From the NCBI RefSeq assembly GCF_029278565.1, contig NZ_CP119559.1, positions 2,046,001 through 2,110,000 of the forward strand: a stretch of 64,000 nucleotides of DNA, in the 5' to 3' direction. The stretch comes from Haloarcula halophila. GTDB lineage: Archaea; Halobacteriota; Halobacteria; Halobacteriales; Haloarculaceae. A program made the translations under genes and the position numbers. How positions within the stretch are numbered: position 1 is the first letter of the stretch; each line of letters starts with the position of its first letter. The notes under the pieces were generated by a model, which was not told where the DNA came from, did not search any database, and was given only the letters and a program-made list of their open reading frames with translations. Shown here piece by piece: positions 1-64,000 of the stretch.

Positions 1-131
1 TCGAACTGGACACCGGCGGCTCCGGCGCTGCCCTCGTCGACGGTCCGTCGGGGACCCGCGTCGTCTCCCGGCAGGACTTCAGTTCGGCCATGGAGATGCG
101 ACGGCTGATCGGTAACTCCGGGCCGTTCTGA
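1..131 (+). CDS. C-terminal end of an unidentified protein (partial)
   Basis: An open frame enters from the left edge and ends with TGA at 129-131, giving about 42 residues rich in Gly, Ser and Arg and ending RLIGNSGPF. Codon choice is typical of the neighbours, with mostly G or C in third positions, so this is probably the 3' end of a real gene. Too little is visible to name a family. It ends one base before the end of the convergent MscS gene. Confidence 0.6.
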   Translation, partial: ELDTGGSGAALVDGPSGTRVVSRQDFSSAMEMRRLIGNSGPF

Positions 132-998
132 CTACGCCGACTCTTCGGTGACCGTCACCGAGCCCGACAGTTCCCGTCCCGCGGGCGGGCCGAGGGTGAT
201 CCCCTCCTCGTCGAACCGCCGTTTCACCCGCCGCCTGAACGCCGAGGCCACCTCGGCGGCGTCCCCGCTCGCGGGGTCGTCGATCCAGAACTCCGCCCTG
301 ATCGTGACGTTGTCCGGTCCCATCTCGACGATACGGGTGGCCGGTGCGGGCTCCGCGGCGACACGGTCGTGGTTCGTCGCCACCTGCTGGAGTTCCAGCA
401 GCGCGTGTTCGGTGTCCTCCCCGTAGGCGACGAACACGTCCTCTGTGATCCGGTAGCTGTCACGACCGAACGGCCGGGTCAGCGCGTTGTTCGTCAACTC
501 CGTGTTCGGAACGGTGATGGTCTCGTTGTCCGGGGTCCTGATCCGTGTCACGCGGAAGTCGACCGCCTCGACGTGACCCTCGCCGCCGGGCCAACTGATC
601 CAGTCGCCGACGTTGAAATCCGGATCGGCGACCAGGAAGATGCCACTGATCAGCGAGCCGAACACCTGCTGGCCAGCCACACCCAGCGTGAACGTCAACG
701 CGGCGACCAGGATCGCGGAGTCGGTGTTCAACAGGAACCTCGCCTGACCGGCGGCGATCAGTCCGAGCAAGACCGCGACTCCGACGGATGCGACAGTGAG
801 ATAGGTCTTTGTGGCGTTGATCAGCGTCGGGTTGTTCCGGTTCCGGTTCCGGACCGTCCGGACGGCCAGCGGGACGACGACGGTTCGCGCCAGGAGTACG
901 GTCACGGCTGCGACGACGACGAACACTGTCACGTCCCAGAACAGTTCGCTGTACGGTTCGAAGACGGACCAGTCCGGGAGGGTGAGCTGCCGGCGCAC
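132..998 (-). CDS. MscS-family mechanosensitive ion channel
   Basis: This 288-residue membrane protein has three hydrophobic helices in its first 120 residues. The third is the Gly/Ala-rich pore helix (around ALTFTLGVAGQQVFGSLISG), followed by the beta domain signature NVGDWI, then VEAVDFRVTRIRT and VPNTEL. A soluble alpha/beta domain ends the protein. The length is usual for small-conductance channels that release solutes on osmotic downshock. The start is GTG at 998. An AT-rich box at about 1021-1031 lies 27 bases upstream, so the message is probably leaderless. It stands alone, convergent with the partial gene at the left edge. Confidence 0.9.
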   Translation of the reverse strand: MRRQLTLPDWSVFEPYSELFWDVTVFVVVAAVTVLLARTVVVPLAVRTVRNRNRNNPTLINATKTYLTVASVGVAVLLGLIAAGQARFLLNTDSAILVAALTFTLGVAGQQVFGSLISGIFLVADPDFNVGDWISWPGGEGHVEAVDFRVTRIRTPDNETITVPNTELTNNALTRPFGRDSYRITEDVFVAYGEDTEHALLELQQVATNHDRVAAEPAPATRIVEMGPDNVTIRAEFWIDDPASGDAAEVASAFRRRVKRRFDEEGITLGPPAGRELSGSVTVTEESA

Positions 999-1103
999 GT
1001 CCGAATGTCACAGCCGGGCAATAAAAAGCCGCCTCCGACCGGGTGGTCACGTCGTCGTTCGCTAACAGGAACGCTTTTGTTCCCGCTGTGACATTCCCGA
1101 GGC

Positions 1104-1379
1104 ATGTTGCCCTCCCTCCAGGTCGGCTTTCCGGGTACAGCCGAACTCGTCATCCTGCTCCTGATCTTCGGCGTCTTGCTGGTCGTCCCGCTCGTCGTCT
1201 CCGTGTTCATCTACCGGGACGCCGCCGACCGAAACAGTAGCCACGCGCTCGCGTGGGCCGCCGGCTCGTTCTTCGGGGCCTTCCTCGGCGGGTTCTTCGG
1301 CGGCGTCGTCGTCTGGGTCCTCTACGTCGTCGTGCGCGACGAGGTCGGTCCCGGTGGCTCGTCCGGAACCGGGCCGTAA
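1104..1379 (+). CDS. Small integral membrane protein of unknown function
   Basis: The 91-residue product has two predicted membrane helices, roughly residues 13-36 and 47-72. They are separated by a short charged loop (YRDAADRNSSH) that resembles the loop of phospholipase-D-nuclease-like N-terminal or SHOCT-type small membrane proteins. The second helix is Gly/Phe-rich (FFGAFLGGFFGG). A TATA-like box near 1071-1082 lies about 27 bases before the ATG, which supports this start. I do not recognise a function. Confidence 0.75.
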   Translation: MLPSLQVGFPGTAELVILLLIFGVLLVVPLVVSVFIYRDAADRNSSHALAWAAGSFFGAFLGGFFGGVVVWVLYVVVRDEVGPGGSSGTGP

Positions 1380-1412
1380 CCCCGTACGAACCGCGATAGG
1401 GACCGGCGGTCG

Positions 1413-2726
1413 CTAGCGACGCAACTCCCGGAGCCGGTCGACGCCCCCGGCGACGACGGTGACGACGCCGACCAGTGTCAGCCCCAGGTGCAGTTCCGCG
1501 AACCAGAAGGGCGTCCAGGGAGCGACCGACTGGAGGCTCACGAGTAGCAGGGAGAGCCCGGGGACGCCGCCGGACGCTTCCTCGACGTCGCCGTCGGCGG
1601 TGTACCGCTGTGCGCCGACGCGTTCGCCTTCGGGTAGCCGTTCGGCCTCGTACGCGATGGGCGTGTCGTCGGGCGTCTGTCGGCTCCAGACGACGGTGCC
1701 GTTGGGAGTCACCTCGAAGACACGCTTGTTCAGCGTGTCGGTCACGAGCGTGTTGCCGTTGTCGAGTCGGTCGGCGTCACGGGGCCAGTGGAGGGGGACG
1801 CTGCCGGCCCGCGAGAGCGTCCAGGCCGGTTCCCACTCGCCGTCGACCTTGTGGAGTTCGACGACCCGGTCGTTGTCCGAGTCCGCGACGAGGACGGCGT
1901 CGGGGCCGAGCCACTGGGGGTTGTGCTGGTGGTCCAACACCGACGGGTCGCCACAGCGGATCTCGCCGTCGCCGTCGAAGTCTTTCAGCTGTGAGTCACG
2001 GACCGTACAGCTGTCGTCGCTACCGCCGTCGTCCTCGTTGACGACCTCGACGACGCCCGCGCCGCGCTCGACGAGGACCAACTGGTTCGCGTTACGGACC
2101 GAGACGAGATAGTGGGTCTCGTTGACGGCGTCGACGTCGTTGATGTGGAGCCAGTCGCGTCTGGTCGGGTCCGGCGGCGCGTCGTAGAAGGAGGAGGCGT
2201 TCCACTGCCAGGTCACCTCGCCGTCCCGGACGGTGAAGATCCGCTCGTGTTCCATGTCGGAGAGCAGATACTCGCCCGAGTCGAGCCGTTCGACGTCGTG
2301 GGTCTCGCTGTTCGTAGCGTACCGGACGGGGAAGGCGTATTCCTCGATGGTCTCGGGACCGCCCTCGGCGTCGGGGTCGATGATCCGGAACCCGGTCTTG
2401 GTACAGGGCGGGTCGTAGGGGGCACACCCTTCCTGGTAGCCCGAATGCATGAACCCGGCCATCACCCGACCGTCGGGCAACTGCGTCACGTCGAAGTAGC
2501 TGTCGGCGTCGTCGATACGCCAGGAGATCTCGCTGCCGGTGAGCATGTAGACACTCCCGTCGGCGTGCCAGCCGGTGTCGCCTCCTTGGGAACCGACGAG
2601 GGTCCGTTGCTGGGAGCCGTCGTCGACACTCGTTTCGGGGGCGGTCGCGGCGCCGACTGCGACCGTGCCGACGACGAGGAGGATACCAGCGACGATCAGG
2701 GCGGTACTGCGTCTGCCACGGTCCAT
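1413..2726 (-). CDS. Arylsulfotransferase (ASST)-like membrane-anchored protein
   Basis: The 437-residue protein begins MDRGRRSTALIVAGILL, an N-terminal membrane anchor or signal. A long beta-propeller-like domain follows, with repeated motifs such as HDVERLDSGEYLLSD, WLHINDVDAV and HQHNPQWLG, and there is a second hydrophobic segment near the C-terminus. The His-containing motifs and overall order fit the arylsulfotransferase family, which moves sulfate between phenolic compounds; haloarchaeal members have no proven substrate. The reading frame stays open upstream, but the ATG at 2726 lies 27 bases after an AT-rich box (about 2750-2759) and precedes the anchor, so I prefer it. Most of the protein is predicted to be extracytoplasmic. 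Confidence 0.8.
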   Translation of the reverse strand: MDRGRRSTALIVAGILLVVGTVAVGAATAPETSVDDGSQQRTLVGSQGGDTGWHADGSVYMLTGSEISWRIDDADSYFDVTQLPDGRVMAGFMHSGYQEGCAPYDPPCTKTGFRIIDPDAEGGPETIEEYAFPVRYATNSETHDVERLDSGEYLLSDMEHERIFTVRDGEVTWQWNASSFYDAPPDPTRRDWLHINDVDAVNETHYLVSVRNANQLVLVERGAGVVEVVNEDDGGSDDSCTVRDSQLKDFDGDGEIRCGDPSVLDHQHNPQWLGPDAVLVADSDNDRVVELHKVDGEWEPAWTLSRAGSVPLHWPRDADRLDNGNTLVTDTLNKRVFEVTPNGTVVWSRQTPDDTPIAYEAERLPEGERVGAQRYTADGDVEEASGGVPGLSLLLVSLQSVAPWTPFWFAELHLGLTLVGVVTVVAGGVDRLRELRR

Positions 2727-2813
2727 CACGCCACTCTCCGCCGACAGCGGAAAAAAGCCTTCCGAGACCGACCGCCGATAGCTACAAGCCCTCCGGACGC
2801 ACACCCTGAAAGA

Positions 2814-3668
2814 GTGCAATCCGGGCTTGTCGATCTGTTCGTTGACGTCGTCGGGACGGACCCGCTCGTTTCGGGGTTGGTCGGCGGCGTCGTCATCGCG
2901 ACGCTGAACCTCCTGGGAGCGTCGCTGGTGTTGGTCTGGCGGAACCCCTCCCAGCGCTCGATGGACGTCGCGCTGGGCTTTGCCGCCGGCGTGATGCTGG
3001 CCGCGGCGTTCACGAGCCTCATCATCCCCGGGATCGAGGAGTACTCGGGCGGGAACCCCATCCCGACCCTGCTGGGGGTCGCTCTCGGGGCGTTGTTCCT
3101 CGACCAGGGCGACAAACTCGTCCCCCACGCTCACTACCTCCTGACCGGGAAACGCCGGAGCGACGCCGCCGGCCCCGGTGAGTCACTCCCCGTCGTCGAC
3201 GAGCGTCTGGCTGGTGTGATCCTGTTCATCCTCGCGATCACGCTCCACAACATGCCCGAGGGACTGGCCGTCGGCGTCGGCTTCGGTGCCGCCGCCGGTG
3301 ATCCGGCCAGGCTCGGGGCCGCGCTCTCGCTGATGCTCGCGATCGGCATCCAGAACATCCCGGAGGGACTGGCGGTGTCGGTCGCGGCGATCAACGCGGG
3401 CCTCGACCGGCGGGCGTACGCTGTCTTCGCCGGCGTCCGGGCAGGCGTCGTTGAGATCCCTCTGGCCGTACTCGGCGCCGTCGCGGTCACGCTCGTCGAA
3501 CCGCTGCTTCCCTACGCGATGGGGTTTGCCGCCGGTGCGATGTTGTTCGTCATCTCCGACGAGATCGTCCCCGAGACACACCGGAGCGGCCACGAACGGG
3601 TGGCGACGCTGGGGCTGATGGCTGGGACGATCGTCATGCTGTATCTCGATATCTCACTCGCGGCCTGA
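2814..3668 (+). CDS. ZIP-family divalent metal transporter
   Basis: This 284-residue protein has about eight hydrophobic helices. It carries the two hallmark ZIP motifs in successive helices: HNMPEGLAVGVGFG (about residues 144-157) and QNIPEGLAVSV (about residues 180-190). These helices form the zinc/iron binding site in the family. The start is taken as GTG at 2814, because the frame extends far upstream through sequence that overlaps the divergent arylsulfotransferase gene. It is expected to import Zn2+ or similar metals across the cytoplasmic membrane. Its last 15 bases overlap the convergent CPCC protein gene. Confidence 0.88.
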   Translation: MQSGLVDLFVDVVGTDPLVSGLVGGVVIATLNLLGASLVLVWRNPSQRSMDVALGFAAGVMLAAAFTSLIIPGIEEYSGGNPIPTLLGVALGALFLDQGDKLVPHAHYLLTGKRRSDAAGPGESLPVVDERLAGVILFILAITLHNMPEGLAVGVGFGAAAGDPARLGAALSLMLAIGIQNIPEGLAVSVAAINAGLDRRAYAVFAGVRAGVVEIPLAVLGAVAVTLVEPLLPYAMGFAAGAMLFVISDEIVPETHRSGHERVATLGLMAGTIVMLYLDISLAA

Positions 3669-3971
3669 TCGATCCGTGTCGTAGGGCCAGTTGGGGTCCC
3701 GTGCCTTGCCGTCCGGCTCCTCGCAGTCGTCGACGGCCTCGGGCGTAGACGCCCCGTACTCCCGGAAGTTCTCCCGAGCAGCCGAAAGCGAGACGTGGTT
3801 GGTGTCGCTGACGTACTCCTCGTCGCTGAACTGCAACGGGTCGTCGAGCCAGTGACAGACCGGACAGACCTCGTAGGACCCCGGCTGTCCTTCGGGCAGT
3901 GTCTTGTACCCACAACACGGGCAAAAGCCCAGTTCCCGTGCCGCGGGGTTGCCGGGTGTATCGGCCGACAT
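3654..3971 (-). CDS. Cysteine-rich CPCC-domain protein
   Basis: The 105-residue protein contains GFCPCCGYKTLP followed about 20 residues later by CPVCHWLDDP, a four-cysteine zinc-ribbon-like arrangement that defines the CPCC family. The C-terminal part (SLSAARENFREYGAS) matches the usual tail of that family, whose function is unknown. The ATG at 3971 is chosen because the residues upstream of it do not resemble the family. The 3' end overlaps the ZIP transporter gene by 15 bases on the opposite strand. Confidence 0.82.
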   Translation of the reverse strand: MSADTPGNPAARELGFCPCCGYKTLPEGQPGSYEVCPVCHWLDDPLQFSDEEYVSDTNHVSLSAARENFREYGASTPEAVDDCEEPDGKARDPNWPYDTDRSGRE

Positions 3972-4013
3972 AATCCGTGGTATGTCTCCCCACAGCAAAG
4001 AACTGTCGACCGT

Positions 4014-4298
4014 TCACTCGCCCTGTGCGTCCTCGACTTTCCCGGCGTATCGCTCCAGTTCACCGGCGAGTTCCCGAGCCTGCGCCGCCGATAGCGTCAC
4101 TTTGTCGGCGTGTGCTTCGACGGCCTCCAGGTCGGTGTTGTCCATCTCCAACTGGAGTTCGACGTGGTCGGGGTTCTTCCGCGGTGCCGTGACGTTCAAC
4201 ACTGCCAGTGCCTCCTCGTCGAAACCGTGGCCTTCGACGGCACCGTCGAGCAGATCGAAGGTCGTGTACGCGTTGACCTTCAGGATGCGGTCTACCAT
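4014..4298 (-). CDS. Conserved haloarchaeal protein (DUF6360-like)
   Basis: The 94-residue acidic protein begins MVDRILKVNAYTTFDLLDG. It contains predicted alternating strands and ends in a helical segment (LSAAQARELAGELERYAGKVE). I associate this sequence with the haloarchaeal DUF6360 family from memory; the function is unknown. A longer reading from 4325 adds nine residues that look non-native, so the internal ATG is preferred. There are no membrane segments or cysteines. Confidence 0.75.
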   Translation of the reverse strand: MVDRILKVNAYTTFDLLDGAVEGHGFDEEALAVLNVTAPRKNPDHVELQLEMDNTDLEAVEAHADKVTLSAAQARELAGELERYAGKVEDAQGE

Positions 4299-4357
4299 AG
4301 CGATCCGTTCGGGCCTGGCGGGCAAAACTGCTGTGTTGGACTGCCGTCGGTCGGCTG

Positions 4358-5512
4358 TCAGTCCCCGTCGGAGAACCCGACGGCAGCGGCGTCCTCGCGG
4401 GCGCGGTCGATCGCGTCGTCCAGATCGAACTCGCGGACGAGTTCGCCGTCCCGGACGAGTGGCTCCATGAGCGATTCGGCCCCGCTGGGACCCTCTCGGT
4501 CGGCCAGTCCCACGTGGTGACCGCCGTCGGGCGTGCGGTAGACGCTCTTCGTCCCGGTGAGTTTCCCGCGTTTCGCCGCCAGTTCGCCGTCGACCTCGAC
4601 GATGTCCAGTGCGAAGTCCAGCGGGTCGGCGTTCGAGACGTAGCTCCCGACGCCGAAGCCGTCGGCCACGTCGCGCAGTTCCCGCAGTTGTGCCGGCCCC
4701 AGTCCGCCCGAGACGAAGACATCCACGTCCTCGTGGCCGTGTGCGTCCAGCGACCAGCGGACCTCCCGGACGATGTGCCGGAAGTCCCCCCGCCGGGAGC
4801 CGGTCGTGTCGAGGCGGACGCCGTCGAGATCGTCGACGGCCTCGGCCGCCCGCAGCGCCTCGTCGACCTCGTCGCTGTAGGTGTCGGTCAGGGCGATGCG
4901 GGGCGTCTCCTCGGGGACGGCCTCGTCGAAGGCCCGCCAGGCCTCTTCCTGGTTGCCGCGGCCGAAACAGATGACCAGCGCGTGGGGCATCGTCCCGCCG
5001 GCTTCCCGGCCCAGCACGTCCCCGGCCGCGACGTTCGAGAAGCCGTCCAGGCCGCCCAGCAGTGCCGCCCGCTCAACCATCGCCCCCAGCGACGGGTGGA
5101 CGTGCCGGGAGCCAAACGACAGTACCGTCGAGTCGGGAGCGGCGTGTCTGGCCGCTAGTGCGCTGGTCGCGACGCCGGTCGGATGCGAGAGCAAGCCCAA
5201 CAGCGCGGTCTCCAGCCGACAGAACTCCCGATAGGACCCTTCGATCCGCATGACTGGGCCGCCGTCGAACAGCCGTCCCTCCGGGAGCGCGTCGACGTCG
5301 ACGCTCCGGCCAGCCAGGAGTCTGGCCGCGTCGGGGACGCCCGCCAGGAGCTTCCAGTCGCCGGTCGCGAACTGGTTGGCGGTCACCTCCGCGACCACGT
5401 CGGGGTTCCGGCCCGCGTGTTCCAGGGCCTCCATCGTCCGGTCGAAGTACGCGTCCGTCGCCCGTCCCGACCGGATCGCCTCGGGCGGAACGATGTCGAA
5501 CTCGTCGGTCAT
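4358..5512 (-). CDS. pncB: Nicotinate phosphoribosyltransferase
   Basis: This 384-residue enzyme is predicted to join nicotinate to PRPP to form nicotinate mononucleotide in NAD salvage. Family features include the N-terminal TDAYFDRT segment, ETALLGLLSHPTGVAT, FGSRHVHPSLG (the His region used in catalysis), RLDTTGSRRGD and VSGGLGPAQL in the phosphate-binding barrel. The length fits the archaeal short form. The ATG at 5512 lies 27 bases after an AT-rich box (about 5535-5543), so upstream in-frame residues are excluded. A nicotinamidase at 10324 would supply its substrate. Confidence 0.9.
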   Translation of the reverse strand: MTDEFDIVPPEAIRSGRATDAYFDRTMEALEHAGRNPDVVAEVTANQFATGDWKLLAGVPDAARLLAGRSVDVDALPEGRLFDGGPVMRIEGSYREFCRLETALLGLLSHPTGVATSALAARHAAPDSTVLSFGSRHVHPSLGAMVERAALLGGLDGFSNVAAGDVLGREAGGTMPHALVICFGRGNQEEAWRAFDEAVPEETPRIALTDTYSDEVDEALRAAEAVDDLDGVRLDTTGSRRGDFRHIVREVRWSLDAHGHEDVDVFVSGGLGPAQLRELRDVADGFGVGSYVSNADPLDFALDIVEVDGELAAKRGKLTGTKSVYRTPDGGHHVGLADREGPSGAESLMEPLVRDGELVREFDLDDAIDRAREDAAAVGFSDGD

Positions 5513-5575
5513 ACCCCGCCTTCGGGCGGGCCTGGGAAAAAGAACCACGGTCGGTACGTGGTCCGGGGCGGCCGG

Positions 5576-5764
5576 CTACGGATCGATCGCAGTCGGCTGA
5601 TCGTCGACGGCCTCGATGAGGGCTTCGCTGAGCACGCTCTTGCGGTGGCTCACCTGCAGATGCACGTAGATATCCGTCTCCGCGTCGCCGTCGTGGTCAC
5701 AGAGCGGACACCTGGTTGTCGCCGCTGGACGGTCGGTGGCTGTGGGGTCAGACAGTGAGGGCAT
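5576..5764 (-). CDS. Small single zinc-finger protein
   Basis: This 62-residue protein contains CPLCDHDGDAETDIYVHLQVSH, a Cx2C...Hx4H arrangement typical of the small zinc fingers common in haloarchaea. The C-terminal tail is an acidic helix. A clear TATA-like element (TTATAGA on the minus strand, about 5791) lies 27 bases before the ATG at 5764, indicating a leaderless transcript. Many such proteins are thought to be regulators; no target can be inferred here. Confidence 0.78.
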   Translation of the reverse strand: MPSLSDPTATDRPAATTRCPLCDHDGDAETDIYVHLQVSHRKSVLSEALIEAVDDQPTAIDP

Positions 5765-5831
5765 CCACGAGATACGTGTCACCCCATCTATAAGAACGTG
5801 TATATGAGTGGTACTGACGGCTATCGTGATC

Positions 5832-7343
5832 TCATGTGTCTACCGAGATATCCCGGCCGTCGTTTTCCGTCCTGCTGGCTGCCGGCGGTTCGTCAGCTTT
5901 CGGTAGCGTCAGCGTCACGACGGTCCCGCGGGGGTCGTTCTCCGCGAAGTCCAGCGAGCCACCGAGGTTCCGGAGGATCCAGCTCACTTCCCACAGGCCG
6001 AGCCCGCTCGTGTGTTCGAGCTGGGAGCGGTCCCGGTCGTCCTGAAGCAGTTCGTACTCCTGTCGTGGGATGCCGGGGCCGTCGTCGGCGATGCGTACCG
6101 CGACGTACCTCCCGTCCGCCGTCGTGGACGCGGTGATCTCGACGCTCGGTTCGGTCCTGTCGCTGTGGACGACGGCGTTTTCCAGGACGTTCTCGATCGC
6201 GACCGGGACCGCGTCGTTGGCCCTGACGGACGGGACCTCGTCCAGGTCGACGCGTACCGACGCCGCCGGGTACTCCTCGCGGATCCCGTCGACGGCGTCG
6301 GCGACCAGCGTCGACAGCGGGCTCGAATAGGACTCGTACTCCCCCGAGACGACGCGTTCGATCTCGCGAGTCTGCTCGCTGATCCGCTGGAGGTCGCTGA
6401 TCGCCGTCTGTATCTGGCCGGCGAGCGACGCCACATCGCCGTCGAGGTCCTCTTCGAGCACTTCGGCGGTGCCGTAGGCGACGTCCATGCGGTTGCGGAT
6501 GTCGTGTCGGAGCGTCCGGGAGAGGACCTGGAGCCGTTCCCGGCGCTGGTTTCGCTCGGTCACGTCGACGTAGTAGGCGTACTCCGCCTCGGGACTGTCG
6601 TCGCCGGCGGGGGCTGTCACGCGGATGAACTCCCGCTGGCCGTAGTCCGTGTCCAGCGTGACCTCCATCTCGGTCCAGTCGAGGTCGCTGTCGCTGGTCT
6701 GTGGCGCGACGGAGCGTTCGGTCCCGTCGACCCGTTCCGCCTCCTCTTCCGGCGGCCGCAGTTTCGAGCGGAGGTCACGGCCGGCCAACTCGGCTTCGGT
6801 GTACCCGAACACCTCCTCGAAGGCCGGGTTGGCCATCTCCAGCCGTGGCTCCCCGTCTTTGAACTGGACGGCGATGACCGGGTTCGGGACGTTCTCGAAC
6901 AGCGCCACGAACTTGTCGCGCTCGTGTTCGACCGCGCGCCGCTGGGCGATCCGATCGGCGTCGTACCGCCCGATCCACAGGCCCGCGAGCAGCGTCAATC
7001 CGCCCGATGCGGCCGCGACGAGTAGGGGTTTGAACTGTGACTGCAGCGCCTGGCTCCCGAGGACGACCGCCAACACGACGACGATCGCCCCGGCTGTGAC
7101 CCCGAACCACCGGCTCATCTGCCGGACCTGAAGGTCGGAGGCAGCCCGCCACAGCCAGACGGCCGCCCAACACAGCGCGAGCGCGATCGACAGCGACAGC
7201 GAGTTCTCGACCAGCGTGGTCCACAGCGGGTCGCCCTGCCGGACCGCGTCGACGTAGACGTCGCTGGCGCCCAGCGACGCGACAGCGAGGCCGCTGGCCC
7301 CGACGACGACAGCGGTCCCGAGACGCCGTGGCTCCCCGCTCAC
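5832..7343 (-). CDS. PAS-domain sensor histidine kinase
   Basis: This 503-residue kinase has about four membrane helices (residues 8-125) and a PAS domain (about 145-270, with NPAFEEVFGYTEAELAGR). The H-box LRHDIRNRM has its phosphoacceptor at His280. The ATPase domain has an N-box (VAIENVLENAVVHS), G1 (IADDGPGIP) and G2 (TSGLGLWEVSWILRNLGG). It should autophosphorylate in response to an unknown signal and pass the phosphate to a response regulator not present here. The start is GTG at 7343, overlapped by the stop codon of a short upstream ORF (7340-7390), so translation may be coupled. Confidence 0.88.
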   Translation of the reverse strand: MSGEPRRLGTAVVVGASGLAVASLGASDVYVDAVRQGDPLWTTLVENSLSLSIALALCWAAVWLWRAASDLQVRQMSRWFGVTAGAIVVVLAVVLGSQALQSQFKPLLVAAASGGLTLLAGLWIGRYDADRIAQRRAVEHERDKFVALFENVPNPVIAVQFKDGEPRLEMANPAFEEVFGYTEAELAGRDLRSKLRPPEEEAERVDGTERSVAPQTSDSDLDWTEMEVTLDTDYGQREFIRVTAPAGDDSPEAEYAYYVDVTERNQRRERLQVLSRTLRHDIRNRMDVAYGTAEVLEEDLDGDVASLAGQIQTAISDLQRISEQTREIERVVSGEYESYSSPLSTLVADAVDGIREEYPAASVRVDLDEVPSVRANDAVPVAIENVLENAVVHSDRTEPSVEITASTTADGRYVAVRIADDGPGIPRQEYELLQDDRDRSQLEHTSGLGLWEVSWILRNLGGSLDFAENDPRGTVVTLTLPKADEPPAASRTENDGRDISVDT

Positions 7344-7390
7344 GCGCCCCGTCCCGTCGTGCCGGTGTCGCTACTCTTGGAGGTGTCCAT
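7340..7390 (-). CDS. Short upstream ORF overlapping the histidine kinase start
   Basis: A 16-residue ORF (MDTSKSSDTGTTGRGA) begins with an ATG about 25 bases after a TATA-like box (GTTTTATCA on the minus strand, about 7411-7419). That is the distance expected for a leaderless start. Its TGA overlaps the GTG of the kinase in a GTGA arrangement. It may couple translation of the kinase, or a single-base shift may have split a longer kinase N-terminus. Confidence 0.45.
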   Translation of the reverse strand: MDTSKSSDTGTTGRGA

Positions 7391-7443
7391 GGCGAACGCT
7401 TGGGGACGGATTGATAAAACCGTATGCCCGACGTATCCGGATG

Positions 7444-8790
7444 TCACCCGGCCGGCGCGTGGATCTCGCCCAAGTCCTCGACGGTCGGACCGTTGACGAT
7501 CCGGACGGTATCACCCCGGCGGACGACGTGGAAGGCGTCCTCGAACGGGCTGGAGTCGGGGACGACGTAGACGTTCTGTCGGGGCTGGGTCGCGCCGTGT
7601 TCATCGACCAGCGCGGCCCGGTATGCCCGGGCGAACTCGCGGGCGTCCTCCTCCGTATCCCAGGTACTGCGCCAGACGTAGCCGCCGTTGCCATCGCCGT
7701 CGTGGTACGGGACGACCGTGTCCCCGCCCCAGCCGACCGAGGGCGCGCTGTCGTAGCTGTAGCGGTCGGCGTCGGTCTGGTTGTTGTGGTACATCGTCGC
7801 GAAGATCGACGCCTCGCCGACGGTATCGGCGACGGGGTCGTGGTCGAACCGCCGCCACTCGTCGTTCGAGCGGTCACGGACGGTGACGTTCACCGGCTCC
7901 TCCTCGGGGTATTTCTCGGGGTGGAGCACCTGTTCGGTGCTGTCCGGGTAGTCCTCGTAGACCGTGTCGACGGCGTCCCAGCCGCCGCTCTCGCGGCGCG
8001 TGTCGACGAACCGCGGGCCGGTGGCGTAGGGCTGGATGATGACGGTGAACAGCCCCTCGTTGACACTGCTTCCCCCACCCCCACCGCTGGACCCCCCGCG
8101 TTCGGGGCGGTCGAGACAGCGCCAGCCGTTGCCACACCGGCGTTCGTACAGCGCCTCCACGTAGTTCGCGTCACCTTCGACGATGCCGTCCCGTGCCAGT
8201 TGCGTGTCCTGTGTCTCGGCCGATCCGTTCAGCCCGAACTGCTGGTCCTGGAGGGCGTGGACGAGTTCGTGGGCCAGCGTCCGCCGGTCGACGGCCGGCG
8301 TCTCGGTCGGGGCGACGACGACGATCTCGTCCCGGCTGGGCGAGTAAAAGCCCTGGACGGCGGTCGAGAGGGTGTCGTCGATCGCCTCGCTGCTCCCGCT
8401 GTCCTCGCCGATGAGCAACAGCGACTCCCAGACCTGGTCGTTCCAGGGGTCCCGGGGTGGCCCAGCGCCGCCCCCGCCGGACCCGCTGCGGTTGCGGTAC
8501 TCCGCCCGGGAGATGACCTCGACCGGGACCGTCGACTCGAACTCCAGCCCGCGGAGCTGTTCGACGCGGGCCATCGTTCTGGCCGTGACTGCCTCCAGTT
8601 CGCTCTCGTTGAGGCCGTCCTCGGTCGTCACCGCTACCGGGTCGTCGTACCAGTAGCCGTCCTCCCAGCCGATGGCGTCCTCCCCGGTCGGCGTCTCGGG
8701 GTGGGACGGCCCGCCGATCGGCCCGGGGAGCGCCGGGGCACTACAGCCGGCCAGGACCAGCGCCAGCGCCACGAGCAGTTCCCTACGCAT
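7444..8790 (-). CDS. Hvo_1808-family surface lipoprotein, copy 1
   Basis: This 448-residue protein begins MRRELLVALALVLAGCS, a lipoprotein signal with Cys16 as the likely lipidated residue. The mature part contains AEYRNRSG and HELVHALQDQQFG, the second being an HExxH motif typical of zinc metallopeptidase folds. A Gly/Ser-rich loop (about residues 233-243) follows, then further family blocks such as VWRSTWDTEEDA near the C-terminus. The family is named after a Haloferax volcanii surface protein of unknown function. Its start overlaps the end of the paralog upstream by 8 bases, so the two are probably co-transcribed. Whether the HExxH motif is catalytically active is unknown. Confidence 0.85.
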   Translation of the reverse strand: MRRELLVALALVLAGCSAPALPGPIGGPSHPETPTGEDAIGWEDGYWYDDPVAVTTEDGLNESELEAVTARTMARVEQLRGLEFESTVPVEVISRAEYRNRSGSGGGGAGPPRDPWNDQVWESLLLIGEDSGSSEAIDDTLSTAVQGFYSPSRDEIVVVAPTETPAVDRRTLAHELVHALQDQQFGLNGSAETQDTQLARDGIVEGDANYVEALYERRCGNGWRCLDRPERGGSSGGGGGSSVNEGLFTVIIQPYATGPRFVDTRRESGGWDAVDTVYEDYPDSTEQVLHPEKYPEEEPVNVTVRDRSNDEWRRFDHDPVADTVGEASIFATMYHNNQTDADRYSYDSAPSVGWGGDTVVPYHDGDGNGGYVWRSTWDTEEDAREFARAYRAALVDEHGATQPRQNVYVVPDSSPFEDAFHVVRRGDTVRIVNGPTVEDLGEIHAPAG

Positions 8791-10237
8791 CGTGGACCTC
8801 GTCGAGTTCCTCGGCCGTCGGCGCGTTCACGACGGTCACGGTCCGCCCGTCGACCTGGACCGCGACGGCGTCTGTGAAGGGGCTGTCGTCGGCGATGACC
8901 CAGGTCCCGTCGGCCCGCTCGGTCCCGCCCCAGTGGGCCAGCGTGGCCTCCCAGGCGGCGGCGAACTCACCGGCGTCCCGCTCGCTGTCCCAGACGGTCC
9001 GCCAGACGTAGGCCGTCTCCGACCCGTCGCTGTAGACGTGCATTCGGCCGCCGGCCCACCCGTCCGTCGCCGGCAGATCGTAGTTGTACGGGTCCGACGA
9101 ATCGACGCTCCCGCCGTCCTCGAAGTTGATGACCTCGGTTGCGGCGACGACGCTCGACTCGTTGTAGTCGTCGGTCAGCGTGTAGGCGAGCGACGCCGCG
9201 ATGGCCGAGGGGCCGACCACGGCGTAGTCCGGTCGGTTCCGGTCCTCGGAGGGACGGACCCGCTCCCAGTCGTCGCTCGTCCGGTCCTGCAGGTCGACGG
9301 TCTCGGGCTCCCAGTCGGGGTACTCGTTCGGGGAGATCACCTCGCGAGCGCCGTCGGGCCGGTCGCCGTAGGCGTCGCCGACCGCCGCCCACCCGCCCTG
9401 GTCGCGGAGGTTGGTCACGAGCCCGGGACCGTCGCTGTACGGGAAATACAGCATGAAGTTGATCCCGAAGTGGCGGTCCCCGTTGCCACCGCCACCGCTA
9501 CCGCCGCCACCGGCCAGACAGTCCCACTGCTCGCCACACCGGGCGTCGTAGTCCTGCTGGGTGGCCGTCGCGTCGCCTTCGATCAGGCCGTTTCGCCCCT
9601 GGACGCCGTCGCGGGTCCGTGCGTCACTCCCCAGGCCGAACCGCTGGTCCTGGAGGGCGTGGACGAGTTCGTGTGCTAGCGTCGACTCGTCGATCGTGGG
9701 CGTCTCGGACTCCGTCACGAGGACGATCTCGTCCCGGCCGCCGCTGTAGAACCCGACGACGCTCTCGCCGAGGGTACTGTCCTGGGCGGCCGTCGACCCG
9801 CGGTCCTCGCCGACCAACAACAGGGCCTCGAACTTCGCGTTGTCGAACCGCCGGAGCGAGTCGCCGGCGCCGCCGCCGCTGCGGTTGCGGTACTCCGCCC
9901 GCGAGACGAGGCTCACCGGGACGGTGGTGTCGAACTCCAACCGCCGGACGTACTCGACGCGGGCCATCGAGCGGGCGACGACGGCCGCCCGTTCGCTCTC
10001 GTTGAGGCCGTTCTCGGTCGTCACCGGGATCGATTCGTTGTGCCAGTAGCCGTTCTCCCACCCCAGGCGGTCGGACGGTGGGTCCGGCGGCGCGTCGGCG
10101 GCGGTCGTCGGCTGTACCGTCGCCGTCTCCCCGCCGCTGCTTGCATCGAGGCCGTCGTGGCCACCCGTCGAACCGGGTGCCTGACAGCCGGTGAGGACCA
10201 GTGCCGCACAGAGGGCGAGAACGGCGAGGCGTCGCAT
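8783..10237 (-). CDS. Hvo_1808-family surface lipoprotein, copy 2
   Basis: This 484-residue paralog of the downstream gene starts MRRLAVLALCAALVLTGCQ, a lipoprotein signal with its lipobox cysteine near residue 18. It shares the blocks GWENGYWHNE, ENGLNESE, AEYRNRSG, HELVHALQDQRFG and VWRTVWDSERDA with copy 1, so the pair arose by tandem duplication. A Gly-rich stretch (GGGGSGGGGN) follows the HExxH domain. It should be anchored outside the membrane. It is the first gene of a two-gene operon reading toward 7444. Function is unknown; a zinc-peptidase fold is an inference from the motif. Confidence 0.85.
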   Translation of the reverse strand: MRRLAVLALCAALVLTGCQAPGSTGGHDGLDASSGGETATVQPTTAADAPPDPPSDRLGWENGYWHNESIPVTTENGLNESERAAVVARSMARVEYVRRLEFDTTVPVSLVSRAEYRNRSGGGAGDSLRRFDNAKFEALLLVGEDRGSTAAQDSTLGESVVGFYSGGRDEIVLVTESETPTIDESTLAHELVHALQDQRFGLGSDARTRDGVQGRNGLIEGDATATQQDYDARCGEQWDCLAGGGGSGGGGNGDRHFGINFMLYFPYSDGPGLVTNLRDQGGWAAVGDAYGDRPDGAREVISPNEYPDWEPETVDLQDRTSDDWERVRPSEDRNRPDYAVVGPSAIAASLAYTLTDDYNESSVVAATEVINFEDGGSVDSSDPYNYDLPATDGWAGGRMHVYSDGSETAYVWRTVWDSERDAGEFAAAWEATLAHWGGTERADGTWVIADDSPFTDAVAVQVDGRTVTVVNAPTAEELDEVHDA

Positions 10238-10323
10238 CTACCGTTTCAACGGGCAGGACGGTGAAAAGTTCCACGCTACCACGACCACAAACGTTGGTAG
10301 GTGTCCCGTCCGTATCGCCGTGT

Positions 10324-10896
10324 ATGCAGTTCGATCCAGCCGACACCGCACTGGTCGTGGTCGACATGCAGAACGGCTTCTGTCACCCCGAGGGGAGCCT
10401 CTACGCTCCCGACAGCGAGGCGGCGATCGATCCCGTGACCGACCTGGTCGAGCGGGCCGGCGAGGCCGGTGCCGCCGTGGTCCTGACCCGTGACGTCCAC
10501 CCGCCCGAACAGTTCGAGGACGCCCACTACTACGACGAATTCGACCGCTGGGGCGAACACGTCGTCGAGGGCTCCTGGGAGGCCGACCTCGTCGACGAAC
10601 TCGACCCCGAGGCCGCGGAGCTGGTCGTCGAGAAACACACCTACGACGCCTTCTACGAGACGCAACTGGACGGCTGGCTCGACGCTCACGGGATCGACGA
10701 CCTGGTGATCTGTGGGACGCTGGCGAACGTCTGTGTCCTGCATACCGCCTCCAGCGCCGGCCTGCGGGACTACCGGCCGGTGCTCGTCGAGGACGCCGTC
10801 GGCTTCATCGAGCCCGACCACCGCGAGTACGCCCTCGATCACGCCGACTGGCTGTTCGGCGAGGTCACCGACCGGGCGGCGACCGCCTTCGAGTGA
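10324..10896 (+). CDS. pncA: Nicotinamidase / isochorismatase-family hydrolase
   Basis: This 190-residue enzyme has the cysteine-hydrolase triad of the family: Asp14 in VVVDMQNGF, Lys104 in VVEKHTYDAF and Cys137 in LANVCVLHTA preceded by ICGT. The RDVHPPEQF segment matches the metal-binding region of nicotinamidases. It is predicted to deaminate nicotinamide to nicotinate, which the nicotinate phosphoribosyltransferase at 4358 can use. The start ATG at 10324 directly precedes the family's first strand. It ends head to head with the convergent MFS transporter gene with no gap. An isochorismatase-like substrate other than nicotinamide cannot be excluded. Confidence 0.85.
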   Translation: MQFDPADTALVVVDMQNGFCHPEGSLYAPDSEAAIDPVTDLVERAGEAGAAVVLTRDVHPPEQFEDAHYYDEFDRWGEHVVEGSWEADLVDELDPEAAELVVEKHTYDAFYETQLDGWLDAHGIDDLVICGTLANVCVLHTASSAGLRDYRPVLVEDAVGFIEPDHREYALDHADWLFGEVTDRAATAFE

Positions 10897-12078
10897 TCAC
10901 GACGGCTCTCCGGCTCCCAGTCCGATCCCGACGGCGGCACAGGCGAGCGCGAACACTCCCCCAGCGAGCAGTGTCGGCCGGTAGCCGGCATGGCCGCCGC
11001 CGGCGGCGAACACCGCCGGGCCGACGGTCGCGCCCAACGCGATGACACTCGTCCGGACGCCGAAGACGCCGGCGCGATAGCGGGCCGGTGCCAGCGTCCC
11101 GACGAGTCCGTCGATCGACGGGAGCGTCAGCCCCTGGCCGGCACCGACGACCAGTGCCGCGATCGCGACGGCGAGCGGTGTCGGGGCCAGGAACACCCCG
11201 ATCAGCCCGACCCCGTAGCAGCCGAACCCGGCGACGACGAGCCGCTGTGGGGGACTGCGCTGGACGAGCCGGCCGTTCACCGCCGCGACGACGGCCGTCG
11301 AGACAGCACCCGCGCTGAGAATCACGCCGATCCGGGCCGCCGGGAGGCCGAACGAGTCCGTCAGGAGAAACGGGACCGCCGTCAACAGGCCACCGAACAA
11401 CAGCGCGTAGCCGGCGACGGAGGCGCCGAACAGTAGCCATGCCGTCCGCGGCAGTGCCCCGACCGCGTTCCGGAGGTACGCCAGCCCGCTCTCGCGGTCG
11501 GCCGTCGACGGCGGCGCGGCCAGCCCTCGCCAGGCGAACACCGCGATGGGGACCCCGGCGGCGTACAGCCAGAACGGCCGCCGCCAGACGCCCTCACCGA
11601 GGACGCCGCCCAGCAGCGGGTAGACCGCCGCGCCGACCGAGATCGCGGCCGCGTTCACTCCCAGCGCCGCGTTGCGCTGTGGCCCCTCGAAGGCGTCACC
11701 CAGCAGCGTGACCGCGACGCTGAGGACGCCACTGGCCCCGACGCCCTGTGCAGTCCGGAGCACCAGCACGGCGGGCAGGCTCCCGGCGCGGACGACGGCG
11801 ACACCACAGATCGCAGTGACCAGGAGACTTCCCGAGAGGATCGGCCGGCGGCCGTACCGATCGGCCAGCGCGCCGGCGACAGGCGCGAGGACGATCCCGG
11901 GCAGCGTGTAGACGGTGATGATCAGACTCGCCTGCGCGTCGGGGACGCCGAACTCCCGGCCGATGGCCGGCAACAGCGGACTCACGAGGGTCACGCCGAG
12001 GACGGCGGTGAGCGTACTCGCAAGCGCCAGTCGCAGTACCGACGAGTTCCACGGAACCCGCCCGGGTCGTGTGGACAC
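10897..12078 (-). CDS. Major facilitator superfamily transporter
   Basis: This 393-residue protein has about twelve hydrophobic helices. It carries the MFS loop 2-3 signature (LADRYGRRPI) after TM2, and a second-half helix with VLRTAQGVGAS. It resembles drug or sugar efflux carriers. The start is placed at GTG 12078, the first plausible start that does not overlap the divergent dihydroorotase gene. The open frame continues upstream but the extra residues are low-quality, Ser/Arg-rich sequence. The substrate cannot be deduced from the sequence or the neighbours. Confidence 0.82.
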   Translation of the reverse strand: MSTRPGRVPWNSSVLRLALASTLTAVLGVTLVSPLLPAIGREFGVPDAQASLIITVYTLPGIVLAPVAGALADRYGRRPILSGSLLVTAICGVAVVRAGSLPAVLVLRTAQGVGASGVLSVAVTLLGDAFEGPQRNAALGVNAAAISVGAAVYPLLGGVLGEGVWRRPFWLYAAGVPIAVFAWRGLAAPPSTADRESGLAYLRNAVGALPRTAWLLFGASVAGYALLFGGLLTAVPFLLTDSFGLPAARIGVILSAGAVSTAVVAAVNGRLVQRSPPQRLVVAGFGCYGVGLIGVFLAPTPLAVAIAALVVGAGQGLTLPSIDGLVGTLAPARYRAGVFGVRTSVIALGATVGPAVFAAGGGHAGYRPTLLAGGVFALACAAVGIGLGAGEPS

Positions 12079-12163
12079 AGCCGACTGTCCGGCCCCGACA
12101 GTATAGCTCCCACGGCTCCCGGACAACGGGACACTTACGGGGACACCCGGCCCAGAGGGGCGT

Positions 12164-13462
12164 ATGCTCATCCGTACCGCCACGCTCCCCGACGGCAGCC
12201 AGCGCGACGTCCGGGTCGACGGCGAGTCGATCGCCGAGGTGGCCCGTGATCTGGACGCCGGTAACGAGCGCGTCGTCGACGCCTCCGGCAAACGCCTCTT
12301 CCCCGGCGCGATCGACGTCCACGTCCACTTCCGCCAACCCGGCTATCCCCACAAAGAGACCTGGGTGACGGGTTCCCGAGCGGCCGCGGCCGGCGGCGTC
12401 ACCACCGTCGTCGACCAGCCAAACACCGACCCGCCGACCGTCGACGGTGCCGCCTTCGACCGGAAACGCGAGTTCGCCGCCGACTCGCTGGTCGACTGGG
12501 GGATCAACGGCGGGGTCACCGCCGACTGGGACCCCGACTCGCTGCTCTCGCGGCGGTTGTTCGCACTGGGGGAAGTGTTCCTCGCGGACTCGACGGGCGA
12601 TATGGGGATCGACACCGAACTGTTCGCCGACGCGGTCGACGCCGCTACCGACGCCGGGGTGCCGGTCACCGTCCACGCCGAGGACGCCACCAGGTTCAAC
12701 GAGGACGCTCGTGCCCGGGACGACGCCGACGCCTGGAGCGCCTACCGGACCGCCGAGGCGGAGGCCGCCGCCGTCGAACGCGCCTGCGAGATCGCCGCCG
12801 ACCGGAACGCCCGTATCCACATCGCCCACACCTCGACCCCGGAGGGCATCGACATCGCCAGCGACGCCGGGATGACCACCGAGGTCACGCCCCATCACCT
12901 CCTGCTGTCCCGGAAGGACCTCGACGAGCTGGGCACGCTCGGCCGGATGAACCCGCCGCTGCGGCGCGAGTCCCGGCGTCGGAAGGTGTACGACCGGGTC
13001 GTCGACGGCACCGTCGACGTGATCGCGACCGACCACGCCCCCCACACCCGCGCGGAGAAGGACGCGAGCATCTGGGAGTCCCCCTCGGGCGTCCCCGGCG
13101 TCGAGACGATGCTCCCGCTCCTGCTGGCCGAGGCCCGCGATCCGGAGACGGCGCTGTCATACGAACGCGTCCGGGACCTGACGGCGACGAACCCCGCCGC
13201 TGTCTTCGACGTGCCACAGAAAGGGGTGATCGAGCCCGGGGCCGACGCCGACCTCGTCCTGGTCGACACCACGGAGACGACCGCGATCAGCGGCGACACG
13301 CTCCGGACCGACTGTGGCTGGACTCCCTTCGAAGGGTTCGAGGGGATCTTCCCCGAGTGGACGATGGTCCGCGGGACGGTCGTCTACGACGGCGACAGCG
13401 ACGAGCCGTTCGCTGCCCACGACGGCCAGAACGTCCGGGACGCCGACGGCGAACTGCTGTAG
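12164..13462 (+). CDS. pyrC: Dihydroorotase
   Basis: This 432-residue enzyme is predicted to interconvert N-carbamoyl-aspartate and dihydroorotate, the third step of pyrimidine synthesis. The metal-binding motif DVHVHFRQPG (His53 and His55), HAED, HIAHTST, EVTPHHLLL and ATDHAPHT occur in family order. The segment ALGEVFLADSTG occupies the place of a motif that carries a Lys in many relatives, and here it has Glu; I cannot say whether this matters. The 3' end, including the stop codon, lies in a 33-base tandem duplication. pyrD, the next step, is at 42577. Confidence 0.92.
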   Translation: MLIRTATLPDGSQRDVRVDGESIAEVARDLDAGNERVVDASGKRLFPGAIDVHVHFRQPGYPHKETWVTGSRAAAAGGVTTVVDQPNTDPPTVDGAAFDRKREFAADSLVDWGINGGVTADWDPDSLLSRRLFALGEVFLADSTGDMGIDTELFADAVDAATDAGVPVTVHAEDATRFNEDARARDDADAWSAYRTAEAEAAAVERACEIAADRNARIHIAHTSTPEGIDIASDAGMTTEVTPHHLLLSRKDLDELGTLGRMNPPLRRESRRRKVYDRVVDGTVDVIATDHAPHTRAEKDASIWESPSGVPGVETMLPLLLAEARDPETALSYERVRDLTATNPAAVFDVPQKGVIEPGADADLVLVDTTETTAISGDTLRTDCGWTPFEGFEGIFPEWTMVRGTVVYDGDSDEPFAAHDGQNVRDADGELL

Positions 13463-13516
13463 CGCCCCGGGCTCCACGCCGGCGAACTGCTGTAGCGTCC
13501 CGGGCTCCACGCCGGC
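13451..13516. repeat. 33-base tandem duplication across the pyrC stop codon
   Basis: Bases 13451-13483 and 13484-13516 are the same 33-base unit with a single C/T difference. Each copy contains the codons for the last residues of PyrC (ELL) and its TAG stop. The second copy lies wholly in the 3' untranslated region. Confidence 0.95.
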
Positions 13517-13577
13517 GACCAGTACCGCCCCGCCGGAGGACACCCGAGCGCCACGAAACCCGTTTCGGGACGACCGG

Positions 13578-14207
13578 TTACTGGTCCGTCTCCGGTTCGA
13601 ACTCCGTCCCACACTCGGGGCAACACACCTCGTCGTGGCGCAGCGCCGCCGAGTGTTCCTGGACTTCCCGCATCACCTCGGAGATCCGGTCCTCGGCCTC
13701 CAGTTCCTCCTCGACGGCCAGGTCGACGCCCTCGACCTCCAGCAGGAACTTCGCGACCTCCGTGGCCTCGTACATCACGTCGTCGAGTTCCTCGGCGGTG
13801 AAGAAATCCGACATCGCCCCGTAGAGGAAGGTCGCGCCGGCCTTCCGGACCTTCTCCTCGAAGGCCGCCCGGGCCTGGTTGACTGCCTGTGGCGTGTACG
13901 TGTCGGTCATGAACGGGACCAGTTCGGGGAGGTTCTCGCCGATCTTGGTCATCTCGACCCCGGTCTCGGTCCGGAAATCCGCACACAGCCGGGCGATCGC
14001 CCACTCCCGGGCCGTGATGTAGGTCCGGTCCCGCAGGAAGTCGTTCGCCCGGTCGTAGGTCCCGCCCTCGATCTTCTTGAACCGGTCGTACTTCTGGACG
14101 TCCGGGGGGAGGTCGGGCTCCGGCGCCGCACCGTCGCTCTCGGTCGTCGGCTCCTCGTCGCCCGTCGGTCCCGGCCCGGCTTCGCCGGGCGGTTCGCCCT
14201 CTTTCAT
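13578..14207 (-). CDS. Conserved haloarchaeal protein (DUF5806-like)
   Basis: This 209-residue protein has an acidic, Pro/Gly-rich disordered N-terminus of about 40 residues. A conserved helical core follows (KYDRFKKIEGGTYDRAN, TAREWAIARLCADF, ENLPELVPFMTDTY), and the C-terminal tail contains CCPECG, a partial zinc ribbon. I associate the core with DUF5806 from memory. The ATG at 14207 is followed by the acidic tail common in halophilic proteins. Function is unknown. It is divergent from the universal stress gene at 14289, with 81 bases between them. Confidence 0.78.
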   Translation of the reverse strand: MKEGEPPGEAGPGPTGDEEPTTESDGAAPEPDLPPDVQKYDRFKKIEGGTYDRANDFLRDRTYITAREWAIARLCADFRTETGVEMTKIGENLPELVPFMTDTYTPQAVNQARAAFEEKVRKAGATFLYGAMSDFFTAEELDDVMYEATEVAKFLLEVEGVDLAVEEELEAEDRISEVMREVQEHSAALRHDEVCCPECGTEFEPETDQ

Positions 14208-14288
14208 GGGCGAGTGTGCGTGGTCGGGGCGAAAAAGCGTGTCGCCCGCGTCAGGTGCCTTTTTGAGCACTGCCGGATATGTGCGGAT

Positions 14289-14660
14289 ATGAAAGTACTG
14301 CTCGGCGTCGGCGGCAGTCAGCTGTCGTACCACGCGCTCGACGAGACAGTCGAGCGAGCGAAAGCGGTCGGTGACGATCTGACGATCGCGATCTTCGACA
14401 ACGAGGAGGTCGACACCGACGCCTCGGCGATCGAGCAGCGCGTCGAGGAGACGCTCGCGGACGCCGCGTTCGAGGCGGAGATCCGCCACGTCGAGGGTGA
14501 CTCGCCGGGCAGTTGGCTGGTCCACACCGCCGAGCGCGAGGAGTTCGACCGGATCGTCCTCGGCGGCGGCGAGCGCTCGACGCTGGGGAAGATACAGTTG
14601 GGATCGATCGTCGAGTTCGTCCTGTTGAACGCCCAGACCCCGGTCACGCTGGTTCGATGA
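14289..14660 (+). CDS. Universal stress protein (UspA family)
   Basis: The 123-residue single Usp domain opens with the strand MKVLLGVGGS and ends with the nucleotide-binding signature LGGGERSTLGKIQLGSIVEFVLL followed by PVTLVR. This G-x2-G-x9-G(S/T)-like loop suggests ATP binding. The first Usp motif has GVGGS where most members have VDGS. Its stop overlaps the start of the GNAT gene downstream in an ATGA arrangement, so the two form an operon. Confidence 0.86.
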   Translation: MKVLLGVGGSQLSYHALDETVERAKAVGDDLTIAIFDNEEVDTDASAIEQRVEETLADAAFEAEIRHVEGDSPGSWLVHTAEREEFDRIVLGGGERSTLGKIQLGSIVEFVLLNAQTPVTLVR

Positions 14661-15181
14661 CGACGGAGTTTCCCGACGAACCGGCGGGCGAGTTCCCCGC
14701 GCCACCACGGACAGTTACGGATCGGGAGGGCCGGGAGATCGAGCTCCGTGTCGCCGGGGAGGCCGATCGCGAGCGACTGGTGGAGATGTACCTCGACTTC
14801 GATCCGGCCGACCGGGCCCAGGGAATCCCGCCGGTCAAGGAGCACGCTATCGAGCGGTGGCTCGATACGATCCTCAGCGACGAGTGTGTCAACGTCGTCG
14901 CCCTGCACGACGGTGTCGCGGCCGGTCACGCGACGTTTGTCCCGGACGAGGAGGGCGATTACGAACTCGCGATCTTCGTCCTCCAGGCGTTCCAGGGGAC
15001 GGGGATCGGGACTGCGCTTCTGGAGACGCTCCTCGGGCAGGGCCAGGCCGAGGGCATCGAGAAGGTCTGGCTCACCGTCGAGCGCTGGAACGATCCGGCG
15101 ATCGCACTCTACCGGAAAACCGGCTTCGAGACGCAAAACGCCGAGAGCTTCGAGATCGAGATGTCGATCCGACTGGCCTAA
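14657..15181 (+). CDS. GNAT-family N-acetyltransferase
   Basis: This 174-residue protein has the GNAT fold. Strand beta4 (YELAIFVLQAFQGTGIGTALLETLL) contains the acetyl-CoA pyrophosphate loop QGTGIGTAL, and the C-terminal motif B (WLTVERWNDPAIALYRKTGFE) is typical. The acceptor substrate is unknown. The ATG overlaps the stop of the Usp gene (ATGA), which suggests translational coupling and a shared stress-related role. The 3' end overlaps the convergent Usp gene by 4 bases. Confidence 0.88.
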   Translation: MTTEFPDEPAGEFPAPPRTVTDREGREIELRVAGEADRERLVEMYLDFDPADRAQGIPPVKEHAIERWLDTILSDECVNVVALHDGVAAGHATFVPDEEGDYELAIFVLQAFQGTGIGTALLETLLGQGQAEGIEKVWLTVERWNDPAIALYRKTGFETQNAESFEIEMSIRLA

Positions 15182-15615
15182 ACCGACAGGACGGGCTGGC
15201 TGGCGTACTCGATGACGTACAGCGCCGCGCGCCCGACCGCGTCCTGTTCGCCCTGTTCGCGCGGGACGACGATGAAATCCGCGCCGACGTCTTCCGAGAC
15301 ATCGAGGACGACACTGCCGGGTGTCTGCATGAGACGGGTCTGTGAGAAGGCCGTCGCGGTCGAGGTTTCGAGGGTGCCTTCGGGATGGTTCTCGTCGAAG
15401 GTTCGGCGGATTCCGTCGGTAAACTCCCGGTGATCGGCTGCGACAGCCTCCGGATCGATGCGCTCGGTGTCGATGTCCCGGCGCAGTCGCTCGTCGAGGA
15501 CGAACAACAGGTGGAGATCCGCGCCGTACCGCTCGGCGACGGCGACGGCGTACTCGGCCGCTCGCTCGGACTGGTCGCTCCCGTCGACCGGAACGAGCAC
15601 GAGGTCGATGTCCAT
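15178..15615 (-). CDS. Universal stress protein (UspA family)
   Basis: The 145-residue Usp domain begins DLVLVPVDGSDQSERAAEYAV, the canonical first strand and helix, and ends PVLSV. The second half (DVGADFIVVPREQGEQDAVGRAALYVIEYASQPV) keeps the fold but lacks the usual glycine-rich ATP loop (GTHGRSG-like), so it is probably a non-ATP-binding member. The ATG at 15615 lies about 28 bases after an AAAAA-centred box inside a perfect GGTGGC/GCCACC palindrome (15638-15654), consistent with a leaderless transcript. It is divergent from the next Usp gene. Confidence 0.85.
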   Translation of the reverse strand: MDIDLVLVPVDGSDQSERAAEYAVAVAERYGADLHLLFVLDERLRRDIDTERIDPEAVAADHREFTDGIRRTFDENHPEGTLETSTATAFSQTRLMQTPGSVVLDVSEDVGADFIVVPREQGEQDAVGRAALYVIEYASQPVLSV

Positions 15616-15697
15616 CACGCTCTCCTGTCGGGTGGTGGTGGCAAAAAGCCACCGAGGAACGGGCGGCTTTTTGATCGTGCCCGCGGTACGGAACCGT

Positions 15698-16162
15698 ATG
15701 TTCGACACGGTGGTCGTCGCGACCGACGGGTCAGGAAGCGCCGAGCGGGCCGTCGAAGCCGCACTGGATCTGGCCGCGCGTTTCGACGCGACCGTCCACG
15801 GCCTCTACGTCGTCGACGAGTCCGAAGTCGAGGCCACACCCGAGGAGGTCCGGGACGCCCTAGAGCGGGCGCTGGCGACGACCGGCGGGCGTGCGCTGGC
15901 GTTCATCCGCGAGGCGGCGGCCGCCGAGAGCGACGAGGAACTCGTCACGGCAGTCCGGCAGGGCGACCCGGCGACCGAGATCTGCCAGTACGCCGACGAA
16001 CACGACGCCGACGTCATCGCGACCGGTACCCGGGGCCGACACGGCGAACACGGCTTCCTGCTGGGCAGCGTCGCCGAAGCCATCGTCCGACAGGCGGAGA
16101 TGCCGGTCCTCACCGTCCGCCAACTGGACGGCGAGGCCAACCCTGAGCGTGCCGAGGTCTGA
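15698..16162 (+). CDS. Universal stress protein (UspA family)
   Basis: The 154-residue Usp domain has VVVATDGSGSAERAVEAAL at the N-terminus and ATGTRGRHGEHGFLLGSVAEAIVRQ near the end. The latter is the full ATP-binding loop, so this copy is probably of the nucleotide-binding type. A TTTTTGATC box at about 15668-15676 lies 27 bases before the ATG. It is one of three Usp genes within 2 kb that differ in the ATP loop, which suggests separate roles. Confidence 0.88.
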   Translation: MFDTVVVATDGSGSAERAVEAALDLAARFDATVHGLYVVDESEVEATPEEVRDALERALATTGGRALAFIREAAAAESDEELVTAVRQGDPATEICQYADEHDADVIATGTRGRHGEHGFLLGSVAEAIVRQAEMPVLTVRQLDGEANPERAEV

Positions 16163-16210
16163 TCGCCGCGGGATCGCGGGGTTCATTGGCTGGGGGCGGT
16201 ATCACCGAGC

Positions 16211-17302
16211 ATGGACGATTGGCTCATCGACGACGACCGGCTCTCCATCGAGCGGAAATCCGTCCTTCCCGGGGAGGGGTTCTTCGTCCCGGACTCGTTC
16301 GAGGAGGAACAGGCCGAGGCCGAGGCCGCCGAGACGCTCGCCGACGCCGGCGTCGTCGTCATCGCCGACCCCGATGCCGACGGACTCGCCTGTACTGCGT
16401 TGATTCGGGAGGCCCACGGCGAGGGGGCGCTCCTGCCAGCCGGCCCGCACGAACTCGACGAGGCACTGGCCTGGACCGCGGAGTACGCCGAACCCGACGC
16501 GACCGTCTTCGTCTGCGATCTCTGTCCCGACAGCGAACGGGATCTGGCGGCGATCGACGATCTCACTGCCCGTGTCGAGCGGGTCGTCTGGTTCGACCAC
16601 CACCAGTGGGACGAGGACCTCGGCGCGCTCGTGGACCGCGCCGGCGTCGAGCGGACCGTCGGCGACAGCGACGAGGTCTGTACCGCCGACGTGGCGCTGG
16701 CCGAACTTGACCACGACTTCGGCGAGCGCTGGGCGGACCTGGCGGCGGTCACCCGCGATCACGACCTCTGGATCCGCGAGGACGAACGCAGTGACGACCT
16801 CGCTGACTTCTCCTACTGGTCCGACCCCGAGGAGTACATCGAGGCGGTCCAGGCACACGGCGCCGACCTCTCGCCGGAGGTTCAGGAGTTCCTCGCCGAG
16901 AAGCGCGTCGAGAAGGAGGCGCTGATCGAGAAGGCCGTCGACCGCGCGGAACTGCGCGAGGTCGGCGAGTGGACCGTCGGGGTGACCTACGGCCGCTGTT
17001 CACAGAACGAGGTCGCCGAGGCGCTGCGGGAACAGGGCGCTGACGCCGCCGTCATCGTCAAACCCGCCGGCTCCGCGTCCATCCGCGGGACCGACACCTT
17101 CGAGCGCGCCCACGAGGTCGCCGCCCAGGTCAACGGCGGCGGCCACCCCAAGGCCGCCGGCTGCAAGCCCGACATCTACGACGACATGATGGACTACGCC
17201 CACCACTGGACGACCCACGGTGCGGTGGCGAAACAGGCCATCGTCGACGCGTTCAAGCGACTGCCGGAGGATGCGGACGAAGGGATGGACACGGAGCGGT
17301 AG
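16211..17302 (+). CDS. DHH-family phosphoesterase
   Basis: The 363-residue protein has the DHH motifs in order: VVIADPDADGLACTALI (about residues 48-64), DLCPDS, WFDHHQW (the DHH signature, about residue 122), and CTADVAL. The C-terminal DHHA1 domain has QVNGGGHPKAAGCK. These residues bind two Mn2+ ions in RecJ, NrnA and exopolyphosphatase-type enzymes. The likely substrate is a nucleic acid or short oligonucleotide, but the sequence does not decide this. It follows the Usp gene by 48 bases on the same strand. Confidence 0.87.
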   Translation: MDDWLIDDDRLSIERKSVLPGEGFFVPDSFEEEQAEAEAAETLADAGVVVIADPDADGLACTALIREAHGEGALLPAGPHELDEALAWTAEYAEPDATVFVCDLCPDSERDLAAIDDLTARVERVVWFDHHQWDEDLGALVDRAGVERTVGDSDEVCTADVALAELDHDFGERWADLAAVTRDHDLWIREDERSDDLADFSYWSDPEEYIEAVQAHGADLSPEVQEFLAEKRVEKEALIEKAVDRAELREVGEWTVGVTYGRCSQNEVAEALREQGADAAVIVKPAGSASIRGTDTFERAHEVAAQVNGGGHPKAAGCKPDIYDDMMDYAHHWTTHGAVAKQAIVDAFKRLPEDADEGMDTER

Positions 17303-17313
17303 TCACCGTTCTC

Positions 17314-17679
17314 TCAGCCGCCGTACTGGCGCTGGAACGCCTCGTCGGACTGTCTGAGATACCGGACACCTTCGAGAACACCGGCCAGCGCGGGCAGTAG
17401 CGTCCACGCGAGACAGAGGTACACCAGCCCCTGCTCGACGCGGCCGAGGTAGAACTTGTGCCCACCGATCCCGCCCAGGAGGATCGCGAGCACGGCGGCC
17501 GCGCGGCGGCTCTTTCGACTCTCCGGCCCGTCGTTGCCTCCGTCGCTCTCGCCGTCGGGCGCGGGCGGTTCGTCGGCCCCGTCTGCCGGCTCGGCGGCCG
17601 TCTCGTCTCCGTCGGGCTCCTCTTCGACGGGTGTGTCCGCAGTGGTTGAGTCCGGATCCGGCTGTTCGTCGGTCGACAC
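17314..17679 (-). CDS. TM2-domain membrane protein
   Basis: The 121-residue protein has a long acidic N-terminal tail (about 50 residues of Asp, Glu, Pro and Gly) followed by a TM2 domain. The first helix AVLAILLGGIGGHKFYLGR carries the GGxGGHxFYLG signature, and a second helix (VYLCLAWTLLPALAG) follows. The start is uncertain: GTG at 17679 and GTG at 17694 are both in frame, and a TTTTTAATA box lies at 17731-17740. The family has no established function in archaea. The short C-terminus AFQRQYGG is cytoplasmic or external depending on topology. Confidence 0.78.
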   Translation of the reverse strand: MSTDEQPDPDSTTADTPVEEEPDGDETAAEPADGADEPPAPDGESDGGNDGPESRKSRRAAAVLAILLGGIGGHKFYLGRVEQGLVYLCLAWTLLPALAGVLEGVRYLRQSDEAFQRQYGG

Positions 17680-17923
17680 GGGTGGGCGCACACACCACGT
17701 GGTTGTAAAATCACCGACACCTATCGCACCTATTAAAAAGCAACGCACACCCGACCGCACGACGGCAGTGCGATCGGTCTGGCAATCGGTTCGGTCGTCA
17801 CGAGACGTGCCACCGCGTGGTGGTGTCGTGATAGCCTGCTTCCGATCGCCGAACGCGTCCTTTCCGGCGGGATCTAGGCGTTTAGTGTCAGTACTTATCC
17901 GGATCGGTGCTGCAGTCGTTCAC

Positions 17924-17983
17924 ATGACTCGTGACATCGCGGGTCGGTCGACGGTACCGAGACGGGTCGGTGGGTGCCGATGA
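17924..17983 (+). CDS. Short upstream ORF overlapping the Tat-exported protein start
   Basis: This 19-residue ORF (MTRDIAGRSTVPRRVGGCR) begins 27 bases after a TATA-like box (GTACTTATC, 17891-17899). Its TGA overlaps the downstream ATG in an ATGA arrangement. The box-to-ATG spacing fits a leaderless start for this ORF rather than for the downstream gene, so ribosomes may reach the main gene by termination-reinitiation. Confidence 0.42.
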   Translation: MTRDIAGRSTVPRRVGGCR

Positions 17984-19938
17984 CCGACGGCGATCTGAGT
18001 CGACGGGCGGTGCTCCACCGACTGGGTGTCGGTGCCGGCGCGGTGACCACGGCGACGACTGACTGGGGCGGGGTGACCGACCTCGGGCCGGACGACTGGG
18101 ACCCCGGGGCACCCGCCTGGGCGGACGTCCAGACGCCCGACACCATCACCTACCCCTACGACGGCGAGAGTTACACCATCCACCTCGTGCCGGCCGAAGT
18201 CGAGTCCTGTGCGGAGTATCTCACCTGGGCGGATACCCAACCACAGAACAGTTCGCGCCTCCCGACGCCGGGTATCACTCACTACAACCAGGGGGTCTTC
18301 GTCCCGCAGGCGAACATCGAGACCGACGGGGAGATCGGGGGGAGCCAGACGCTTGGTGTCCAAGTGTCGGATATCACGGGCTGTACGTACAGGGCACAGC
18401 CCCGGATCGAGGTGCTCGACTGGCGGCCGGACTACGAACTCACCGAGGCCTGTCGCCTCTCCTACTGTGAGATGTTCCGCCGGGCGATCGAACACGAGAT
18501 CCACCACGTCAGAGACGTCCCGAAGTTCAAGCAGGCCTTCGAGTCCTGGGTCGCCAGCAACAGACAGCAGTTCCTGGCGACCACGTGGTCCGGCGACGAG
18601 TCGTTCCGGACTGCCGTCGGGAGACAGCTCGCGGAACTCGCAGTCGAGTTCCACGACGGCCGCACACTCGAGGACGGCTCGTACATGCGGGGCAGCGGCC
18701 CCTGGACACACGAGCGGATCGGCACTAGCACCGGCTGGGACTGTGAATCCTGCGCGGACTGCCGGGAGGTCTCGGGCACCAACTGGACGTACAAGGACGT
18801 CGAAACCTGGCGCCTCGACGTCAGCGTCGGGGTCAGGGTCGAGATGGAGGAGACGGACCCGCAGGGGGACACCGCCCGGACACGGCTGCGAAACCGCTAC
18901 GACGGCACGTTCGAGCTAGAGAAGGTCCCGGCCGACACCATCCGTCGGCTGATGGGAGGTGCCAGAGCCGTCCAGGAGACCAGACGCCGGATCGAGAACG
19001 CGCGGGGGAAGCTCTCGGCGGAGTCGTTCTTCTCGACCGTCCCCGAGGCGGTCGGCGCACTCAGGGGCGGCGACGACCCGATCAGCGACGGCCAGCCGCC
19101 GCTGCTCTGGCGGGGGGGAGGGAACGTCTCGGGGCTGTTCGAACTGGCATACATCGAGCCTGTCCACCTCCTCTGTTCGGACGAGAGCGAGGAAGGTGGG
19201 AGGCGGATTCGCGCGTCCGGGACGGTTTCACCCACGGAGATGCAGTCGACCGCCTTCGTGGCGATCCTCCCGACGGACAACGTCGTCAAGTGTTTCTGGC
19301 CGGACGTCTGGGTCCCCGGAACGGACTCGGAGATCGAGTGGACCTGCGAGGACGAGGAACCGAAAGAGAACGTCGACACGACTCACGAGGGCCGGCACGT
19401 GGATATCTTCGCAAACCTGGGAGAGGGCGGTGTGCCAGAGCCGGAAGTGAGAGACGCATTCAGGCTCTACAGCGGCGCCTGGGGCGTCCTCCGCGACCAG
19501 GTCGAACAGGTCCGTAACGGCAGCAAGGACCCCGGCGGACACAGCCAGACGGATCTCGACGAGGTGACCGACGATATCGGGCAGTTCCTCGCCCAGCAGC
19601 GGGCTACCGAGGGTGACGTTCGCGCACTGCTCTCCGAGGGGTTGGCCGGCCCGTTCGGGCAGGCACTCGTCCGGCAGCCGTTCCCGTTCTGGACCGTCGA
19701 CGACTGCCAACGAGGGGCGTTCTCCGAGACGGTCCAGCGGGACCTCTACGCCCGCTACCCGGATGCGATCATGCATCGCTACAACACCCACATGGAACCC
19801 TACAGGAACGCCGGGAACCTGGCCGAGGCGTCCACCTCGCGGGCCGGGACGGAGTTCGTCCACGTGCGCCTCCGCCCCGAGGAGAGAGACCACGGCGACG
19901 AACACGAGGAGATCCAGTGCAACGGCATCAACCGGTAG
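17980..19938 (+). CDS. Large Tat-exported protein of unknown family with HExxH motif
   Basis: The 652-residue protein begins with a probable twin-arginine signal, SRRAVLHRLGVGAGAV (residues 7-22), where SRRAVL fits the S-R-R-x-hydrophobic-L pattern. Residues 172-176 are HEIHH in the context RRAIEHEIHHVRDV, the zinc-binding HExxH signature of many metallopeptidases. Cys-rich segments occur around ACRLSYC and WDCESCADC. The rest is hydrophilic, with many charged residues and no further membrane helix. I do not recognise the family, so a secreted metallopeptidase is only an inference from the motif. The gene stands alone and may be translationally coupled to a short upstream ORF. AGA and AGG codons look more frequent here than in neighbouring genes. 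Confidence 0.8.
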   Translation: MTDGDLSRRAVLHRLGVGAGAVTTATTDWGGVTDLGPDDWDPGAPAWADVQTPDTITYPYDGESYTIHLVPAEVESCAEYLTWADTQPQNSSRLPTPGITHYNQGVFVPQANIETDGEIGGSQTLGVQVSDITGCTYRAQPRIEVLDWRPDYELTEACRLSYCEMFRRAIEHEIHHVRDVPKFKQAFESWVASNRQQFLATTWSGDESFRTAVGRQLAELAVEFHDGRTLEDGSYMRGSGPWTHERIGTSTGWDCESCADCREVSGTNWTYKDVETWRLDVSVGVRVEMEETDPQGDTARTRLRNRYDGTFELEKVPADTIRRLMGGARAVQETRRRIENARGKLSAESFFSTVPEAVGALRGGDDPISDGQPPLLWRGGGNVSGLFELAYIEPVHLLCSDESEEGGRRIRASGTVSPTEMQSTAFVAILPTDNVVKCFWPDVWVPGTDSEIEWTCEDEEPKENVDTTHEGRHVDIFANLGEGGVPEPEVRDAFRLYSGAWGVLRDQVEQVRNGSKDPGGHSQTDLDEVTDDIGQFLAQQRATEGDVRALLSEGLAGPFGQALVRQPFPFWTVDDCQRGAFSETVQRDLYARYPDAIMHRYNTHMEPYRNAGNLAEASTSRAGTEFVHVRLRPEERDHGDEHEEIQCNGINR

Positions 19939-19992
19939 CCGTCCGGCCGAACTCCCTCCGGGACCGGGACAGCGGCGGCCACACCGGGGGAG

Positions 19993-20706
19993 TCAGCCGC
20001 GAAGCTGTCGGTAGACGGTGACGTGAGCGACAACGCCGAGGTAGCCAGCCAGACAGCAGGCCACGGCGGGTACTGCCGCCCTGACCGTCCCCGATCCGAC
20101 GCTGGGGAGCACGGCCTGCTCCCCGAACGACAGCGCGACGACGGCGGCGAGCAGCCCCAGACAGACCGCGCGGACGGCCGTGTAGCCAAGCACCGACACC
20201 GGGTGGTGGGCCAGCGCCTCCCAACTGTGTTCGATCGCTCCGCGTACGCCGTCGCCGTCGACGACGACCGACGCGTCGACGAACTGCAACGCGACCGCCA
20301 TGACGGCGACCGGTGCGGCCGCGAGGACGAGGCCGGCCGTCAGCCCGATCGCGCCGGTAAAGCCCACCATGAACACGACGAAGAGTGCCAGGCCACCGAG
20401 CAGCGCGAAGACGATGCCGGTGAGGAGCCCCGCTCTCAGGAGCCCCATCGTGTAGCCCCGGACGCCGTCGACGTACGCCCGTCCGCTGACGCTCCCGTCG
20501 GCGGCGGTGTTTCCCACGTGGAGGAGACCGGCGAACACCACGGGCTGGAGGAGGACGTACGCGACGCCCCCGATCACCGGGAACTGTCCCGCCACCACCG
20601 CACCCGCGCCGGCGAGGACACCGATCGCCACGACGACGACGCCGACCAGCGGCTGGCCGAGCAACACACGTGCGGTTTCGCTCGCCCCGCGGGCCAGTGC
20701 TCTCAT
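19993..20706 (-). CDS. Polytopic membrane protein of unknown function
   Basis: The 237-residue protein is almost entirely hydrophobic, with about six helices, many small residues and few charges. Sequences such as DGVRGAIEHSWEALAHHPVSVLGY, between helices 4 and 5, match the DUF7847-like or DUF4013-like membrane families that look like transport permeases. I cannot assign a function. The ATG at 20706 precedes a short amphipathic segment and is the first ATG in frame. It is convergent with the Tat-exported protein gene. Confidence 0.75.
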   Translation of the reverse strand: MRALARGASETARVLLGQPLVGVVVVAIGVLAGAGAVVAGQFPVIGGVAYVLLQPVVFAGLLHVGNTAADGSVSGRAYVDGVRGYTMGLLRAGLLTGIVFALLGGLALFVVFMVGFTGAIGLTAGLVLAAAPVAVMAVALQFVDASVVVDGDGVRGAIEHSWEALAHHPVSVLGYTAVRAVCLGLLAAVVALSFGEQAVLPSVGSGTVRAAVPAVACCLAGYLGVVAHVTVYRQLRG

Positions 20707-20938
20707 CGGCGGTCACCGGGCCGGGGCCGACGCCACCGGTTATCCGCGCCGTCGACACCGTGCTCTCCGTTCATCCCTGTGTGGGTGCTGTCAGCCCGAG
20801 AAGGTAACTGTTGACACTAGACAGTTTGTCGCTGCCGGCGCGTCCGTGCCCGGCACTCCTGTCGCGTACAGCGTGGTCACAGCGACTGTCCGTCGGAAAA
20901 CGCTGATAAGGTTGGGGCCGGTACGGCCGACCGGTTCC

Positions 20939-21376
20939 ATGTCCGTCGCCCGCCCCTCCTGGTTCCCCGATCGTTCGACCGTCGCCGGCGAACTCGGCCG
21001 GGCCGCCCTCGTCGCCGCCACGCTCGCCGTGGTCGGCGAGTCCGTTCGGTTCGCCGCCGTGGTGGGACTGTCCTTCCTCGCGCTCCAACTGCTGGCCGGC
21101 GTCGCCGAGGCCGCCGTCGGTGACTACGCCGATAACGTGCTGTTCGGGCTGTTCGTCCTCGCGGCGACGGCCTACGCGGGGACGCTGACGACGCCGGTGT
21201 GGATCCCACTCGCGGGCGTGGCGCTTGGTGGGTGGTTCCTCCTCGACGGGGTCCAGCACCTCCGCCACGGCGTCTCACGGGGGGCGGTTCACACGCCGTC
21301 CCGCCACGAGGGGGGTCTCGCGGCGGGACTCCTGCGGGCGCTGGTCGCTCGGCTCCTCGAACCGATCAGGCTCTGA
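20939..21376 (+). CDS. Small integral membrane protein
   Basis: The 145-residue protein has three or four hydrophobic helices (about residues 22-45, 48-63, 68-85 and 88-108). It has a short charged N-terminus and an Arg/His-containing C-terminal tail that should be cytoplasmic. The ATG at 20939 lies about 32 bases after a CTGATAAG element (20902-20909) that may be the promoter. It lies 5 bases from the convergent DUF5807-like gene. No family is recognised. Confidence 0.7.
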   Translation: MSVARPSWFPDRSTVAGELGRAALVAATLAVVGESVRFAAVVGLSFLALQLLAGVAEAAVGDYADNVLFGLFVLAATAYAGTLTTPVWIPLAGVALGGWFLLDGVQHLRHGVSRGAVHTPSRHEGGLAAGLLRALVARLLEPIRL

Positions 21377-21381
21377 CGGGA

Positions 21382-21813
21382 CTACTCCTCGACGACCCAC
21401 TTGTCGCTGTAGCGCTCGCCACAGGCACAGACGGCGTACGCGTGGACCACGTCGCCCTCGGCGTAGAGGCCGCCGACCTCCTCGTTCTGTTCCTCCGCGA
21501 AGGCGAAGACGAACTTCGTCGTGTGGTTCTCCTCGGGTTCCTCGTCGGCGACGGGACAGACAGCGCCGGTCAGATCGTCGTGGATCGTCCCTTCCGTCCC
21601 CATCGCCGCCTGTGCGAGCCCCATCGGGTCGATACCGGTCGCCGACTGGAACGCGCTGCGGCCGTCGTCGCCCGGGAGGACGAGCACGTGGCCGTCTTCG
21701 ACGCGTTCGGCGTACTCCGCCAGCGCACCGGGGTTCGACACCGCGTCCTCCTGGAGGTAAAAGAGGACGTCCTCGGGCCGTTCGCCGGCGAGAAACTCCG
21801 TCCGTTTGCTCAT
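21382..21813 (-). CDS. Conserved haloarchaeal protein (DUF5807-like)
   Basis: The 143-residue acidic protein begins MSKRTEFLAGERPEDVLFYL. It contains a conserved VLVLPGDDGRSAFQSATGIDPMGLAQ block and a C-terminal CACGERYSDKW segment with a pair of cysteines. I associate this with DUF5807 from memory. There is no signal or membrane segment, so it is probably cytoplasmic. The upstream in-frame extension to 21918 lacks family-like sequence. Function is unknown. Confidence 0.78.
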   Translation of the reverse strand: MSKRTEFLAGERPEDVLFYLQEDAVSNPGALAEYAERVEDGHVLVLPGDDGRSAFQSATGIDPMGLAQAAMGTEGTIHDDLTGAVCPVADEEPEENHTTKFVFAFAEEQNEEVGGLYAEGDVVHAYAVCACGERYSDKWVVEE

Positions 21814-21925
21814 GCCGGGTCCGAATCGTCCGCGGGACAAAAGCCCCCCGCTCTCCCGGGCGGCGACGAACCACGGACCCACTATCGGCCACACAGTTTT
21901 CAGCCACGCGGCCGACACACCCGAT

Positions 21926-22342
21926 ATGCCCGCGGACGCCGACTACGTGACCGATCTCGTCCACGAACCGACCCAGAGCGACAGCCCCGGCATCGACCTG
22001 ACCGTCGCCGAGGTGTACGACGTGGTCGAACCCGGCCGCGTCGACTTCGGTGGCGGCGAACTGGAACCCGCCGGTCTGACCCCACACAAGCGCCACAAAC
22101 GTGACCCCGACGACGACTACGAGTGGTGGCGGCTCCGGGAGGGCCAGTACCTCATCGAGTACAACGAGTCACTGGCAGACGGCGTGACCGCGACGCTCCA
22201 GCCCAGAACCGAGGTCGTCGAACGCGGCGGGAGCCATCCCACGCTGACCGTCGAGTCGCTGCCCCGGGTACCGCTGTCGGTCGGCGGTGCCGGCCTGTTG
22301 CTCAAGGAAAACGCGCGGGTCAGTACGGTCCTGGACCGGTAG
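21926..22342 (+). CDS. dUTPase / dCTP deaminase-family protein
   Basis: The 138-residue protein has the trimeric dUTPase-like fold. SPGIDLTVAEVYDVVEPGRVDFGGGEL corresponds to the N-terminal strands, QYLIEYNESLADGVTATLQPRTEV to the phosphate-binding QPR motif region, and the C-terminal half to RVPLSVGGAGLLL. It lacks a long Gly-rich C-terminal arm. It is predicted to hydrolyse dUTP, keeping uracil out of DNA. It is divergent from the DUF5807-like gene with 112 bases between starts. Confidence 0.75.
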   Translation: MPADADYVTDLVHEPTQSDSPGIDLTVAEVYDVVEPGRVDFGGGELEPAGLTPHKRHKRDPDDDYEWWRLREGQYLIEYNESLADGVTATLQPRTEVVERGGSHPTLTVESLPRVPLSVGGAGLLLKENARVSTVLDR

Positions 22343-22347
22343 CCCGC

Positions 22348-22560
22348 TCAGCTGTCAGGGGCCGGCAACAGCGCGAAGTAGGACAGCCCCGACACGAGGA
22401 AGGCGACGGCGACAAGCACGATCAACCGCCCGGGCATCACCGCACCGACGGGCGGGAACAGCAGGGCCGACAGCAGGCTGAGGCCACTGACCAGACAACA
22501 CAACAGCAGGGCCTGGCGGCCCGGCGTCGTCGCGCCGATGGCAGTCACCGCGTCGGCCAT
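22348..22560 (-). CDS. Small membrane protein downstream of the BCCT transporter
   Basis: The 70-residue protein has two hydrophobic helices (about residues 16-37 and 43-65). Its ATG overlaps the stop codon of the BCCT gene by one base, so the two are co-transcribed and probably translationally coupled. It may be an accessory subunit of the transporter, which is an inference from position only. Confidence 0.68.
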   Translation of the reverse strand: MADAVTAIGATTPGRQALLLCCLVSGLSLLSALLFPPVGAVMPGRLIVLVAVAFLVSGLSYFALLPAPDS

Positions 22561-24125
22561 CAGTCGTCACCCTCCCCGAACGCGCCGACGGCGATGCTTT
22601 GCCCCTCGGTGTCCGTCCGGAAGAACTCCAGGGCGAGCCCGAGGATGCCGACCAGGGCGATGAGTCCGAACGGGCCGCCGGTGATGACGGCCGCTGACTG
22701 GAGGCCATCGCTGGCCCCGAGCAGGATGATGACGAGCCCGACCGTCCCCTGGAGCACGCCCCAGAACAGCCGGGTGGCAGTGCCGGGGGCAACGCCGGGT
22801 TTGGTCGCCAGGATCGCGACGCTCAGCGTCGAGGTGTCGGCCGACGTGACGATCCAGGTGACGATGAGTGCCATGAACAGGAACAGGAGTATCTCGCCCA
22901 GCGGCAACGCGCCGAACAGCGGGAACCCGGCCACGTTGTAGCCGACGTCGTTGACCACGCTGAGGATGTCGGCGGCCCCGGTTTCCTGGAGCCGAAGCGC
23001 GGTCGAGCTGATGATGGCGAACCACATGAGCGTCGCCGCGCCGGTGGCGAACACGCCGGTCGCCGCGACGGTCCGTAACGTCCGGCCGCGGGAGATGGCC
23101 GCGAGGAAGAGCCCGGCGAAGGGGGCCCACGAGAACCACCAGACCCAGTAGAACAGTGTCCAGCTCTGGAACCAGCTGCCGCCGCCGAGGCCGGCGAAGC
23201 TCAACTGCACGAACGTCGCCACGTAGCTCCCGAGCGCCAGCGATCCCTCGGTCAGGATGTACGCCGTCGGCCCCACCACCAGTGTCAACACTCCCGCCGC
23301 GACAAACAGGACCACGTTGACGCCGGCGATCCGGCGGATACCGCGCTTGACGCCGGTGATCACCGAAATCGTGAACACGGTGGTCAGGCCGCCGACCAGC
23401 AGGAGGGCGTCGAGGCTGGCCGCCTGCGTGCCCCACTGGTACTCGACGCCCGAGAGGAATTGGTTGCTCACCAACCCGACGGAGGTCGAGAGCCCGCCGA
23501 TGGTGGCGAAGACGGCCAGCACGTCGACGAGTTTCGCGAGCGGGTGCGAGAGGTTCTCCTTCCCGAGGAACGGAAGCAACAGGGTCGACACCCGGAGCGG
23601 GGCACCCTTGTTGTACGCGTAGTAGCCGATCGGGAGGCCGATAGCGACGTAGGCTGCCCACGCCGAGACGCCCCAGTGGAAGAACACGGTCCGGAGCGCC
23701 CCCGCTCCGGCGGCCGCAGAGCCCGCACTGGCGTCGACGAACGGCGGCGGCGAGCTGTAGTGAAAGAGCACCTCGGAGGGTGCCCAGAACACGATGCCGG
23801 CGGCGATACCCGCGGAGAAAAACATCGTGAAATACGCCCGGTAGGAGTACGTCGGGGTCGCGTCCGGGCCACCCAGCCGGATCCCGCCCCACGGACCGAC
23901 GATGATGACGAGCGCGAACAGGACGAACCCGACCATCAGCGTCAGGAAGACCGGTCCCAGCGTACTGAGCATCGTCGTCCGGACGCCGGGGATGACGGTC
24001 TCCCGGAGCAGTTCGGTCTGCAAGATCCAGAGCACGACGAACAGTAACAGTGTCCCGAGCGTCGCACCGGTTACCACACGATCCATCTCCGCGACGAAGT
24101 TGTCGAACGAATCACGTATCGCCAT
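22560..24125 (-). CDS. BCCT-family (betaine/carnitine/choline) transporter
   Basis: The 521-residue protein has twelve predicted helices. It carries the family signature FYWVWWFSWAPFAGLFLAAISRGRT (about residues 318-342), the aromatic substrate-binding region in BCCT carriers, and GGIRLGGPDATPTYS with the AGIAAGIVFW block near TM3. It probably imports glycine betaine or a related compatible solute. The ATG at 24125 follows GGAGAGAGAGAT, a possible ribosome-binding element. An in-frame GTG at 24209 is less likely because the promoter-like box (24214-24230) would place transcription initiation downstream of it. Confidence 0.88.
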   Translation of the reverse strand: MAIRDSFDNFVAEMDRVVTGATLGTLLLFVVLWILQTELLRETVIPGVRTTMLSTLGPVFLTLMVGFVLFALVIIVGPWGGIRLGGPDATPTYSYRAYFTMFFSAGIAAGIVFWAPSEVLFHYSSPPPFVDASAGSAAAGAGALRTVFFHWGVSAWAAYVAIGLPIGYYAYNKGAPLRVSTLLLPFLGKENLSHPLAKLVDVLAVFATIGGLSTSVGLVSNQFLSGVEYQWGTQAASLDALLLVGGLTTVFTISVITGVKRGIRRIAGVNVVLFVAAGVLTLVVGPTAYILTEGSLALGSYVATFVQLSFAGLGGGSWFQSWTLFYWVWWFSWAPFAGLFLAAISRGRTLRTVAATGVFATGAATLMWFAIISSTALRLQETGAADILSVVNDVGYNVAGFPLFGALPLGEILLFLFMALIVTWIVTSADTSTLSVAILATKPGVAPGTATRLFWGVLQGTVGLVIILLGASDGLQSAAVITGGPFGLIALVGILGLALEFFRTDTEGQSIAVGAFGEGDD

Positions 24126-24210
24126 ATCTCTCTCTCTCCGGTCGAGGTGATGTCGGGTCACCGACCCGGCTCGGGCCGTGTCACCGTGTACCCCTCCCAG
24201 GGAAATCACG

Positions 24211-24232
24211 ATCTATAATAAATAAAAAAACT
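24211..24232 (-). promoter_or_regulatory. AT-rich promoter candidate for the BCCT operon
   Basis: This stretch is unusually AT-rich for the window and reads TTTTTTTATTTATTATAG on the minus strand, a strong TATA/BRE-like element. Transcription would begin around 24190-24200, leaving a leader of about 70 bases before the transporter ATG. That leader is rare here, where most genes look leaderless. The rest of the 24126-24390 interval shows no gene. Confidence 0.5.
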
Positions 24233-24390
24233 GGATCGAATCAAGTGACGTAACGACAGTTACTTTCATATTCTCCGAAATTTCAAGACTCATAAACGTT
24301 GACGGCGAGCGGGCCGGGATGCTGCCTGGAGTGGTGCTGTCCGTCGCGGTGCTGGGCCGGACGAGAGCGCCCAGCACGCCCGTCGACGAT

Positions 24391-24660
24391 CTAGTCGTCG
24401 GCGATCGTGGCGTCGCCGATCCGACTCTCCGAGACGTCTGGTCCGTCCCCGCCGGAAAGCTCGTCGGCCGCACGGTAGAGTTCGTCGGCGACCCGTTTCT
24501 GGTTGTCGCCCAGCCGCCGGGTCGATGCTTCCAGATCGCGGACCGCCCGGTCGAGACTCGTGAGTTCGTCGCTCCAGGTGTCCATCGAACCGCTGAGTGT
24601 AGCCATGCTGTTCTCGAACTCGCTCCTCTCGTCGGTGGCCGCGCCATCGCGTGTCGACAT
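24391..24660 (-). CDS. Small acidic helical protein
   Basis: The 89-residue protein is predicted to be largely helical. It contains heptad-like segments (LDRAVRDLEASTRRLGDNQKRVADELYRAADEL, about residues 37-69) consistent with a short coiled coil. The C-terminus is acidic. The ATG at 24660 is chosen over an upstream ATG because the upstream residues look unrelated. Function is unknown. A 14-base palindrome lies about 40 bases upstream. Confidence 0.62.
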   Translation of the reverse strand: MSTRDGAATDERSEFENSMATLSGSMDTWSDELTSLDRAVRDLEASTRRLGDNQKRVADELYRAADELSGGDGPDVSESRIGDATIADD

Positions 24661-24700
24661 CGTGATTAGTAGGACACGCCCCACGCGCCTCGATCCGGTA

Positions 24701-24714
24701 CCTTACCTGTAAGG
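24701..24714. promoter_or_regulatory. Perfect palindrome, possible operator
   Basis: CCTTACCTGTAAGG is a 6-base inverted repeat with a 2-base spacer. It lies between the divergent small helical gene (start 24660) and rps6e (start 24803). Its position upstream of both suggests a possible regulator-binding site, but no regulator is known. Confidence 0.35.
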
Positions 24715-24802
24715 CCAAATCCGAGCGGCCGGCGTGTGGGGGACTCACAGGTCCGGGCCACGCTTCGATGCGCTTTTGAAGCGCGATTGATTGGACTCTG
24801 GT

Positions 24803-25189
24803 ATGGCTGAATTCACTGTCGCCGTCTCCGACCCGGAGAGCGGCCACACGTACCAGATCGACGTGGACGAACAGGACGCCAACCGATTCATCGGCCGCGA
24901 ACTCGGCGAGGAAGTCGACGGTGCCGCGGTCGGTCTCGACGGCTACTCGCTGGAACTGACCGGTGGCTCGGATACGGCCGGGCGACCGATGCGTTCGGAC
25001 GTTCGGGGCACCGCCACCAAAACCATCCTCTCAGCCGGCGGGGTCGGTTTCGAGCCGACCACCGATGGCGAGCGCAAGCGCATCACCGTCCGCGGCCGCG
25101 AGGTCAGCGACGAGACCCGACAGATCAACGCCAAGATCGTCGCCCGCGGCAGCGAGGACGTCGACGCGCTGCTGGGCGACGACGAGTAA
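24803..25189 (+). CDS. rps6e: Small-subunit ribosomal protein eS6 (S6e)
   Basis: The 128-residue protein matches archaeal S6e: [19 protein letters not shown] at the start, then [37 protein letters not shown], then a short C-terminal tail with [17 protein letters not shown]. It binds the small ribosomal subunit. The start lies about 27 bases after a GCGCTTTTGAAGCGC palindrome (about 24769-24783) that contains the TATA-like core. The next gene begins 4 bases after the stop and is probably co-transcribed. Confidence 0.93.
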
Positions 25190-25192
25190 CGA

Positions 25193-25621
25193 GTGCCGGA
25201 CCGGATTCCAAGCGATCACGACGCCGTCGAGACGCATCGCGTCCCCGTCGAGTCCATCGGCCGGACCGATCGACCCCGGGTCCCGCTGCCGGACGCGGTC
25301 GACCTCCGGGAGGACGACGTGATCGCACTCGCTCTCGACGGCGACCAGTACTACGCGCGGGTCGAGACGACCTTCGAGGGGGACCTCGTCCTCACGCGAG
25401 CCGGCGACAACCGCCGAGTCGCACGCGAGGGCGACGGCCGGAACCGCCTCGCCGAGTGGATCGCCGACACGACCGTCTCCTACGGCGGCAGTGCCCACCT
25501 GGATGTCGTAACCGCCGGCCAGGAGTACGGTCTGCGGACGCCGGGGACACGTACCGTCTACACTGTCACCGGCGGTCCCGAGGACTCCCTCTCGGATATC
25601 GCCAGTGACCTCGACGGCTAA
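25193..25621 (+). CDS. Conserved haloarchaeal protein (DUF7112-like)
   Basis: The 142-residue acidic protein starts with GTG at 25193, 4 bases after the rps6e stop, so it is likely in the same operon. It contains PRVPLPDAVDLREDDVIALALDG, which resembles an AbrB-like or double-psi swapped-hairpin strand, followed by RVETTFEGDLVLTRAGDNRR. I associate it with DUF7112 from memory. No membrane or signal sequence is present. The constant position beside S6e hints at a translation-related role, which is only an inference. Confidence 0.7.
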   Translation: MPDRIPSDHDAVETHRVPVESIGRTDRPRVPLPDAVDLREDDVIALALDGDQYYARVETTFEGDLVLTRAGDNRRVAREGDGRNRLAEWIADTTVSYGGSAHLDVVTAGQEYGLRTPGTRTVYTVTGGPEDSLSDIASDLDG

Positions 25622-25706
25622 TCGCTGCCCGTATCTGATTCTCCATATTGATATTCGCACGTAACGCTCAATATCCGTCCGGCCGTTAGCTTTGACATCG
25701 ACTGAC

Positions 25707-26585
25707 ATGTCGGAATCAGTTATTGCGGACTTCGTCGCCAAATTCAACTCCGAGGTCGCCAGTCGGAACGACCCGATCAGGGGGCGGGTCGTCCTCTCGC
25801 AGAAGCGTCTCGTCCTGGCGGCCAGCGAGGAGGACAAACTAACGATCTCGCTGGATTCGGTGTTCGATATCGCGATCGGCCAGGTGCCGCCGGACCTGGG
25901 CGACTTCTTCGACTCGACGGTGACTGTCGCGTTCGAACGCAACGGGAAGCGACTCGTCGCCGCCATCGAGGCCGACAACGACAAGATCGAGAAGTTCGGC
26001 ACCGTCCTGTTCAAGGCGATCATCAACGGCACCGAGACGACGGTCAAAGAGCGGGCCCGCGTCGGTGGGCGTGTCTCCGACGAGCCGTTCCGGACCGCTC
26101 GGCTGTTCCTGACGCCCGGGACCGTCGAGTTCCGCCGCGACGGCGGGACCTTCGCTATCGATCTGGGGACGGTGACGGACTTCGACCGGACGACCCGTGA
26201 TATCAACGGCTCCTCCCGCCCGGTGCTGGTGGTCAGACACATGCAGGACGGCCAGGCGATCACCACGCTCGCTGCCATCCCGTCGGCACGCAAGATGTCG
26301 ATCCTCGGCCGGTACCTCCGCCGGGAGTACTCCGAACTCATGGAGGAACTCCAGAAGGTCGAACTCACGAAAGACAAGAAGGAGGTGCTGGTCGCGCTGT
26401 ACTCCACCGGCGACATGGGCGGGATGCCGCTGGCGAGTATCCTCGGAAAGGACTCCTCGCAGGTCTCGATGGTGCTTCAGGATCTGGACAACGACGGCCT
26501 CGTCCAGAACGGCGAGGACGGACCGACGCTCACTCCCAAGGGTAAGGTCGTCGCCAGCCGGCACCTCGAAGACGTGAACGCCTGA
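25707..26585 (+). CDS. cheF: CheF-family taxis protein (links Che system to archaellum)
   Basis: The 292-residue protein begins MSESVIADFVAKFNS. It has the family core LSQKRLVLAASEEDKLTISLDSVFDIAIGQVP and a C-terminal winged-helix-like part (KKEVLVALYSTGDMGGMPLASILGKDSSQVSMVLQDLDNDGLVQNG). CheF proteins in haloarchaea connect CheY signalling to the archaellum motor, as shown for Halobacterium salinarum. The ATG at 25707 is chosen as the family-like start; an in-frame ATG 15 bases upstream is possible. No other che genes are adjacent, but two transducers lie elsewhere in the window. Confidence 0.85.
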   Translation: MSESVIADFVAKFNSEVASRNDPIRGRVVLSQKRLVLAASEEDKLTISLDSVFDIAIGQVPPDLGDFFDSTVTVAFERNGKRLVAAIEADNDKIEKFGTVLFKAIINGTETTVKERARVGGRVSDEPFRTARLFLTPGTVEFRRDGGTFAIDLGTVTDFDRTTRDINGSSRPVLVVRHMQDGQAITTLAAIPSARKMSILGRYLRREYSELMEELQKVELTKDKKEVLVALYSTGDMGGMPLASILGKDSSQVSMVLQDLDNDGLVQNGEDGPTLTPKGKVVASRHLEDVNA

Positions 26586-26630
26586 GAAAAGCGCTGCAAC
26601 GGCTCGACGTGCTGTTCGGTGGCGACGGCG

Positions 26631-26804
26631 TCACCCCTCAGTCTCGATCCGCGTCGCGGAGTCGGCGCTACACTCCGGACACTGGAACCAGTACGAGTCC
26701 TCGTCTGCGTCCGACTCGAAGCGGTGACCGCAGTCGTCACACTCGTACTCTGGCTGTTCCTCTGTGAGACCGACCGTCTCCTTGATGGATTCGAGCACGG
26801 ACAT
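26631..26804 (-). CDS. Small zinc-ribbon protein (57 aa)
   Basis: Reading the minus strand from ATG at 26804 gives a 57-residue protein beginning MSVLESIKETVGL. It contains two CxxC pairs, YECDDCGHRF and FQCPECSAD, separated by 19 residues, the layout of a rubredoxin-like or FmdB-like zinc ribbon. It ends with TGA at 26631-26633. Codon choice is strongly GC3, as in real genes here. A TTATAA-like element about 35 bases upstream (26834-26840) could be its promoter. Convergent with cheF. Function unknown. Confidence 0.78.
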   Translation of the reverse strand: MSVLESIKETVGLTEEQPEYECDDCGHRFESDADEDSYWFQCPECSADSATRIETEG

Positions 26805-26852
26805 TGTTGCATCGACACGTTGCCGAGGATCGATGTTATAAGTATAGCCGAC

Positions 26853-26980
26853 GCTTCAGGCCATGAAACTGCCGATCACGCGGTCCGTAGTTTATCATGA
26901 ACTCCCCGTTCGAAAACTATCCGTTGCTCGCCACGAGCGGGAGGTTCAGTCGATAGGCCGGCCGCTTCAGTCCGTGAAGC
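26853..26980. repeat. Pair of GCTTCAG-(G/T)CC-(A/G)TGAA repeats bounding a non-coding segment
   Basis: GCTTCAGGCCATGAA (26853-26867) and GCTTCAGTCCGTGAAGC (26964-26980) are near-copies in the same orientation, each able to form a small hairpin. The segment between them has no convincing gene. A third hairpin (CCGCACGA/TCGTGCGG, 27003-27030) follows. This could be a remnant of an IS200/IS605-type or MITE-like element. Confidence 0.35.
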
Positions 26981-27042
26981 CGCGAGCAGTCGACGGAACG
27001 AACCGCACGATGGCGTCGCGGTTCGTGCGGCGAATAGCGGAG

Positions 27043-27396
27043 TCAGGACCGATCGCCGGGTTCCTCCCAGGCGTCGGCCTCCCGGTCGACGAACTCCCGA
27101 TGTAGTTCGAGGGTCACCTCGAAGCCGGCCCCGTCCGGTTCCAGACAGACCCGTTCGAGGTTGGTCTCGTAGATCTTGTAGTGGTTCCCGTCCTCGTCGA
27201 CGCGGGTGTCCTCGGTCAGGAGGTCGTACTCCTGACAGACGTCGACCCGCCGGTAGATCGTCGGTTCGGAGGCGTCCAGCCCGTCGGCCAACTGCTGGAC
27301 CGACACCGGTTCGAGGTTCGCCGCGGCGAGCACCCGTCGGACCTCCTCGCTTCCGAGCACGTCGAAGATCGTCTCCGGGTCCCAATCTCCGGTCAC
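27043..27396 (-). CDS. Winged-helix (ArsR-like) transcriptional regulator
   Basis: The 117-residue protein contains DPETIFDVLGSEEVRRVLAAANLEPVSVQQLADGLDASEPTIYRRVDVCQEYDLL, an ArsR-like HTH with the recognition helix around SEPTIYRRV. A beta-wing (EDGNHYKIYETNLERVCLE) and an acidic C-terminus follow. The GTG at 27396 (VTGDWDPE) is preferred because GTTTTTGTGG on the minus strand lies 28 bases upstream, fitting a leaderless mRNA. An ATG at 27495 would add 33 unlike-family residues. It is divergent from the helicase gene and could regulate it. Confidence 0.8.
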   Translation of the reverse strand: MTGDWDPETIFDVLGSEEVRRVLAAANLEPVSVQQLADGLDASEPTIYRRVDVCQEYDLLTEDTRVDEDGNHYKIYETNLERVCLEPDGAGFEVTLELHREFVDREADAWEEPGDRS

Positions 27397-27526
27397 GGTG
27401 AAGGCACGCGGGGCCAGCCACAAAAACGCGGGGCTCGCTCCGACCGACGGAGCCGCCCTCCCGGGGGCGTTGCTGTGGCGCTGCCCGCGGGCCATAGAAA
27501 CGCCTTTGCCGTCGCGGTCCCGCCCT

Positions 27527-29926
27527 GTGGACGTGTCACGCCGAGCCGACAGCGAGCCGACGGTCGCGGTCGCGGAGGTGTTGCCGGAGTTCGCCGACGC
27601 CTTCCCCTTCGAGCGGTTCAACGAGATGCAGTCGGCGGCGCTGCCGGCCCTGCTGAACCACGACGACAACGTGGTCGTCAGCGCGCCGACCGCCAGCGGC
27701 AAGACCGCGTTGGCCGAGATCGCGATCTGTCGGACCCTCGACGCGGGCGGGACGGCCCTCTTCCTGGCCCCCCTGCGCGCGCTCACCAACGAGAAAGAGA
27801 GCGAGTGGGAACGCTTCGAGGAGCTTGGCTACTCGGTGTACGTCGTCACCGGCGAGCGGGACCTCAACCCCCGCCGGGCCGAGCGGGCCGATATCCTCGT
27901 GATGACTCCCGAGAAGGCCGACTCGGCGACCCGGAAACACGACTCCCGACGGTATCAGTTCATCACCGACGTGGACTGCTGTGTCATCGACGAGGTCCAC
28001 CTGCTGGACTCGGACCGCCGCGGGGCCGTCCTGGAGGTGACCGTCTCGCGGCTCCGGCGGCTCTGTAGCCCCCGTGTGGTCGCGCTGTCGGCGACGATGT
28101 CCAACATCGACGACGTCGCCGACTGGCTCGACGCCGGCGAGGCGACGACCTTCGCCTTCGGCGATGAGTACCGTCCAGTGCCGCTGAACGCCGACGTCAA
28201 GACCTACACCCACGGCGAGAACGCCTTCGCCGACAAATATCGGCGGCTCTACCGGGCGCTCGACCTGGCCGAACCCCACATCCGCGAGGAGGGCCAGGCG
28301 CTGGTGTTCGTCTCCTCGCGCCAGGACACCGTCCAGGCCGCGAAGAAGGCCCGCGACGAACTCACCGAGCGGGACGTGCCGATGGGTGCCCGCGGGGACT
28401 ACGACTTCCACAACGACGCCGCCGACCTCTCGAACGATACGCTGCGCCAGTCGGTGCTGGACGGCGTGGGATTCCACCACGCCGGGCTCGCTCGCGAGGA
28501 CAAGAACCGGGTCGAGCAGTGGTTCAAGGAGGGGAAGGTCCAGCTCCTGTTCTCGACGTCGACGCTGGCCTGGGGGGTGAACCTCCCGGCCCGCTGTGTC
28601 GTCATCCGGGACACCAAGCTCCACGACCCCCTGGAGGGCGAGGTCGACATGAGTCCGCTGGACATCCTCCAGATGCTCGGGCGGGCGGGCCGGCCGGGCT
28701 ACGACGACCGCGGCTACGCCTGGGTCGTCTGTGACCGGGGCGACGCCGACAAGTACCGGAAACTGCTCCGGGACGGCAAGGAGATCGAATCGCGGTTGGC
28801 CGCGGAACTGGACGCTCACCTCAACGCCGAGATCGCGCTGGGGACGATCCGCGACGTCGACGACGTGATGGACTGGCTCGGGACGACCTTCTATTACGCC
28901 CGGGCGCAGTCCGCCCCCGACGAATACGCCGCCGGGAGCGCTCTCCGCGAGCGGGTCAGCGACACGCTCTCGGAACTGGTCGCCGACGGCTTCGTCGAGC
29001 AGGACGGCCTGGCCGTCGAACCCACCAGGCTGGGCCAACTGGCCTCGAAGTTCTACCTCCGGCTCTCGACCGCGCGGCGCTTTGCCGATCTGGCCGAGCG
29101 CTGCGAGGCACAGGCCGGGGGCGACGAGGACCCGGTCGACGCCGAGGACTTGCTCCGGGCGGTCGCGGGCGCGACGGAGTTCGACAGCGTCAGCGCCCGA
29201 TCCGACGAGGAAGACGCCGTCCACGCGGTGCTCGGGTCGACCGCCGAGGACCTCTCGGCCGGCCAGCGGAAGGTCCTGGCGATCCTCCGGTCGGGGATGA
29301 CCGGGACGACCCCCTCGGAACTGAAAAGCGACGCCTGGGTCATCCGCCAGAACGCCCTGCGCCTGCTGGCGGCGCTGCGGGCGTTCCTCGACGCGCTCGC
29401 GCCCGGTCGGTTCGCGAACCTCGCGTGCCGGGTCGAGGCTCGCGTCGAGAACGGGATCAGCGAGGACGCCGTCGGGTTGACGGCGATCGACGGCGTCGGC
29501 CAGGGCCGTGCCCGCTCGCTGGCCGCCGAGGGACTCCGGAGTCCCGCCGACGTGGTCGAGGCGGGTGTCGACGGGGTCGCTGCGGCCGGCGTCGCATCCG
29601 GCGTCGCCGAGCAGGTCGTCGCCAACGCTCGGAAACTCCCGGTCGTCTCGGTCGACTGGGGAACCTTCCCCGACAGCATCGCCGCCGGTGACCGGGCGAT
29701 GCGGGAGGTGACCGTCAGCAACGAGGGCGGGGACGCCCGTGCGACGCTGCGCGTGACGGTCAACGGCCGCGAGATGACGACGAAACCGTCGTACCTCGGC
29801 GAGGCGACCCTGCCCGTCGCCGTCTTCGGCGCGGACACGGACGAACTCCGGTTCACCGTCGAGGTCGTGTTTCCCGACCTCCCGCTCGCGCCGATCACCG
29901 ACAGTCGGACCGTCTCCGTCCGATAA
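27527..29926 (+). CDS. Ski2-like DEAD/H superfamily 2 helicase with HhH and Ig-like C-terminal domains
   Basis: The 799-residue protein has motif I APTASGKT (about residue 50), motif II DEVH, motif III SATMSN, and motif VI QMLGRAGRPG. That is the Ski2/Hel308 core. After a winged-helix region and an extended helical part comes an HhH-like segment (LTAIDGVGQGRARSLAAEGL). The final 90 residues (VSVDWGTFPD...LPLAPITDSRTVSVR) look like the Ig/FN3-like end of Sec63/Brr2 units. The family unwinds nucleic acids, often at replication forks or in RNA remodelling. GTG at 27527 follows a promoter-like box by 27 bases; GTG at 27533 is an alternative. Confidence 0.85.
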   Translation: MDVSRRADSEPTVAVAEVLPEFADAFPFERFNEMQSAALPALLNHDDNVVVSAPTASGKTALAEIAICRTLDAGGTALFLAPLRALTNEKESEWERFEELGYSVYVVTGERDLNPRRAERADILVMTPEKADSATRKHDSRRYQFITDVDCCVIDEVHLLDSDRRGAVLEVTVSRLRRLCSPRVVALSATMSNIDDVADWLDAGEATTFAFGDEYRPVPLNADVKTYTHGENAFADKYRRLYRALDLAEPHIREEGQALVFVSSRQDTVQAAKKARDELTERDVPMGARGDYDFHNDAADLSNDTLRQSVLDGVGFHHAGLAREDKNRVEQWFKEGKVQLLFSTSTLAWGVNLPARCVVIRDTKLHDPLEGEVDMSPLDILQMLGRAGRPGYDDRGYAWVVCDRGDADKYRKLLRDGKEIESRLAAELDAHLNAEIALGTIRDVDDVMDWLGTTFYYARAQSAPDEYAAGSALRERVSDTLSELVADGFVEQDGLAVEPTRLGQLASKFYLRLSTARRFADLAERCEAQAGGDEDPVDAEDLLRAVAGATEFDSVSARSDEEDAVHAVLGSTAEDLSAGQRKVLAILRSGMTGTTPSELKSDAWVIRQNALRLLAALRAFLDALAPGRFANLACRVEARVENGISEDAVGLTAIDGVGQGRARSLAAEGLRSPADVVEAGVDGVAAAGVASGVAEQVVANARKLPVVSVDWGTFPDSIAAGDRAMREVTVSNEGGDARATLRVTVNGREMTTKPSYLGEATLPVAVFGADTDELRFTVEVVFPDLPLAPITDSRTVSVR

Positions 29927-29986
29927 CCCGTCCCATCGGTCGCCCGAAGACGACGGAGAAAAAACCAACCGGAGTGCTCGGTCCGT

Positions 29987-30640
29987 TCACTCGCCCAGCA
30001 ACACGGCACGCAACTGAGCCGCATCGCTGGCGACGTGATCGACCATCGAGAGATCGGTTTCGTCACCGTCGCCCTGGAACCCGACCGTGGTCATTCCGGC
30101 TGCGACGGCCGCACGCGCACCCGCGGTGGAGTCCTCGACGGCCCAACTGTCGGTCGGATCGACGCCCAACTCGGCCGCTCCGCGCTCGTAGATGTCCGGT
30201 TCTGGCTTGCCGGGACCGTCGATCTCCTCGGCGCTGATCGTGGCGTCGAACCGCGAGAGGAGATCGAACCGCTCGTCGATGACGTCCATCCAGTCCCGGG
30301 GTGCCGAGGTCGTCAGCGCCAGCGCGACGCCGGCCGACCGCAGGTCCGCCAACAACTCGTGTGCGCCCGGCAACAGCGTCGCGTACTCGCCGTAGATCCG
30401 CTCACCGGCCTCCTCGAACAGTCCTTCGAACTCCTCCCGGGAGACGACGACGTCGTACTCGGCGGCGAGGTCGGGGTACACCTCCTTGTAGTTGCGGCCG
30501 GTGACCGCCGAGACGGGGATCTCGTCGTCGGGGGCTGCCGTCGGGAGGATGTGATCGCGCTGGACGCTGACCCAGTGGTCTTCGGACTGGACCAACACGC
30601 CGTCCATGTCAAAACAGATCGCTGACGGTGGTTCGCTCAT
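29987..30640 (-). CDS. HAD-superfamily hydrolase (phosphoglycolate phosphatase-like)
   Basis: The 217-residue enzyme has HAD motif I CFDMDGVLVQSE (nucleophile Asp in DMDG) and a C1 cap helical region. Motif II is ALTTSAPRDW, motif III GKPEPDIYERGA, and motif IV SWAVEDSTAGARAAVAAGM. It is predicted to dephosphorylate a small organic phosphate such as phosphoglycolate or a sugar phosphate. The ATG at 30640 is chosen, with a second ATG two codons upstream. It sits downstream of the transducer on the same strand with about 170 bases between. Confidence 0.85.
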   Translation of the reverse strand: MSEPPSAICFDMDGVLVQSEDHWVSVQRDHILPTAAPDDEIPVSAVTGRNYKEVYPDLAAEYDVVVSREEFEGLFEEAGERIYGEYATLLPGAHELLADLRSAGVALALTTSAPRDWMDVIDERFDLLSRFDATISAEEIDGPGKPEPDIYERGAAELGVDPTDSWAVEDSTAGARAAVAAGMTTVGFQGDGDETDLSMVDHVASDAAQLRAVLLGE

Positions 30641-30809
30641 TACCATCCAGTCGCTCGGCGACGGCTTTGGCTGTTGTGGCTCCGGCAGTGGACCGCTCTC
30701 GGTCACGACACACCGCGTTCTCGCTGTTCTGGCCCCGCTCTGCCGGCTCGCTGAACTCTGTGCAGACTGGAACCAGCCGTCGGTCAGACCGCGCGTGGCT
30801 CGCGGTCGA

Positions 30810-33800
30810 TCAGTCGTCGCCGGCGGCCGGGCTGGTCCCGTCGACGTCCGGCGAATCCTGCTCGTTCGTCTCCGTGTCGTCGCTGACCTCGAACTCGTCG
30901 ACCAGCTCCTCCAGGTCGTCCGCGAGGCCGGCCACCGACCGGACGTTCTCGGAGACGCTGGTGAGCGAACTGGACTGTTCCTCGGAGGCAGCCGAGACGT
31001 TGCTGGCCTCCGCGGCTGTCTCCTCGCTGACGCTGCTGACTTCGTCGACCATCGCCACGACCTCCTCGGTGGTGGCCGCCTGGTCGTCCGTGGCGTCGCT
31101 GATCTCCGTGACGCCGCGCTCGGCCTCGTTGACGGCCTCGGCGATCTCGTCGAACAGGTCGATGGCGTTTTCGGTGGTCCTGACGCCGCTTTCGACCTGG
31201 TCACGCATCTCTTCGATGTCGTCGACCGTTTCGTCCGTCGATTCCTGGACCTCGGTGATGAGTGACTCGACCTCCTCGCTCGCCTCGCCGGCCTCCGCCG
31301 CGAGGGATTTGATCTCGTCGGCGACGACGGCGAAGCCCTCGCCCGCCTCGCCGGCTCGTGCGGCTTCGATGGAGGCGTTCAGTGCCAGCATGTTCGTCTG
31401 CTCGGCGATGTCGGTGATCATCGCGACGATCTCGCTGATCTCCTCCATCTCCGTCTGGAGGTCCGAGACCTGGTCGACCGCGTCGTCGGCGCCGTCTTCG
31501 ATCTCCTCGATCTCGGTGGAGGCCTCGGCAGCCTGCTCGCTCCCCTTCTGTGCTCGCTCGGCCGCCTCCTGTGCCGTGTCGGCTACGTCGACCGACGAGG
31601 AGGCTATCTCCTCGATGGTCGCCGACATGTCGTTCATCTCGCTGGCGACTTCCTGGAGGTTGCCGGACTGGGTGTCGGCCCCGCTGGATATCTCCTGGAC
31701 CGACTTGGCGACCTCCTGGCTCGCCTCCTCGATCTCGGTTGTGCTCGCAGCGACCTCCTGGCTCGCCTCGTTCACGTCCTGTGCGATCGACTGGACCTGC
31801 GCGATGCTCTCGTCGACTGCGTCGAGGCCCTCGTCGATGTTCCTGAGGACCTCGCCGTAGGCCCCGGGCAGGTCGGTGTCGAGATCCTGGTCGAGGTGCC
31901 CTTCCCGGAGGTCCGCGCTCACGGCCTCGAGCTGGTCGAAGCTCTCCGAGAGCTGTGTGAGGCCGGAGTTGAGTTCGCGCATGACCTCGCCGTAGTCGCC
32001 GGGCAGGTCGGTGTCGAGATCCTGGTCTAGCTCTCCGGCGCGGACGTTCTGGCTCGCCCGGCTGATCTCGGTGAAGCTCGCGCTGAGCTGGGTCATCCCG
32101 TCTTCGAGCCCCACCATGATCTCACCGAACTTCCCGGGCATGTCGGTCTCGATCTCGTCGTCGAGATGTCCGTCGCCGAGCGAGTCGCTGACGGCTTCGA
32201 TCTGCTCGACCTGTCGGTTCAGGTTCGCTTGCATGTCCTCGAAGGCAGTCACCATCTCGCCGATCTCGTCGTCACCGGTCGAGATATCGTCCGTCTGGTC
32301 GAACTGCCCCTTCGACAGTGCTATCGCCCGGTCGCGGACCTGCTCGATCGGCTTCGAGATGTACCGGGCCGCCGCGTATCCCGTCACCGAGACCACGATG
32401 GCTGCGAGAACGAACAGCCCGATGACGAGGTTCCGTGCGGAGTCGGTCGTGCTCTGGAGCTGTGCGCCGAGTGCCGCGATCGGCTCGTTGATGTCCTGTT
32501 CGGGGACGGTCGCGACGAGGGTGTACTGCTTGTCGCCGAGTTGGAGCGGCGCGAAGCCGACGTACCTCGTGGCGTTCCCCTCACCGTCCACCTGTTTGGT
32601 GTGGGTCGTCATCCCCGACTCGCCGGCGAGCATCCGGTTCTGTGCGATCGTCCCGAGTTCCGTCCCGTACTCGCCGTCCGCGACGTTCGTCCGCTGTTCG
32701 ATCATGCTCCGGTCCGGGTGGCTGACCGTCTCGCCGCGGTCGTTGAGGATGTAGAGGTAGCCGCTCTCACCGACCGTCACACGGTTCGTGGTCTCCGTGA
32801 TGATGGAGTAGTTGAACTGGGCCGCGACGACGCCACGGAACTCACCGTCTCTGTAGACCGGCGTGGAGACGTACTGCGTTTCGTGTCCGTCTGCGGTCTG
32901 GACCCGCCCGAAATAGGCCTCGCCCTCGCTGCCGGACTTGGCCTTGGTGAACCAGTCCGCGTCGGCGTAGGACTGTGAGCGGTCCGAGCCGGTGGTCACG
33001 TCCTGGCCCGTCCGGTCGGCGTGAAGGATCTCGTCCCCGTTCGGACCGGCGAACGTGAGGTGTTCGTACGCCAGGTGTTCCTCGTCACCGACGGTGACCG
33101 ACCGTGTCAGGAGGTACCGCTCGAAGGAGTCCGCCATCTCGCTCTGGGCGTCGTCGACTGCGGTCTGTTGGAGTTCGTAGTAGTAGACGCTCGGGGCGAT
33201 GACCCAGTCGAAGGGCTCGTAGTACGTGTAGGCGATGAACTTCGTCATCTCGGGGTTGCCCTCCTGGGTCGTGTCCTCCCACTCGTACTCGGCGATGCCC
33301 CATTCCTCGCCGTTGCGGATCGCCTGGTTGGACTCGACCTCGGTCTCGATGTCCTCGAAGACGACCAGCGTGCCCCCGCTGTCCTCGACGAGGTTGTGCC
33401 CGTCGTCGAGGCTGTGGTGGACGACGACGTTGGAGTCGCTGTCGGTGATGTACGCGTACCCCGTGTTACCGAAGTAGCCGGGCTGGAACGAGTCGTACAT
33501 GGTCCCGGCCGGGCGCGTCTGGTCCCCGTCCGTCCCGCCGATCATCGACTCGACTTCCCGTTTGACTTGCGCTTGCTCTGCGGGAGAGAGGTCTTCCCAG
33601 TCCTGTCCGTCGTACTGCTTTTCCAGCACCATCTGCATCGCGTTGTCGATGCTGGTCCGCATCTGGAGGGACGTGTACCCGAGCTGGCGTTGACTCGACT
33701 CCTGAACGAGTTCCATCTCGCCGTCCCGCGCGGCCAGGTAGTTCTCCATCGTCGAGGAGTCCGACAGCGACCGAACGTCGACCTCGCGCTGGTTGACCTG

Positions 33801-33998
33801 GTTCTGGATGCCTTCCTGTCGGGCTTCGACGCTGTTGTTCAACTGGTCGGTCATCGCCCCCCGGAGGTAGTTCCCGCTCTGGGTCTGGGCGTCCTGGTTC
33901 AGCTGTCCCATACTGTTGGCTGAGAGCAACCCGACACCGGCTAGCGGTGCCAGTGAAATTGTAAGAAGTAAGGCTATTAGCTTGATCTGCAGATCCAT
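30810..33998 (-). CDS. Methyl-accepting chemotaxis transducer with large Cache ectodomain and tandem HAMP-like repeats
   Basis: The 1062-residue transducer has an N-terminal membrane helix (about residues 6-28) and a large extracellular part of about 490 residues. That part contains two Cache-like units ([15 protein letters not shown] near 183 and [18 protein letters not shown] near 421). TM2 is near 524-546. A HAMP domain (about 551-600) is followed by three HAMP-like repeats at about 611, 656 and 703, each with a (D/E)GxLDx-LP/MPGxxGEVM pattern. The signalling tip [33 protein letters not shown] is at about 865-893. It should sense an extracellular ligand and control CheA. No CheR-binding pentapeptide is seen at the C-terminus. 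Confidence 0.92.
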
Positions 33999-34204
33999 AC
34001 TATGGCTCGAATAATTCCCATCTTAACCCTTGTCTCCGAATTTTCTGTATTGATAATCGACGGCCAAAACGCTAATGTAGGTTGATATCGAGGTTTAAAT
34101 TCTGAACAACAGTACGCTAGTTGTTGCCTACCACGTCTCGACTTACTACTGCCCCTGACACTAGTTTTGAATATCAGATTCACAACCAAACGCGCTCGCC
34201 GTGG

Positions 34205-34241
34205 GAACCTTCAAATACTAGTACGCGACCAGGCCGGGCCA
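34205..34241 (+). promoter_or_regulatory. Promoter of the NucS-N/zinc-ribbon gene in an AT-rich intergenic region
   Basis: TTCAAATACTAG (34210-34221) lies about 27 bases before the ATG at 34241, as expected for a leaderless transcript. The whole 33999-34240 interval is more AT-rich than its surroundings and separates two divergent genes. It shows no ORF or RNA gene that I can support. Confidence 0.5.
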
Positions 34242-34966
34242 TGCACGACGGAACGCGTGTCATGGCCGGCCAGTGTACGACCGTCTTCGAGGGTTCGCGC
34301 GAGCGCGAACAGCGCGGCGACGTGTTGGTGGTGGTCAAGCCCGACAACACCGTGTTGGTCCACGATGCCGGGGGGTACCAGCCGGTCGCCTGGTTGACCC
34401 GCGCGGAGAGTGTCGCCGTCGAAGACGGGACGGTCACGGCCCGGGATGGCGACGATCTCCTCCGTGTCGTCGCCCACGAGGAACACGGCAGCGCCCGGTT
34501 CCCCGCCTCGGAGGCCGGCGTCCCGGTCGCGGACTGCCCGGACTGTCCCGGGACGCTGGTCCGGACCCGCGGGACCGTCGCCTGCACGGCGTGTTCGCGC
34601 AGCCACGGCGTCCCCAGCGACGCCACGGTCACGAAGGGCCGCTGTGCGGACTGCGGGCTTCCGACGATCCGGGTCGAACGCGGCGACGCCTTCGAGGTGT
34701 GTCTCGACCGGGAGTGTGAGGCCATCGACGACCGGGTGACCGAGGCCTTCGACCGCCGGTGGGACTGTCCGGACTGCGGGAGTGACCTGCGCATCCTCCG
34801 GAAGGGCGGCTTGCTGGCCGGTTGTGAGCAGTATCCGGACTGTGACACCGGCTTCTCGGTCCCGAGCGGGTTGGTCGTCGACACCTGTGACTGCGGGCTC
34901 CCGGTGTTCGAGACGGCCGGCGGACTGCGCTGTCTGGACAGCACCTGCGAGGAGCGTGCTCGGTGA
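34241..34966 (+). CDS. NucS-N-terminal-like domain fused to topoisomerase-type zinc ribbons
   Basis: The 241-residue protein begins with about 100 residues resembling the NucS (DUF91) N-terminal dimerisation domain: GQCTTVFEGSREREQRGDVLVVVKPDNTVLVHDAGGYQPVAWLTRAE. The C-terminal half has four Cys-pair clusters (CPDCPGT...CTAC, CADCGLPTIRV...CLDREC, CPDCGSDLRI...CEQYPDC, CDCGLPVFET...CLDSTC) that match C4 zinc ribbons of archaeal DNA topoisomerase I. The nuclease domain of NucS is absent. It may bind DNA. The start lies about 27 bases after a TATA-like box. Function is not established. Confidence 0.78.
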   Translation: MHDGTRVMAGQCTTVFEGSREREQRGDVLVVVKPDNTVLVHDAGGYQPVAWLTRAESVAVEDGTVTARDGDDLLRVVAHEEHGSARFPASEAGVPVADCPDCPGTLVRTRGTVACTACSRSHGVPSDATVTKGRCADCGLPTIRVERGDAFEVCLDRECEAIDDRVTEAFDRRWDCPDCGSDLRILRKGGLLAGCEQYPDCDTGFSVPSGLVVDTCDCGLPVFETAGGLRCLDSTCEERAR

Positions 34967-35023
34967 GGTGATCGAGGCGGCCGAACCCGCAGGGGCTTTG
35001 TCCCGGCGTCCGTCATCTCGGGC

Positions 35024-36025
35024 ATGGACTTGACGCTTTCCGGCGGCCTCGTCCGGGCCGGCGAGCGCGCACGCGAGCGGTTCTACGACTCCAGTGGCTA
35101 CGGCCACGTCGAGAACGGCGGTGCCCTCACGCTGGCACCGGTCGAGGCTGCCCACCTGCTGTACCGGGGTGACATCGACAGCGTCGACGGGATGGACGTC
35201 CGGGCGCTGCTGTCCTCGGCGGTCGTCTCGGAGGTCGCCTTCTTCGTCTACAAGGACCTGCGTGACCGCGGGTTCTATCTCACGCCCGCACGCGAGGGGT
35301 GGGTCGACGACCCCGAGGGGATCGACTTCGTCGTCTACCCCCGTGGGAAGGGGCCATGGGACGACACCGTCGAGTACCGCGTCCGCGTCGTCGGCGAGCG
35401 CGACACTGTTCCGGCCCGGGAGGTCGGGGACTGCGTGCTGGCGGTCGTCGACGAGGAGAGCGAGATCACGTATCTGGCGACCGACCGACCCGCAGTCGAG
35501 GGGACCAGCGACCCGTCGGTCCCGGCCGCCGAGGGCGATCTGCTCGCCGAGCGGGTGCTGTGCTGGGACCCACCCACGGAACTGTACGAACGGGCCTTCT
35601 ACGGCCAGCGGCTCGACGACGAGGGGGCGGTCCAGCTCTCGCTTCTCGAAGCCACCTACCTCGCTCGCGATGGGTCCCTGACCGTCGACGGTGGGGCCGA
35701 GGCAGTCCTCGAACGTGGCCGCGAGGTCGAGGGCGAGCGGTTCGACCGGCGGCTGACGGCGTACTCGACGCTCCGGGAACGCGGTGTCGTCCCCAAGACC
35801 GGGTTCAAGTTCGGCGCGGACTTCCGGACCTACGCCGACGTCGACTCCATCGATGATCTGGGCCACTCCGAACTCCTGGTCCGGGTGCTCCCGGCGACCC
35901 ATACCTTCGATCCGCGGGACCTCGCGCTGGACGTCCGGCTGGCCCACGGTGTGCGCAAGCGGATGGTGTTCGCGCTGGTCGGCGACGGCGTCGAGTGGCT
36001 GTCGGTCGCGCGGTTGACACCGTAA
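35024..36025 (+). CDS. endA: tRNA-intron lyase (tRNA-splicing endonuclease)
   Basis: The 333-residue protein is the two-unit fused form typical of haloarchaea: two copies of the endonuclease fold in one chain. The catalytic triad is visible in the C-terminal unit as Tyr270 (FRTY), His281 (LGHSE) and Lys312 (VRKRM). It cuts introns and rRNA precursors at bulge-helix-bulge motifs. Inverted-repeat stems suited to it flank the 16S and 23S rRNAs in this window. The ATG at 35024 begins the first endonuclease domain. Confidence 0.93.
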   Translation: MDLTLSGGLVRAGERARERFYDSSGYGHVENGGALTLAPVEAAHLLYRGDIDSVDGMDVRALLSSAVVSEVAFFVYKDLRDRGFYLTPAREGWVDDPEGIDFVVYPRGKGPWDDTVEYRVRVVGERDTVPAREVGDCVLAVVDEESEITYLATDRPAVEGTSDPSVPAAEGDLLAERVLCWDPPTELYERAFYGQRLDDEGAVQLSLLEATYLARDGSLTVDGGAEAVLERGREVEGERFDRRLTAYSTLRERGVVPKTGFKFGADFRTYADVDSIDDLGHSELLVRVLPATHTFDPRDLALDVRLAHGVRKRMVFALVGDGVEWLSVARLTP

Positions 36026-36040
36026 GGGGCGGACCCGGAA

Positions 36041-36050
36041 GGCATAAGAC
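36041..36050 (+). promoter_or_regulatory. TATA-like box for the trpS leader transcript
   Basis: GGCATAAGAC contains a TATA-like core (CATAAG, 36043-36048) preceded by CCGGAA, a BRE-like element. The core centre is about 27 bases upstream of the ATG at 36073, the distance that places the transcription start at or next to that ATG. Confidence 0.5.
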
Positions 36051-36072
36051 CGTGTTCGCGCATGTCACCGAT

Positions 36073-36153
36073 ATGGTGTCCACTTCCGTCGACGGCTGGC
36101 GCTGGCGCGACCGGGAAGTGGACAGTCTCGCGGTCCCCGCACGGCGGGCCTAA
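36073..36153 (+). CDS. Putative Trp-containing leader peptide upstream of trpS
   Basis: This 26-codon ORF begins at the predicted transcription start and reads MVSTSVDGWRWRDREVDSLA followed by VPARRA, ending in TAA at 36151-36153. Two tryptophan codons lie at positions 9 and 11 (36097-36099 and 36103-36105), in the apical loop of a long hairpin. The ORF precedes the tryptophanyl-tRNA synthetase gene by 75 bases. I interpret it as a leader peptide whose translation could sense charged tRNA-Trp. Evidence is only sequence; there is no family match. Confidence 0.55.
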   Translation: MVSTSVDGWRWRDREVDSLAVPARRA

Positions 36154-36189
36154 TCCGCCGGCGAGGCCGACGATGCTCCCTCCACTTTT
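36077..36189 (+). promoter_or_regulatory. Competing hairpins of the trpS leader (attenuator candidate)
   Basis: GTCCACTTCC (36078-36087) pairs perfectly with GGAAGTGGAC (36114-36123), extended by 36077/36124, with both Trp codons in the loop. The 3' strand can instead pair with TCCACTT at 36181-36187 (AAGTGGA at 36116-36122), followed by T-rich TTTTC. A third hairpin (CGGCGG at 36142-36147 with CCGCCG at 36155-36160) spans the leader stop codon. The first two pairings exclude each other, as in ribosome-mediated attenuators. Confidence 0.5.
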
Positions 36190-36228
36190 CGCCTGGCTTC
36201 GAGCGCACACCGACACGACACACGACAC

Positions 36229-37857
36229 ATGACGCGAGATACACACACCGACGACGGATCGACGGACGACCAGCCCCGGCCGGACGACGCGACGAACGAC
36301 ACGAACCGATCCCCGTCGTCGCTTCGCCCCGACGGCGGGACGGACGCTGCGGGCGCGGACGACGTACGGCTCGACCCGTGGGGGTCCTCGACCATCGCCG
36401 ACTACCACAAACTGTTCGAGCAGTTCGGCATCGAGGAGTTCGACGAGGTGTTGCCCGCGGTCCCGAACCCCCACTACCTGATGCGCCGGGGCGTCATCTT
36501 CGGCCACCGCGACTACCGGCCGGTCGCCGACGCCATGCGCGAGGGCGAACCGTTCGCGGCCCTCTCGGGGTTCATGCCGACCGGCGACCCCCACATCGGT
36601 CACAAGATGGTCTTCGACGAGATCGTCTGGCACCAACAGCAGGGCGGGGACGCCTACGGCCTCATCGCGGATCTGGAGGCCCACGCCGCTCGCGGGCTGA
36701 CCTGGGCGGAGATCGACGAACACGCCCGCAGCTACGTCCTCTCCTTGCTCGCGCTCGGGTTCGACCCTGAGGAGGGGGAACTGTACCGACAGTCCGAGAA
36801 CCGCCAGTTACAGGACCTCGCCTTCGAACTCGGAGCCGAAGCCAACGCCTCCGAACTACAGGCCATCTACGACTTCGACGGGGAGACGAACATCTCCTAC
36901 ATGCAGTCGGTCGTCACCCAGATGGCCGACATCCTCTACCCACAACTGGAGGAACCAAAGCCGACGGTCATCCCCGTCGGCCCGGACCAGGACCCCCACA
37001 TGCGTCTGGCCCGGGACCTGGCCGCGCGGATGCGCTACTTCGGCGTCACCGAGGCCTTCGCGAGTTTCGAGACCGGGCCGACCGAGCGGGCGCTGCTCCG
37101 GCAGGCCTACGACGCACGCGGGGAGTACGCCGACGACCCCGAGCGGCCACGCTGTGTCGAGGCCGCCGACTGGCTCCGCGAGGCCGAACCCACACCCGAC
37201 GACGCCCGCGAGTCGGTCGCCGAGAAACTCGACAACGCCGGCAAGGAACCGCTCCGCCCGCGAACACGAATCTACGATCGCAACGCGACCGACGCGGCCT
37301 TCGAGGCCCTGATCGAGGCCGTCGACGGCGAGAAACGCGTCTACGACGAACACGTCGACGCCTTCGAGCTGGACGCTGCCGAGGCGGAACGACTGGCCCG
37401 CGAGGTCGAACTCGACAACGGCGGCCACGGTTTCGTCCCGCCGTCATCGATCTATCACCGGTTCATGACCGGCCTCACCGGCGGGAAGATGTCCTCCTCG
37501 ATTCCGGCCTCCCACATCTCGCTGCTGGACGACCCTGAAGACGGCTACGACAAGGTCAAGTCGGCGACGACCGGCGGCCGCTCGACCGCCGAGGAGCAAC
37601 GCGAGAAGGGCGGGAAAGCCGACGAGTGTCCGGTCTACGAACTGTACGCCTATCTGCTGGCCGGCGAGGACGACGCGTTCGCCGAGGAGGTCTACGAGGA
37701 GTGTGTCGGCGGCGAACGGCTCTGTGGCGGCTGTAAGGAGCAGGCCGCCGAACTGATGGAGTCGTTCCTCGAAGAGCACCAGGAGAAACGCGCCGAGTGG
37801 GAAGCGAAACTCGACGACCTCGACATCGAGTTCGACTCGGACCGCAAGCGAGCCTGA
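36229..37857 (+). CDS. trpS: Tryptophanyl-tRNA synthetase
   Basis: The 542-residue class I synthetase has the HIGH-type motif GFMPTGDPHIGHKM (about residues 117-130) and the KMSKS-type motif GGKMSSS, both essential for tryptophan activation. The Asp/Thr-rich N-terminal 45 residues (TRDTHTDDGSTDDQPRPDD) are a halophile-specific extension. Length and order fit archaeal TrpRS. The ATG at 36229 overlaps the TGA of an upstream open frame that begins at 36062. Regulation by the leader at 36073-36189 is proposed. It ends 2 bases before the convergent gene at 37860. Confidence 0.94.
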   Translation: MTRDTHTDDGSTDDQPRPDDATNDTNRSPSSLRPDGGTDAAGADDVRLDPWGSSTIADYHKLFEQFGIEEFDEVLPAVPNPHYLMRRGVIFGHRDYRPVADAMREGEPFAALSGFMPTGDPHIGHKMVFDEIVWHQQQGGDAYGLIADLEAHAARGLTWAEIDEHARSYVLSLLALGFDPEEGELYRQSENRQLQDLAFELGAEANASELQAIYDFDGETNISYMQSVVTQMADILYPQLEEPKPTVIPVGPDQDPHMRLARDLAARMRYFGVTEAFASFETGPTERALLRQAYDARGEYADDPERPRCVEAADWLREAEPTPDDARESVAEKLDNAGKEPLRPRTRIYDRNATDAAFEALIEAVDGEKRVYDEHVDAFELDAAEAERLAREVELDNGGHGFVPPSSIYHRFMTGLTGGKMSSSIPASHISLLDDPEDGYDKVKSATTGGRSTAEEQREKGGKADECPVYELYAYLLAGEDDAFAEEVYEECVGGERLCGGCKEQAAELMESFLEEHQEKRAEWEAKLDDLDIEFDSDRKRA

Positions 37858-37859
37858 GG

Positions 37860-38294
37860 CTACAGGCCGTCCAGCGCCGCGACGACGACTTTCGCGGTCA
37901 CTTCCGCCGCGGCTTCGCCCCCGTCGACGGCGACCTCGACGACTTCTCCGCCGGTGTCGACCAGTACCGTCGCGGCCTCGCCGCTGCCCTCGACGGCGAC
38001 TTCGGCCGCTCGTTCGCCGGTCTCGACGACGGTATCGACCTGCTCTGTGGGCAGCGCCGCTCCCTCCCGGACCGTCGCATCCGGGTTCAGATCGTCGCTC
38101 TCGGGGACCGAGAGGTCGCCAAGCGCGGCTTCGATCTGTGACGGGTCCGGCGTCGCGCCGGCGAGTCCCTGCTGGAGTTCCTCGCCGACCGTGGCGACGA
38201 CGTTTCCGGGTATCTGGGAGAGATCCAGGGCCGTGCCGACCCAGCGCTCGACTGTCGATGCGCCCCGCCGTTCCGACTCGTCGTCGGGGACCAT
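37860..38294 (-). CDS. Small acidic haloarchaeal protein
   Basis: The 144-residue protein begins MVPDDESERRGASTVERWVG. Its second half is low-complexity, repeating Val/Glu/Ala/Gly (TVVETGERAAEVAVEGSGEAATVLVDTGGEVVEVAVDGGEAAAEV). That pattern suggests amphipathic strands or helices, perhaps a gas-vesicle-like or coiled assembly, but no family is recognised. CCATATAG on the minus strand (38317-38324) lies 25-30 bases upstream of the ATG and may be the promoter. It is divergent from the Phe leader ORF at 38388. Confidence 0.62.
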   Translation of the reverse strand: MVPDDESERRGASTVERWVGTALDLSQIPGNVVATVGEELQQGLAGATPDPSQIEAALGDLSVPESDDLNPDATVREGAALPTEQVDTVVETGERAAEVAVEGSGEAATVLVDTGGEVVEVAVDGGEAAAEVTAKVVVAALDGL

Positions 38295-38387
38295 ATTCCG
38301 GGATCTGACCGGCTGTCCTATATGGTTTGGCCCGTCGACCCGACCCTCGACACAACCCTTTTGGCCGGCCGTCACGATCGGTCCCAC

Positions 38388-38468
38388 ATGGCATCCGAAT
38401 CCCACCGTGCCGACGCCGCTCGCCAGCCACCTCGCCGTCCGGGGTTCGGCTTCTTCTTCGCCGCCTGA
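38388..38468 (+). CDS. Putative Phe-rich leader peptide upstream of pheS
   Basis: This 26-codon ORF reads MASESHRADAARQPPRRPG followed by FGFFFAA and ends in TGA (38466-38468). Four TTC codons occur at positions 20, 22, 23 and 24, directly before the stop. That resembles the arrangement of the E. coli pheM leader of pheST. A CCTTTTGG box lies about 27 bases before the ATG. It is followed after 134 bases by pheS. No homologous protein family is expected for such a peptide; the support is codon content, spacing and RNA structure. Confidence 0.6.
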   Translation: MASESHRADAARQPPRRPGFGFFFAA

Positions 38469-38541
38469 CGGGTGGCGGACTCCGGGCGCGCCCAGGGGCG
38501 TTCCCGGACGAAACCGCTCGACGAGCGAGGATCGCCCTCGC
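38436..38541 (+). promoter_or_regulatory. Competing hairpins of the pheST leader (attenuator candidate)
   Basis: CGTCCGGG (38436-38443), just before the Phe codons, pairs perfectly with CCCGGACG (38503-38510). TCCGGG (38481-38486) pairs with CCCGGA (38503-38508), and the inner CGCC/GGCG extends this to about 11 base pairs with a tetraloop (38481-38508). Both 5' strands compete for the same 3' strand. Another hairpin, GCGAGG/CCTCGC (38525-38541), follows. No strong oligo-T run follows, so control could act on pheS translation rather than termination. Confidence 0.5.
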
Positions 38542-38602
38542 GTGAAGTGAGAACCGTTAACTGAGCGACCCGCGGTTATCCCCACAAGACCGAGACACCC
38601 GT

Positions 38603-40114
38603 ATGAAACGACCACAGGCACAGGTGGCCGTCCTGCAGGCCGCCGACGCACAGGAGGACCGACGTATCGACGACGTGGCGAGCGAGGCCGACCTGCAACC
38701 GCAGGCGGCCGCCCGCGCCGCGTTCGAACTGGAAGCCGACGGGCTGGTCGCCGTCTCCGAGGAGACCGTCGCCCACTACGAACTCACCGAGGAGGGCGAC
38801 CGCTACGTCCGCGAGAGCCTGCCCGAACAGGACCTCTACGCCGCCGCGATGGACGCCGGTGCCGGCGACGGTCCCGTCCAGATGGGCCAGGTCATCGGGG
38901 CCTCGGGCCTCGAAGGCGGCGCCGTCGACATCGCGCTGTCGAACTACGCCCGGAAGGGGTACGGCGAGATCGACAGCGGCGAGATCACCGCCGATCCCGA
39001 TGTCTCCCCCGGGCAGGACCCGGAGATGCTCGCGCTGGAAGCCGTCGCCGACGGTCGCGTCGACGACGCCGAGGAGGCTGCGCTCGACCAACTGGAACGC
39101 CGAGGGCTCGTCGAGGTCCACGAGGAGACGATCCGCTCGGTGGTGCTGACCGACGACGGCGTCACCGCGCTGATGGAGGGCGTCGAGGTCGCCGAGACGG
39201 TCGACCAACTCACCCCCGAACTGCTCACCAGCGGCGAGTGGGACGAGGTGGAGTTCACCGAGTACAACGTCGAGGCCGACGCCGAGGACGCTCCCCACGG
39301 CAAGGAACACATCCTCCGACAGACCGCAAACCGCGTCAAGGACACGCTGGTCGGGATGGGTTTTCAGGAGATGGAGGGTCCCCACGTCGACGCCCAGTTC
39401 TGGATCAACGACTGCCTGTTCATGCCCCAGGACCACCCCGCACGGACCCACTGGGACCAGTTCGCCCTGGAACAGCCCGACGAGATCGGCGACCTGCCCG
39501 AGGAGTTAGTCGATCGGGTCCGCTCGGCCCACAAGGAGGGCGTCGGTCCCGACGGCGAGGGGTACCACTCCCCTTGGGAGGAAGACGTCGCCCGCGGGCT
39601 GGACCTGCGTGGGCACACCACCTCCCTGTCGATGCGATACCTCTCGGGCGAGGAAGTCGGGGAACTGGAGCCGCCCGAGCGGTACTTCAGCGTCGAGAAG
39701 GTCTACCGTAACGATACGCTCGACCCGACCCACCTGCTGGAGTTCTTCCAGATCGAGGGGTGGGTCATGGCCGAGGACCTCTCGGTGCGTGACCTGATGG
39801 GGACGTTCACGGAGTTCTACGAGCAGTTCGGCATCACCGATCTGGAGTTCAAACCCCACTACAACCCCTACACCGAGCCCAGTTTCGAGCTGTTCGGGAC
39901 CCATCCCGAGACCGGCGAGATCGTCGAGGTCGGCAACTCCGGCATCTTCCGGGACGAGGTCTTAGAGCCCCTTGGCGTCGACTGTGACGTGATGGCCTGG
40001 GGCCTGTCCCTAGAGCGACTCTTGATGCTCATCTACGGCTTCGAGGATATCCGGGACGTACACGGGACGCTGTGTGATCTCGAACTGCTGCGAGAGACGG
40101 AGGTGATGCACTGA
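38603..40114 (+). CDS. pheS: Phenylalanyl-tRNA synthetase alpha subunit
   Basis: The 503-residue class II synthetase subunit has N-terminal winged-helix domains (residues 1-200, typical of archaeal and eukaryotic PheS). The catalytic domain follows: GMGFQEMEGPHVDAQFW, motif 2 EKVYRNDTLDPTHLLEFFQIEGW, and motif 3 VMAWGLSLERLLMLIYGFEDIRD. It forms an alpha2-beta2 tetramer with PheT. The stop overlaps the pheT start by one base (TGATG). The upstream leader ORF at 38388 carries the cognate Phe codons. Confidence 0.96.
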   Translation: MKRPQAQVAVLQAADAQEDRRIDDVASEADLQPQAAARAAFELEADGLVAVSEETVAHYELTEEGDRYVRESLPEQDLYAAAMDAGAGDGPVQMGQVIGASGLEGGAVDIALSNYARKGYGEIDSGEITADPDVSPGQDPEMLALEAVADGRVDDAEEAALDQLERRGLVEVHEETIRSVVLTDDGVTALMEGVEVAETVDQLTPELLTSGEWDEVEFTEYNVEADAEDAPHGKEHILRQTANRVKDTLVGMGFQEMEGPHVDAQFWINDCLFMPQDHPARTHWDQFALEQPDEIGDLPEELVDRVRSAHKEGVGPDGEGYHSPWEEDVARGLDLRGHTTSLSMRYLSGEEVGELEPPERYFSVEKVYRNDTLDPTHLLEFFQIEGWVMAEDLSVRDLMGTFTEFYEQFGITDLEFKPHYNPYTEPSFELFGTHPETGEIVEVGNSGIFRDEVLEPLGVDCDVMAWGLSLERLLMLIYGFEDIRDVHGTLCDLELLRETEVMH

Positions 40115-41889
40115 TGCCTGTCGTCGACGTCGACCCCGACGAACTGCGCCGGTTGACCGGCCACGACGAGAAAGACGACGACGAACTCCGCTCGGACCTG
40201 TTCGATCTGGGCCTGGAGTTCGAGGGGCTGACCGAGGACGACGAGTTCCAGTTGGAGTTCGCGCCAGATCGGCTCGACCGCCTCTCGGTCGAGGGGGTCG
40301 CCCGTTCGCTGCGGTACCACTACGGCGACGACCGCGGGGTGTACGTCCCCTCGACCAACAGCGCCGAGTGGACCATCGAGGTCGAGGACCAGCCGGCGGA
40401 GCGACCCTACGTCACCGGTGCCGTCGTCCGCGGGCTGGACATGGGCGAGGACGCCCTGGAGTCACTCATCCAGGTCCAGGAGAAACTCCACGCGACCATG
40501 GGCCGCAAACGGGCGAAGGGTGCGATCGGCGTCCACGATCTCACGATGCTCAAAGGCGCGCCCGCCACCGAGGGCACCGGCAAGTCGATCACCTACACAA
40601 GCGTCGATCCGGACGAAGAGACGTTCGTCCCGCTCGATGCCGACCGGGAGATGACGCCCAACGAGGTCATCGCCGACCACGAGACCGGCCAGACGTACGG
40701 CGATCTCGTGGCCGACTTCGATCGCGTGCCCGCCATCTACGACTCGATCGGCCTGTTCTCGTTCCCGCCGGTGATCAACGGCCAGCGGACGGAGGTCAGC
40801 GAGAACTCCCGGGACCTCTTCATCGAGATGACCGGGACCGACCAGTGGACCATCGACCACATGCTGAACATCGTCTGCTACGCCCTGGAGGCCCGCGGCG
40901 GGACCGTCGAACGCGTCGCGGTCGAGTACGCCGACGACGCCCCCGGCGAGTACGTCGGTCGCACGCTCGATCGACCGGACTTCTCGACGCGGACGAAGAC
41001 GGTCTCCCACGAGCGCATCGAGAGCATCCTCGGGGTCTCCCTGGACGAGCGTGAGGTGATCGACTACGCCGAACGGGCCGGACTAGACGCCGAAGAGACC
41101 CGCGGCGACGACCTGGCCTACGACGTGGAGATCCCTCCCTACCGGGTCGACGTACTCCACCCGCTGGACGTCATCGACGACATCGGCCGGGCGCTGGGAT
41201 TCAACAGCCTCGAACCGACCTATCCCGACGTCTCGACGGTCGGCGGCCGCCACGACCGCTCCCGACTGGAGGACGCCGCCCGGGACGCGCTGGTGGGACT
41301 TGGCTTCGAGGACCTGCTGAACTTCCATATGACCAACGAGGCCGAGAACTTCGAGCGGATGGGGCTGTCGGCCCCACGGGCCGACGAACGAGCGAGCGGT
41401 GACGACCGCGAGCAGTCCGACGACGACTGCCTCGGTGCCGCCGCTCCGGTCACGATCCAGGAACCCTACAGTGAGGATTACACGATCCTCCGAACCTGGG
41501 CGCTCCCATCGCTGCTGATGGTCCTAGAGAACAATACCCACCGGCGATATCCCCAGGACCTCGCGGAGATCGGTCTGGCGGCCCACGTCGACGACGACGT
41601 GAACACCGGTGCCGCCGAACGCCGGACGGTCGCCGGTGTCCTCGCGCGTACGGACGCCTCCTACGAGGACGCGAAGGCCCGCCTGCAGACACTCGCGGAG
41701 TCGTTCGACGCCGAGCTGGAGACGCCCCCGACCAGCCACCCGTCGTTCATCTCCGGTCGGGCCGCCGAAGTCGTCCTCGACGGCGAGTCGGTCGGTGTCC
41801 TCGGCGAGATCCACCCGAAGGTGCTCGTCGAACACGATCTGGAACTGCCGGTTGCGGCCTTCGAGTTCCGGCTGGACGGGCTGGAGTAA
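40114..41889 (+). CDS. pheT: Phenylalanyl-tRNA synthetase beta subunit
   Basis: The 591-residue beta subunit has the archaeal order: an N-terminal B1-like domain, a B3/B4 editing domain (around QTYGDLVADFDRVPAIYDSIGLFSFPPVINGQRTEVS), B5 and a catalytic-like fold without active-site motifs. B3/B4 hydrolyses mischarged Tyr-tRNA-Phe in this family. The ATG overlaps the pheS stop. The acidic stretch DERASGDDREQSDDD is a halophilic insertion. The last 59 bases, with the stop, are repeated 161 bases downstream. Confidence 0.96.
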   Translation: MPVVDVDPDELRRLTGHDEKDDDELRSDLFDLGLEFEGLTEDDEFQLEFAPDRLDRLSVEGVARSLRYHYGDDRGVYVPSTNSAEWTIEVEDQPAERPYVTGAVVRGLDMGEDALESLIQVQEKLHATMGRKRAKGAIGVHDLTMLKGAPATEGTGKSITYTSVDPDEETFVPLDADREMTPNEVIADHETGQTYGDLVADFDRVPAIYDSIGLFSFPPVINGQRTEVSENSRDLFIEMTGTDQWTIDHMLNIVCYALEARGGTVERVAVEYADDAPGEYVGRTLDRPDFSTRTKTVSHERIESILGVSLDEREVIDYAERAGLDAEETRGDDLAYDVEIPPYRVDVLHPLDVIDDIGRALGFNSLEPTYPDVSTVGGRHDRSRLEDAARDALVGLGFEDLLNFHMTNEAENFERMGLSAPRADERASGDDREQSDDDCLGAAAPVTIQEPYSEDYTILRTWALPSLLMVLENNTHRRYPQDLAEIGLAAHVDDDVNTGAAERRTVAGVLARTDASYEDAKARLQTLAESFDAELETPPTSHPSFISGRAAEVVLDGESVGVLGEIHPKVLVEHDLELPVAAFEFRLDGLE

Positions 41890-42050
41890 GTCCGCGAGCG
41901 ACCGAAGAGAGCGAGCGATTTTTCGCCCACGTTTTTCGAGGACCGGTTCGCGAACGGAGTGAGCGAACCCGACGACGAAAAAGGTGGTAGCAACACGATC
42001 TGGAACTGCCGGTTGCGGCCTTCGAGTTCCGGCTGGACGGACTGGAGTAA
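41831..42050. repeat. Direct duplication of the pheT 3' end
   Basis: Bases 41831-41889 (the last 59 bases of pheT including TAA) recur at 41992-42050 with one G/A difference, a 161-base period. The similarity continues for about 15 more bases after the stop with small differences. The copies are separated by a hairpin repeat (41919-41989). Confidence 0.93.
41919..41989. repeat. Dispersed hairpin element, copy 1
   Basis: It starts TTTTTCGCCCACGTTTTT and ends ACGAAAAAGGTGGT. The ends are imperfect inverted repeats of each other, flanking an inner GGTTCGC/GCGAACC hairpin. The same end sequences recur at 56423-56487 around a different inner palindrome. It could be a mobile MITE or REP-like unit, or it may serve as a terminator. 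Confidence 0.6.
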
Positions 42051-42066
42051 CCCGCGAGCGACGGAC

Positions 42067-42537
42067 TCACTCGTCGCCCGGATAGACGTACTCGACGTCT
42101 TCCGGCCGGTCCGTCCCGTCTTGCTCGACGACGATTGTCGAGGAGAGTCTGTTGAACAGTCGCAGTCCCTCCTCGTCGTAGGCAAGCCAGCCGATGAGGC
42201 AGTCGAGCGGGAGGACGAACGCCTTCCCGAAGCTTTCGATGGCCGCAGTGCCGTAGTCGATCGACTCACCCCGCTCGTCCGTGACGGCGATGCTCATCAC
42301 CATCTTCCCGGCCGACTGGCCGCGCGATCCCTCCAGTGCCGTCCAGTAGAGGAACAGGGCGACGCCGTTCAGGCCGGCCAGCGGCGACGCGGCCAGGCCC
42401 CCGGCCAGCACCGAGAACGCGCTGGCGAGTTCTCCCAGGGAGCCGAGAACGGCGCCGACGATGACGACATCGACGAGCCATGCGAGGAACCGATCCGTCC
42501 AGGACGCGATGTGGAGGGTACGACTGTCAGCTTCCAT
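42067..42537 (-). CDS. RDD-family membrane protein
   Basis: The 156-residue protein has the RDD signature ASWTDRFLAWLVDVVIVGAVLG (about residues 11-32), where Arg and Asp pairs precede the first helix. Helix 2 (ALFLYWTALEGSRGQSAGKMVMSIAVTDERG) contains the G(x)SxGK(M) motif. A third hydrophobic segment lies near residue 115. Family members are thought to act in transport or as ion exchangers in halotolerance; the role here is unknown. It ends 16 bases from the pheT duplicate and is convergent with pheT. Confidence 0.85.
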   Translation of the reverse strand: MEADSRTLHIASWTDRFLAWLVDVVIVGAVLGSLGELASAFSVLAGGLAASPLAGLNGVALFLYWTALEGSRGQSAGKMVMSIAVTDERGESIDYGTAAIESFGKAFVLPLDCLIGWLAYDEEGLRLFNRLSSTIVVEQDGTDRPEDVEYVYPGDE

Positions 42538-42576
42538 GTGACGGGCAACACCTGCCCGGTATTTTAGCGTTCGCCG

Positions 42577-43629
42577 CTAGAGGTCGGCCCCGACCGCGTC
42601 GCCGACACTGTCGAACCCGTCTTCCTCAAGCAGTTCCAGTAGCCCGTCGTTGATCTCGCGGGCGATCGACGGGCCGCGGTAGACGAGACCGGTGTACAAC
42701 TGTACGAGCGAGGCGCCGGCACGGATCTTCCGGTAGGCGCCGTCGGCCGTCGAGACCCCGCCGACGCCGATCACCGGCACGTCGACGCGTTCGGCGACGA
42801 ACCGGACCATGCGGGTCGACTCCCCCTCGATGGGCTTGCCAGAGAGTCCGCCCCCTTCGACAGCGTTCGCCGAGCGGAGGCTGGCCGGCCGTTCGGTCGT
42901 GGTGTTGGTCGCGACGACGCCGTCCAGTCCGAGTTCGGTGACCAGATCCAGCGCGTCTTCGACGGCCGGGTCCGGGAGGTCCGGCGAGAGTTTCACCAGC
43001 AACGGGCCGGCGCCGGCGTCCTGGAGTTCACCGAGGATGGCCTCCATCGCGTCGCGGTTCTGGAGTTCCTCGAACCCCTCGGAGTTGGGACAGGAGACGT
43101 TGACGACGAAGAAGTCGCCACCCTCGGCGACCCGTTCGTAGGTGTAGCGGTAGTCCGCCGGCGCCTCGTCCGTCCCGACGTGTTCGCTCTTGGCGATGTT
43201 GACACCGACGGGGAACGGTGCGTCGGTCCGGGCTAGCCGGTCGCCGATGACGTCCGCGCCGTCGTTGTTTAGCCCCATCCTGTTGATGATCCCCTCGTCT
43301 TCCGGGAGACGGAACATCCTGGGGCGGGCGTTCCCGGTCTGTGGGTCGGCGGTGACGCCGCCGACCTCCGCGAAGCCAAAGCCCAGTGCGGCCAGGACCG
43401 CCGGGATCGTGGCGTTCTTGTCGAACCCCGCGGCGACGCCGACTGGGTTGTCGAACGTCTCGCCGAAGGCGTTGACCTGTAGTCGACTGTCGGTCACGGT
43501 GTAGTGCCGAGCGAGCGCGTTCGCCAGTGGTGTCCCGTCGACGGCTTCGAGCAGTCGGTGGACGCCCGTGTTGGCCGTCTCGGCGGGCAGCGAGAACAGT
43601 AGCGGTTTCGCGATATCGTAGAGTCTCAT
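42577..43629 (-). CDS. pyrD: Dihydroorotate dehydrogenase (quinone-type)
   Basis: The 350-residue flavoprotein oxidises dihydroorotate to orotate, the fourth step of pyrimidine synthesis. It carries GVAAGFDKNA, VGGVTADPQTGNARPRMFRLPEDEGIINRMGLNNDG and GVGGVSTADGAYRKIRAGASLVQLYTGLVYRG, as in membrane-associated class 2 enzymes. The catalytic base region reads VNVSCPNSEG with Cys180, whereas bacterial class 2 enzymes usually have Ser there and class 1 enzymes Cys. It is expected to pass electrons to menaquinone. pyrC lies at 12164. Confidence 0.94.
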   Translation of the reverse strand: MRLYDIAKPLLFSLPAETANTGVHRLLEAVDGTPLANALARHYTVTDSRLQVNAFGETFDNPVGVAAGFDKNATIPAVLAALGFGFAEVGGVTADPQTGNARPRMFRLPEDEGIINRMGLNNDGADVIGDRLARTDAPFPVGVNIAKSEHVGTDEAPADYRYTYERVAEGGDFFVVNVSCPNSEGFEELQNRDAMEAILGELQDAGAGPLLVKLSPDLPDPAVEDALDLVTELGLDGVVATNTTTERPASLRSANAVEGGGLSGKPIEGESTRMVRFVAERVDVPVIGVGGVSTADGAYRKIRAGASLVQLYTGLVYRGPSIAREINDGLLELLEEDGFDSVGDAVGADL

Positions 43630-43677
43630 TGGAGGTGTACTGACACCGTCTTGGAACGGACTGTCCGCGACAGTGCG

Positions 43678-43875
43678 TCAGAAATCGTGTTCAACGTCTT
43701 CGGGATCAGCCTTCTGGATGATTATCTTGTTATCGCGCACGCGGACGAACACTTCGTCGCCGATCTCCATTCCAGCGACTGCGAGTTCGTCTTCGTGGAT
43801 GTTGATGTGGACGTTGTGGTATTCGCCGTCTTCGTCTTTGGCACCACTCGGACTGAGCTTCTTCTTTCGCACCAT
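43678..43875 (-). CDS. Small AbrB/SpoVT-like protein
   Basis: The 65-residue protein begins MVRKKKLSPSGAKDEDGEYHNVHINIHEDELAVAG and contains MEIGDEVFVRVRDNKIIIQKAD. The latter is the strand-turn-strand of a swapped-hairpin AbrB-like DNA-binding fold. The basic N-terminus could contact DNA. A minus-strand ACTTAAG box (43911-43917) lies about 35 bases upstream of the ATG. It is divergent from the MC1 gene with 213 bases between them, which also hold the promoters of both. Confidence 0.72.
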   Translation of the reverse strand: MVRKKKLSPSGAKDEDGEYHNVHINIHEDELAVAGMEIGDEVFVRVRDNKIIIQKADPEDVEHDF

Positions 43876-44000
43876 CGCGATATCCTACTCCGTGCATCAC
43901 CGCAGGATGCACTTAAGTCTACCGTGCGGTCGATGTCGGGTAGCAACTCGCTCCGTCTGACAGCTATTCCCGTCCTGTTCGACGCCCTGAAATCGAGCTT

Positions 44001-44052
44001 GTATATAAACGCACCCCCGGACGGAGGCCGAATACGGGGGTATATTTATGTT
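44001..44052 (+). promoter_or_regulatory. Tandem TATA boxes upstream of the MC1 gene
   Basis: TATATAAAC (44001-44009) and TATATTTATG (44041-44050) are two clear TATA-like elements. The second lies about 45 bases before the MC1 ATG, which would leave a leader of about 15-20 bases. The interval shows no ORF. Confidence 0.55.
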
Positions 44053-44088
44053 GTGCCATGTGCTGAGTTGACATGGAGTGGCGAAACC

Positions 44089-44397
44089 ATGGCACGTGAC
44101 AGTGACAAGCGCAACTTCGCGCTGCGTGAGGACGGTGACGAATCGAGCGTCTTCTCGGGCGGAACACCCCGGCAGGCTGCACTGAAGGCAGCCCGCCGGC
44201 TCGAACCGGCCGATAGTGAAGACGATGCTGACCGCAAAGAGATCAAACTCCGGGAGAAAGGGACTCACAAGGTCCACATCTACGAGGCCTGGGCTTGGGA
44301 AGAAGCGGCACCGGACGACAAGCCCGACTGGATGCCCGGTGACATCACGAAGGGTAACGTCTCGAAACAGGGCGTCGATCACCTCGACGACATCTGA
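44089..44397 (+). CDS. Chromosomal protein MC1
   Basis: The 102-residue basic/acidic protein contains RNFALREDGDESSVFSGGTPRQAALKAARRLEP and KLREKGTHKVHIYEAWAWEEAAPDDKPDWMPGDITKGNVSKQG. These match the MC1 family of archaeal DNA-binding proteins, which bend DNA and are present in many haloarchaea and Methanosarcina. The ATG at 44089 begins the family-like MARDSDKRNF sequence. The C-terminus HLDDI is acidic. The gene lies just upstream of the rRNA operon. Confidence 0.9.
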   Translation: MARDSDKRNFALREDGDESSVFSGGTPRQAALKAARRLEPADSEDDADRKEIKLREKGTHKVHIYEAWAWEEAAPDDKPDWMPGDITKGNVSKQGVDHLDDI

Positions 44398-44933
44398 CGC
44401 CACGACGACCGGCTTTTTCCGGCCTGTCCCTTCGTTCACCGTCCTCGTAGGTCTCCCTTTGAAGCCCCCGATCTCGGTTCACGTGTCTCGATAGGGCGGC
44501 CCATGGAATCGCATGACGTAGCGGGTGTAGTTCGACGGGGTTAAGTGTAACACCGTCCTCGGAAGAAATACGATGGTGGCGCGGGGCACTGCCCCGACGC
44601 CTCCAGCATCCATCCGACGCGCTTAAGTGTAACAGGGTGCTCGGAATGGATGCACACGAGGTCCGGTCGGACGCGACAGGTTCCGACCGGCCCGGGCCGA
44701 GGCGAGCGAATCGCCGACGGAACTCGAAGCCTTTATGCAGGCTTCGAGTAAACATACAGGTCCGGAGTAAATGAGGATTCCACCCCTGCGGTCCGCCGTC
44801 AAGATGGGATCTGATGTTAGCCCTGATAGTTCGGTGACACTCGGTCGTCGAGTGTCCTCGAACACCCTTCGATAGCGACCACACCCTTTGTGGGTGTGAT
44901 CCCGCCTAACCCCCCGGCCTCGTGCCGGGATAC
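44398..44933 (+). promoter_or_regulatory. rRNA operon promoter and leader region
   Basis: This 536-base interval has no gene. TTAAGTGTAACA recurs at 44541-44552 and 44623-44634, each followed after a short gap by CTCGGA, which suggests two tandem rRNA promoters 82 bases apart. A third box, CTTTATG (44731-44737), lies in an 11-base perfect inverted repeat (ACTCGAAGCCT at 44722-44732, AGGCTTCGAGT at 44739-44749). The 5' half of the 16S processing stem is at 44816-44831. Just after MC1, CCGGCTTTTTCCGG is a likely terminator. Confidence 0.75.
44816..44831 (+). other. 5' strand of the 16S rRNA processing stem
   Basis: GTTAGCCCTGATAGTT is perfectly complementary to AACTATCAGGGCTAAC at 46482-46497. 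CTCGGTCG just downstream can pair with CGACCGAG at about 46466-46473. Such stems flank archaeal 16S rRNA and hold bulge-helix-bulge motifs cut by the tRNA-splicing endonuclease. Confidence 0.88.
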
Positions 44934-46407
<1,474 letters not shown>

Positions 46408-46481
46408 ACTGATCGGGACTGGGGCGCTGCCCCAGCCCACCTAACGGGTTGTTCGAGGTCGTCGGCGACCGAGCACCTAAG

Positions 46482-46497
46482 AACTATCAGGGCTAAC
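46482..46497 (+). other. 3' strand of the 16S rRNA processing stem
   Basis: AACTATCAGGGCTAAC pairs perfectly with 44816-44831 and lies between the 16S end and tRNA-Ala, completing the stem that encloses the 16S rRNA. Confidence 0.88.
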
Positions 46498-46514
46498 GAT
46501 TGGCAGTACCTGTC

Positions 46515-46586
46515 GGGCCCATAGCTCAGCGGCAGAGCGCCGCCTTTGCAAGGCGGAGGCCCTGGGTTCAAATCCCAGTGGGTCCA
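46515..46586 (+). tRNA. tRNA-Ala (anticodon TGC)
   Basis: This 72-base tRNA has acceptor GGGCCCA/TGGGTCC, D arm TAGCTCAGCGGCAGAGC, anticodon loop TTTGCAA with anticodon TGC, and T loop TTCAAAT. It sits in the 16S-23S spacer, as in most euryarchaea. Confidence 0.98.
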
Positions 46587-46615
46587 TACGACGTACCGGG
46601 TTCGAACCGTGCCCC

Positions 46616-46638
46616 TTAAGTGGGACACAGTGTTCGAA
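46616..46638 (+). promoter_or_regulatory. Possible spacer promoter before 23S
   Basis: TTAAGTGGGACA resembles the TTAAGTGTAACA boxes of the operon promoters and lies between tRNA-Ala and 23S. Internal promoters in this spacer are known in some haloarchaea; here it is inferred from the repeated motif only. Confidence 0.4.
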
Positions 46639-46741
46639 CGTGGTACGACGACTGATGCACCAATCCGGGTGAAACCGCGATTGGGAAGGGTCGATTCGCC
46701 TACCATCTCCACCTTGGGGGCGAGTATGAAACCGTGTGTAC

Positions 46742-46773
46742 GTGCGATCCAGGCGTCCACTGGACTCGTTCAG
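46742..46773 (+). other. 5' strand of the 23S rRNA processing stem
   Basis: GTGCGATCCAG (46742-46752) and CTGGACTCGTTCAG (46760-46773) pair perfectly with 49774-49784 and 49753-49766. The 7-base internal loops between the paired segments fit a bulge-helix-bulge cleavage site. Confidence 0.88.
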
Positions 46774-46797
46774 TTCTAACTAACGAGTCACAACGAC

Positions 46798-49715
<2,918 letters not shown>

Positions 49716-49752
49716 ACGCACTGTGACTCGAAAGTCACCAATCGTTGGTAGA

Positions 49753-49784
49753 CTGAACGAGTCCAGGCGCAATCTGGATCGCAC
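49753..49784 (+). other. 3' strand of the 23S rRNA processing stem
   Basis: CTGAACGAGTCCAG and CTGGATCGCAC pair with 46760-46773 and 46742-46752, closing the stem around 23S rRNA. Confidence 0.88.
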
Positions 49785-49849
49785 GGACACACACGATAGA
49801 CCCCGACCGACAATGGTACATCATCGTGGTTCGACTCCACGAGTCGGCG

Positions 49850-49971
49850 TTAGGCGGCCATAGCGGTGAGGTTGCCTCCCGTACCCATCCCGAACACGGA
49901 AGATAAGCTCACCAGCGTTCCGGGGAGTACTGGAGTGCGCGAGCCTCTGGGAAACGCGGTTCGCCGCCACC
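49850..49971 (+). rRNA. rrf: 5S ribosomal RNA
   Basis: This 122-base sequence begins TTAGGCGGCC and ends TCGCCGCCACC, with CCCGTACCCATCCCGAACACG in the conserved centre and complementary ends (GGCGGC/GCCGCC) forming helix I. It matches haloarchaeal 5S rRNA. The small hairpin just upstream may mark processing. Confidence 0.96.
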
Positions 49972-49988
49972 ATTCATACCTATTCATG

Positions 49989-50039
49989 ACCCACCGAAGA
50001 GAGAGATCACTCTCGACGGTGGGTTTTTCGTCGTTTTTC
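49989..50039 (+). terminator. rRNA operon terminator
   Basis: CCCACCG (49990-49996) pairs with CGGTGGG (50017-50023), with inner GAGAG/CTCTC pairing, followed by TTTTT and a second TTTTT run. The position directly after 5S and the oligo-T tracts fit an archaeal intrinsic terminator. Confidence 0.75.
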
Positions 50040-50151
50040 GGGGAGTGGCAACGCTCCTTCTGACAAAGAGTACAGACCACCACAGACCAGGATGGATGCC
50101 GTTGGACGAATCCGCTACGCTTAAGCGGCGGACTCCAGTACTGACAACTGC

Positions 50152-50227
50152 GCCAAGGTGGCAGAGTCTGGCCTAACGCAGCGGCCTGCAGAGCCGCCCA
50201 TCGCCGGTTCAAATCCGGCCCTTGGCT
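50152..50227 (+). tRNA. tRNA-Cys (anticodon GCA)
   Basis: This 76-base tRNA has acceptor GCCAAGG/CCTTGGC, anticodon loop CTGCAGA with anticodon GCA, and T loop TTCAAAT. It lies just after the 5S gene, the usual haloarchaeal operon order. A GCTTAAG box about 30 bases upstream (50119-50125) suggests its own promoter downstream of the terminator. Confidence 0.96.
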
Positions 50228-50660
50228 TTTTCCAAACATTCACGCGGTCGCTCCCGCTGCGTAGGATCTGTGTCCCGATATGAAGCAGCCAGCGTAACGA
50301 GTGCCAACTCCGCCAGTTCGGTAGGCAGCGGCTGTCCGTCACGGGCAGCATCGGGATGTGGCTGTTGGCTGATTGGTCTCGCGGGAGACGATCTCCGTAG
50401 CCACACCCTCCAGTGGCTCGGAAACACGAGCAACTAGCGTAATCATCGGAGAATCAATGCACACCCGATCGCACGACTGCGATCCGATCGGTGTGTAAGC
50501 TCTTCGATTGTTCCCGTCGGACTCACGTTCGTCCCTGAGCTCGCAGTGTCGAACGGGGTCGGGTAACGGGACGAGACCCCTTCGAACGCTGTTCTCGGGC
50601 TGGTCGTCCCGGCCGGTATAGACACGGGACATTCGTTCCGAGCATATCGTCGCCGGAACG
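50228..50660. other. Intergenic stretch without a confident gene
   Basis: This 433-base stretch between tRNA-Cys and the amphi-Trp gene has weak coding signals on the minus strand. Frame 50209-50433 contains a protein-like stretch (DGQPLPTELAELALVTLAASYRD) but overlaps the tRNA, and frame 50339-50632 adds different residues. GC3 is lower than in genes here. A frameshifted, decayed gene is possible. Confidence 0.4.
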
Positions 50661-50942
50661 CTACTCGATCTCTAACGACCCACCGTCATCGCTACTGGCA
50701 TCTTCGTCCCACTCCAGTTCGAACTCGACGCTCAACTCGCCTGGCTGGCCGGCCGGTCCCTCGCGTTCGGCCTTGACCTCGAAGGTGGGGTTCGCTGGGG
50801 GGTCCATCGTCACCTCTTCGGCGCCCGCCCGAAGAGTGATACTCTCCCCGGAATCGAGGTTGTCTGCGACACGGCGGAGGAGCGTGGCGATCTCCGACCG
50901 AGATTGCGTCTGCTCGGATTTGAACAGTACTTCTTCTGGCAT
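50661..50942 (-). CDS. Amphi-Trp domain protein
   Basis: The 93-residue protein starts MPEEVLFKSEQTQSRSEIATLLRRVADNLDSGESITLRAG and continues VTMDPPANPTFEVKAEREG...SVEFELEWDED. That is the conserved order of the amphi-Trp family, which is common in haloarchaea and of unknown role. The ATG at 50942 gives the family-typical MPEEVLFK start. The tail is very acidic. No signal or membrane segment is present. Confidence 0.85.
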   Translation of the reverse strand: MPEEVLFKSEQTQSRSEIATLLRRVADNLDSGESITLRAGAEEVTMDPPANPTFEVKAEREGPAGQPGELSVEFELEWDEDASSDDGGSLEIE

Positions 50943-51012
50943 TGACAACTAGTTCGCCCGCAGTCCGGATAAATCCCCCAGTCGGGGTTCGTTATCGACG
51001 GTCCGGTGACGT

Positions 51013-51219
51013 TCAGTCTAGGAGACCGAGGTCGTCAGCGACGCGGTCGACGAGGTGATCGAGGACCTCGGGATCGACCTGTGCGACCGACTCACCGTCG
51101 TGAAACTGTTCGTTGTGGCTCCGGACCGATTCTTCGACCTCCTCGAACGCGATGCGTGTTCGGGTATCGCATTCCTCACAGATGACTGGGATTTCCGGCA
51201 GATCGTCCTCGGTAGTCAT
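51013..51219 (-). CDS. Small acidic protein with one CxxC motif
   Basis: The 68-residue protein starts MTTEDDLPEIPVICEECDTRTRIAF, with CEEC as a possible half zinc-binding knuckle, and continues with an acidic helical C-terminus (VDPEVLDHLVDRVADDLGLLD). The ATG at 51219 is preferred over an upstream start because of this conserved-looking N-terminus. It is probably cytoplasmic. Function is unknown. Confidence 0.65.
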   Translation of the reverse strand: MTTEDDLPEIPVICEECDTRTRIAFEEVEESVRSHNEQFHDGESVAQVDPEVLDHLVDRVADDLGLLD

Positions 51220-51418
51220 TTGCTCTCTGTTTGCGCAGGAGTCGCAAATAACAATTGGTTCCGTTCGCGCGCGAAGGCGCGCTGTCTGGACGAGTCGGGC
51301 CGTCACCTCGATCACAGGTGAGATTGCCGTCGACGGGCTGGAGTGACACCGTTCCGAGAGCCACCGATGGGCAACAGAAAAGTAATCGTTAAACGGCACG
51401 CAATCCGACCGTCCGAAC

Positions 51419-52285
51419 ATGCAACGACGAGCCGCGGCGGCATACTTCGTGTTCTTCCTCGTCGTCAGTGTCGCGGCGTACGCGTACATTGGCGTCGCGG
51501 AGAGCCAGCGGCCGGAGGTGACTCTCGATGCAGAGGCTGAATTGACAAACGACAGTACGTTCACGGCCGGCGAGACGACCTACACCGTCTCGAATATCCA
51601 ACAAGGGAGTGGCGGTGGTGGCGGTCACGGCGGCGGTGGCGGATCGATGGCCGCGGACCTCGCCTGGACGAACGAGTCCAGTCAGTACACTGCGACGTTA
51701 GAGAACGGGTCGACGACCACCTATCAGAACGACTCGTATCTGATCCTGACGGACGGCGAATCCGGGACGGTCACGCTACGCGAGCAACTCAACGTCACTC
51801 GGCTCCTCAACGAGGACGATGCTGTCGAGGACTCGCTGGCGACCCAAAACGGGACCGACTACGTCGTCTACCGGAACAATAGCACGCTCCGTCCGCTCGC
51901 GGAGTGGCTCCCTGAACCAGACACAGTCGAGTTCCAGACCGGCGAAAACTACCCCTACACGACCGATAGTGGGTCCCAACAGACGACCATCGCGACGGTC
52001 GACTCGGGGACGGCGACCCTAGAATGGATCGCTCCGCGGGACCGCTCCGCGGAACTCTCCGAGGGCGGGAACGTCACGCTCGACGACGGCCGGTACTTCG
52101 CTCACTTCCCGGACCACAGTACGGTCCAGTTGGTCCCGATAGATCAGTACGGTGCCTACGAGGAAGACCTCGCGCGACAGGACTACTTCCACGAGCGCAA
52201 GAACGGTCTCTGGGGAATCTCGATCCTCTCGGGGATCGGCGCTGTGTTGGTTCTCGGGATGGCGTATCTCCCGGTCCGGGGCTGA
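51419..52285 (+). CDS. Membrane-anchored exported protein with glycosylation sequons
   Basis: The 288-residue protein has an N-terminal helix (AAAAYFVFFLVVSVAAYAYIG, about residues 5-25) and a C-terminal helix (LWGISILSGIGAVLVLGMAYLPV), with an extracellular middle region of about 230 residues. That region has many NxS/T sequons (NDS, NES, NGS, NVT, NGT, NNS), fitting archaeal N-glycosylation, and a Gly/His-rich linker (GGGGGHGGGGG). No domain is recognised. It is divergent from the small gene at 51013-51219. Confidence 0.75.
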   Translation: MQRRAAAAYFVFFLVVSVAAYAYIGVAESQRPEVTLDAEAELTNDSTFTAGETTYTVSNIQQGSGGGGGHGGGGGSMAADLAWTNESSQYTATLENGSTTTYQNDSYLILTDGESGTVTLREQLNVTRLLNEDDAVEDSLATQNGTDYVVYRNNSTLRPLAEWLPEPDTVEFQTGENYPYTTDSGSQQTTIATVDSGTATLEWIAPRDRSAELSEGGNVTLDDGRYFAHFPDHSTVQLVPIDQYGAYEEDLARQDYFHERKNGLWGISILSGIGAVLVLGMAYLPVRG

Positions 52286-52337
52286 ACCAGCAGTTTCGCT
52301 CGACTGGTACTGATTCGGGACCGCCCGGATCACGTCA

Positions 52338-52553
52338 CTATCCGTCGACGACGAAGCTCACGTAGAGGATACCGGCACCGATACCGCCCATCAGGAGTGC
52401 GCCGACGATCTGGATGACCGCGACCAGCATCGTCTGTGCCGTCGCCCACGGGGCGCCGATCAGGGTTCCCAGTGCGGCGAGAACGAGAAAGGCGCCCACC
52501 GCGGCGCCCAGTGGCTCTAGCGGGCTGTCGAAGGTATCCTGTAGCGCGTTCAT
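52338..52553 (-). CDS. Small membrane protein
   Basis: The 71-residue protein has two hydrophobic helices (about residues 15-33 and 43-67), with short polar ends (MNALQDTFDSPLEPLG). It is convergent with the exported protein gene 52 bases away. Small two-helix proteins like this are common in haloarchaea; no function is known. Confidence 0.6.
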   Translation of the reverse strand: MNALQDTFDSPLEPLGAAVGAFLVLAALGTLIGAPWATAQTMLVAVIQIVGALLMGGIGAGILYVSFVVDG

Positions 52554-52625
52554 GTTCTGGTACTGGACAGTGTGGGTCCTAAATGGTCCGGTCTCGTCTC
52601 GCTGTCGCTCGTCGGGTCGTCACAG

Positions 52626-52650
52626 AAACGGGTCGGGAGGGAGTTGCACC
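52626..52650 (-). repeat. tRNA-Lys 3'-end-like fragment
   Basis: These 25 bases match 52746-52770, the 3' end of tRNA-Lys plus 4 flanking bases, at 23 of 25 positions. The copy is exactly 120 bases from the real one and in the same orientation. The sequence beyond it does not form a tRNA, so it is a fragment, as often left by integrative elements that use tRNA 3' ends. Confidence 0.6.
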
Positions 52651-52748
52651 GAGTAGAGATAGTCGTCCTCACACCGTTCGGACGCTGTGACTCCCCGGGT
52701 TCGACTCCTCGGTGGCGTTTTCACTGTTCACTGTCGTTCGCAGGAAAA

Positions 52749-52822
52749 CGGGCCGGGAGGGAGTTGAACCCCCGACCATCTGGTTAAAAGCCAGACGCTC
52801 TGCCTAACTGAGCTACCGGCCC
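52749..52822 (-). tRNA. tRNA-Lys (anticodon TTT)
   Basis: Read on the minus strand, it has acceptor GGGCCGG/CCGGCCC, D arm TAGCTCAGTTAGGCAGAGC, anticodon stem GTCTGG/CCAGAT-like with loop CTTTTAA (anticodon TTT), and T loop TTCAACT. It is 74 bases including the discriminator. It has no visible intron. Confidence 0.95.
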
Positions 52823-52856
52823 TCGCACGAACGTGAGGGGAGAGTCGGCTAAGGGC

Positions 52857-53528
52857 TTACGGTCCGTCGTCGAGAAACGCCTCGATCGCCTCGTTGACGA
52901 GTTCCCCGGGTTCGGTCGCATCGATAGCGGCCTGTCGGCGGAGTTTACAGTAGGCGTCGATGTCGATTTCCAGCGTTAGCTCCCCGAGCGTGTATCCTTC
53001 GGCAGCGAGCGCGTCGGCGACCGACGCGCCCTCGTTGACGGTGCTTGCGATCGTCCGGATCTGGCGGACGGTCAGATCGTGGTCGAGTGCGGCCCAGGCC
53101 AGGAGGAGACGGGCTCTTCCGGAGACCCGTGCGATGTGTTTGGCGGCAGTCGGCGCGATCTTCCCTTTCGCGACCTGGACGCGGACCGACCGTGGGAGGT
53201 CGTGGACCCGCGACCACTTCCGGATAAACGAGACGGTCGCGCCGTTGCCCGCGCGCTCGGCAGCCGCTTTGTACGATCCTTCACCACGGACCAGCGCCGC
53301 ACAGGCGGCGGCGCCACGGAGGATGTAGACGTTGTCGGCGGCACCAGCGGTGTTCTGTGCGAACTGCCCGACGACGTCGGCCGCGAGTTCGAGACTCCCG
53401 GGGTCGTCCGGATCGAACTCGACGGCCTCGTGGGCGTGCTGACCGGTGAACTGTGGGTCGCCACGGATGACCGGCTTCCCGACGGGGGATTCCCGGTCGG
53501 TCGATGGTTGGTCGGGCCGCTCTGGCAT
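52857..53528 (-). CDS. Conserved haloarchaeal protein (DUF7119-like, possible HTH)
   Basis: The 223-residue protein begins MPERPDQPSTDRESPVGKPVIRGDPQFTG. Its middle (NVYILRGAAACAALVRGEGSYKAAAERAGNGATVSFIRKWSRVHDLPRSVRVQVAKGKIAPTAAKHIAR) looks like a ParB/KorB-like helix-turn-helix. The C-terminus is helical with a segregation-type VNEAIEAFLDD tail. I associate the family with DUF7119 from memory. It is probably cytoplasmic DNA- or RNA-binding, which is inference. Confidence 0.72.
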   Translation of the reverse strand: MPERPDQPSTDRESPVGKPVIRGDPQFTGQHAHEAVEFDPDDPGSLELAADVVGQFAQNTAGAADNVYILRGAAACAALVRGEGSYKAAAERAGNGATVSFIRKWSRVHDLPRSVRVQVAKGKIAPTAAKHIARVSGRARLLLAWAALDHDLTVRQIRTIASTVNEGASVADALAAEGYTLGELTLEIDIDAYCKLRRQAAIDATEPGELVNEAIEAFLDDGP

Positions 53529-53574
53529 CGTCTTCCAGTTCGGCCTGGGGCCACAAAAGTATCTCGTAGGCCGG

Positions 53575-53733
53575 TTAGTCGTCGCCGGCTGCCGCTTCCC
53601 GCTGTTCGCTCATGTGTTCCCAGATTTCGGTGCAGCCGCATCCGTCCTCGACGTCGTCGAGGTGGTCGGTCGTCGGTTCTTCGAGTTCGTTTTCGGCGTC
53701 TGCCTCGTCGGTCGTTTGATTTACCTTCGTCAT
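53575..53733 (-). CDS. Small Cys-containing haloarchaeal protein (52 aa)
   Basis: The 52-residue protein begins MTKVNQTTDEADAENELEEPTTDHLDD and has GCGCTEIWEHMSEQREAAAGDD near its end. The CGC pair and acidic body suggest a metal-binding or redox role, but no family function is known. A longer frame reading to 54210 is mostly out-of-character Arg/Pro-rich sequence and is rejected. Confidence 0.65.
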   Translation of the reverse strand: MTKVNQTTDEADAENELEEPTTDHLDDVEDGCGCTEIWEHMSEQREAAAGDD

Positions 53734-54005
53734 CGTTGTGAGCGGGTGACGACCGGTTTGGCCATCTACCCGTGTCGCTATCCTTCTATAGGACACCCAT
53801 ACTCTTAAACCCGCTCTCCCCTGTAATCCCTTCCCTGGCTGCGGTGTATAGGCATAAATTTCTGGTTCCTCCGACAGTTCGGCTCCCCACGCGAGGCGTG
53901 TGGCCGATTCACACTCACCCGCAGACGGAAAGCGGATCAGCCCGGCCCCGGCGAAACTTGTGAGCGCCGATGCCCTCAGGTACGAGCGCGATCTAATGAG
54001 ATGTA

Positions 54006-54347
54006 ATGACGACTGACGTTCACCAGCTCGACGACGGGGCCTGGATTTCCGTGAACGACTCCCGGGAAGTGAACGTCTCGGACCTGTGGCTGCTGGCGCG
54101 AAGCGACTTCTGTGACTGTGAGACGACTGATTTCCTCGCAGAGGGGTTCGTGAAAGTCGGCGTCGACCACCCGAATATCGAGGCCCGAATCGCCGGCCAG
54201 TGTATCGCATGTGGCGAAAGCGGTGTCACGGACTGGCTCGTCGTCGGCCGCGTCATAGATCCCGAGACCGGCGATTTCTCAGGTGTTGTCCACGAGAGCG
54301 TACATATCCCGGAGAAACGGACCCGTCTTGCCCGTCCGCAAGAATAG
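54006..54347 (+). CDS. Small Cys-containing haloarchaeal protein (DUF8134-like)
   Basis: The 113-residue protein contains DFCDCETTDFLAEGFVKVGVDHP and CIACGESGVTDWLVVGRVID. Two Cys pairs (CDC and CIAC) could bind zinc. I associate it with DUF8134 from memory. The ATG at 54006 is directly upstream of the acidic N-terminus. It lies upstream of the siroheme reductase gene on the same strand with 93 bases between, but may have a separate promoter. Confidence 0.65.
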   Translation: MTTDVHQLDDGAWISVNDSREVNVSDLWLLARSDFCDCETTDFLAEGFVKVGVDHPNIEARIAGQCIACGESGVTDWLVVGRVIDPETGDFSGVVHESVHIPEKRTRLARPQE

Positions 54348-54440
54348 GCAATAATTTCTTATTTCACCGAGTGGGGGAGACGGTTGACGAGAAGACGCTG
54401 TGTATAAGTCTGGAGCGCTAGTGAAGATACACGACCAGCC

Positions 54441-56204
54441 ATGCCGAGCAAGGTAGAGAACTGGAAGGACGAAGTCTACGGTACCGAGATCCGCGAACAT
54501 CTCCTAGAGTTCGCGGAAGAGGGATGGGAATCCATCCCGGAAGACGAACACGACGCCTGGTTCGAGCGCTTCAAATGGTGGGGACTGTACCACCAACGCT
54601 CCGGCCAGGAGTCGTATTTCATGATGCGCATCGGGACACCGAACGGCGTCATCGAACCCGGGCAACTGGAAGTCATCGGCGAGATCGCCCGCGACTACGC
54701 GACCGGCCCCGCCGACAACCCGGAGTTCGGGTCGGCGGTCTGTGACTGGACGACCCGCCAGTCGATCCAACTCCACTGGATCAAACTGGAGGACATCCCG
54801 GAGATCTTCGAGAAGCTCGAATCGGTCGGGCTCTCGACCCAGCAGGCCTGTGGTGACTCCTGGCGGAACATCGTCGGCTGTCCCGTCGCCGGCAAGGACA
54901 AACACGAGCACATCGACGCCTGGCCCGTCGCCGAGGACCTCCACGAGACGTTCAAGGGCAACGACGACTACGCCAACCTCCCGCGCAAGTGGAAGGTCTC
55001 CGTGACCGGCTGTGACGAGGGTTGTGGGCAGGGCGACATCAACGATCTCGCCTTCGAACCCGCCGAGAAGGACGGCGAACTCGGCTTCAACATCCGTGTC
55101 GGCGGCGGCCTCTCCCGGAAGGAGGCCCGCCTCGCGCGAGATATCGACGTCTGGGTGCCACCGGAGCAGGCCGCCGACCTCGCCCACGGCATGTCCGCGC
55201 TGTTCCGCGAGTACGGCGACCGCGAGGACCGTTTCAACGCCCGCATCAAGTTCCTCATGGACGAGTGGGGTCCCCAGAAGATGCGCCAGGTGCTCCAGGA
55301 CGAGTTCGTCGACTTCGAACTGGAGACCGCCGGCGAGGACATGCGGGACCAGTACACCTACAATTCCGGCGGCAACGAGGGCCACGACGACCACGTCGGG
55401 ATCCACGAGCAGGACGACGGCAACTACTACGTCGGCCTGAACGTCCTGGTCGGCCGGATGGGTGCCGAGGACACGCTGGAACTGGCCGAGATCGCCGAGG
55501 AGTACGGCTCCGGCGAGGTCCGGCTGACCCAGCGCCAGAACGTCATCATCATGGACGTCCCCGAGGAGAACCTCGACGACCTCAAAAGCGAGTCCTTGCT
55601 GGCGGACTACTCGCCGAACCCCTCGCCGTTCATGCGCGGTTCGATCGCCTGTACCGGCACCGAGTACTGCTCGCTGTCGATCGTCGAGACGAAGAACCGC
55701 CAGGTCCGCTACGCACGCTGGCTCAAGGACAACGTCGAACTGCCCGCGGACCACGAGGACTTCCACATCCACCTCTCGGGCTGTACGGCCTCCTGTGCCC
55801 AGCCCCAGATCGCCGACGTCTCCCTGCGCGGGATGAAGACCCGCAAGGACGGCGAACCGGTCGAAGCCCTGGATATCGGTCTGGGCGGCGGCCTCGGCGA
55901 GGACCCGCGCTTCGCCGACTGGGTGGAGATGCGCGTCCCCGCCGACGAGGTGCCCGGTGCGATCCGGAACCTCGTGAACAACTTCAAGGACCTGCGCGAG
56001 GGCGGCGAGACGTTCCGTGAGTTCGTCGCGGACCGCGACGAGGACACTCTCGCCGAACTGGTCAAACCAGAGGAGACCGACTACCACGACCCGTACATGC
56101 ACAACACGAAGATGACGTGGTACCCCTACGCCGAGGACGACGACATGGACGCTTCGCCCGCGCCGACCAACGGCGATGGCGAGCCACTGCCGTCTGACGA
56201 CTGA
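54441..56204 (+). CDS. Ferredoxin-dependent nitrite or sulfite reductase
   Basis: The 587-residue enzyme has the duplicated siroheme-reductase fold. An N-terminal ferredoxin-like half (WTTRQSIQLHWIKLEDIPEI) is followed by GCDEGCGQGDI and GLSRKEARLARDIDVWVPP. The C-terminal half has IACTGTEYCSLSIVETK and HLSGCTASCAQPQIADVSLRG, where the four Cys bind the 4Fe-4S cluster and siroheme. It reduces nitrite to ammonium or sulfite to sulfide. Haloarchaeal assimilatory nitrite reductases (NasD) have this size, but no nitrate reductase is nearby. The promoter-like TGTATAAG (54401-54408) lies about 35 bases before the ATG. Confidence 0.86.
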   Translation: MPSKVENWKDEVYGTEIREHLLEFAEEGWESIPEDEHDAWFERFKWWGLYHQRSGQESYFMMRIGTPNGVIEPGQLEVIGEIARDYATGPADNPEFGSAVCDWTTRQSIQLHWIKLEDIPEIFEKLESVGLSTQQACGDSWRNIVGCPVAGKDKHEHIDAWPVAEDLHETFKGNDDYANLPRKWKVSVTGCDEGCGQGDINDLAFEPAEKDGELGFNIRVGGGLSRKEARLARDIDVWVPPEQAADLAHGMSALFREYGDREDRFNARIKFLMDEWGPQKMRQVLQDEFVDFELETAGEDMRDQYTYNSGGNEGHDDHVGIHEQDDGNYYVGLNVLVGRMGAEDTLELAEIAEEYGSGEVRLTQRQNVIIMDVPEENLDDLKSESLLADYSPNPSPFMRGSIACTGTEYCSLSIVETKNRQVRYARWLKDNVELPADHEDFHIHLSGCTASCAQPQIADVSLRGMKTRKDGEPVEALDIGLGGGLGEDPRFADWVEMRVPADEVPGAIRNLVNNFKDLREGGETFREFVADRDEDTLAELVKPEETDYHDPYMHNTKMTWYPYAEDDDMDASPAPTNGDGEPLPSDD

Positions 56205-56520
56205 GAGCCCGCTGCTCGGCAGTCGGTTTTCGACGGCGTCTCGGTTTTCCCGTTCGTGACCCCGGTCAGCGACACGCTGAGTTCTCCGTCGCGACACGTT
56301 CGCTGGCGGTTCGGTTGGCCGGGAGTGGCCGCTGTGCCACGACCTGGGGAAGGGCAGGGCCACCACAAGCATCCGGCGAGCGAAGCGAGTCGGTTCACGC
56401 GAATCGCTGCGCGATTCGCGCCTTTTTCGCCCACGTTTTTGCGCAAGGGGTCGGCTTTGCCGACCCCTCGACGGAAAAAGGTGGTTGGTAAGCGTTATTG
56501 CCGGCTATCGGTTAGTACCG
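56205..56520. other. Intergenic region before RNase P RNA
   Basis: This 316-base stretch holds no ORF that I trust. It contains an 8-base inverted repeat (GCGAATCG/CGATTCGC, about 56399-56419), the hairpin element at 56423-56487, and a CGTTATTGCC box (56494-56503) about 20 bases before the start I assign to the RNase P RNA. Confidence 0.5.
56423..56487. repeat. Dispersed hairpin element, copy 2
   Basis: It shares TTTTTCGCCCACGTTTTT at one end and ACGGAAAAAGGTGGT at the other with the copy at 41919-41989. The inner palindrome is different: AGGGGTCGG/CCGACCCCT with a 5-base loop. In both copies it follows the 3' end of a plus-strand gene. Confidence 0.6.
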
Positions 56521-56909
56521 TCTGGCAGAGGGAGGCCGGCCCCCGTGCCGCGAGGCATGAGGAAAGTCCCCCCACCCGTCCAGCAGGTGACCGGGCACAA
56601 GTCCGGGGCGGGAGACCGTCGGCACTGGAACAGCAACGACACGTCGTCGCCGGACCGATGAGGTGTGCGAATCCCGAGCGACAGTGTGGGGCCTCGCCCA
56701 CACACTGGAAGCGAGGGAGAGTTAACCCACCGAGGGCCAACGTTGGCCGCCCGACGGCGCCCAACGCCAGCGACGGACCGATGGAACGGCGAATCCTCAC
56801 CGGTGCAAGGCCGCGTCGACAGGTAGCTGGACACTGCGCGAACGCGCTGGACGTGGCCGCTGAGCCGAATGCCGGCCCGAACAGAAGGGGGCTTACTCCC
56901 CTCAGCCGT
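56521..56909 (+). ncRNA. rnpB: RNase P RNA
   Basis: The sequence has the RNase P RNA core: GAGGAAAGTCC (CR-I, about 56549-56559), AACAGAAGGGGG near the 3' end (CR-V side), and paired ends (GGCAGAGGGA near the start with TCCCCTCAGCC near the end) forming P1. The length of about 389 bases is in the range of archaeal type A RNase P RNAs. Ends are approximate. It forms the ribozyme that trims tRNA 5' ends. Confidence 0.88.
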
Positions 56910-56951
56910 CTTTCATAACCGACAAATACGAACAGCCGAAGTAGTGGACTC

Positions 56952-57950
56952 ATGAACAGAGCGGTCGCGGGTGCCGTCCTGGCACTCGTGGTGGTGCTGG
57001 CGGGCTGCAGTGGTGTGGGCGATCTCCAGCAGTTGGGGGTGGTCGGTGACGGGGAGCACCCGCTGGCCGAGGAGACCGTCACGGTCGCCGTCGACGGGAC
57101 GCCACGGGAGCGGGGCCTGACCACCAGCGCCATCCGATATTGGAACGAGAACGCCGGGCAGTACGTCGATTTCAACGTCACGTTCCGGGTGGTCGCCGGC
57201 GATGGTAGCCAGCGGGACCCGGACGTCGTCGTCACGTACACGGAGTCGGTGACCGACTGCGGGGACGACGACCTCTCGGCGGGGTGTTCCCCGCGGCCGA
57301 ACGCGTCGACGGGACTCGAACGACCCGCGGATATCGAGGTGCAACGCGGCTTATCCGACGAATCGACGGTCCTGGTGGCGAAACACGAGTTCGGGCATCT
57401 GCTCGGGCTGCGCCACGACGACGAGCCCCAGTCGGTGATGTACCACGAACGTGATCTCTCGATGCGTGACCGGCCCAACGCCAGCGAGCGCGCAAACCCC
57501 TGGGAGGAGGCGAGGATCACCGTCGCAGTCCGGAACGGATCACTACCGGCCGAAGAGCGCGCTGCCTACCGGGAAGAGGTGGCCTACGCGGTCGCGTACT
57601 TCCGCTCGGGAGCCGACGGGACGGTTCCGCCGAACCTCTCTGTCCGCACCGTCGAGGACCCCGACGCGGCGGACGTCGTCGTCACGCCCGTCGAGAACTC
57701 CCAGTGTCGGAACTCCCCGGGATCGTGCTCGTTGGTCCGCGGCGAGGACCCTGACGACGATGGTGCCCTAGAGACGTACAGACGGGTCGAGATCGAGACC
57801 CAGGGGACCGACACCGACGCGATCAGTTGGCACGTCGCCAGACAGCTCGCACAGGCGCTCGGAATCACCCGTGACGAACTGTCAGCCCCGCTTACGACCC
57901 GTGATCCCGAACAGCGCCGGGGACAGTGGCACGGGGAGAGCCCCGGGTGA
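56952..57950 (+). CDS. Metzincin-like lipoprotein metallopeptidase
   Basis: The 332-residue protein begins MNRAVAGAVLALVVVLAGCSG, a lipoprotein signal with its lipobox cysteine near residue 19. It has the full metzincin zinc signature KHEFGHLLGLRH (His145, Glu146, His149, His155) followed by SVMYH with Met163 as the Met-turn. It is therefore a plausible active peptidase anchored outside the cell, similar in fold to matrixins. The C-terminal half has no recognised domain. It follows rnpB on the same strand. Confidence 0.83.
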   Translation: MNRAVAGAVLALVVVLAGCSGVGDLQQLGVVGDGEHPLAEETVTVAVDGTPRERGLTTSAIRYWNENAGQYVDFNVTFRVVAGDGSQRDPDVVVTYTESVTDCGDDDLSAGCSPRPNASTGLERPADIEVQRGLSDESTVLVAKHEFGHLLGLRHDDEPQSVMYHERDLSMRDRPNASERANPWEEARITVAVRNGSLPAEERAAYREEVAYAVAYFRSGADGTVPPNLSVRTVEDPDAADVVVTPVENSQCRNSPGSCSLVRGEDPDDDGALETYRRVEIETQGTDTDAISWHVARQLAQALGITRDELSAPLTTRDPEQRRGQWHGESPG

Positions 57951-58008
57951 ACACTCCCGATCACTGTCGGTCGATGGGTACAAACCCTCGCCGCGTCCAG
58001 CTACCTGT

Positions 58009-58620
58009 ATGAACGCTGAGGACCTCATCGACGCAGTCCGTGACGACAAGCAGACGGAGCTTTCGCGACTTGGCTCCTCGAAGATGCTGTACGCCGACAC
58101 TCGCGGCGAGATGGAACCCGAAACCGTCACCGCCGCCGCGGCCGCACGCGAGCAGGCAGCCCAGGAGACGTTCGACGCCTGGAGCGCCGACAGTGACGAC
58201 GATGCCGCGGCGCTGTTCGCCGAAGCCGCTGGCGACGCCGCCGACCGGCTCGCGGACATCGACGTTGCGCCCGCCGACCGGTCGTTCGCCGTCGACGCCG
58301 TGCTGGCCGGACTCGACGGGACCGTCGAACGACTCGGTGGCTTGCTGGGCTGGACACTCGTCGACCAGAAGGTCAAAGAACAGCTCACCGGCTTCTTCAC
58401 CGGGCAGGCCGACCCACAGACCGCCAGTACGTACCGGAGCGCCGGGAAGGATGTCGCGGCACTGCGGACCGAGGCAGGCGACCTGCTGGAGACGCGCTGT
58501 GCGGACGAGGACGACTGGGGAGCCGCCGAAACGGCGGCGGCCGATGTCGTCGAAGCGGCCTACGAGGAGTACTTCGAGACGCTCGAGGAGTTAGGTGTCA
58601 ACCCGAAGCCGGTCTGTTGA
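58009..58620 (+). CDS. Conserved haloarchaeal helical protein
   Basis: The 203-residue acidic, largely alpha-helical protein begins MNAEDLIDAVRDDKQTELSRLGSSKMLYADTRGEM. Haloarchaeal relatives are sometimes labelled rubrerythrin-like or transcription antitermination protein in my memory, but I see no iron-binding ExxH motifs and no NusB or NusG signature. A leaderless start at 58009 is supported by a GGTACAAAC box at about 57977. Function is unknown. Confidence 0.72.
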   Translation: MNAEDLIDAVRDDKQTELSRLGSSKMLYADTRGEMEPETVTAAAAAREQAAQETFDAWSADSDDDAAALFAEAAGDAADRLADIDVAPADRSFAVDAVLAGLDGTVERLGGLLGWTLVDQKVKEQLTGFFTGQADPQTASTYRSAGKDVAALRTEAGDLLETRCADEDDWGAAETAAADVVEAAYEEYFETLEELGVNPKPVC

Positions 58621-58689
58621 GAACCGACCTGCTTCTCACGTGTGATAGCCGGCCACATCGTTTTTGTCTATTGAGGGCTGTCTATCGCT

Positions 58690-60600
58690 ATGTCTGATGC
58701 CACGGGATCGGTCGGGGCGGGCCTTCTCCCGGTCGAACGGTGGGAGCGAACGTTGCGGGACTTCGTGAAGTACACGCCGAGCGGGGACACGATACCCGAC
58801 AAGACGTGGCGGGGGCGACACCGGAACGTTCTCCGCCTGTTGGTCGCACACGTCCCCGTGCTGTTTCTGTTGGGGACCTTCGACGGGACCGAGTCGGTCG
58901 TTACCGGGGCCACACTCCCGGCGATCCCGCTGACGAACGTCTTCGTGGAACTCGGCGTGATCCTGACGCTGGCCGTACTCGCACGGTGGTCCAGGTTCGG
59001 ACGCCGGATCCGGACGGGGCTGGCGACGATGGGACTGGTGACCTCATCGGCGATTCTCGTCCACTTCTCGGGCGGGTACATCGAGGCGCACTTCCATTTC
59101 TTCGTGGTGATGGCCGTCGTGGCGGTCTACGAGGATTGGCTCCCGTTCGTGCTGGGGATCGTCTACGTCACTATCCAGCACGGGTACTTCGGCATGATCG
59201 ACCCGAGCCGGGTGTACAACCACGCCGCCGCGATCAACAACCCGTGGGCGTGGGCAGTCATCCACGCCGTCTTCGTCCTCGCGCTGGCTGGCGCGCTGAT
59301 GACGAACTGGTACTCGACCGAACGCTCCCGAGAGGAGGCACGGAACCGCCTCGAAACCGCCCGTGAGAAGACCGCTGAGGTCGAGGACCTTGAAGCCAAG
59401 AACGCCGAGATCGAGCAGGCCCGGACCGAGGCCGAGCGGGCGACACAGGAAGCAGAGCAACGCCGGGAGGAGGTCGAACGGATCAACGAACACCTCGAGC
59501 GGAAAGCGGACGCCTACAGTGCCGCGATGGCGAAGGCTGCCGACGGCGACCTCACGGTCAGGCTCGACAGCGAGAGCGAGAACGAGGCGATGGCACAGAT
59601 CGCCGAGTCGTTCAACGTGATGCTGAGCGAGACCGAAGCGACGATGAAAGAGATCCAGCGGTTCGCCGCCGAGGTCACGACCGCCAGTGCGGAGGCCGAG
59701 AGGCGGACCGGTTCGGTCACGGCGGCGAGCCAGGCGGTGCGCGGGTCGATCGAGGAGATCTCGGAGGGTGCGACCGAACAGCGCGAGATGCTCGCGGACG
59801 TCTCCAACGAGATGAGTGACCTCTCGGCGACCGTCGAGGAGGTCGCCGCCTCCGCCGCGTCGGTCACCGAGGCCTCACAGGAGACCGCCGAGATCGCCGA
59901 AGACGGTGAACGGACCGCCCAACAGGCCATCGAGAACGCTCGGGAGAGCCAGCGCGCGATCGATTCGACTGTCGACAACGTCGAACGGCTGGACGAGCGG
60001 ATGGCCGAGATCGGCGAGATCGTCGAGTTGATCGGTGATATCGCCGAGCAGACGAACATGCTGGCGCTGAACGCCAACATCGAGGCGGCCCGTGCGGGCA
60101 CCGGTGAGGGCGGCGACGGGTTCGCCGTCGTCGCCGACGAGGTCAAGCAGTTGGCCGAGGAGACCCGTCAGTCGGCCCAGGAGATCGAACAGCTCATCGA
60201 GGAGACGCAGGCCCAGACGGAGACGACCGTCGGCGAGGCCCGCGAGGCGAAAGCGTACATGCAGGACTCCGTCGAGGTCGTCGAGGAGGCCGTCGAGACG
60301 TTCACCCGTGTCGCCGAGAACGCGGAGTCGACCGACCGCGGAATCAGGGAGATCAGCGATGCGGCCGACGAACAGGCCAACAGCACCGAACAGGCCGTCT
60401 CGACGGTCGATACCGTCGCGGAGATCAGCCGGACGACCGCCGAGGAGGCGGACCGCGCGTCGACGGCCGTCGTCGAGCAGGCCGAGACCGTCTCGGAAGT
60501 CAGCGAGAACGTCGAGACACTCAGCGACCAGGCACAGGAACTCCAGTCGCTGCTGGCGAAGTTCGAGGTCGGCGAGGCCGCTGCCGAGACGTCCCCGTGA
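58690..60600 (+). CDS. Methyl-accepting chemotaxis transducer with polytopic membrane sensor
   Basis: The 636-residue transducer has about six hydrophobic helices in residues 48-210 and no large ectodomain. The third or fourth helix carries [18 protein letters not shown] ([11 protein letters not shown] at 128-138), with two His that could bind a metal or heme, and [14 protein letters not shown] follows. After a long coiled coil (residues 215-280) and a HAMP-like segment comes the signalling domain with the tip [40 protein letters not shown]. The sensed signal is probably membrane-internal. Confidence 0.9.
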
Positions 60601-60695
60601 CCGACGGCTCCGAAGCCCTGCCGTTCGACAGTTGGCGGTAGGGAGTCACTGGCGCGACCGCGCCGCTCAAGTCGCTGGACGCCTACTGTCCGACA

Positions 60696-62759
60696 ATGAG
60701 CGACGCCGGAGGCCCGCTTTCGAGAGACCGGCCGGACGTAGACCGCGAGTTCCGGGTCGACGCCCCCTTCGACCCCGCCGGCGACCAGCCCGAGGCCATC
60801 GAGCAACTGGCCGAGGGGTTTCGCCAGGGGATGGACGAACAGACGCTCCTGGGGGTCACTGGGTCGGGCAAGACCAACACCGTCTCCTGGGTCGTCGAGG
60901 AGATCCAGCAGCCGACACTGGTCATCGCACACAACAAGACGCTGGCAGCACAGTTGTACGAGGAGTTTCGCAACCTCTTCCCGGACAACGCAGTCGAGTA
61001 CTTCGTCTCCTACTACGACTACTACCAACCGGAGGCCTACGTCGAACAGACGGACACGTTCATCGACAAGGACGCCTCGATCAACGACGAGATCGACCGC
61101 CTGCGCCACTCCGCGACGCGATCGTTGCTGACCAGGGACGACGTGATCGTCGTCGCCTCGGTCTCGGCGATCTACGGGCTGGGTGATCCGCGCAACTACG
61201 TCGACATGTCCCTCTCGCTGGAGGTCGGTCAGGGGATCGACCGCGACGAGGTGTTGGCGCGGCTGGTGGATCTGAACTACGAGCGCAACGACGTCGACTT
61301 CACGCAAGGGACCTTCCGCGTTCGGGGAGACACCCTCGAAATCTATCCGATGTACGGCCGCTACGCCATCCGCGTGGAGTTCTGGGGTAACGAGATCGAC
61401 CGGATGCTGAAAGTCGATCCCCTGGAGGGCGAGGTCAAAAGCGAGGAACCCGCGGCCCTGATCCACCCGGCCGAACACTACTCGATCCCCGAGAAACGGC
61501 TCGAACGGGCCATCGAGGAGATCGAGGAGCTGCTGGAGGAACGCATCAGCTACTTCGAGCGCCAGGGCGACCACGTCGCCGCACAGCGCATCGAGGAGCG
61601 GACCACCTTCGACATCGAGATGATGGAGGAGACGGGCTACTGTTCGGGCATCGAGAACTACTCGGTCCACCTCTCGGACCGCGAGAGCGGGGAAGCGCCC
61701 TACACGCTGCTGGATTACTTCCCCGAGGAGTTCCTGACGGTCGTCGACGAATCCCACCAGACGTTGCCACAGATCCGCGGCCAGTTCGAGGGCGACAAGA
61801 GCCGCAAGGAGAGCCTCGTCGAGAACGGCTTCCGGCTCCCGACCGCCTTCGACAACCGACCGCTGACCTTCGAGGAGTTCGAAGAGAAGACCGACCGGAC
61901 GCTGTACGTCTCCGCGACGCCGGGCGACTACGAGCGCGAGCACAGCCAGCAGATCGTCGAGCAGATCGTCCGGCCGACCCATCTCGTCGATCCTTCGGTC
62001 GATATCTCCGACGCCACTGGACAGGTCGAGGACCTCATGGATCGCATCGACGAACGGGTCGCCCGTGACGAGCGGGTGCTGGTGACGACGCTGACGAAGC
62101 GAATGGCCGAGGACCTCACCGAGTATCTGGAGGAAGCGGGTGTCGACGTGGCCTACATGCACGACGAGACGGACACGCTCGAACGCCACGAACTCATCCG
62201 CTCGCTGCGACTCGGCGAGATCGACGTGCTCGTGGGTATCAACCTCCTCCGGGAGGGACTGGACATCCCCGAAGTGAGTCTCGTCGCGATCCTCGACGCC
62301 GACCAGGAGGGCTTCTTGCGTTCGGAGACGACGCTGGTCCAGACGATGGGGCGGGCCGCCCGCAACGTCAACGGCGAGGTGGTGTTGTACGCCGACGACA
62401 CTAGCGCGGCGATGGAATCGGCCATCGAGGAGACCCAGCGCCGTCGCGAGATCCAACAGCAGTACAACGAGGACCACGGCTTCGAACCGACGACCATCGA
62501 GAAGGAGATCGGCGAGACGAACCTTCCGGGCAGCGAGACCGACACCAGCGACGTTGCGGGGGACGGCCCCGACGACGCCGACGCGGCCGCCCGGCAGGTC
62601 GACCGCCTCGAGGCGCGCATGGAGGAAGCCGCCAACAACCTGGAGTTCGAACTGGCCGCCGACATCCGGGACCGGATTCGCGAACTCCGCGAGGAGTTCG
62701 ACCTGGCGGGTGGTGGAGAAGACGACGGCGGCGTCCCGGCACCCGGACCCGAGTTCTGA
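60696..62759 (+). CDS. uvrB: Excinuclease ABC subunit B
   Basis: The 687-residue protein has Walker [11 protein letters not shown] (about residue 51), the beta-hairpin region [18 protein letters not shown], and the Walker B region TVVDESHQT. Helicase motifs include [27 protein letters not shown] and QTMGRAARN, and the C-terminal UVR motif ([33 protein letters not shown]) binds UvrC. It verifies DNA damage with UvrA and loads UvrC in nucleotide excision repair. The acidic insertion before the UVR motif is halophilic. Confidence 0.97.
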
Positions 62760-62850
62760 GCGGCCGTGTGTGGTGTCCGAACCCGGGCAACTGTTTTCAG
62801 CGTCCGTCACAACTACTGTTCACGCCGCGGGTGCGGACCCGTGACATTTC

Positions 62851-64000
62851 ATGTATCCAGACGTGACACGCCGACTCTCGCCGACCGGGCTCGTCGTCGC
62901 AGTGCTCGGATTCTTGCTGACCAGGTTCACCGTCACGTTAGCCGCCGCGGACGCCCCGATGCAGTTCGTGCTGGCCGGTATCGCACCGCTGCTCCTGGGA
63001 CTCGGGCTGTCGGCGTTTGGTATCGCCCTGACAGTCGGTGAGTTCGAACCCCGGTTCGTCCGTACGGTCACGCTGTGGTGTCTCGCGGGGACGGCCTCGA
63101 TGTTCGTCCTCGTCGCTTTGACCCTCGTGGGCAACGACGGGATGGCTGAGATGGCATCCGTCCAGTCACGGACGTACCTCTCGAACTTCCTCATCGGCGG
63201 GGGCGTCGGCGGCGCGCTCACCGGCGTCTACGCCGGGCGAGCCAACAGACAGCAGCGGGACCTCCAGCAACAGGCCGCCCGCCTCGACATGGTCAACCGT
63301 ATCCTCCGTGATCGGGTGCTGAACGCGCTGACGGTCATCAGGGGCCGCTCGGAGGTCGCGAAGAACCGCGAGGACGTGCCCCCCGAGCAGACCTTCGGCG
63401 TCATCAGCGAGCGCTCGGACGCCGTCCGGACCACCGTCGAGAACGTGAAACATATCACCTGGCACGGCCGGGCCGAGTCGCCGCTGGAACCGGTCGCAGT
63501 GGCACCCGCCGTCGAACGCGCCCTCGAACGTGTGCGCTCGGACTACCCCGACGCCGCCTACGACCGGTCGCTCGACGTCGCGTCGGACGTGACGGTGGCC
63601 GCGAACACGCTCTTGACGGACCTCGTCGCCCACCTGATCGAGAACGGCGTCGTCTACAGCGACGCAGCGACCCCGCGCGTCTCGGTATCGCTGTCGGCCA
63701 CAGCGGAGACGGTCACCCTCACGGTCGCCGACAACGGCCCGGGACTCCCCGAGCGTCAGCGGGACCTCCTCGACCGTGGCGTGATCGGGCAGTACGACGA
63801 CCGTTCGACCGGCTTCGGTCTCGACCTCGTCCGGCTACTCGCCGATAGCTACGGCGGGACGACCGATGCGACCGTCTCCGAGGACGAGACGACGATCGAA
63901 CTCCGACTCCCGCGGGTGAGCGAGGCCGACGACCACCCCGATCTCGTCGAGGAGACCGTCTACGGGATCCCGCCCCGACGGCTCGCCATCGCCGTCGGCG
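62851..64000 (+). CDS. Membrane sensor kinase with altered H-box (partial, runs off the window)
   Basis: Reading from ATG 62851, 383 residues are visible before the right edge. There are about four membrane helices (residues 10-125), a coiled region, a DHp-like segment, and an ATPase domain with N-box (LLTDLVAHLIENGVVYS), G1 (VADNGPGLP) and G2 (STGFGLDLVRLLADSYGG). The H-box reads ILRDRVLNALTVIRG: Asp154 replaces the phosphoacceptor His, while Asn158 is kept. It may be a pseudokinase or use another residue. The C-terminus is not in the window. Confidence 0.8.
   Translation, partial: MYPDVTRRLSPTGLVVAVLGFLLTRFTVTLAAADAPMQFVLAGIAPLLLGLGLSAFGIALTVGEFEPRFVRTVTLWCLAGTASMFVLVALTLVGNDGMAEMASVQSRTYLSNFLIGGGVGGALTGVYAGRANRQQRDLQQQAARLDMVNRILRDRVLNALTVIRGRSEVAKNREDVPPEQTFGVISERSDAVRTTVENVKHITWHGRAESPLEPVAVAPAVERALERVRSDYPDAAYDRSLDVASDVTVAANTLLTDLVAHLIENGVVYSDAATPRVSVSLSATAETVTLTVADNGPGLPERQRDLLDRGVIGQYDDRSTGFGLDLVRLLADSYGGTTDATVSEDETTIELRLPRVSEADDHPDLVEETVYGIPPRRLAIAVG

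Follow-up and report, generated by a model that had tools for sequence, protein, structure and literature searches.

Control of gene expression by the position of a ribosome on a leader peptide is a textbook bacterial mechanism. In the pheST (pheM) and pheA attenuators of E. coli a short Phe-rich ORF is found before the cognate gene, and RNA helices are located around the regulatory codons and the stop codon. T-box riboswitches, which belong to bacterial aminoacyl-tRNA synthetase genes, bind uncharged tRNA directly and do not need translation of a leader.

No description of ribosome-mediated attenuation at archaeal synthetase genes was found in the open-access literature searched, and older subscription reports may exist. 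The statement of an earlier sequence-only reading of this locus that no archaeal equivalent is characterised holds for that literature, but the uORF as such had appeared in a 2016 list, with no function given (PMC4983044). In the dRNA-seq map of H. volcanii a TSS lies before a 26-aa uORF upstream of pheS (HVO_2948), with a 5' UTR of 150-250 nt, and no additional TSS is listed at pheS (PMC4983044). A uORF before the trpS paralogue HVO_A0127 is listed as well (Babski et al. 2016, PMC4983044). The pheS uORF is given by size, pI and mass only, and the main text holds no sequence, Phe codons, structure, conservation or regulatory proposal for it (PMC4983044).

The haloarchaeal pheS leader described here is like E. 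coli pheST and pheA and the amino-acid operon leaders of Rfam in that a Phe-rich ORF precedes the cognate synthetase gene, and like the E. coli attenuators in that RNA helices sit around the regulatory codons and the stop codon. It is unlike the latter in that the leader stands on an mRNA read as leaderless, the helices flank the Phe codons and share no strand, and there is neither a conserved competing strand nor a U-tract terminator. No sequence homology between the haloarchaeal and the E. coli leaders was seen, so the two are most likely convergent. Like the T-boxes, the element lies in the 5' region of a synthetase gene, where it would sense the charging of tRNA. It differs from them in that translation of the leader is proposed to be needed, and no Rfam covariance model matches positions 35900-38800 of the window (the whole stretch of 64,000 nucleotides analysed) up to E 5.

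The leader ORF, its Phe codons and its promoters

In the window pheS, encoding PheRS alpha, occupies positions 38603-40114 of the forward strand, and pheT follows directly 3' of it in the ORF listing (40114-41889, forward strand). The PF01409 match of the former (E 3e-77) bears out the earlier naming of the gene, and the nearest named loci retrieved with its PheS belong to Haloarcula. The leader ORF of 26 codons (MASESHRADAARQPPRRPGFGFFFAA, 38388-38468, forward strand), known from the ORF listing and from orthologous leaders in related genomes, starts with the ATG at 38388 and stops at 38466-38468. Its peptide ends with Phe-Gly-Phe-Phe-Phe-Ala-Ala, and 134 nt separate its stop from the ATG of pheS. 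The sequence-only reading was correct in the coordinates, peptide end and distance of this ORF, and also in the TATA-like box 5' of it, a T-rich TTTT at 38359-38362, 29 nt before the ATG. The leader peptides have no match in NCBIfam or Pfam. Between trpS and the leader, a candidate open frame for an acidic protein (MVPDDESERRGASTVERWVGTALDLSQIPG..., 37860-38292) lies on the minus strand and points away from pheS.

An alignment of pheS upstream regions had been proposed as a check of the original idea. Haloarculaceae, 80 named contigs of haloarchaea and other families of the order supplied the regions. This is a non-random sample, many regions having been picked for their similarity to a pair of PheS proteins from haloarchaea. 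A strict leader was defined as an ATG-started ORF of 20-48 aa with three or more Phe among its 12 C-terminal residues and a TATA-like box 22-33 nt upstream. Of 187 distinct haloarchaeal regions, 144 have such a leader, whereas it is absent from all of 3,740 dinucleotide shuffles, 187 antisense strands and 30 trpS upstream regions. The ORF and the Phe cluster are thus conserved, but the competing pairings that had been named with them are not. Most of the Haloarcula and most of the Halobacteria examined have orthologous leaders, and 31 of the 187 regions have no intact leader. In the same phylum, 20 genomes from outside the haloarchaea gave no ATG-started Phe leader, and a single TTG-started ORF among them is chance-like. 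The Phe-codon leader is therefore real, class-wide in Halobacteria and far beyond chance.

In six genomes (L065, L066, L067, L091, L105 and L129) the frame of the Phe leader is apparently broken or its stop lost, and remnants of one or both of the helices H1 and H2 described below persist. These genomes are natural experiments on the loss of the putative sensor.

The regulatory codons are the Phe-Phe-Phe run at 38451-38459 (forward strand) and the Phe at 38445-38447. At these positions 361 of 416 codons are Phe, with TTC and TTT swapping freely, which indicates that, as judged from the alignment, the codons are selected as Phe at the codon level. TTT makes up 22% of the Phe codons in leaders and 5% in pheS genes. 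An explanation of this enrichment by slow codons specific to Phe was rejected, because other T-ending codons are likewise common in leaders.

The leader appears to have its own core promoter, P1, a TATA/BRE-like element at 38351-38364 of the forward strand (the ACAACCCTTTTGG region), as judged from the spacing of the T-rich box and from the H. volcanii TSS. In 144 of 156 leaders the distance from the start of the box to the leader ATG is 29-31 nt. This is the spacing expected for a leaderless haloarchaeal transcript, and the leader transcript is read as such. The mapped TSS and the uORF of H. volcanii support a transcript starting at the leader, as had been anticipated (PMC4983044). That uORF, which shares with the Haloarcula element the length of 26 aa, the position before pheS and the TSS, is almost certainly the same element.

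A second TATA/BRE-like box, P2 (GAACCGTTAAC, 38551-38561, forward strand), is conserved with and without the leader. A P2-like box about 34-55 nt before pheS occurs in 128 of the 156 regions with a leader, in 27 of the 31 without one and in 2% of shuffles. P2 is read here as a putative basal pheS promoter, and the leader as an extra module driven by its own promoter P1. The distribution of the box suggests that pheS can be transcribed via P2 without the leader. In genomes lacking the leader module (L069, L072, L098, L100 and L178) the P2-like box survives at near-leaderless spacing.

Two helices on either side of the Phe codons

The first helix, H1, is formed within the leader ORF. Its 5' arm (CCGAATCCC, 38395-38403, forward strand) covers codons 3-6 and pairs with the 3' arm (GGGGTTCGG, 38441-38449, forward strand) in the Gly-Phe-Gly codons, which ends 1 nt before the Phe run. 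The consensus pairing is CCGAAYCCC with GGGNTTCGG. In 137 distinct sequences 91.1% of the cells are paired, compared with 84.1% after shuffling, and two-sided changes number 75, compared with 22 in shuffles. Several of the compensatory changes alter amino acids: GTCGGACGC/GCGTCCGAC in Haloglomus, and CCGACTCCC/GGGAGTCGG, CCGGACTCC/GGAGTCCGG and CCGAACGCCC/GGGCGTTCGG in other lineages. Leu or Phe at codon 3 is linked to a change of Gly to Asp (Fisher p 1.2e-6, without correction for relatedness). In Haloglomus the N-terminus of the peptide is different, and the Phe run and the H1 pairing are retained. The leader peptide has the consensus M-[AP]-[SP]-E-[SP]...G-F-G-F-F-F-A, with a middle part that varies freely and a total length of 23-48 aa. 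The conservation of its N-terminus and of Gly-Phe-Gly can be attributed to the pairing of H1.

The second helix, H2, is a hairpin directly after the stop codon (38469-38521, forward strand), identified by covariation and by a covariance-model match. It consists of an outer stem, an internal loop in which GGA (38477-38479) lies opposite GAA (38510-38512), and an inner stem. In an alignment of 51 sequences GGA and GAAA are invariant, 88.1% of the cells are paired (61.4% in shuffles), the covariation score is 0.687 (0.221 in shuffles) and two-sided changes affect 12 of 13 pairs. These values lean towards structure, since the sequences aligned had been preselected for the GGA/GAA hairpin (found in 128 of 156 leaders). 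Independent support comes from the shuffle control of the motif search, which finds H2 in 79% of leaders and 1% of shuffles, and from the covariance-model search. The model has a single match in this genome at E 0.05 or better (E 1.4e-8), and the top match adjoins pheS in 14 of the 15 genomes that have any. Of 116 genomes sampled evenly from the order, 62 have a match at E 0.01 or better, and a few of these matches lie away from pheS; this count is a less biased lower bound on the spread. The compensatory changes argue that both H1 and H2 are conserved as RNA helices. A tie of the H2 position to the Phe run instead of the stop codon was considered and dropped, both distances being about equally tight.

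An H2-like hairpin was also observed in Halorussus-like genomes (L380-L384, position about 1020-1110), where it lies in the 5' region of a gene for a SAM-dependent methyltransferase. No Phe run accompanies it, and its 5' arm is complementary to a strand conserved upstream of it (GACTCCACCC or a near variant). The hairpin is possibly a portable RNA module.

The invariant internal loop, together with the occurrence of this hairpin at a gene without a Phe leader, would suit a different explanation, in which H2 is the binding site of a small molecule or of a protein, e.g. PheRS itself, and the leader peptide supplies only translation or timing. Such a role is unlikely, though it fares best among the alternatives considered here: it leaves the class-wide selection of Phe codons and the presence of H1 unexplained, and H2 is nearly always beside pheS.

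Ribosome position as the predicted switch

The arrangement of these elements suggests that pheST is controlled in cis by the position of the ribosome on the leader Phe codons, i.e. that the leader is a translation-dependent Phe sensor; the probability of this reading is put at about 0.72. Transcription from P1 would give an essentially leaderless mRNA, the first codons of which are the leader. Because H1 and H2 bracket the Phe codons, the ribosome position would decide which helix can form. A ribosome covers about 28-30 nt, and the gap between the helices is smaller than this footprint, as H1 reaches to 1 nt before Phe-Phe-Phe and the start of H2 follows the stop codon. By this geometry, a ribosome awaiting charged tRNA-Phe on the Phe run would cover the 3' arm of H1, with H1 open and H2 closed, and a ribosome at the stop codon would cover the 5' arm of H2 and free H1. 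The stalled state would then lead to more transcript or translation into pheST. In the fast state H1 would close the 5' end and the output would fall, perhaps via factor-dependent (aCPSF1/FttA) termination or decay. The output step may be readthrough, decay or re-initiation, and the direction, stalling giving more PheRS, is assumed from biology. Neither a terminator nor an antiterminator nor any other element for this step was found. Basal expression of pheS would be provided by P2. In its anatomy the pheS leader is like a bacterial leader-peptide sensor; control by phenylalanine is predicted.

One alternative is a classical attenuator as in E. coli pheST, where stalling of the ribosome would favour an antiterminator at the expense of an intrinsic terminator hairpin immediately 5' of pheS. 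The Phe-rich leader and the hairpin directly after its stop codon agree with it, a hairpin motif assayed in H. volcanii caused termination of 59% of transcripts (PMC7237163), and the trpS leader in the window (see below) does have a choice between 1:2 and 2:3 pairing. The strings said to compete, CGTCCGGG (38436-38443), TCCGGG (38481-38486) and CCCGGACG (38503-38510), are present as given, and TCCGGG:CCCGGA is the inner stem of H2. The pairing of the Phe region with the 3' arm of H2, however, is no better for strands of one genome than for strands swapped between genomes or shuffled. Among eight tested segment pairs only 1:2 (H1) and 3:4 (H2) pair better within than between genomes; the shared-strand alternatives 1:3, 1:4, 2:3 and 2:4 and the Phe-run pairings are no better than swapped or shuffled ones. 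No downstream competitor of the H2 arms exceeds chance (z 0.04 for the 3' arm and 0.02 for the 5' arm), so that H1 and H2 have no mutually exclusive partner beyond chance. In 156 genomes no T-run longer than 3, as a U-tract terminator would have, occurs between the leader stop and pheS. A ribosome stall at Phe would moreover let H2 form instead of melting it, which is the wrong sign for a terminator. Since neither competition for a shared strand nor a terminator was found when looked for, the leader is not classed with the E. coli-type attenuators, and this mechanism is rather improbable, slightly more so than a binding site in H2. The core of the original idea, a Phe-codon leader before pheST with RNA structure linked to the position of the ribosome, is strongly supported by its class-wide conservation; the strand competition is the part that has to be given up.

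Two further pairings were rejected. That of the N-terminal codons with the 5' arm of H2 is plausible by eye and has no signal in the within/between-genome test, and the MFE-predicted hairpin of the Phe-Ala codons with GGYGGA amounts to a pairing of the Phe region with the H2 5' arm that lacks a covariation signal. The whole 215-nt region folds no better than shuffles (z -0.09), and this global score is uninformative.

That the ORF encodes a small protein acting as such, its position before pheS being incidental and pheS being driven by P2, is very improbable: the ORF has its own promoter P1 and conserved peptide ends, and P2 is present in genomes without the leader, but the free variation of the middle and of the length, the explanation of both ends by H1 and the Phe run, the retention of these two in Haloglomus under a different N-terminus, and the lack of a TSS at pheS in H. 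volcanii (PMC4983044) all speak against it.

Leaders of trpS and valS and the meaning of the finding

Two other synthetase genes of this genome have leaders of a similar kind. The trpS gene (36229) is preceded by a Trp-codon leader (MVSTSVDGWRWRDREVDSLAVPARRA, 36073-36153) that begins about 29 nt after a TATA-like box. Its segments GTCCACTTCC (36078-36087), GGAAGTGGAC (36114-36123) and TCCACTTTTC (36181-36190), the last of which is U-rich, allow either 1:2 or 2:3 pairing, and the region folds better than shuffles (z -3.17). The trpS leader is nearer to the classical attenuator than the pheS element. It is conserved in L222, L226 and L232 and, with compensatory changes, in L233, which belongs to another genus. 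A Trp leader was found in 5 of 30 genomes examined, and an exact-motif search for the element found it in only 3 of 323.

The valS gene (contig C1, about 703.6 kb, minus strand) is preceded by a leader of GTA-rich Val codons (MARRGTIPSVLVPVVGASSPN) with the pattern MARR...VLVPVVGV.TPH and a TATA-like box 30 nt before its ATG. The N-terminal codons are complementary to a segment 3' of the stop, and the leader is conserved in part of the genus (L330-L341 and L348). In a strict leader screen of the other class I and II synthetase genes of five genomes, only valS stood out. Chance is a very unlikely explanation, since three synthetase genes, pheS, trpS and valS, have leaders rich in their own amino acid.

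Here a uORF already on record in 2016 is read in terms of its Phe codons, structure, conservation and proposed regulation. Taken together, the three leaders make it somewhat probable that archaea independently evolved ribosome-mediated, amino-acid-specific control of synthetase genes (Phe for pheS, Trp for trpS and Val for valS) on leaderless mRNAs, at least one of them, that of pheS, with a flanking-hairpin switch unlike the familiar bacterial attenuators. If this is true, archaea would couple translation to gene expression by the same logic with different RNA parts, and would do so on leaderless mRNAs and with a termination machinery different from that of bacteria.
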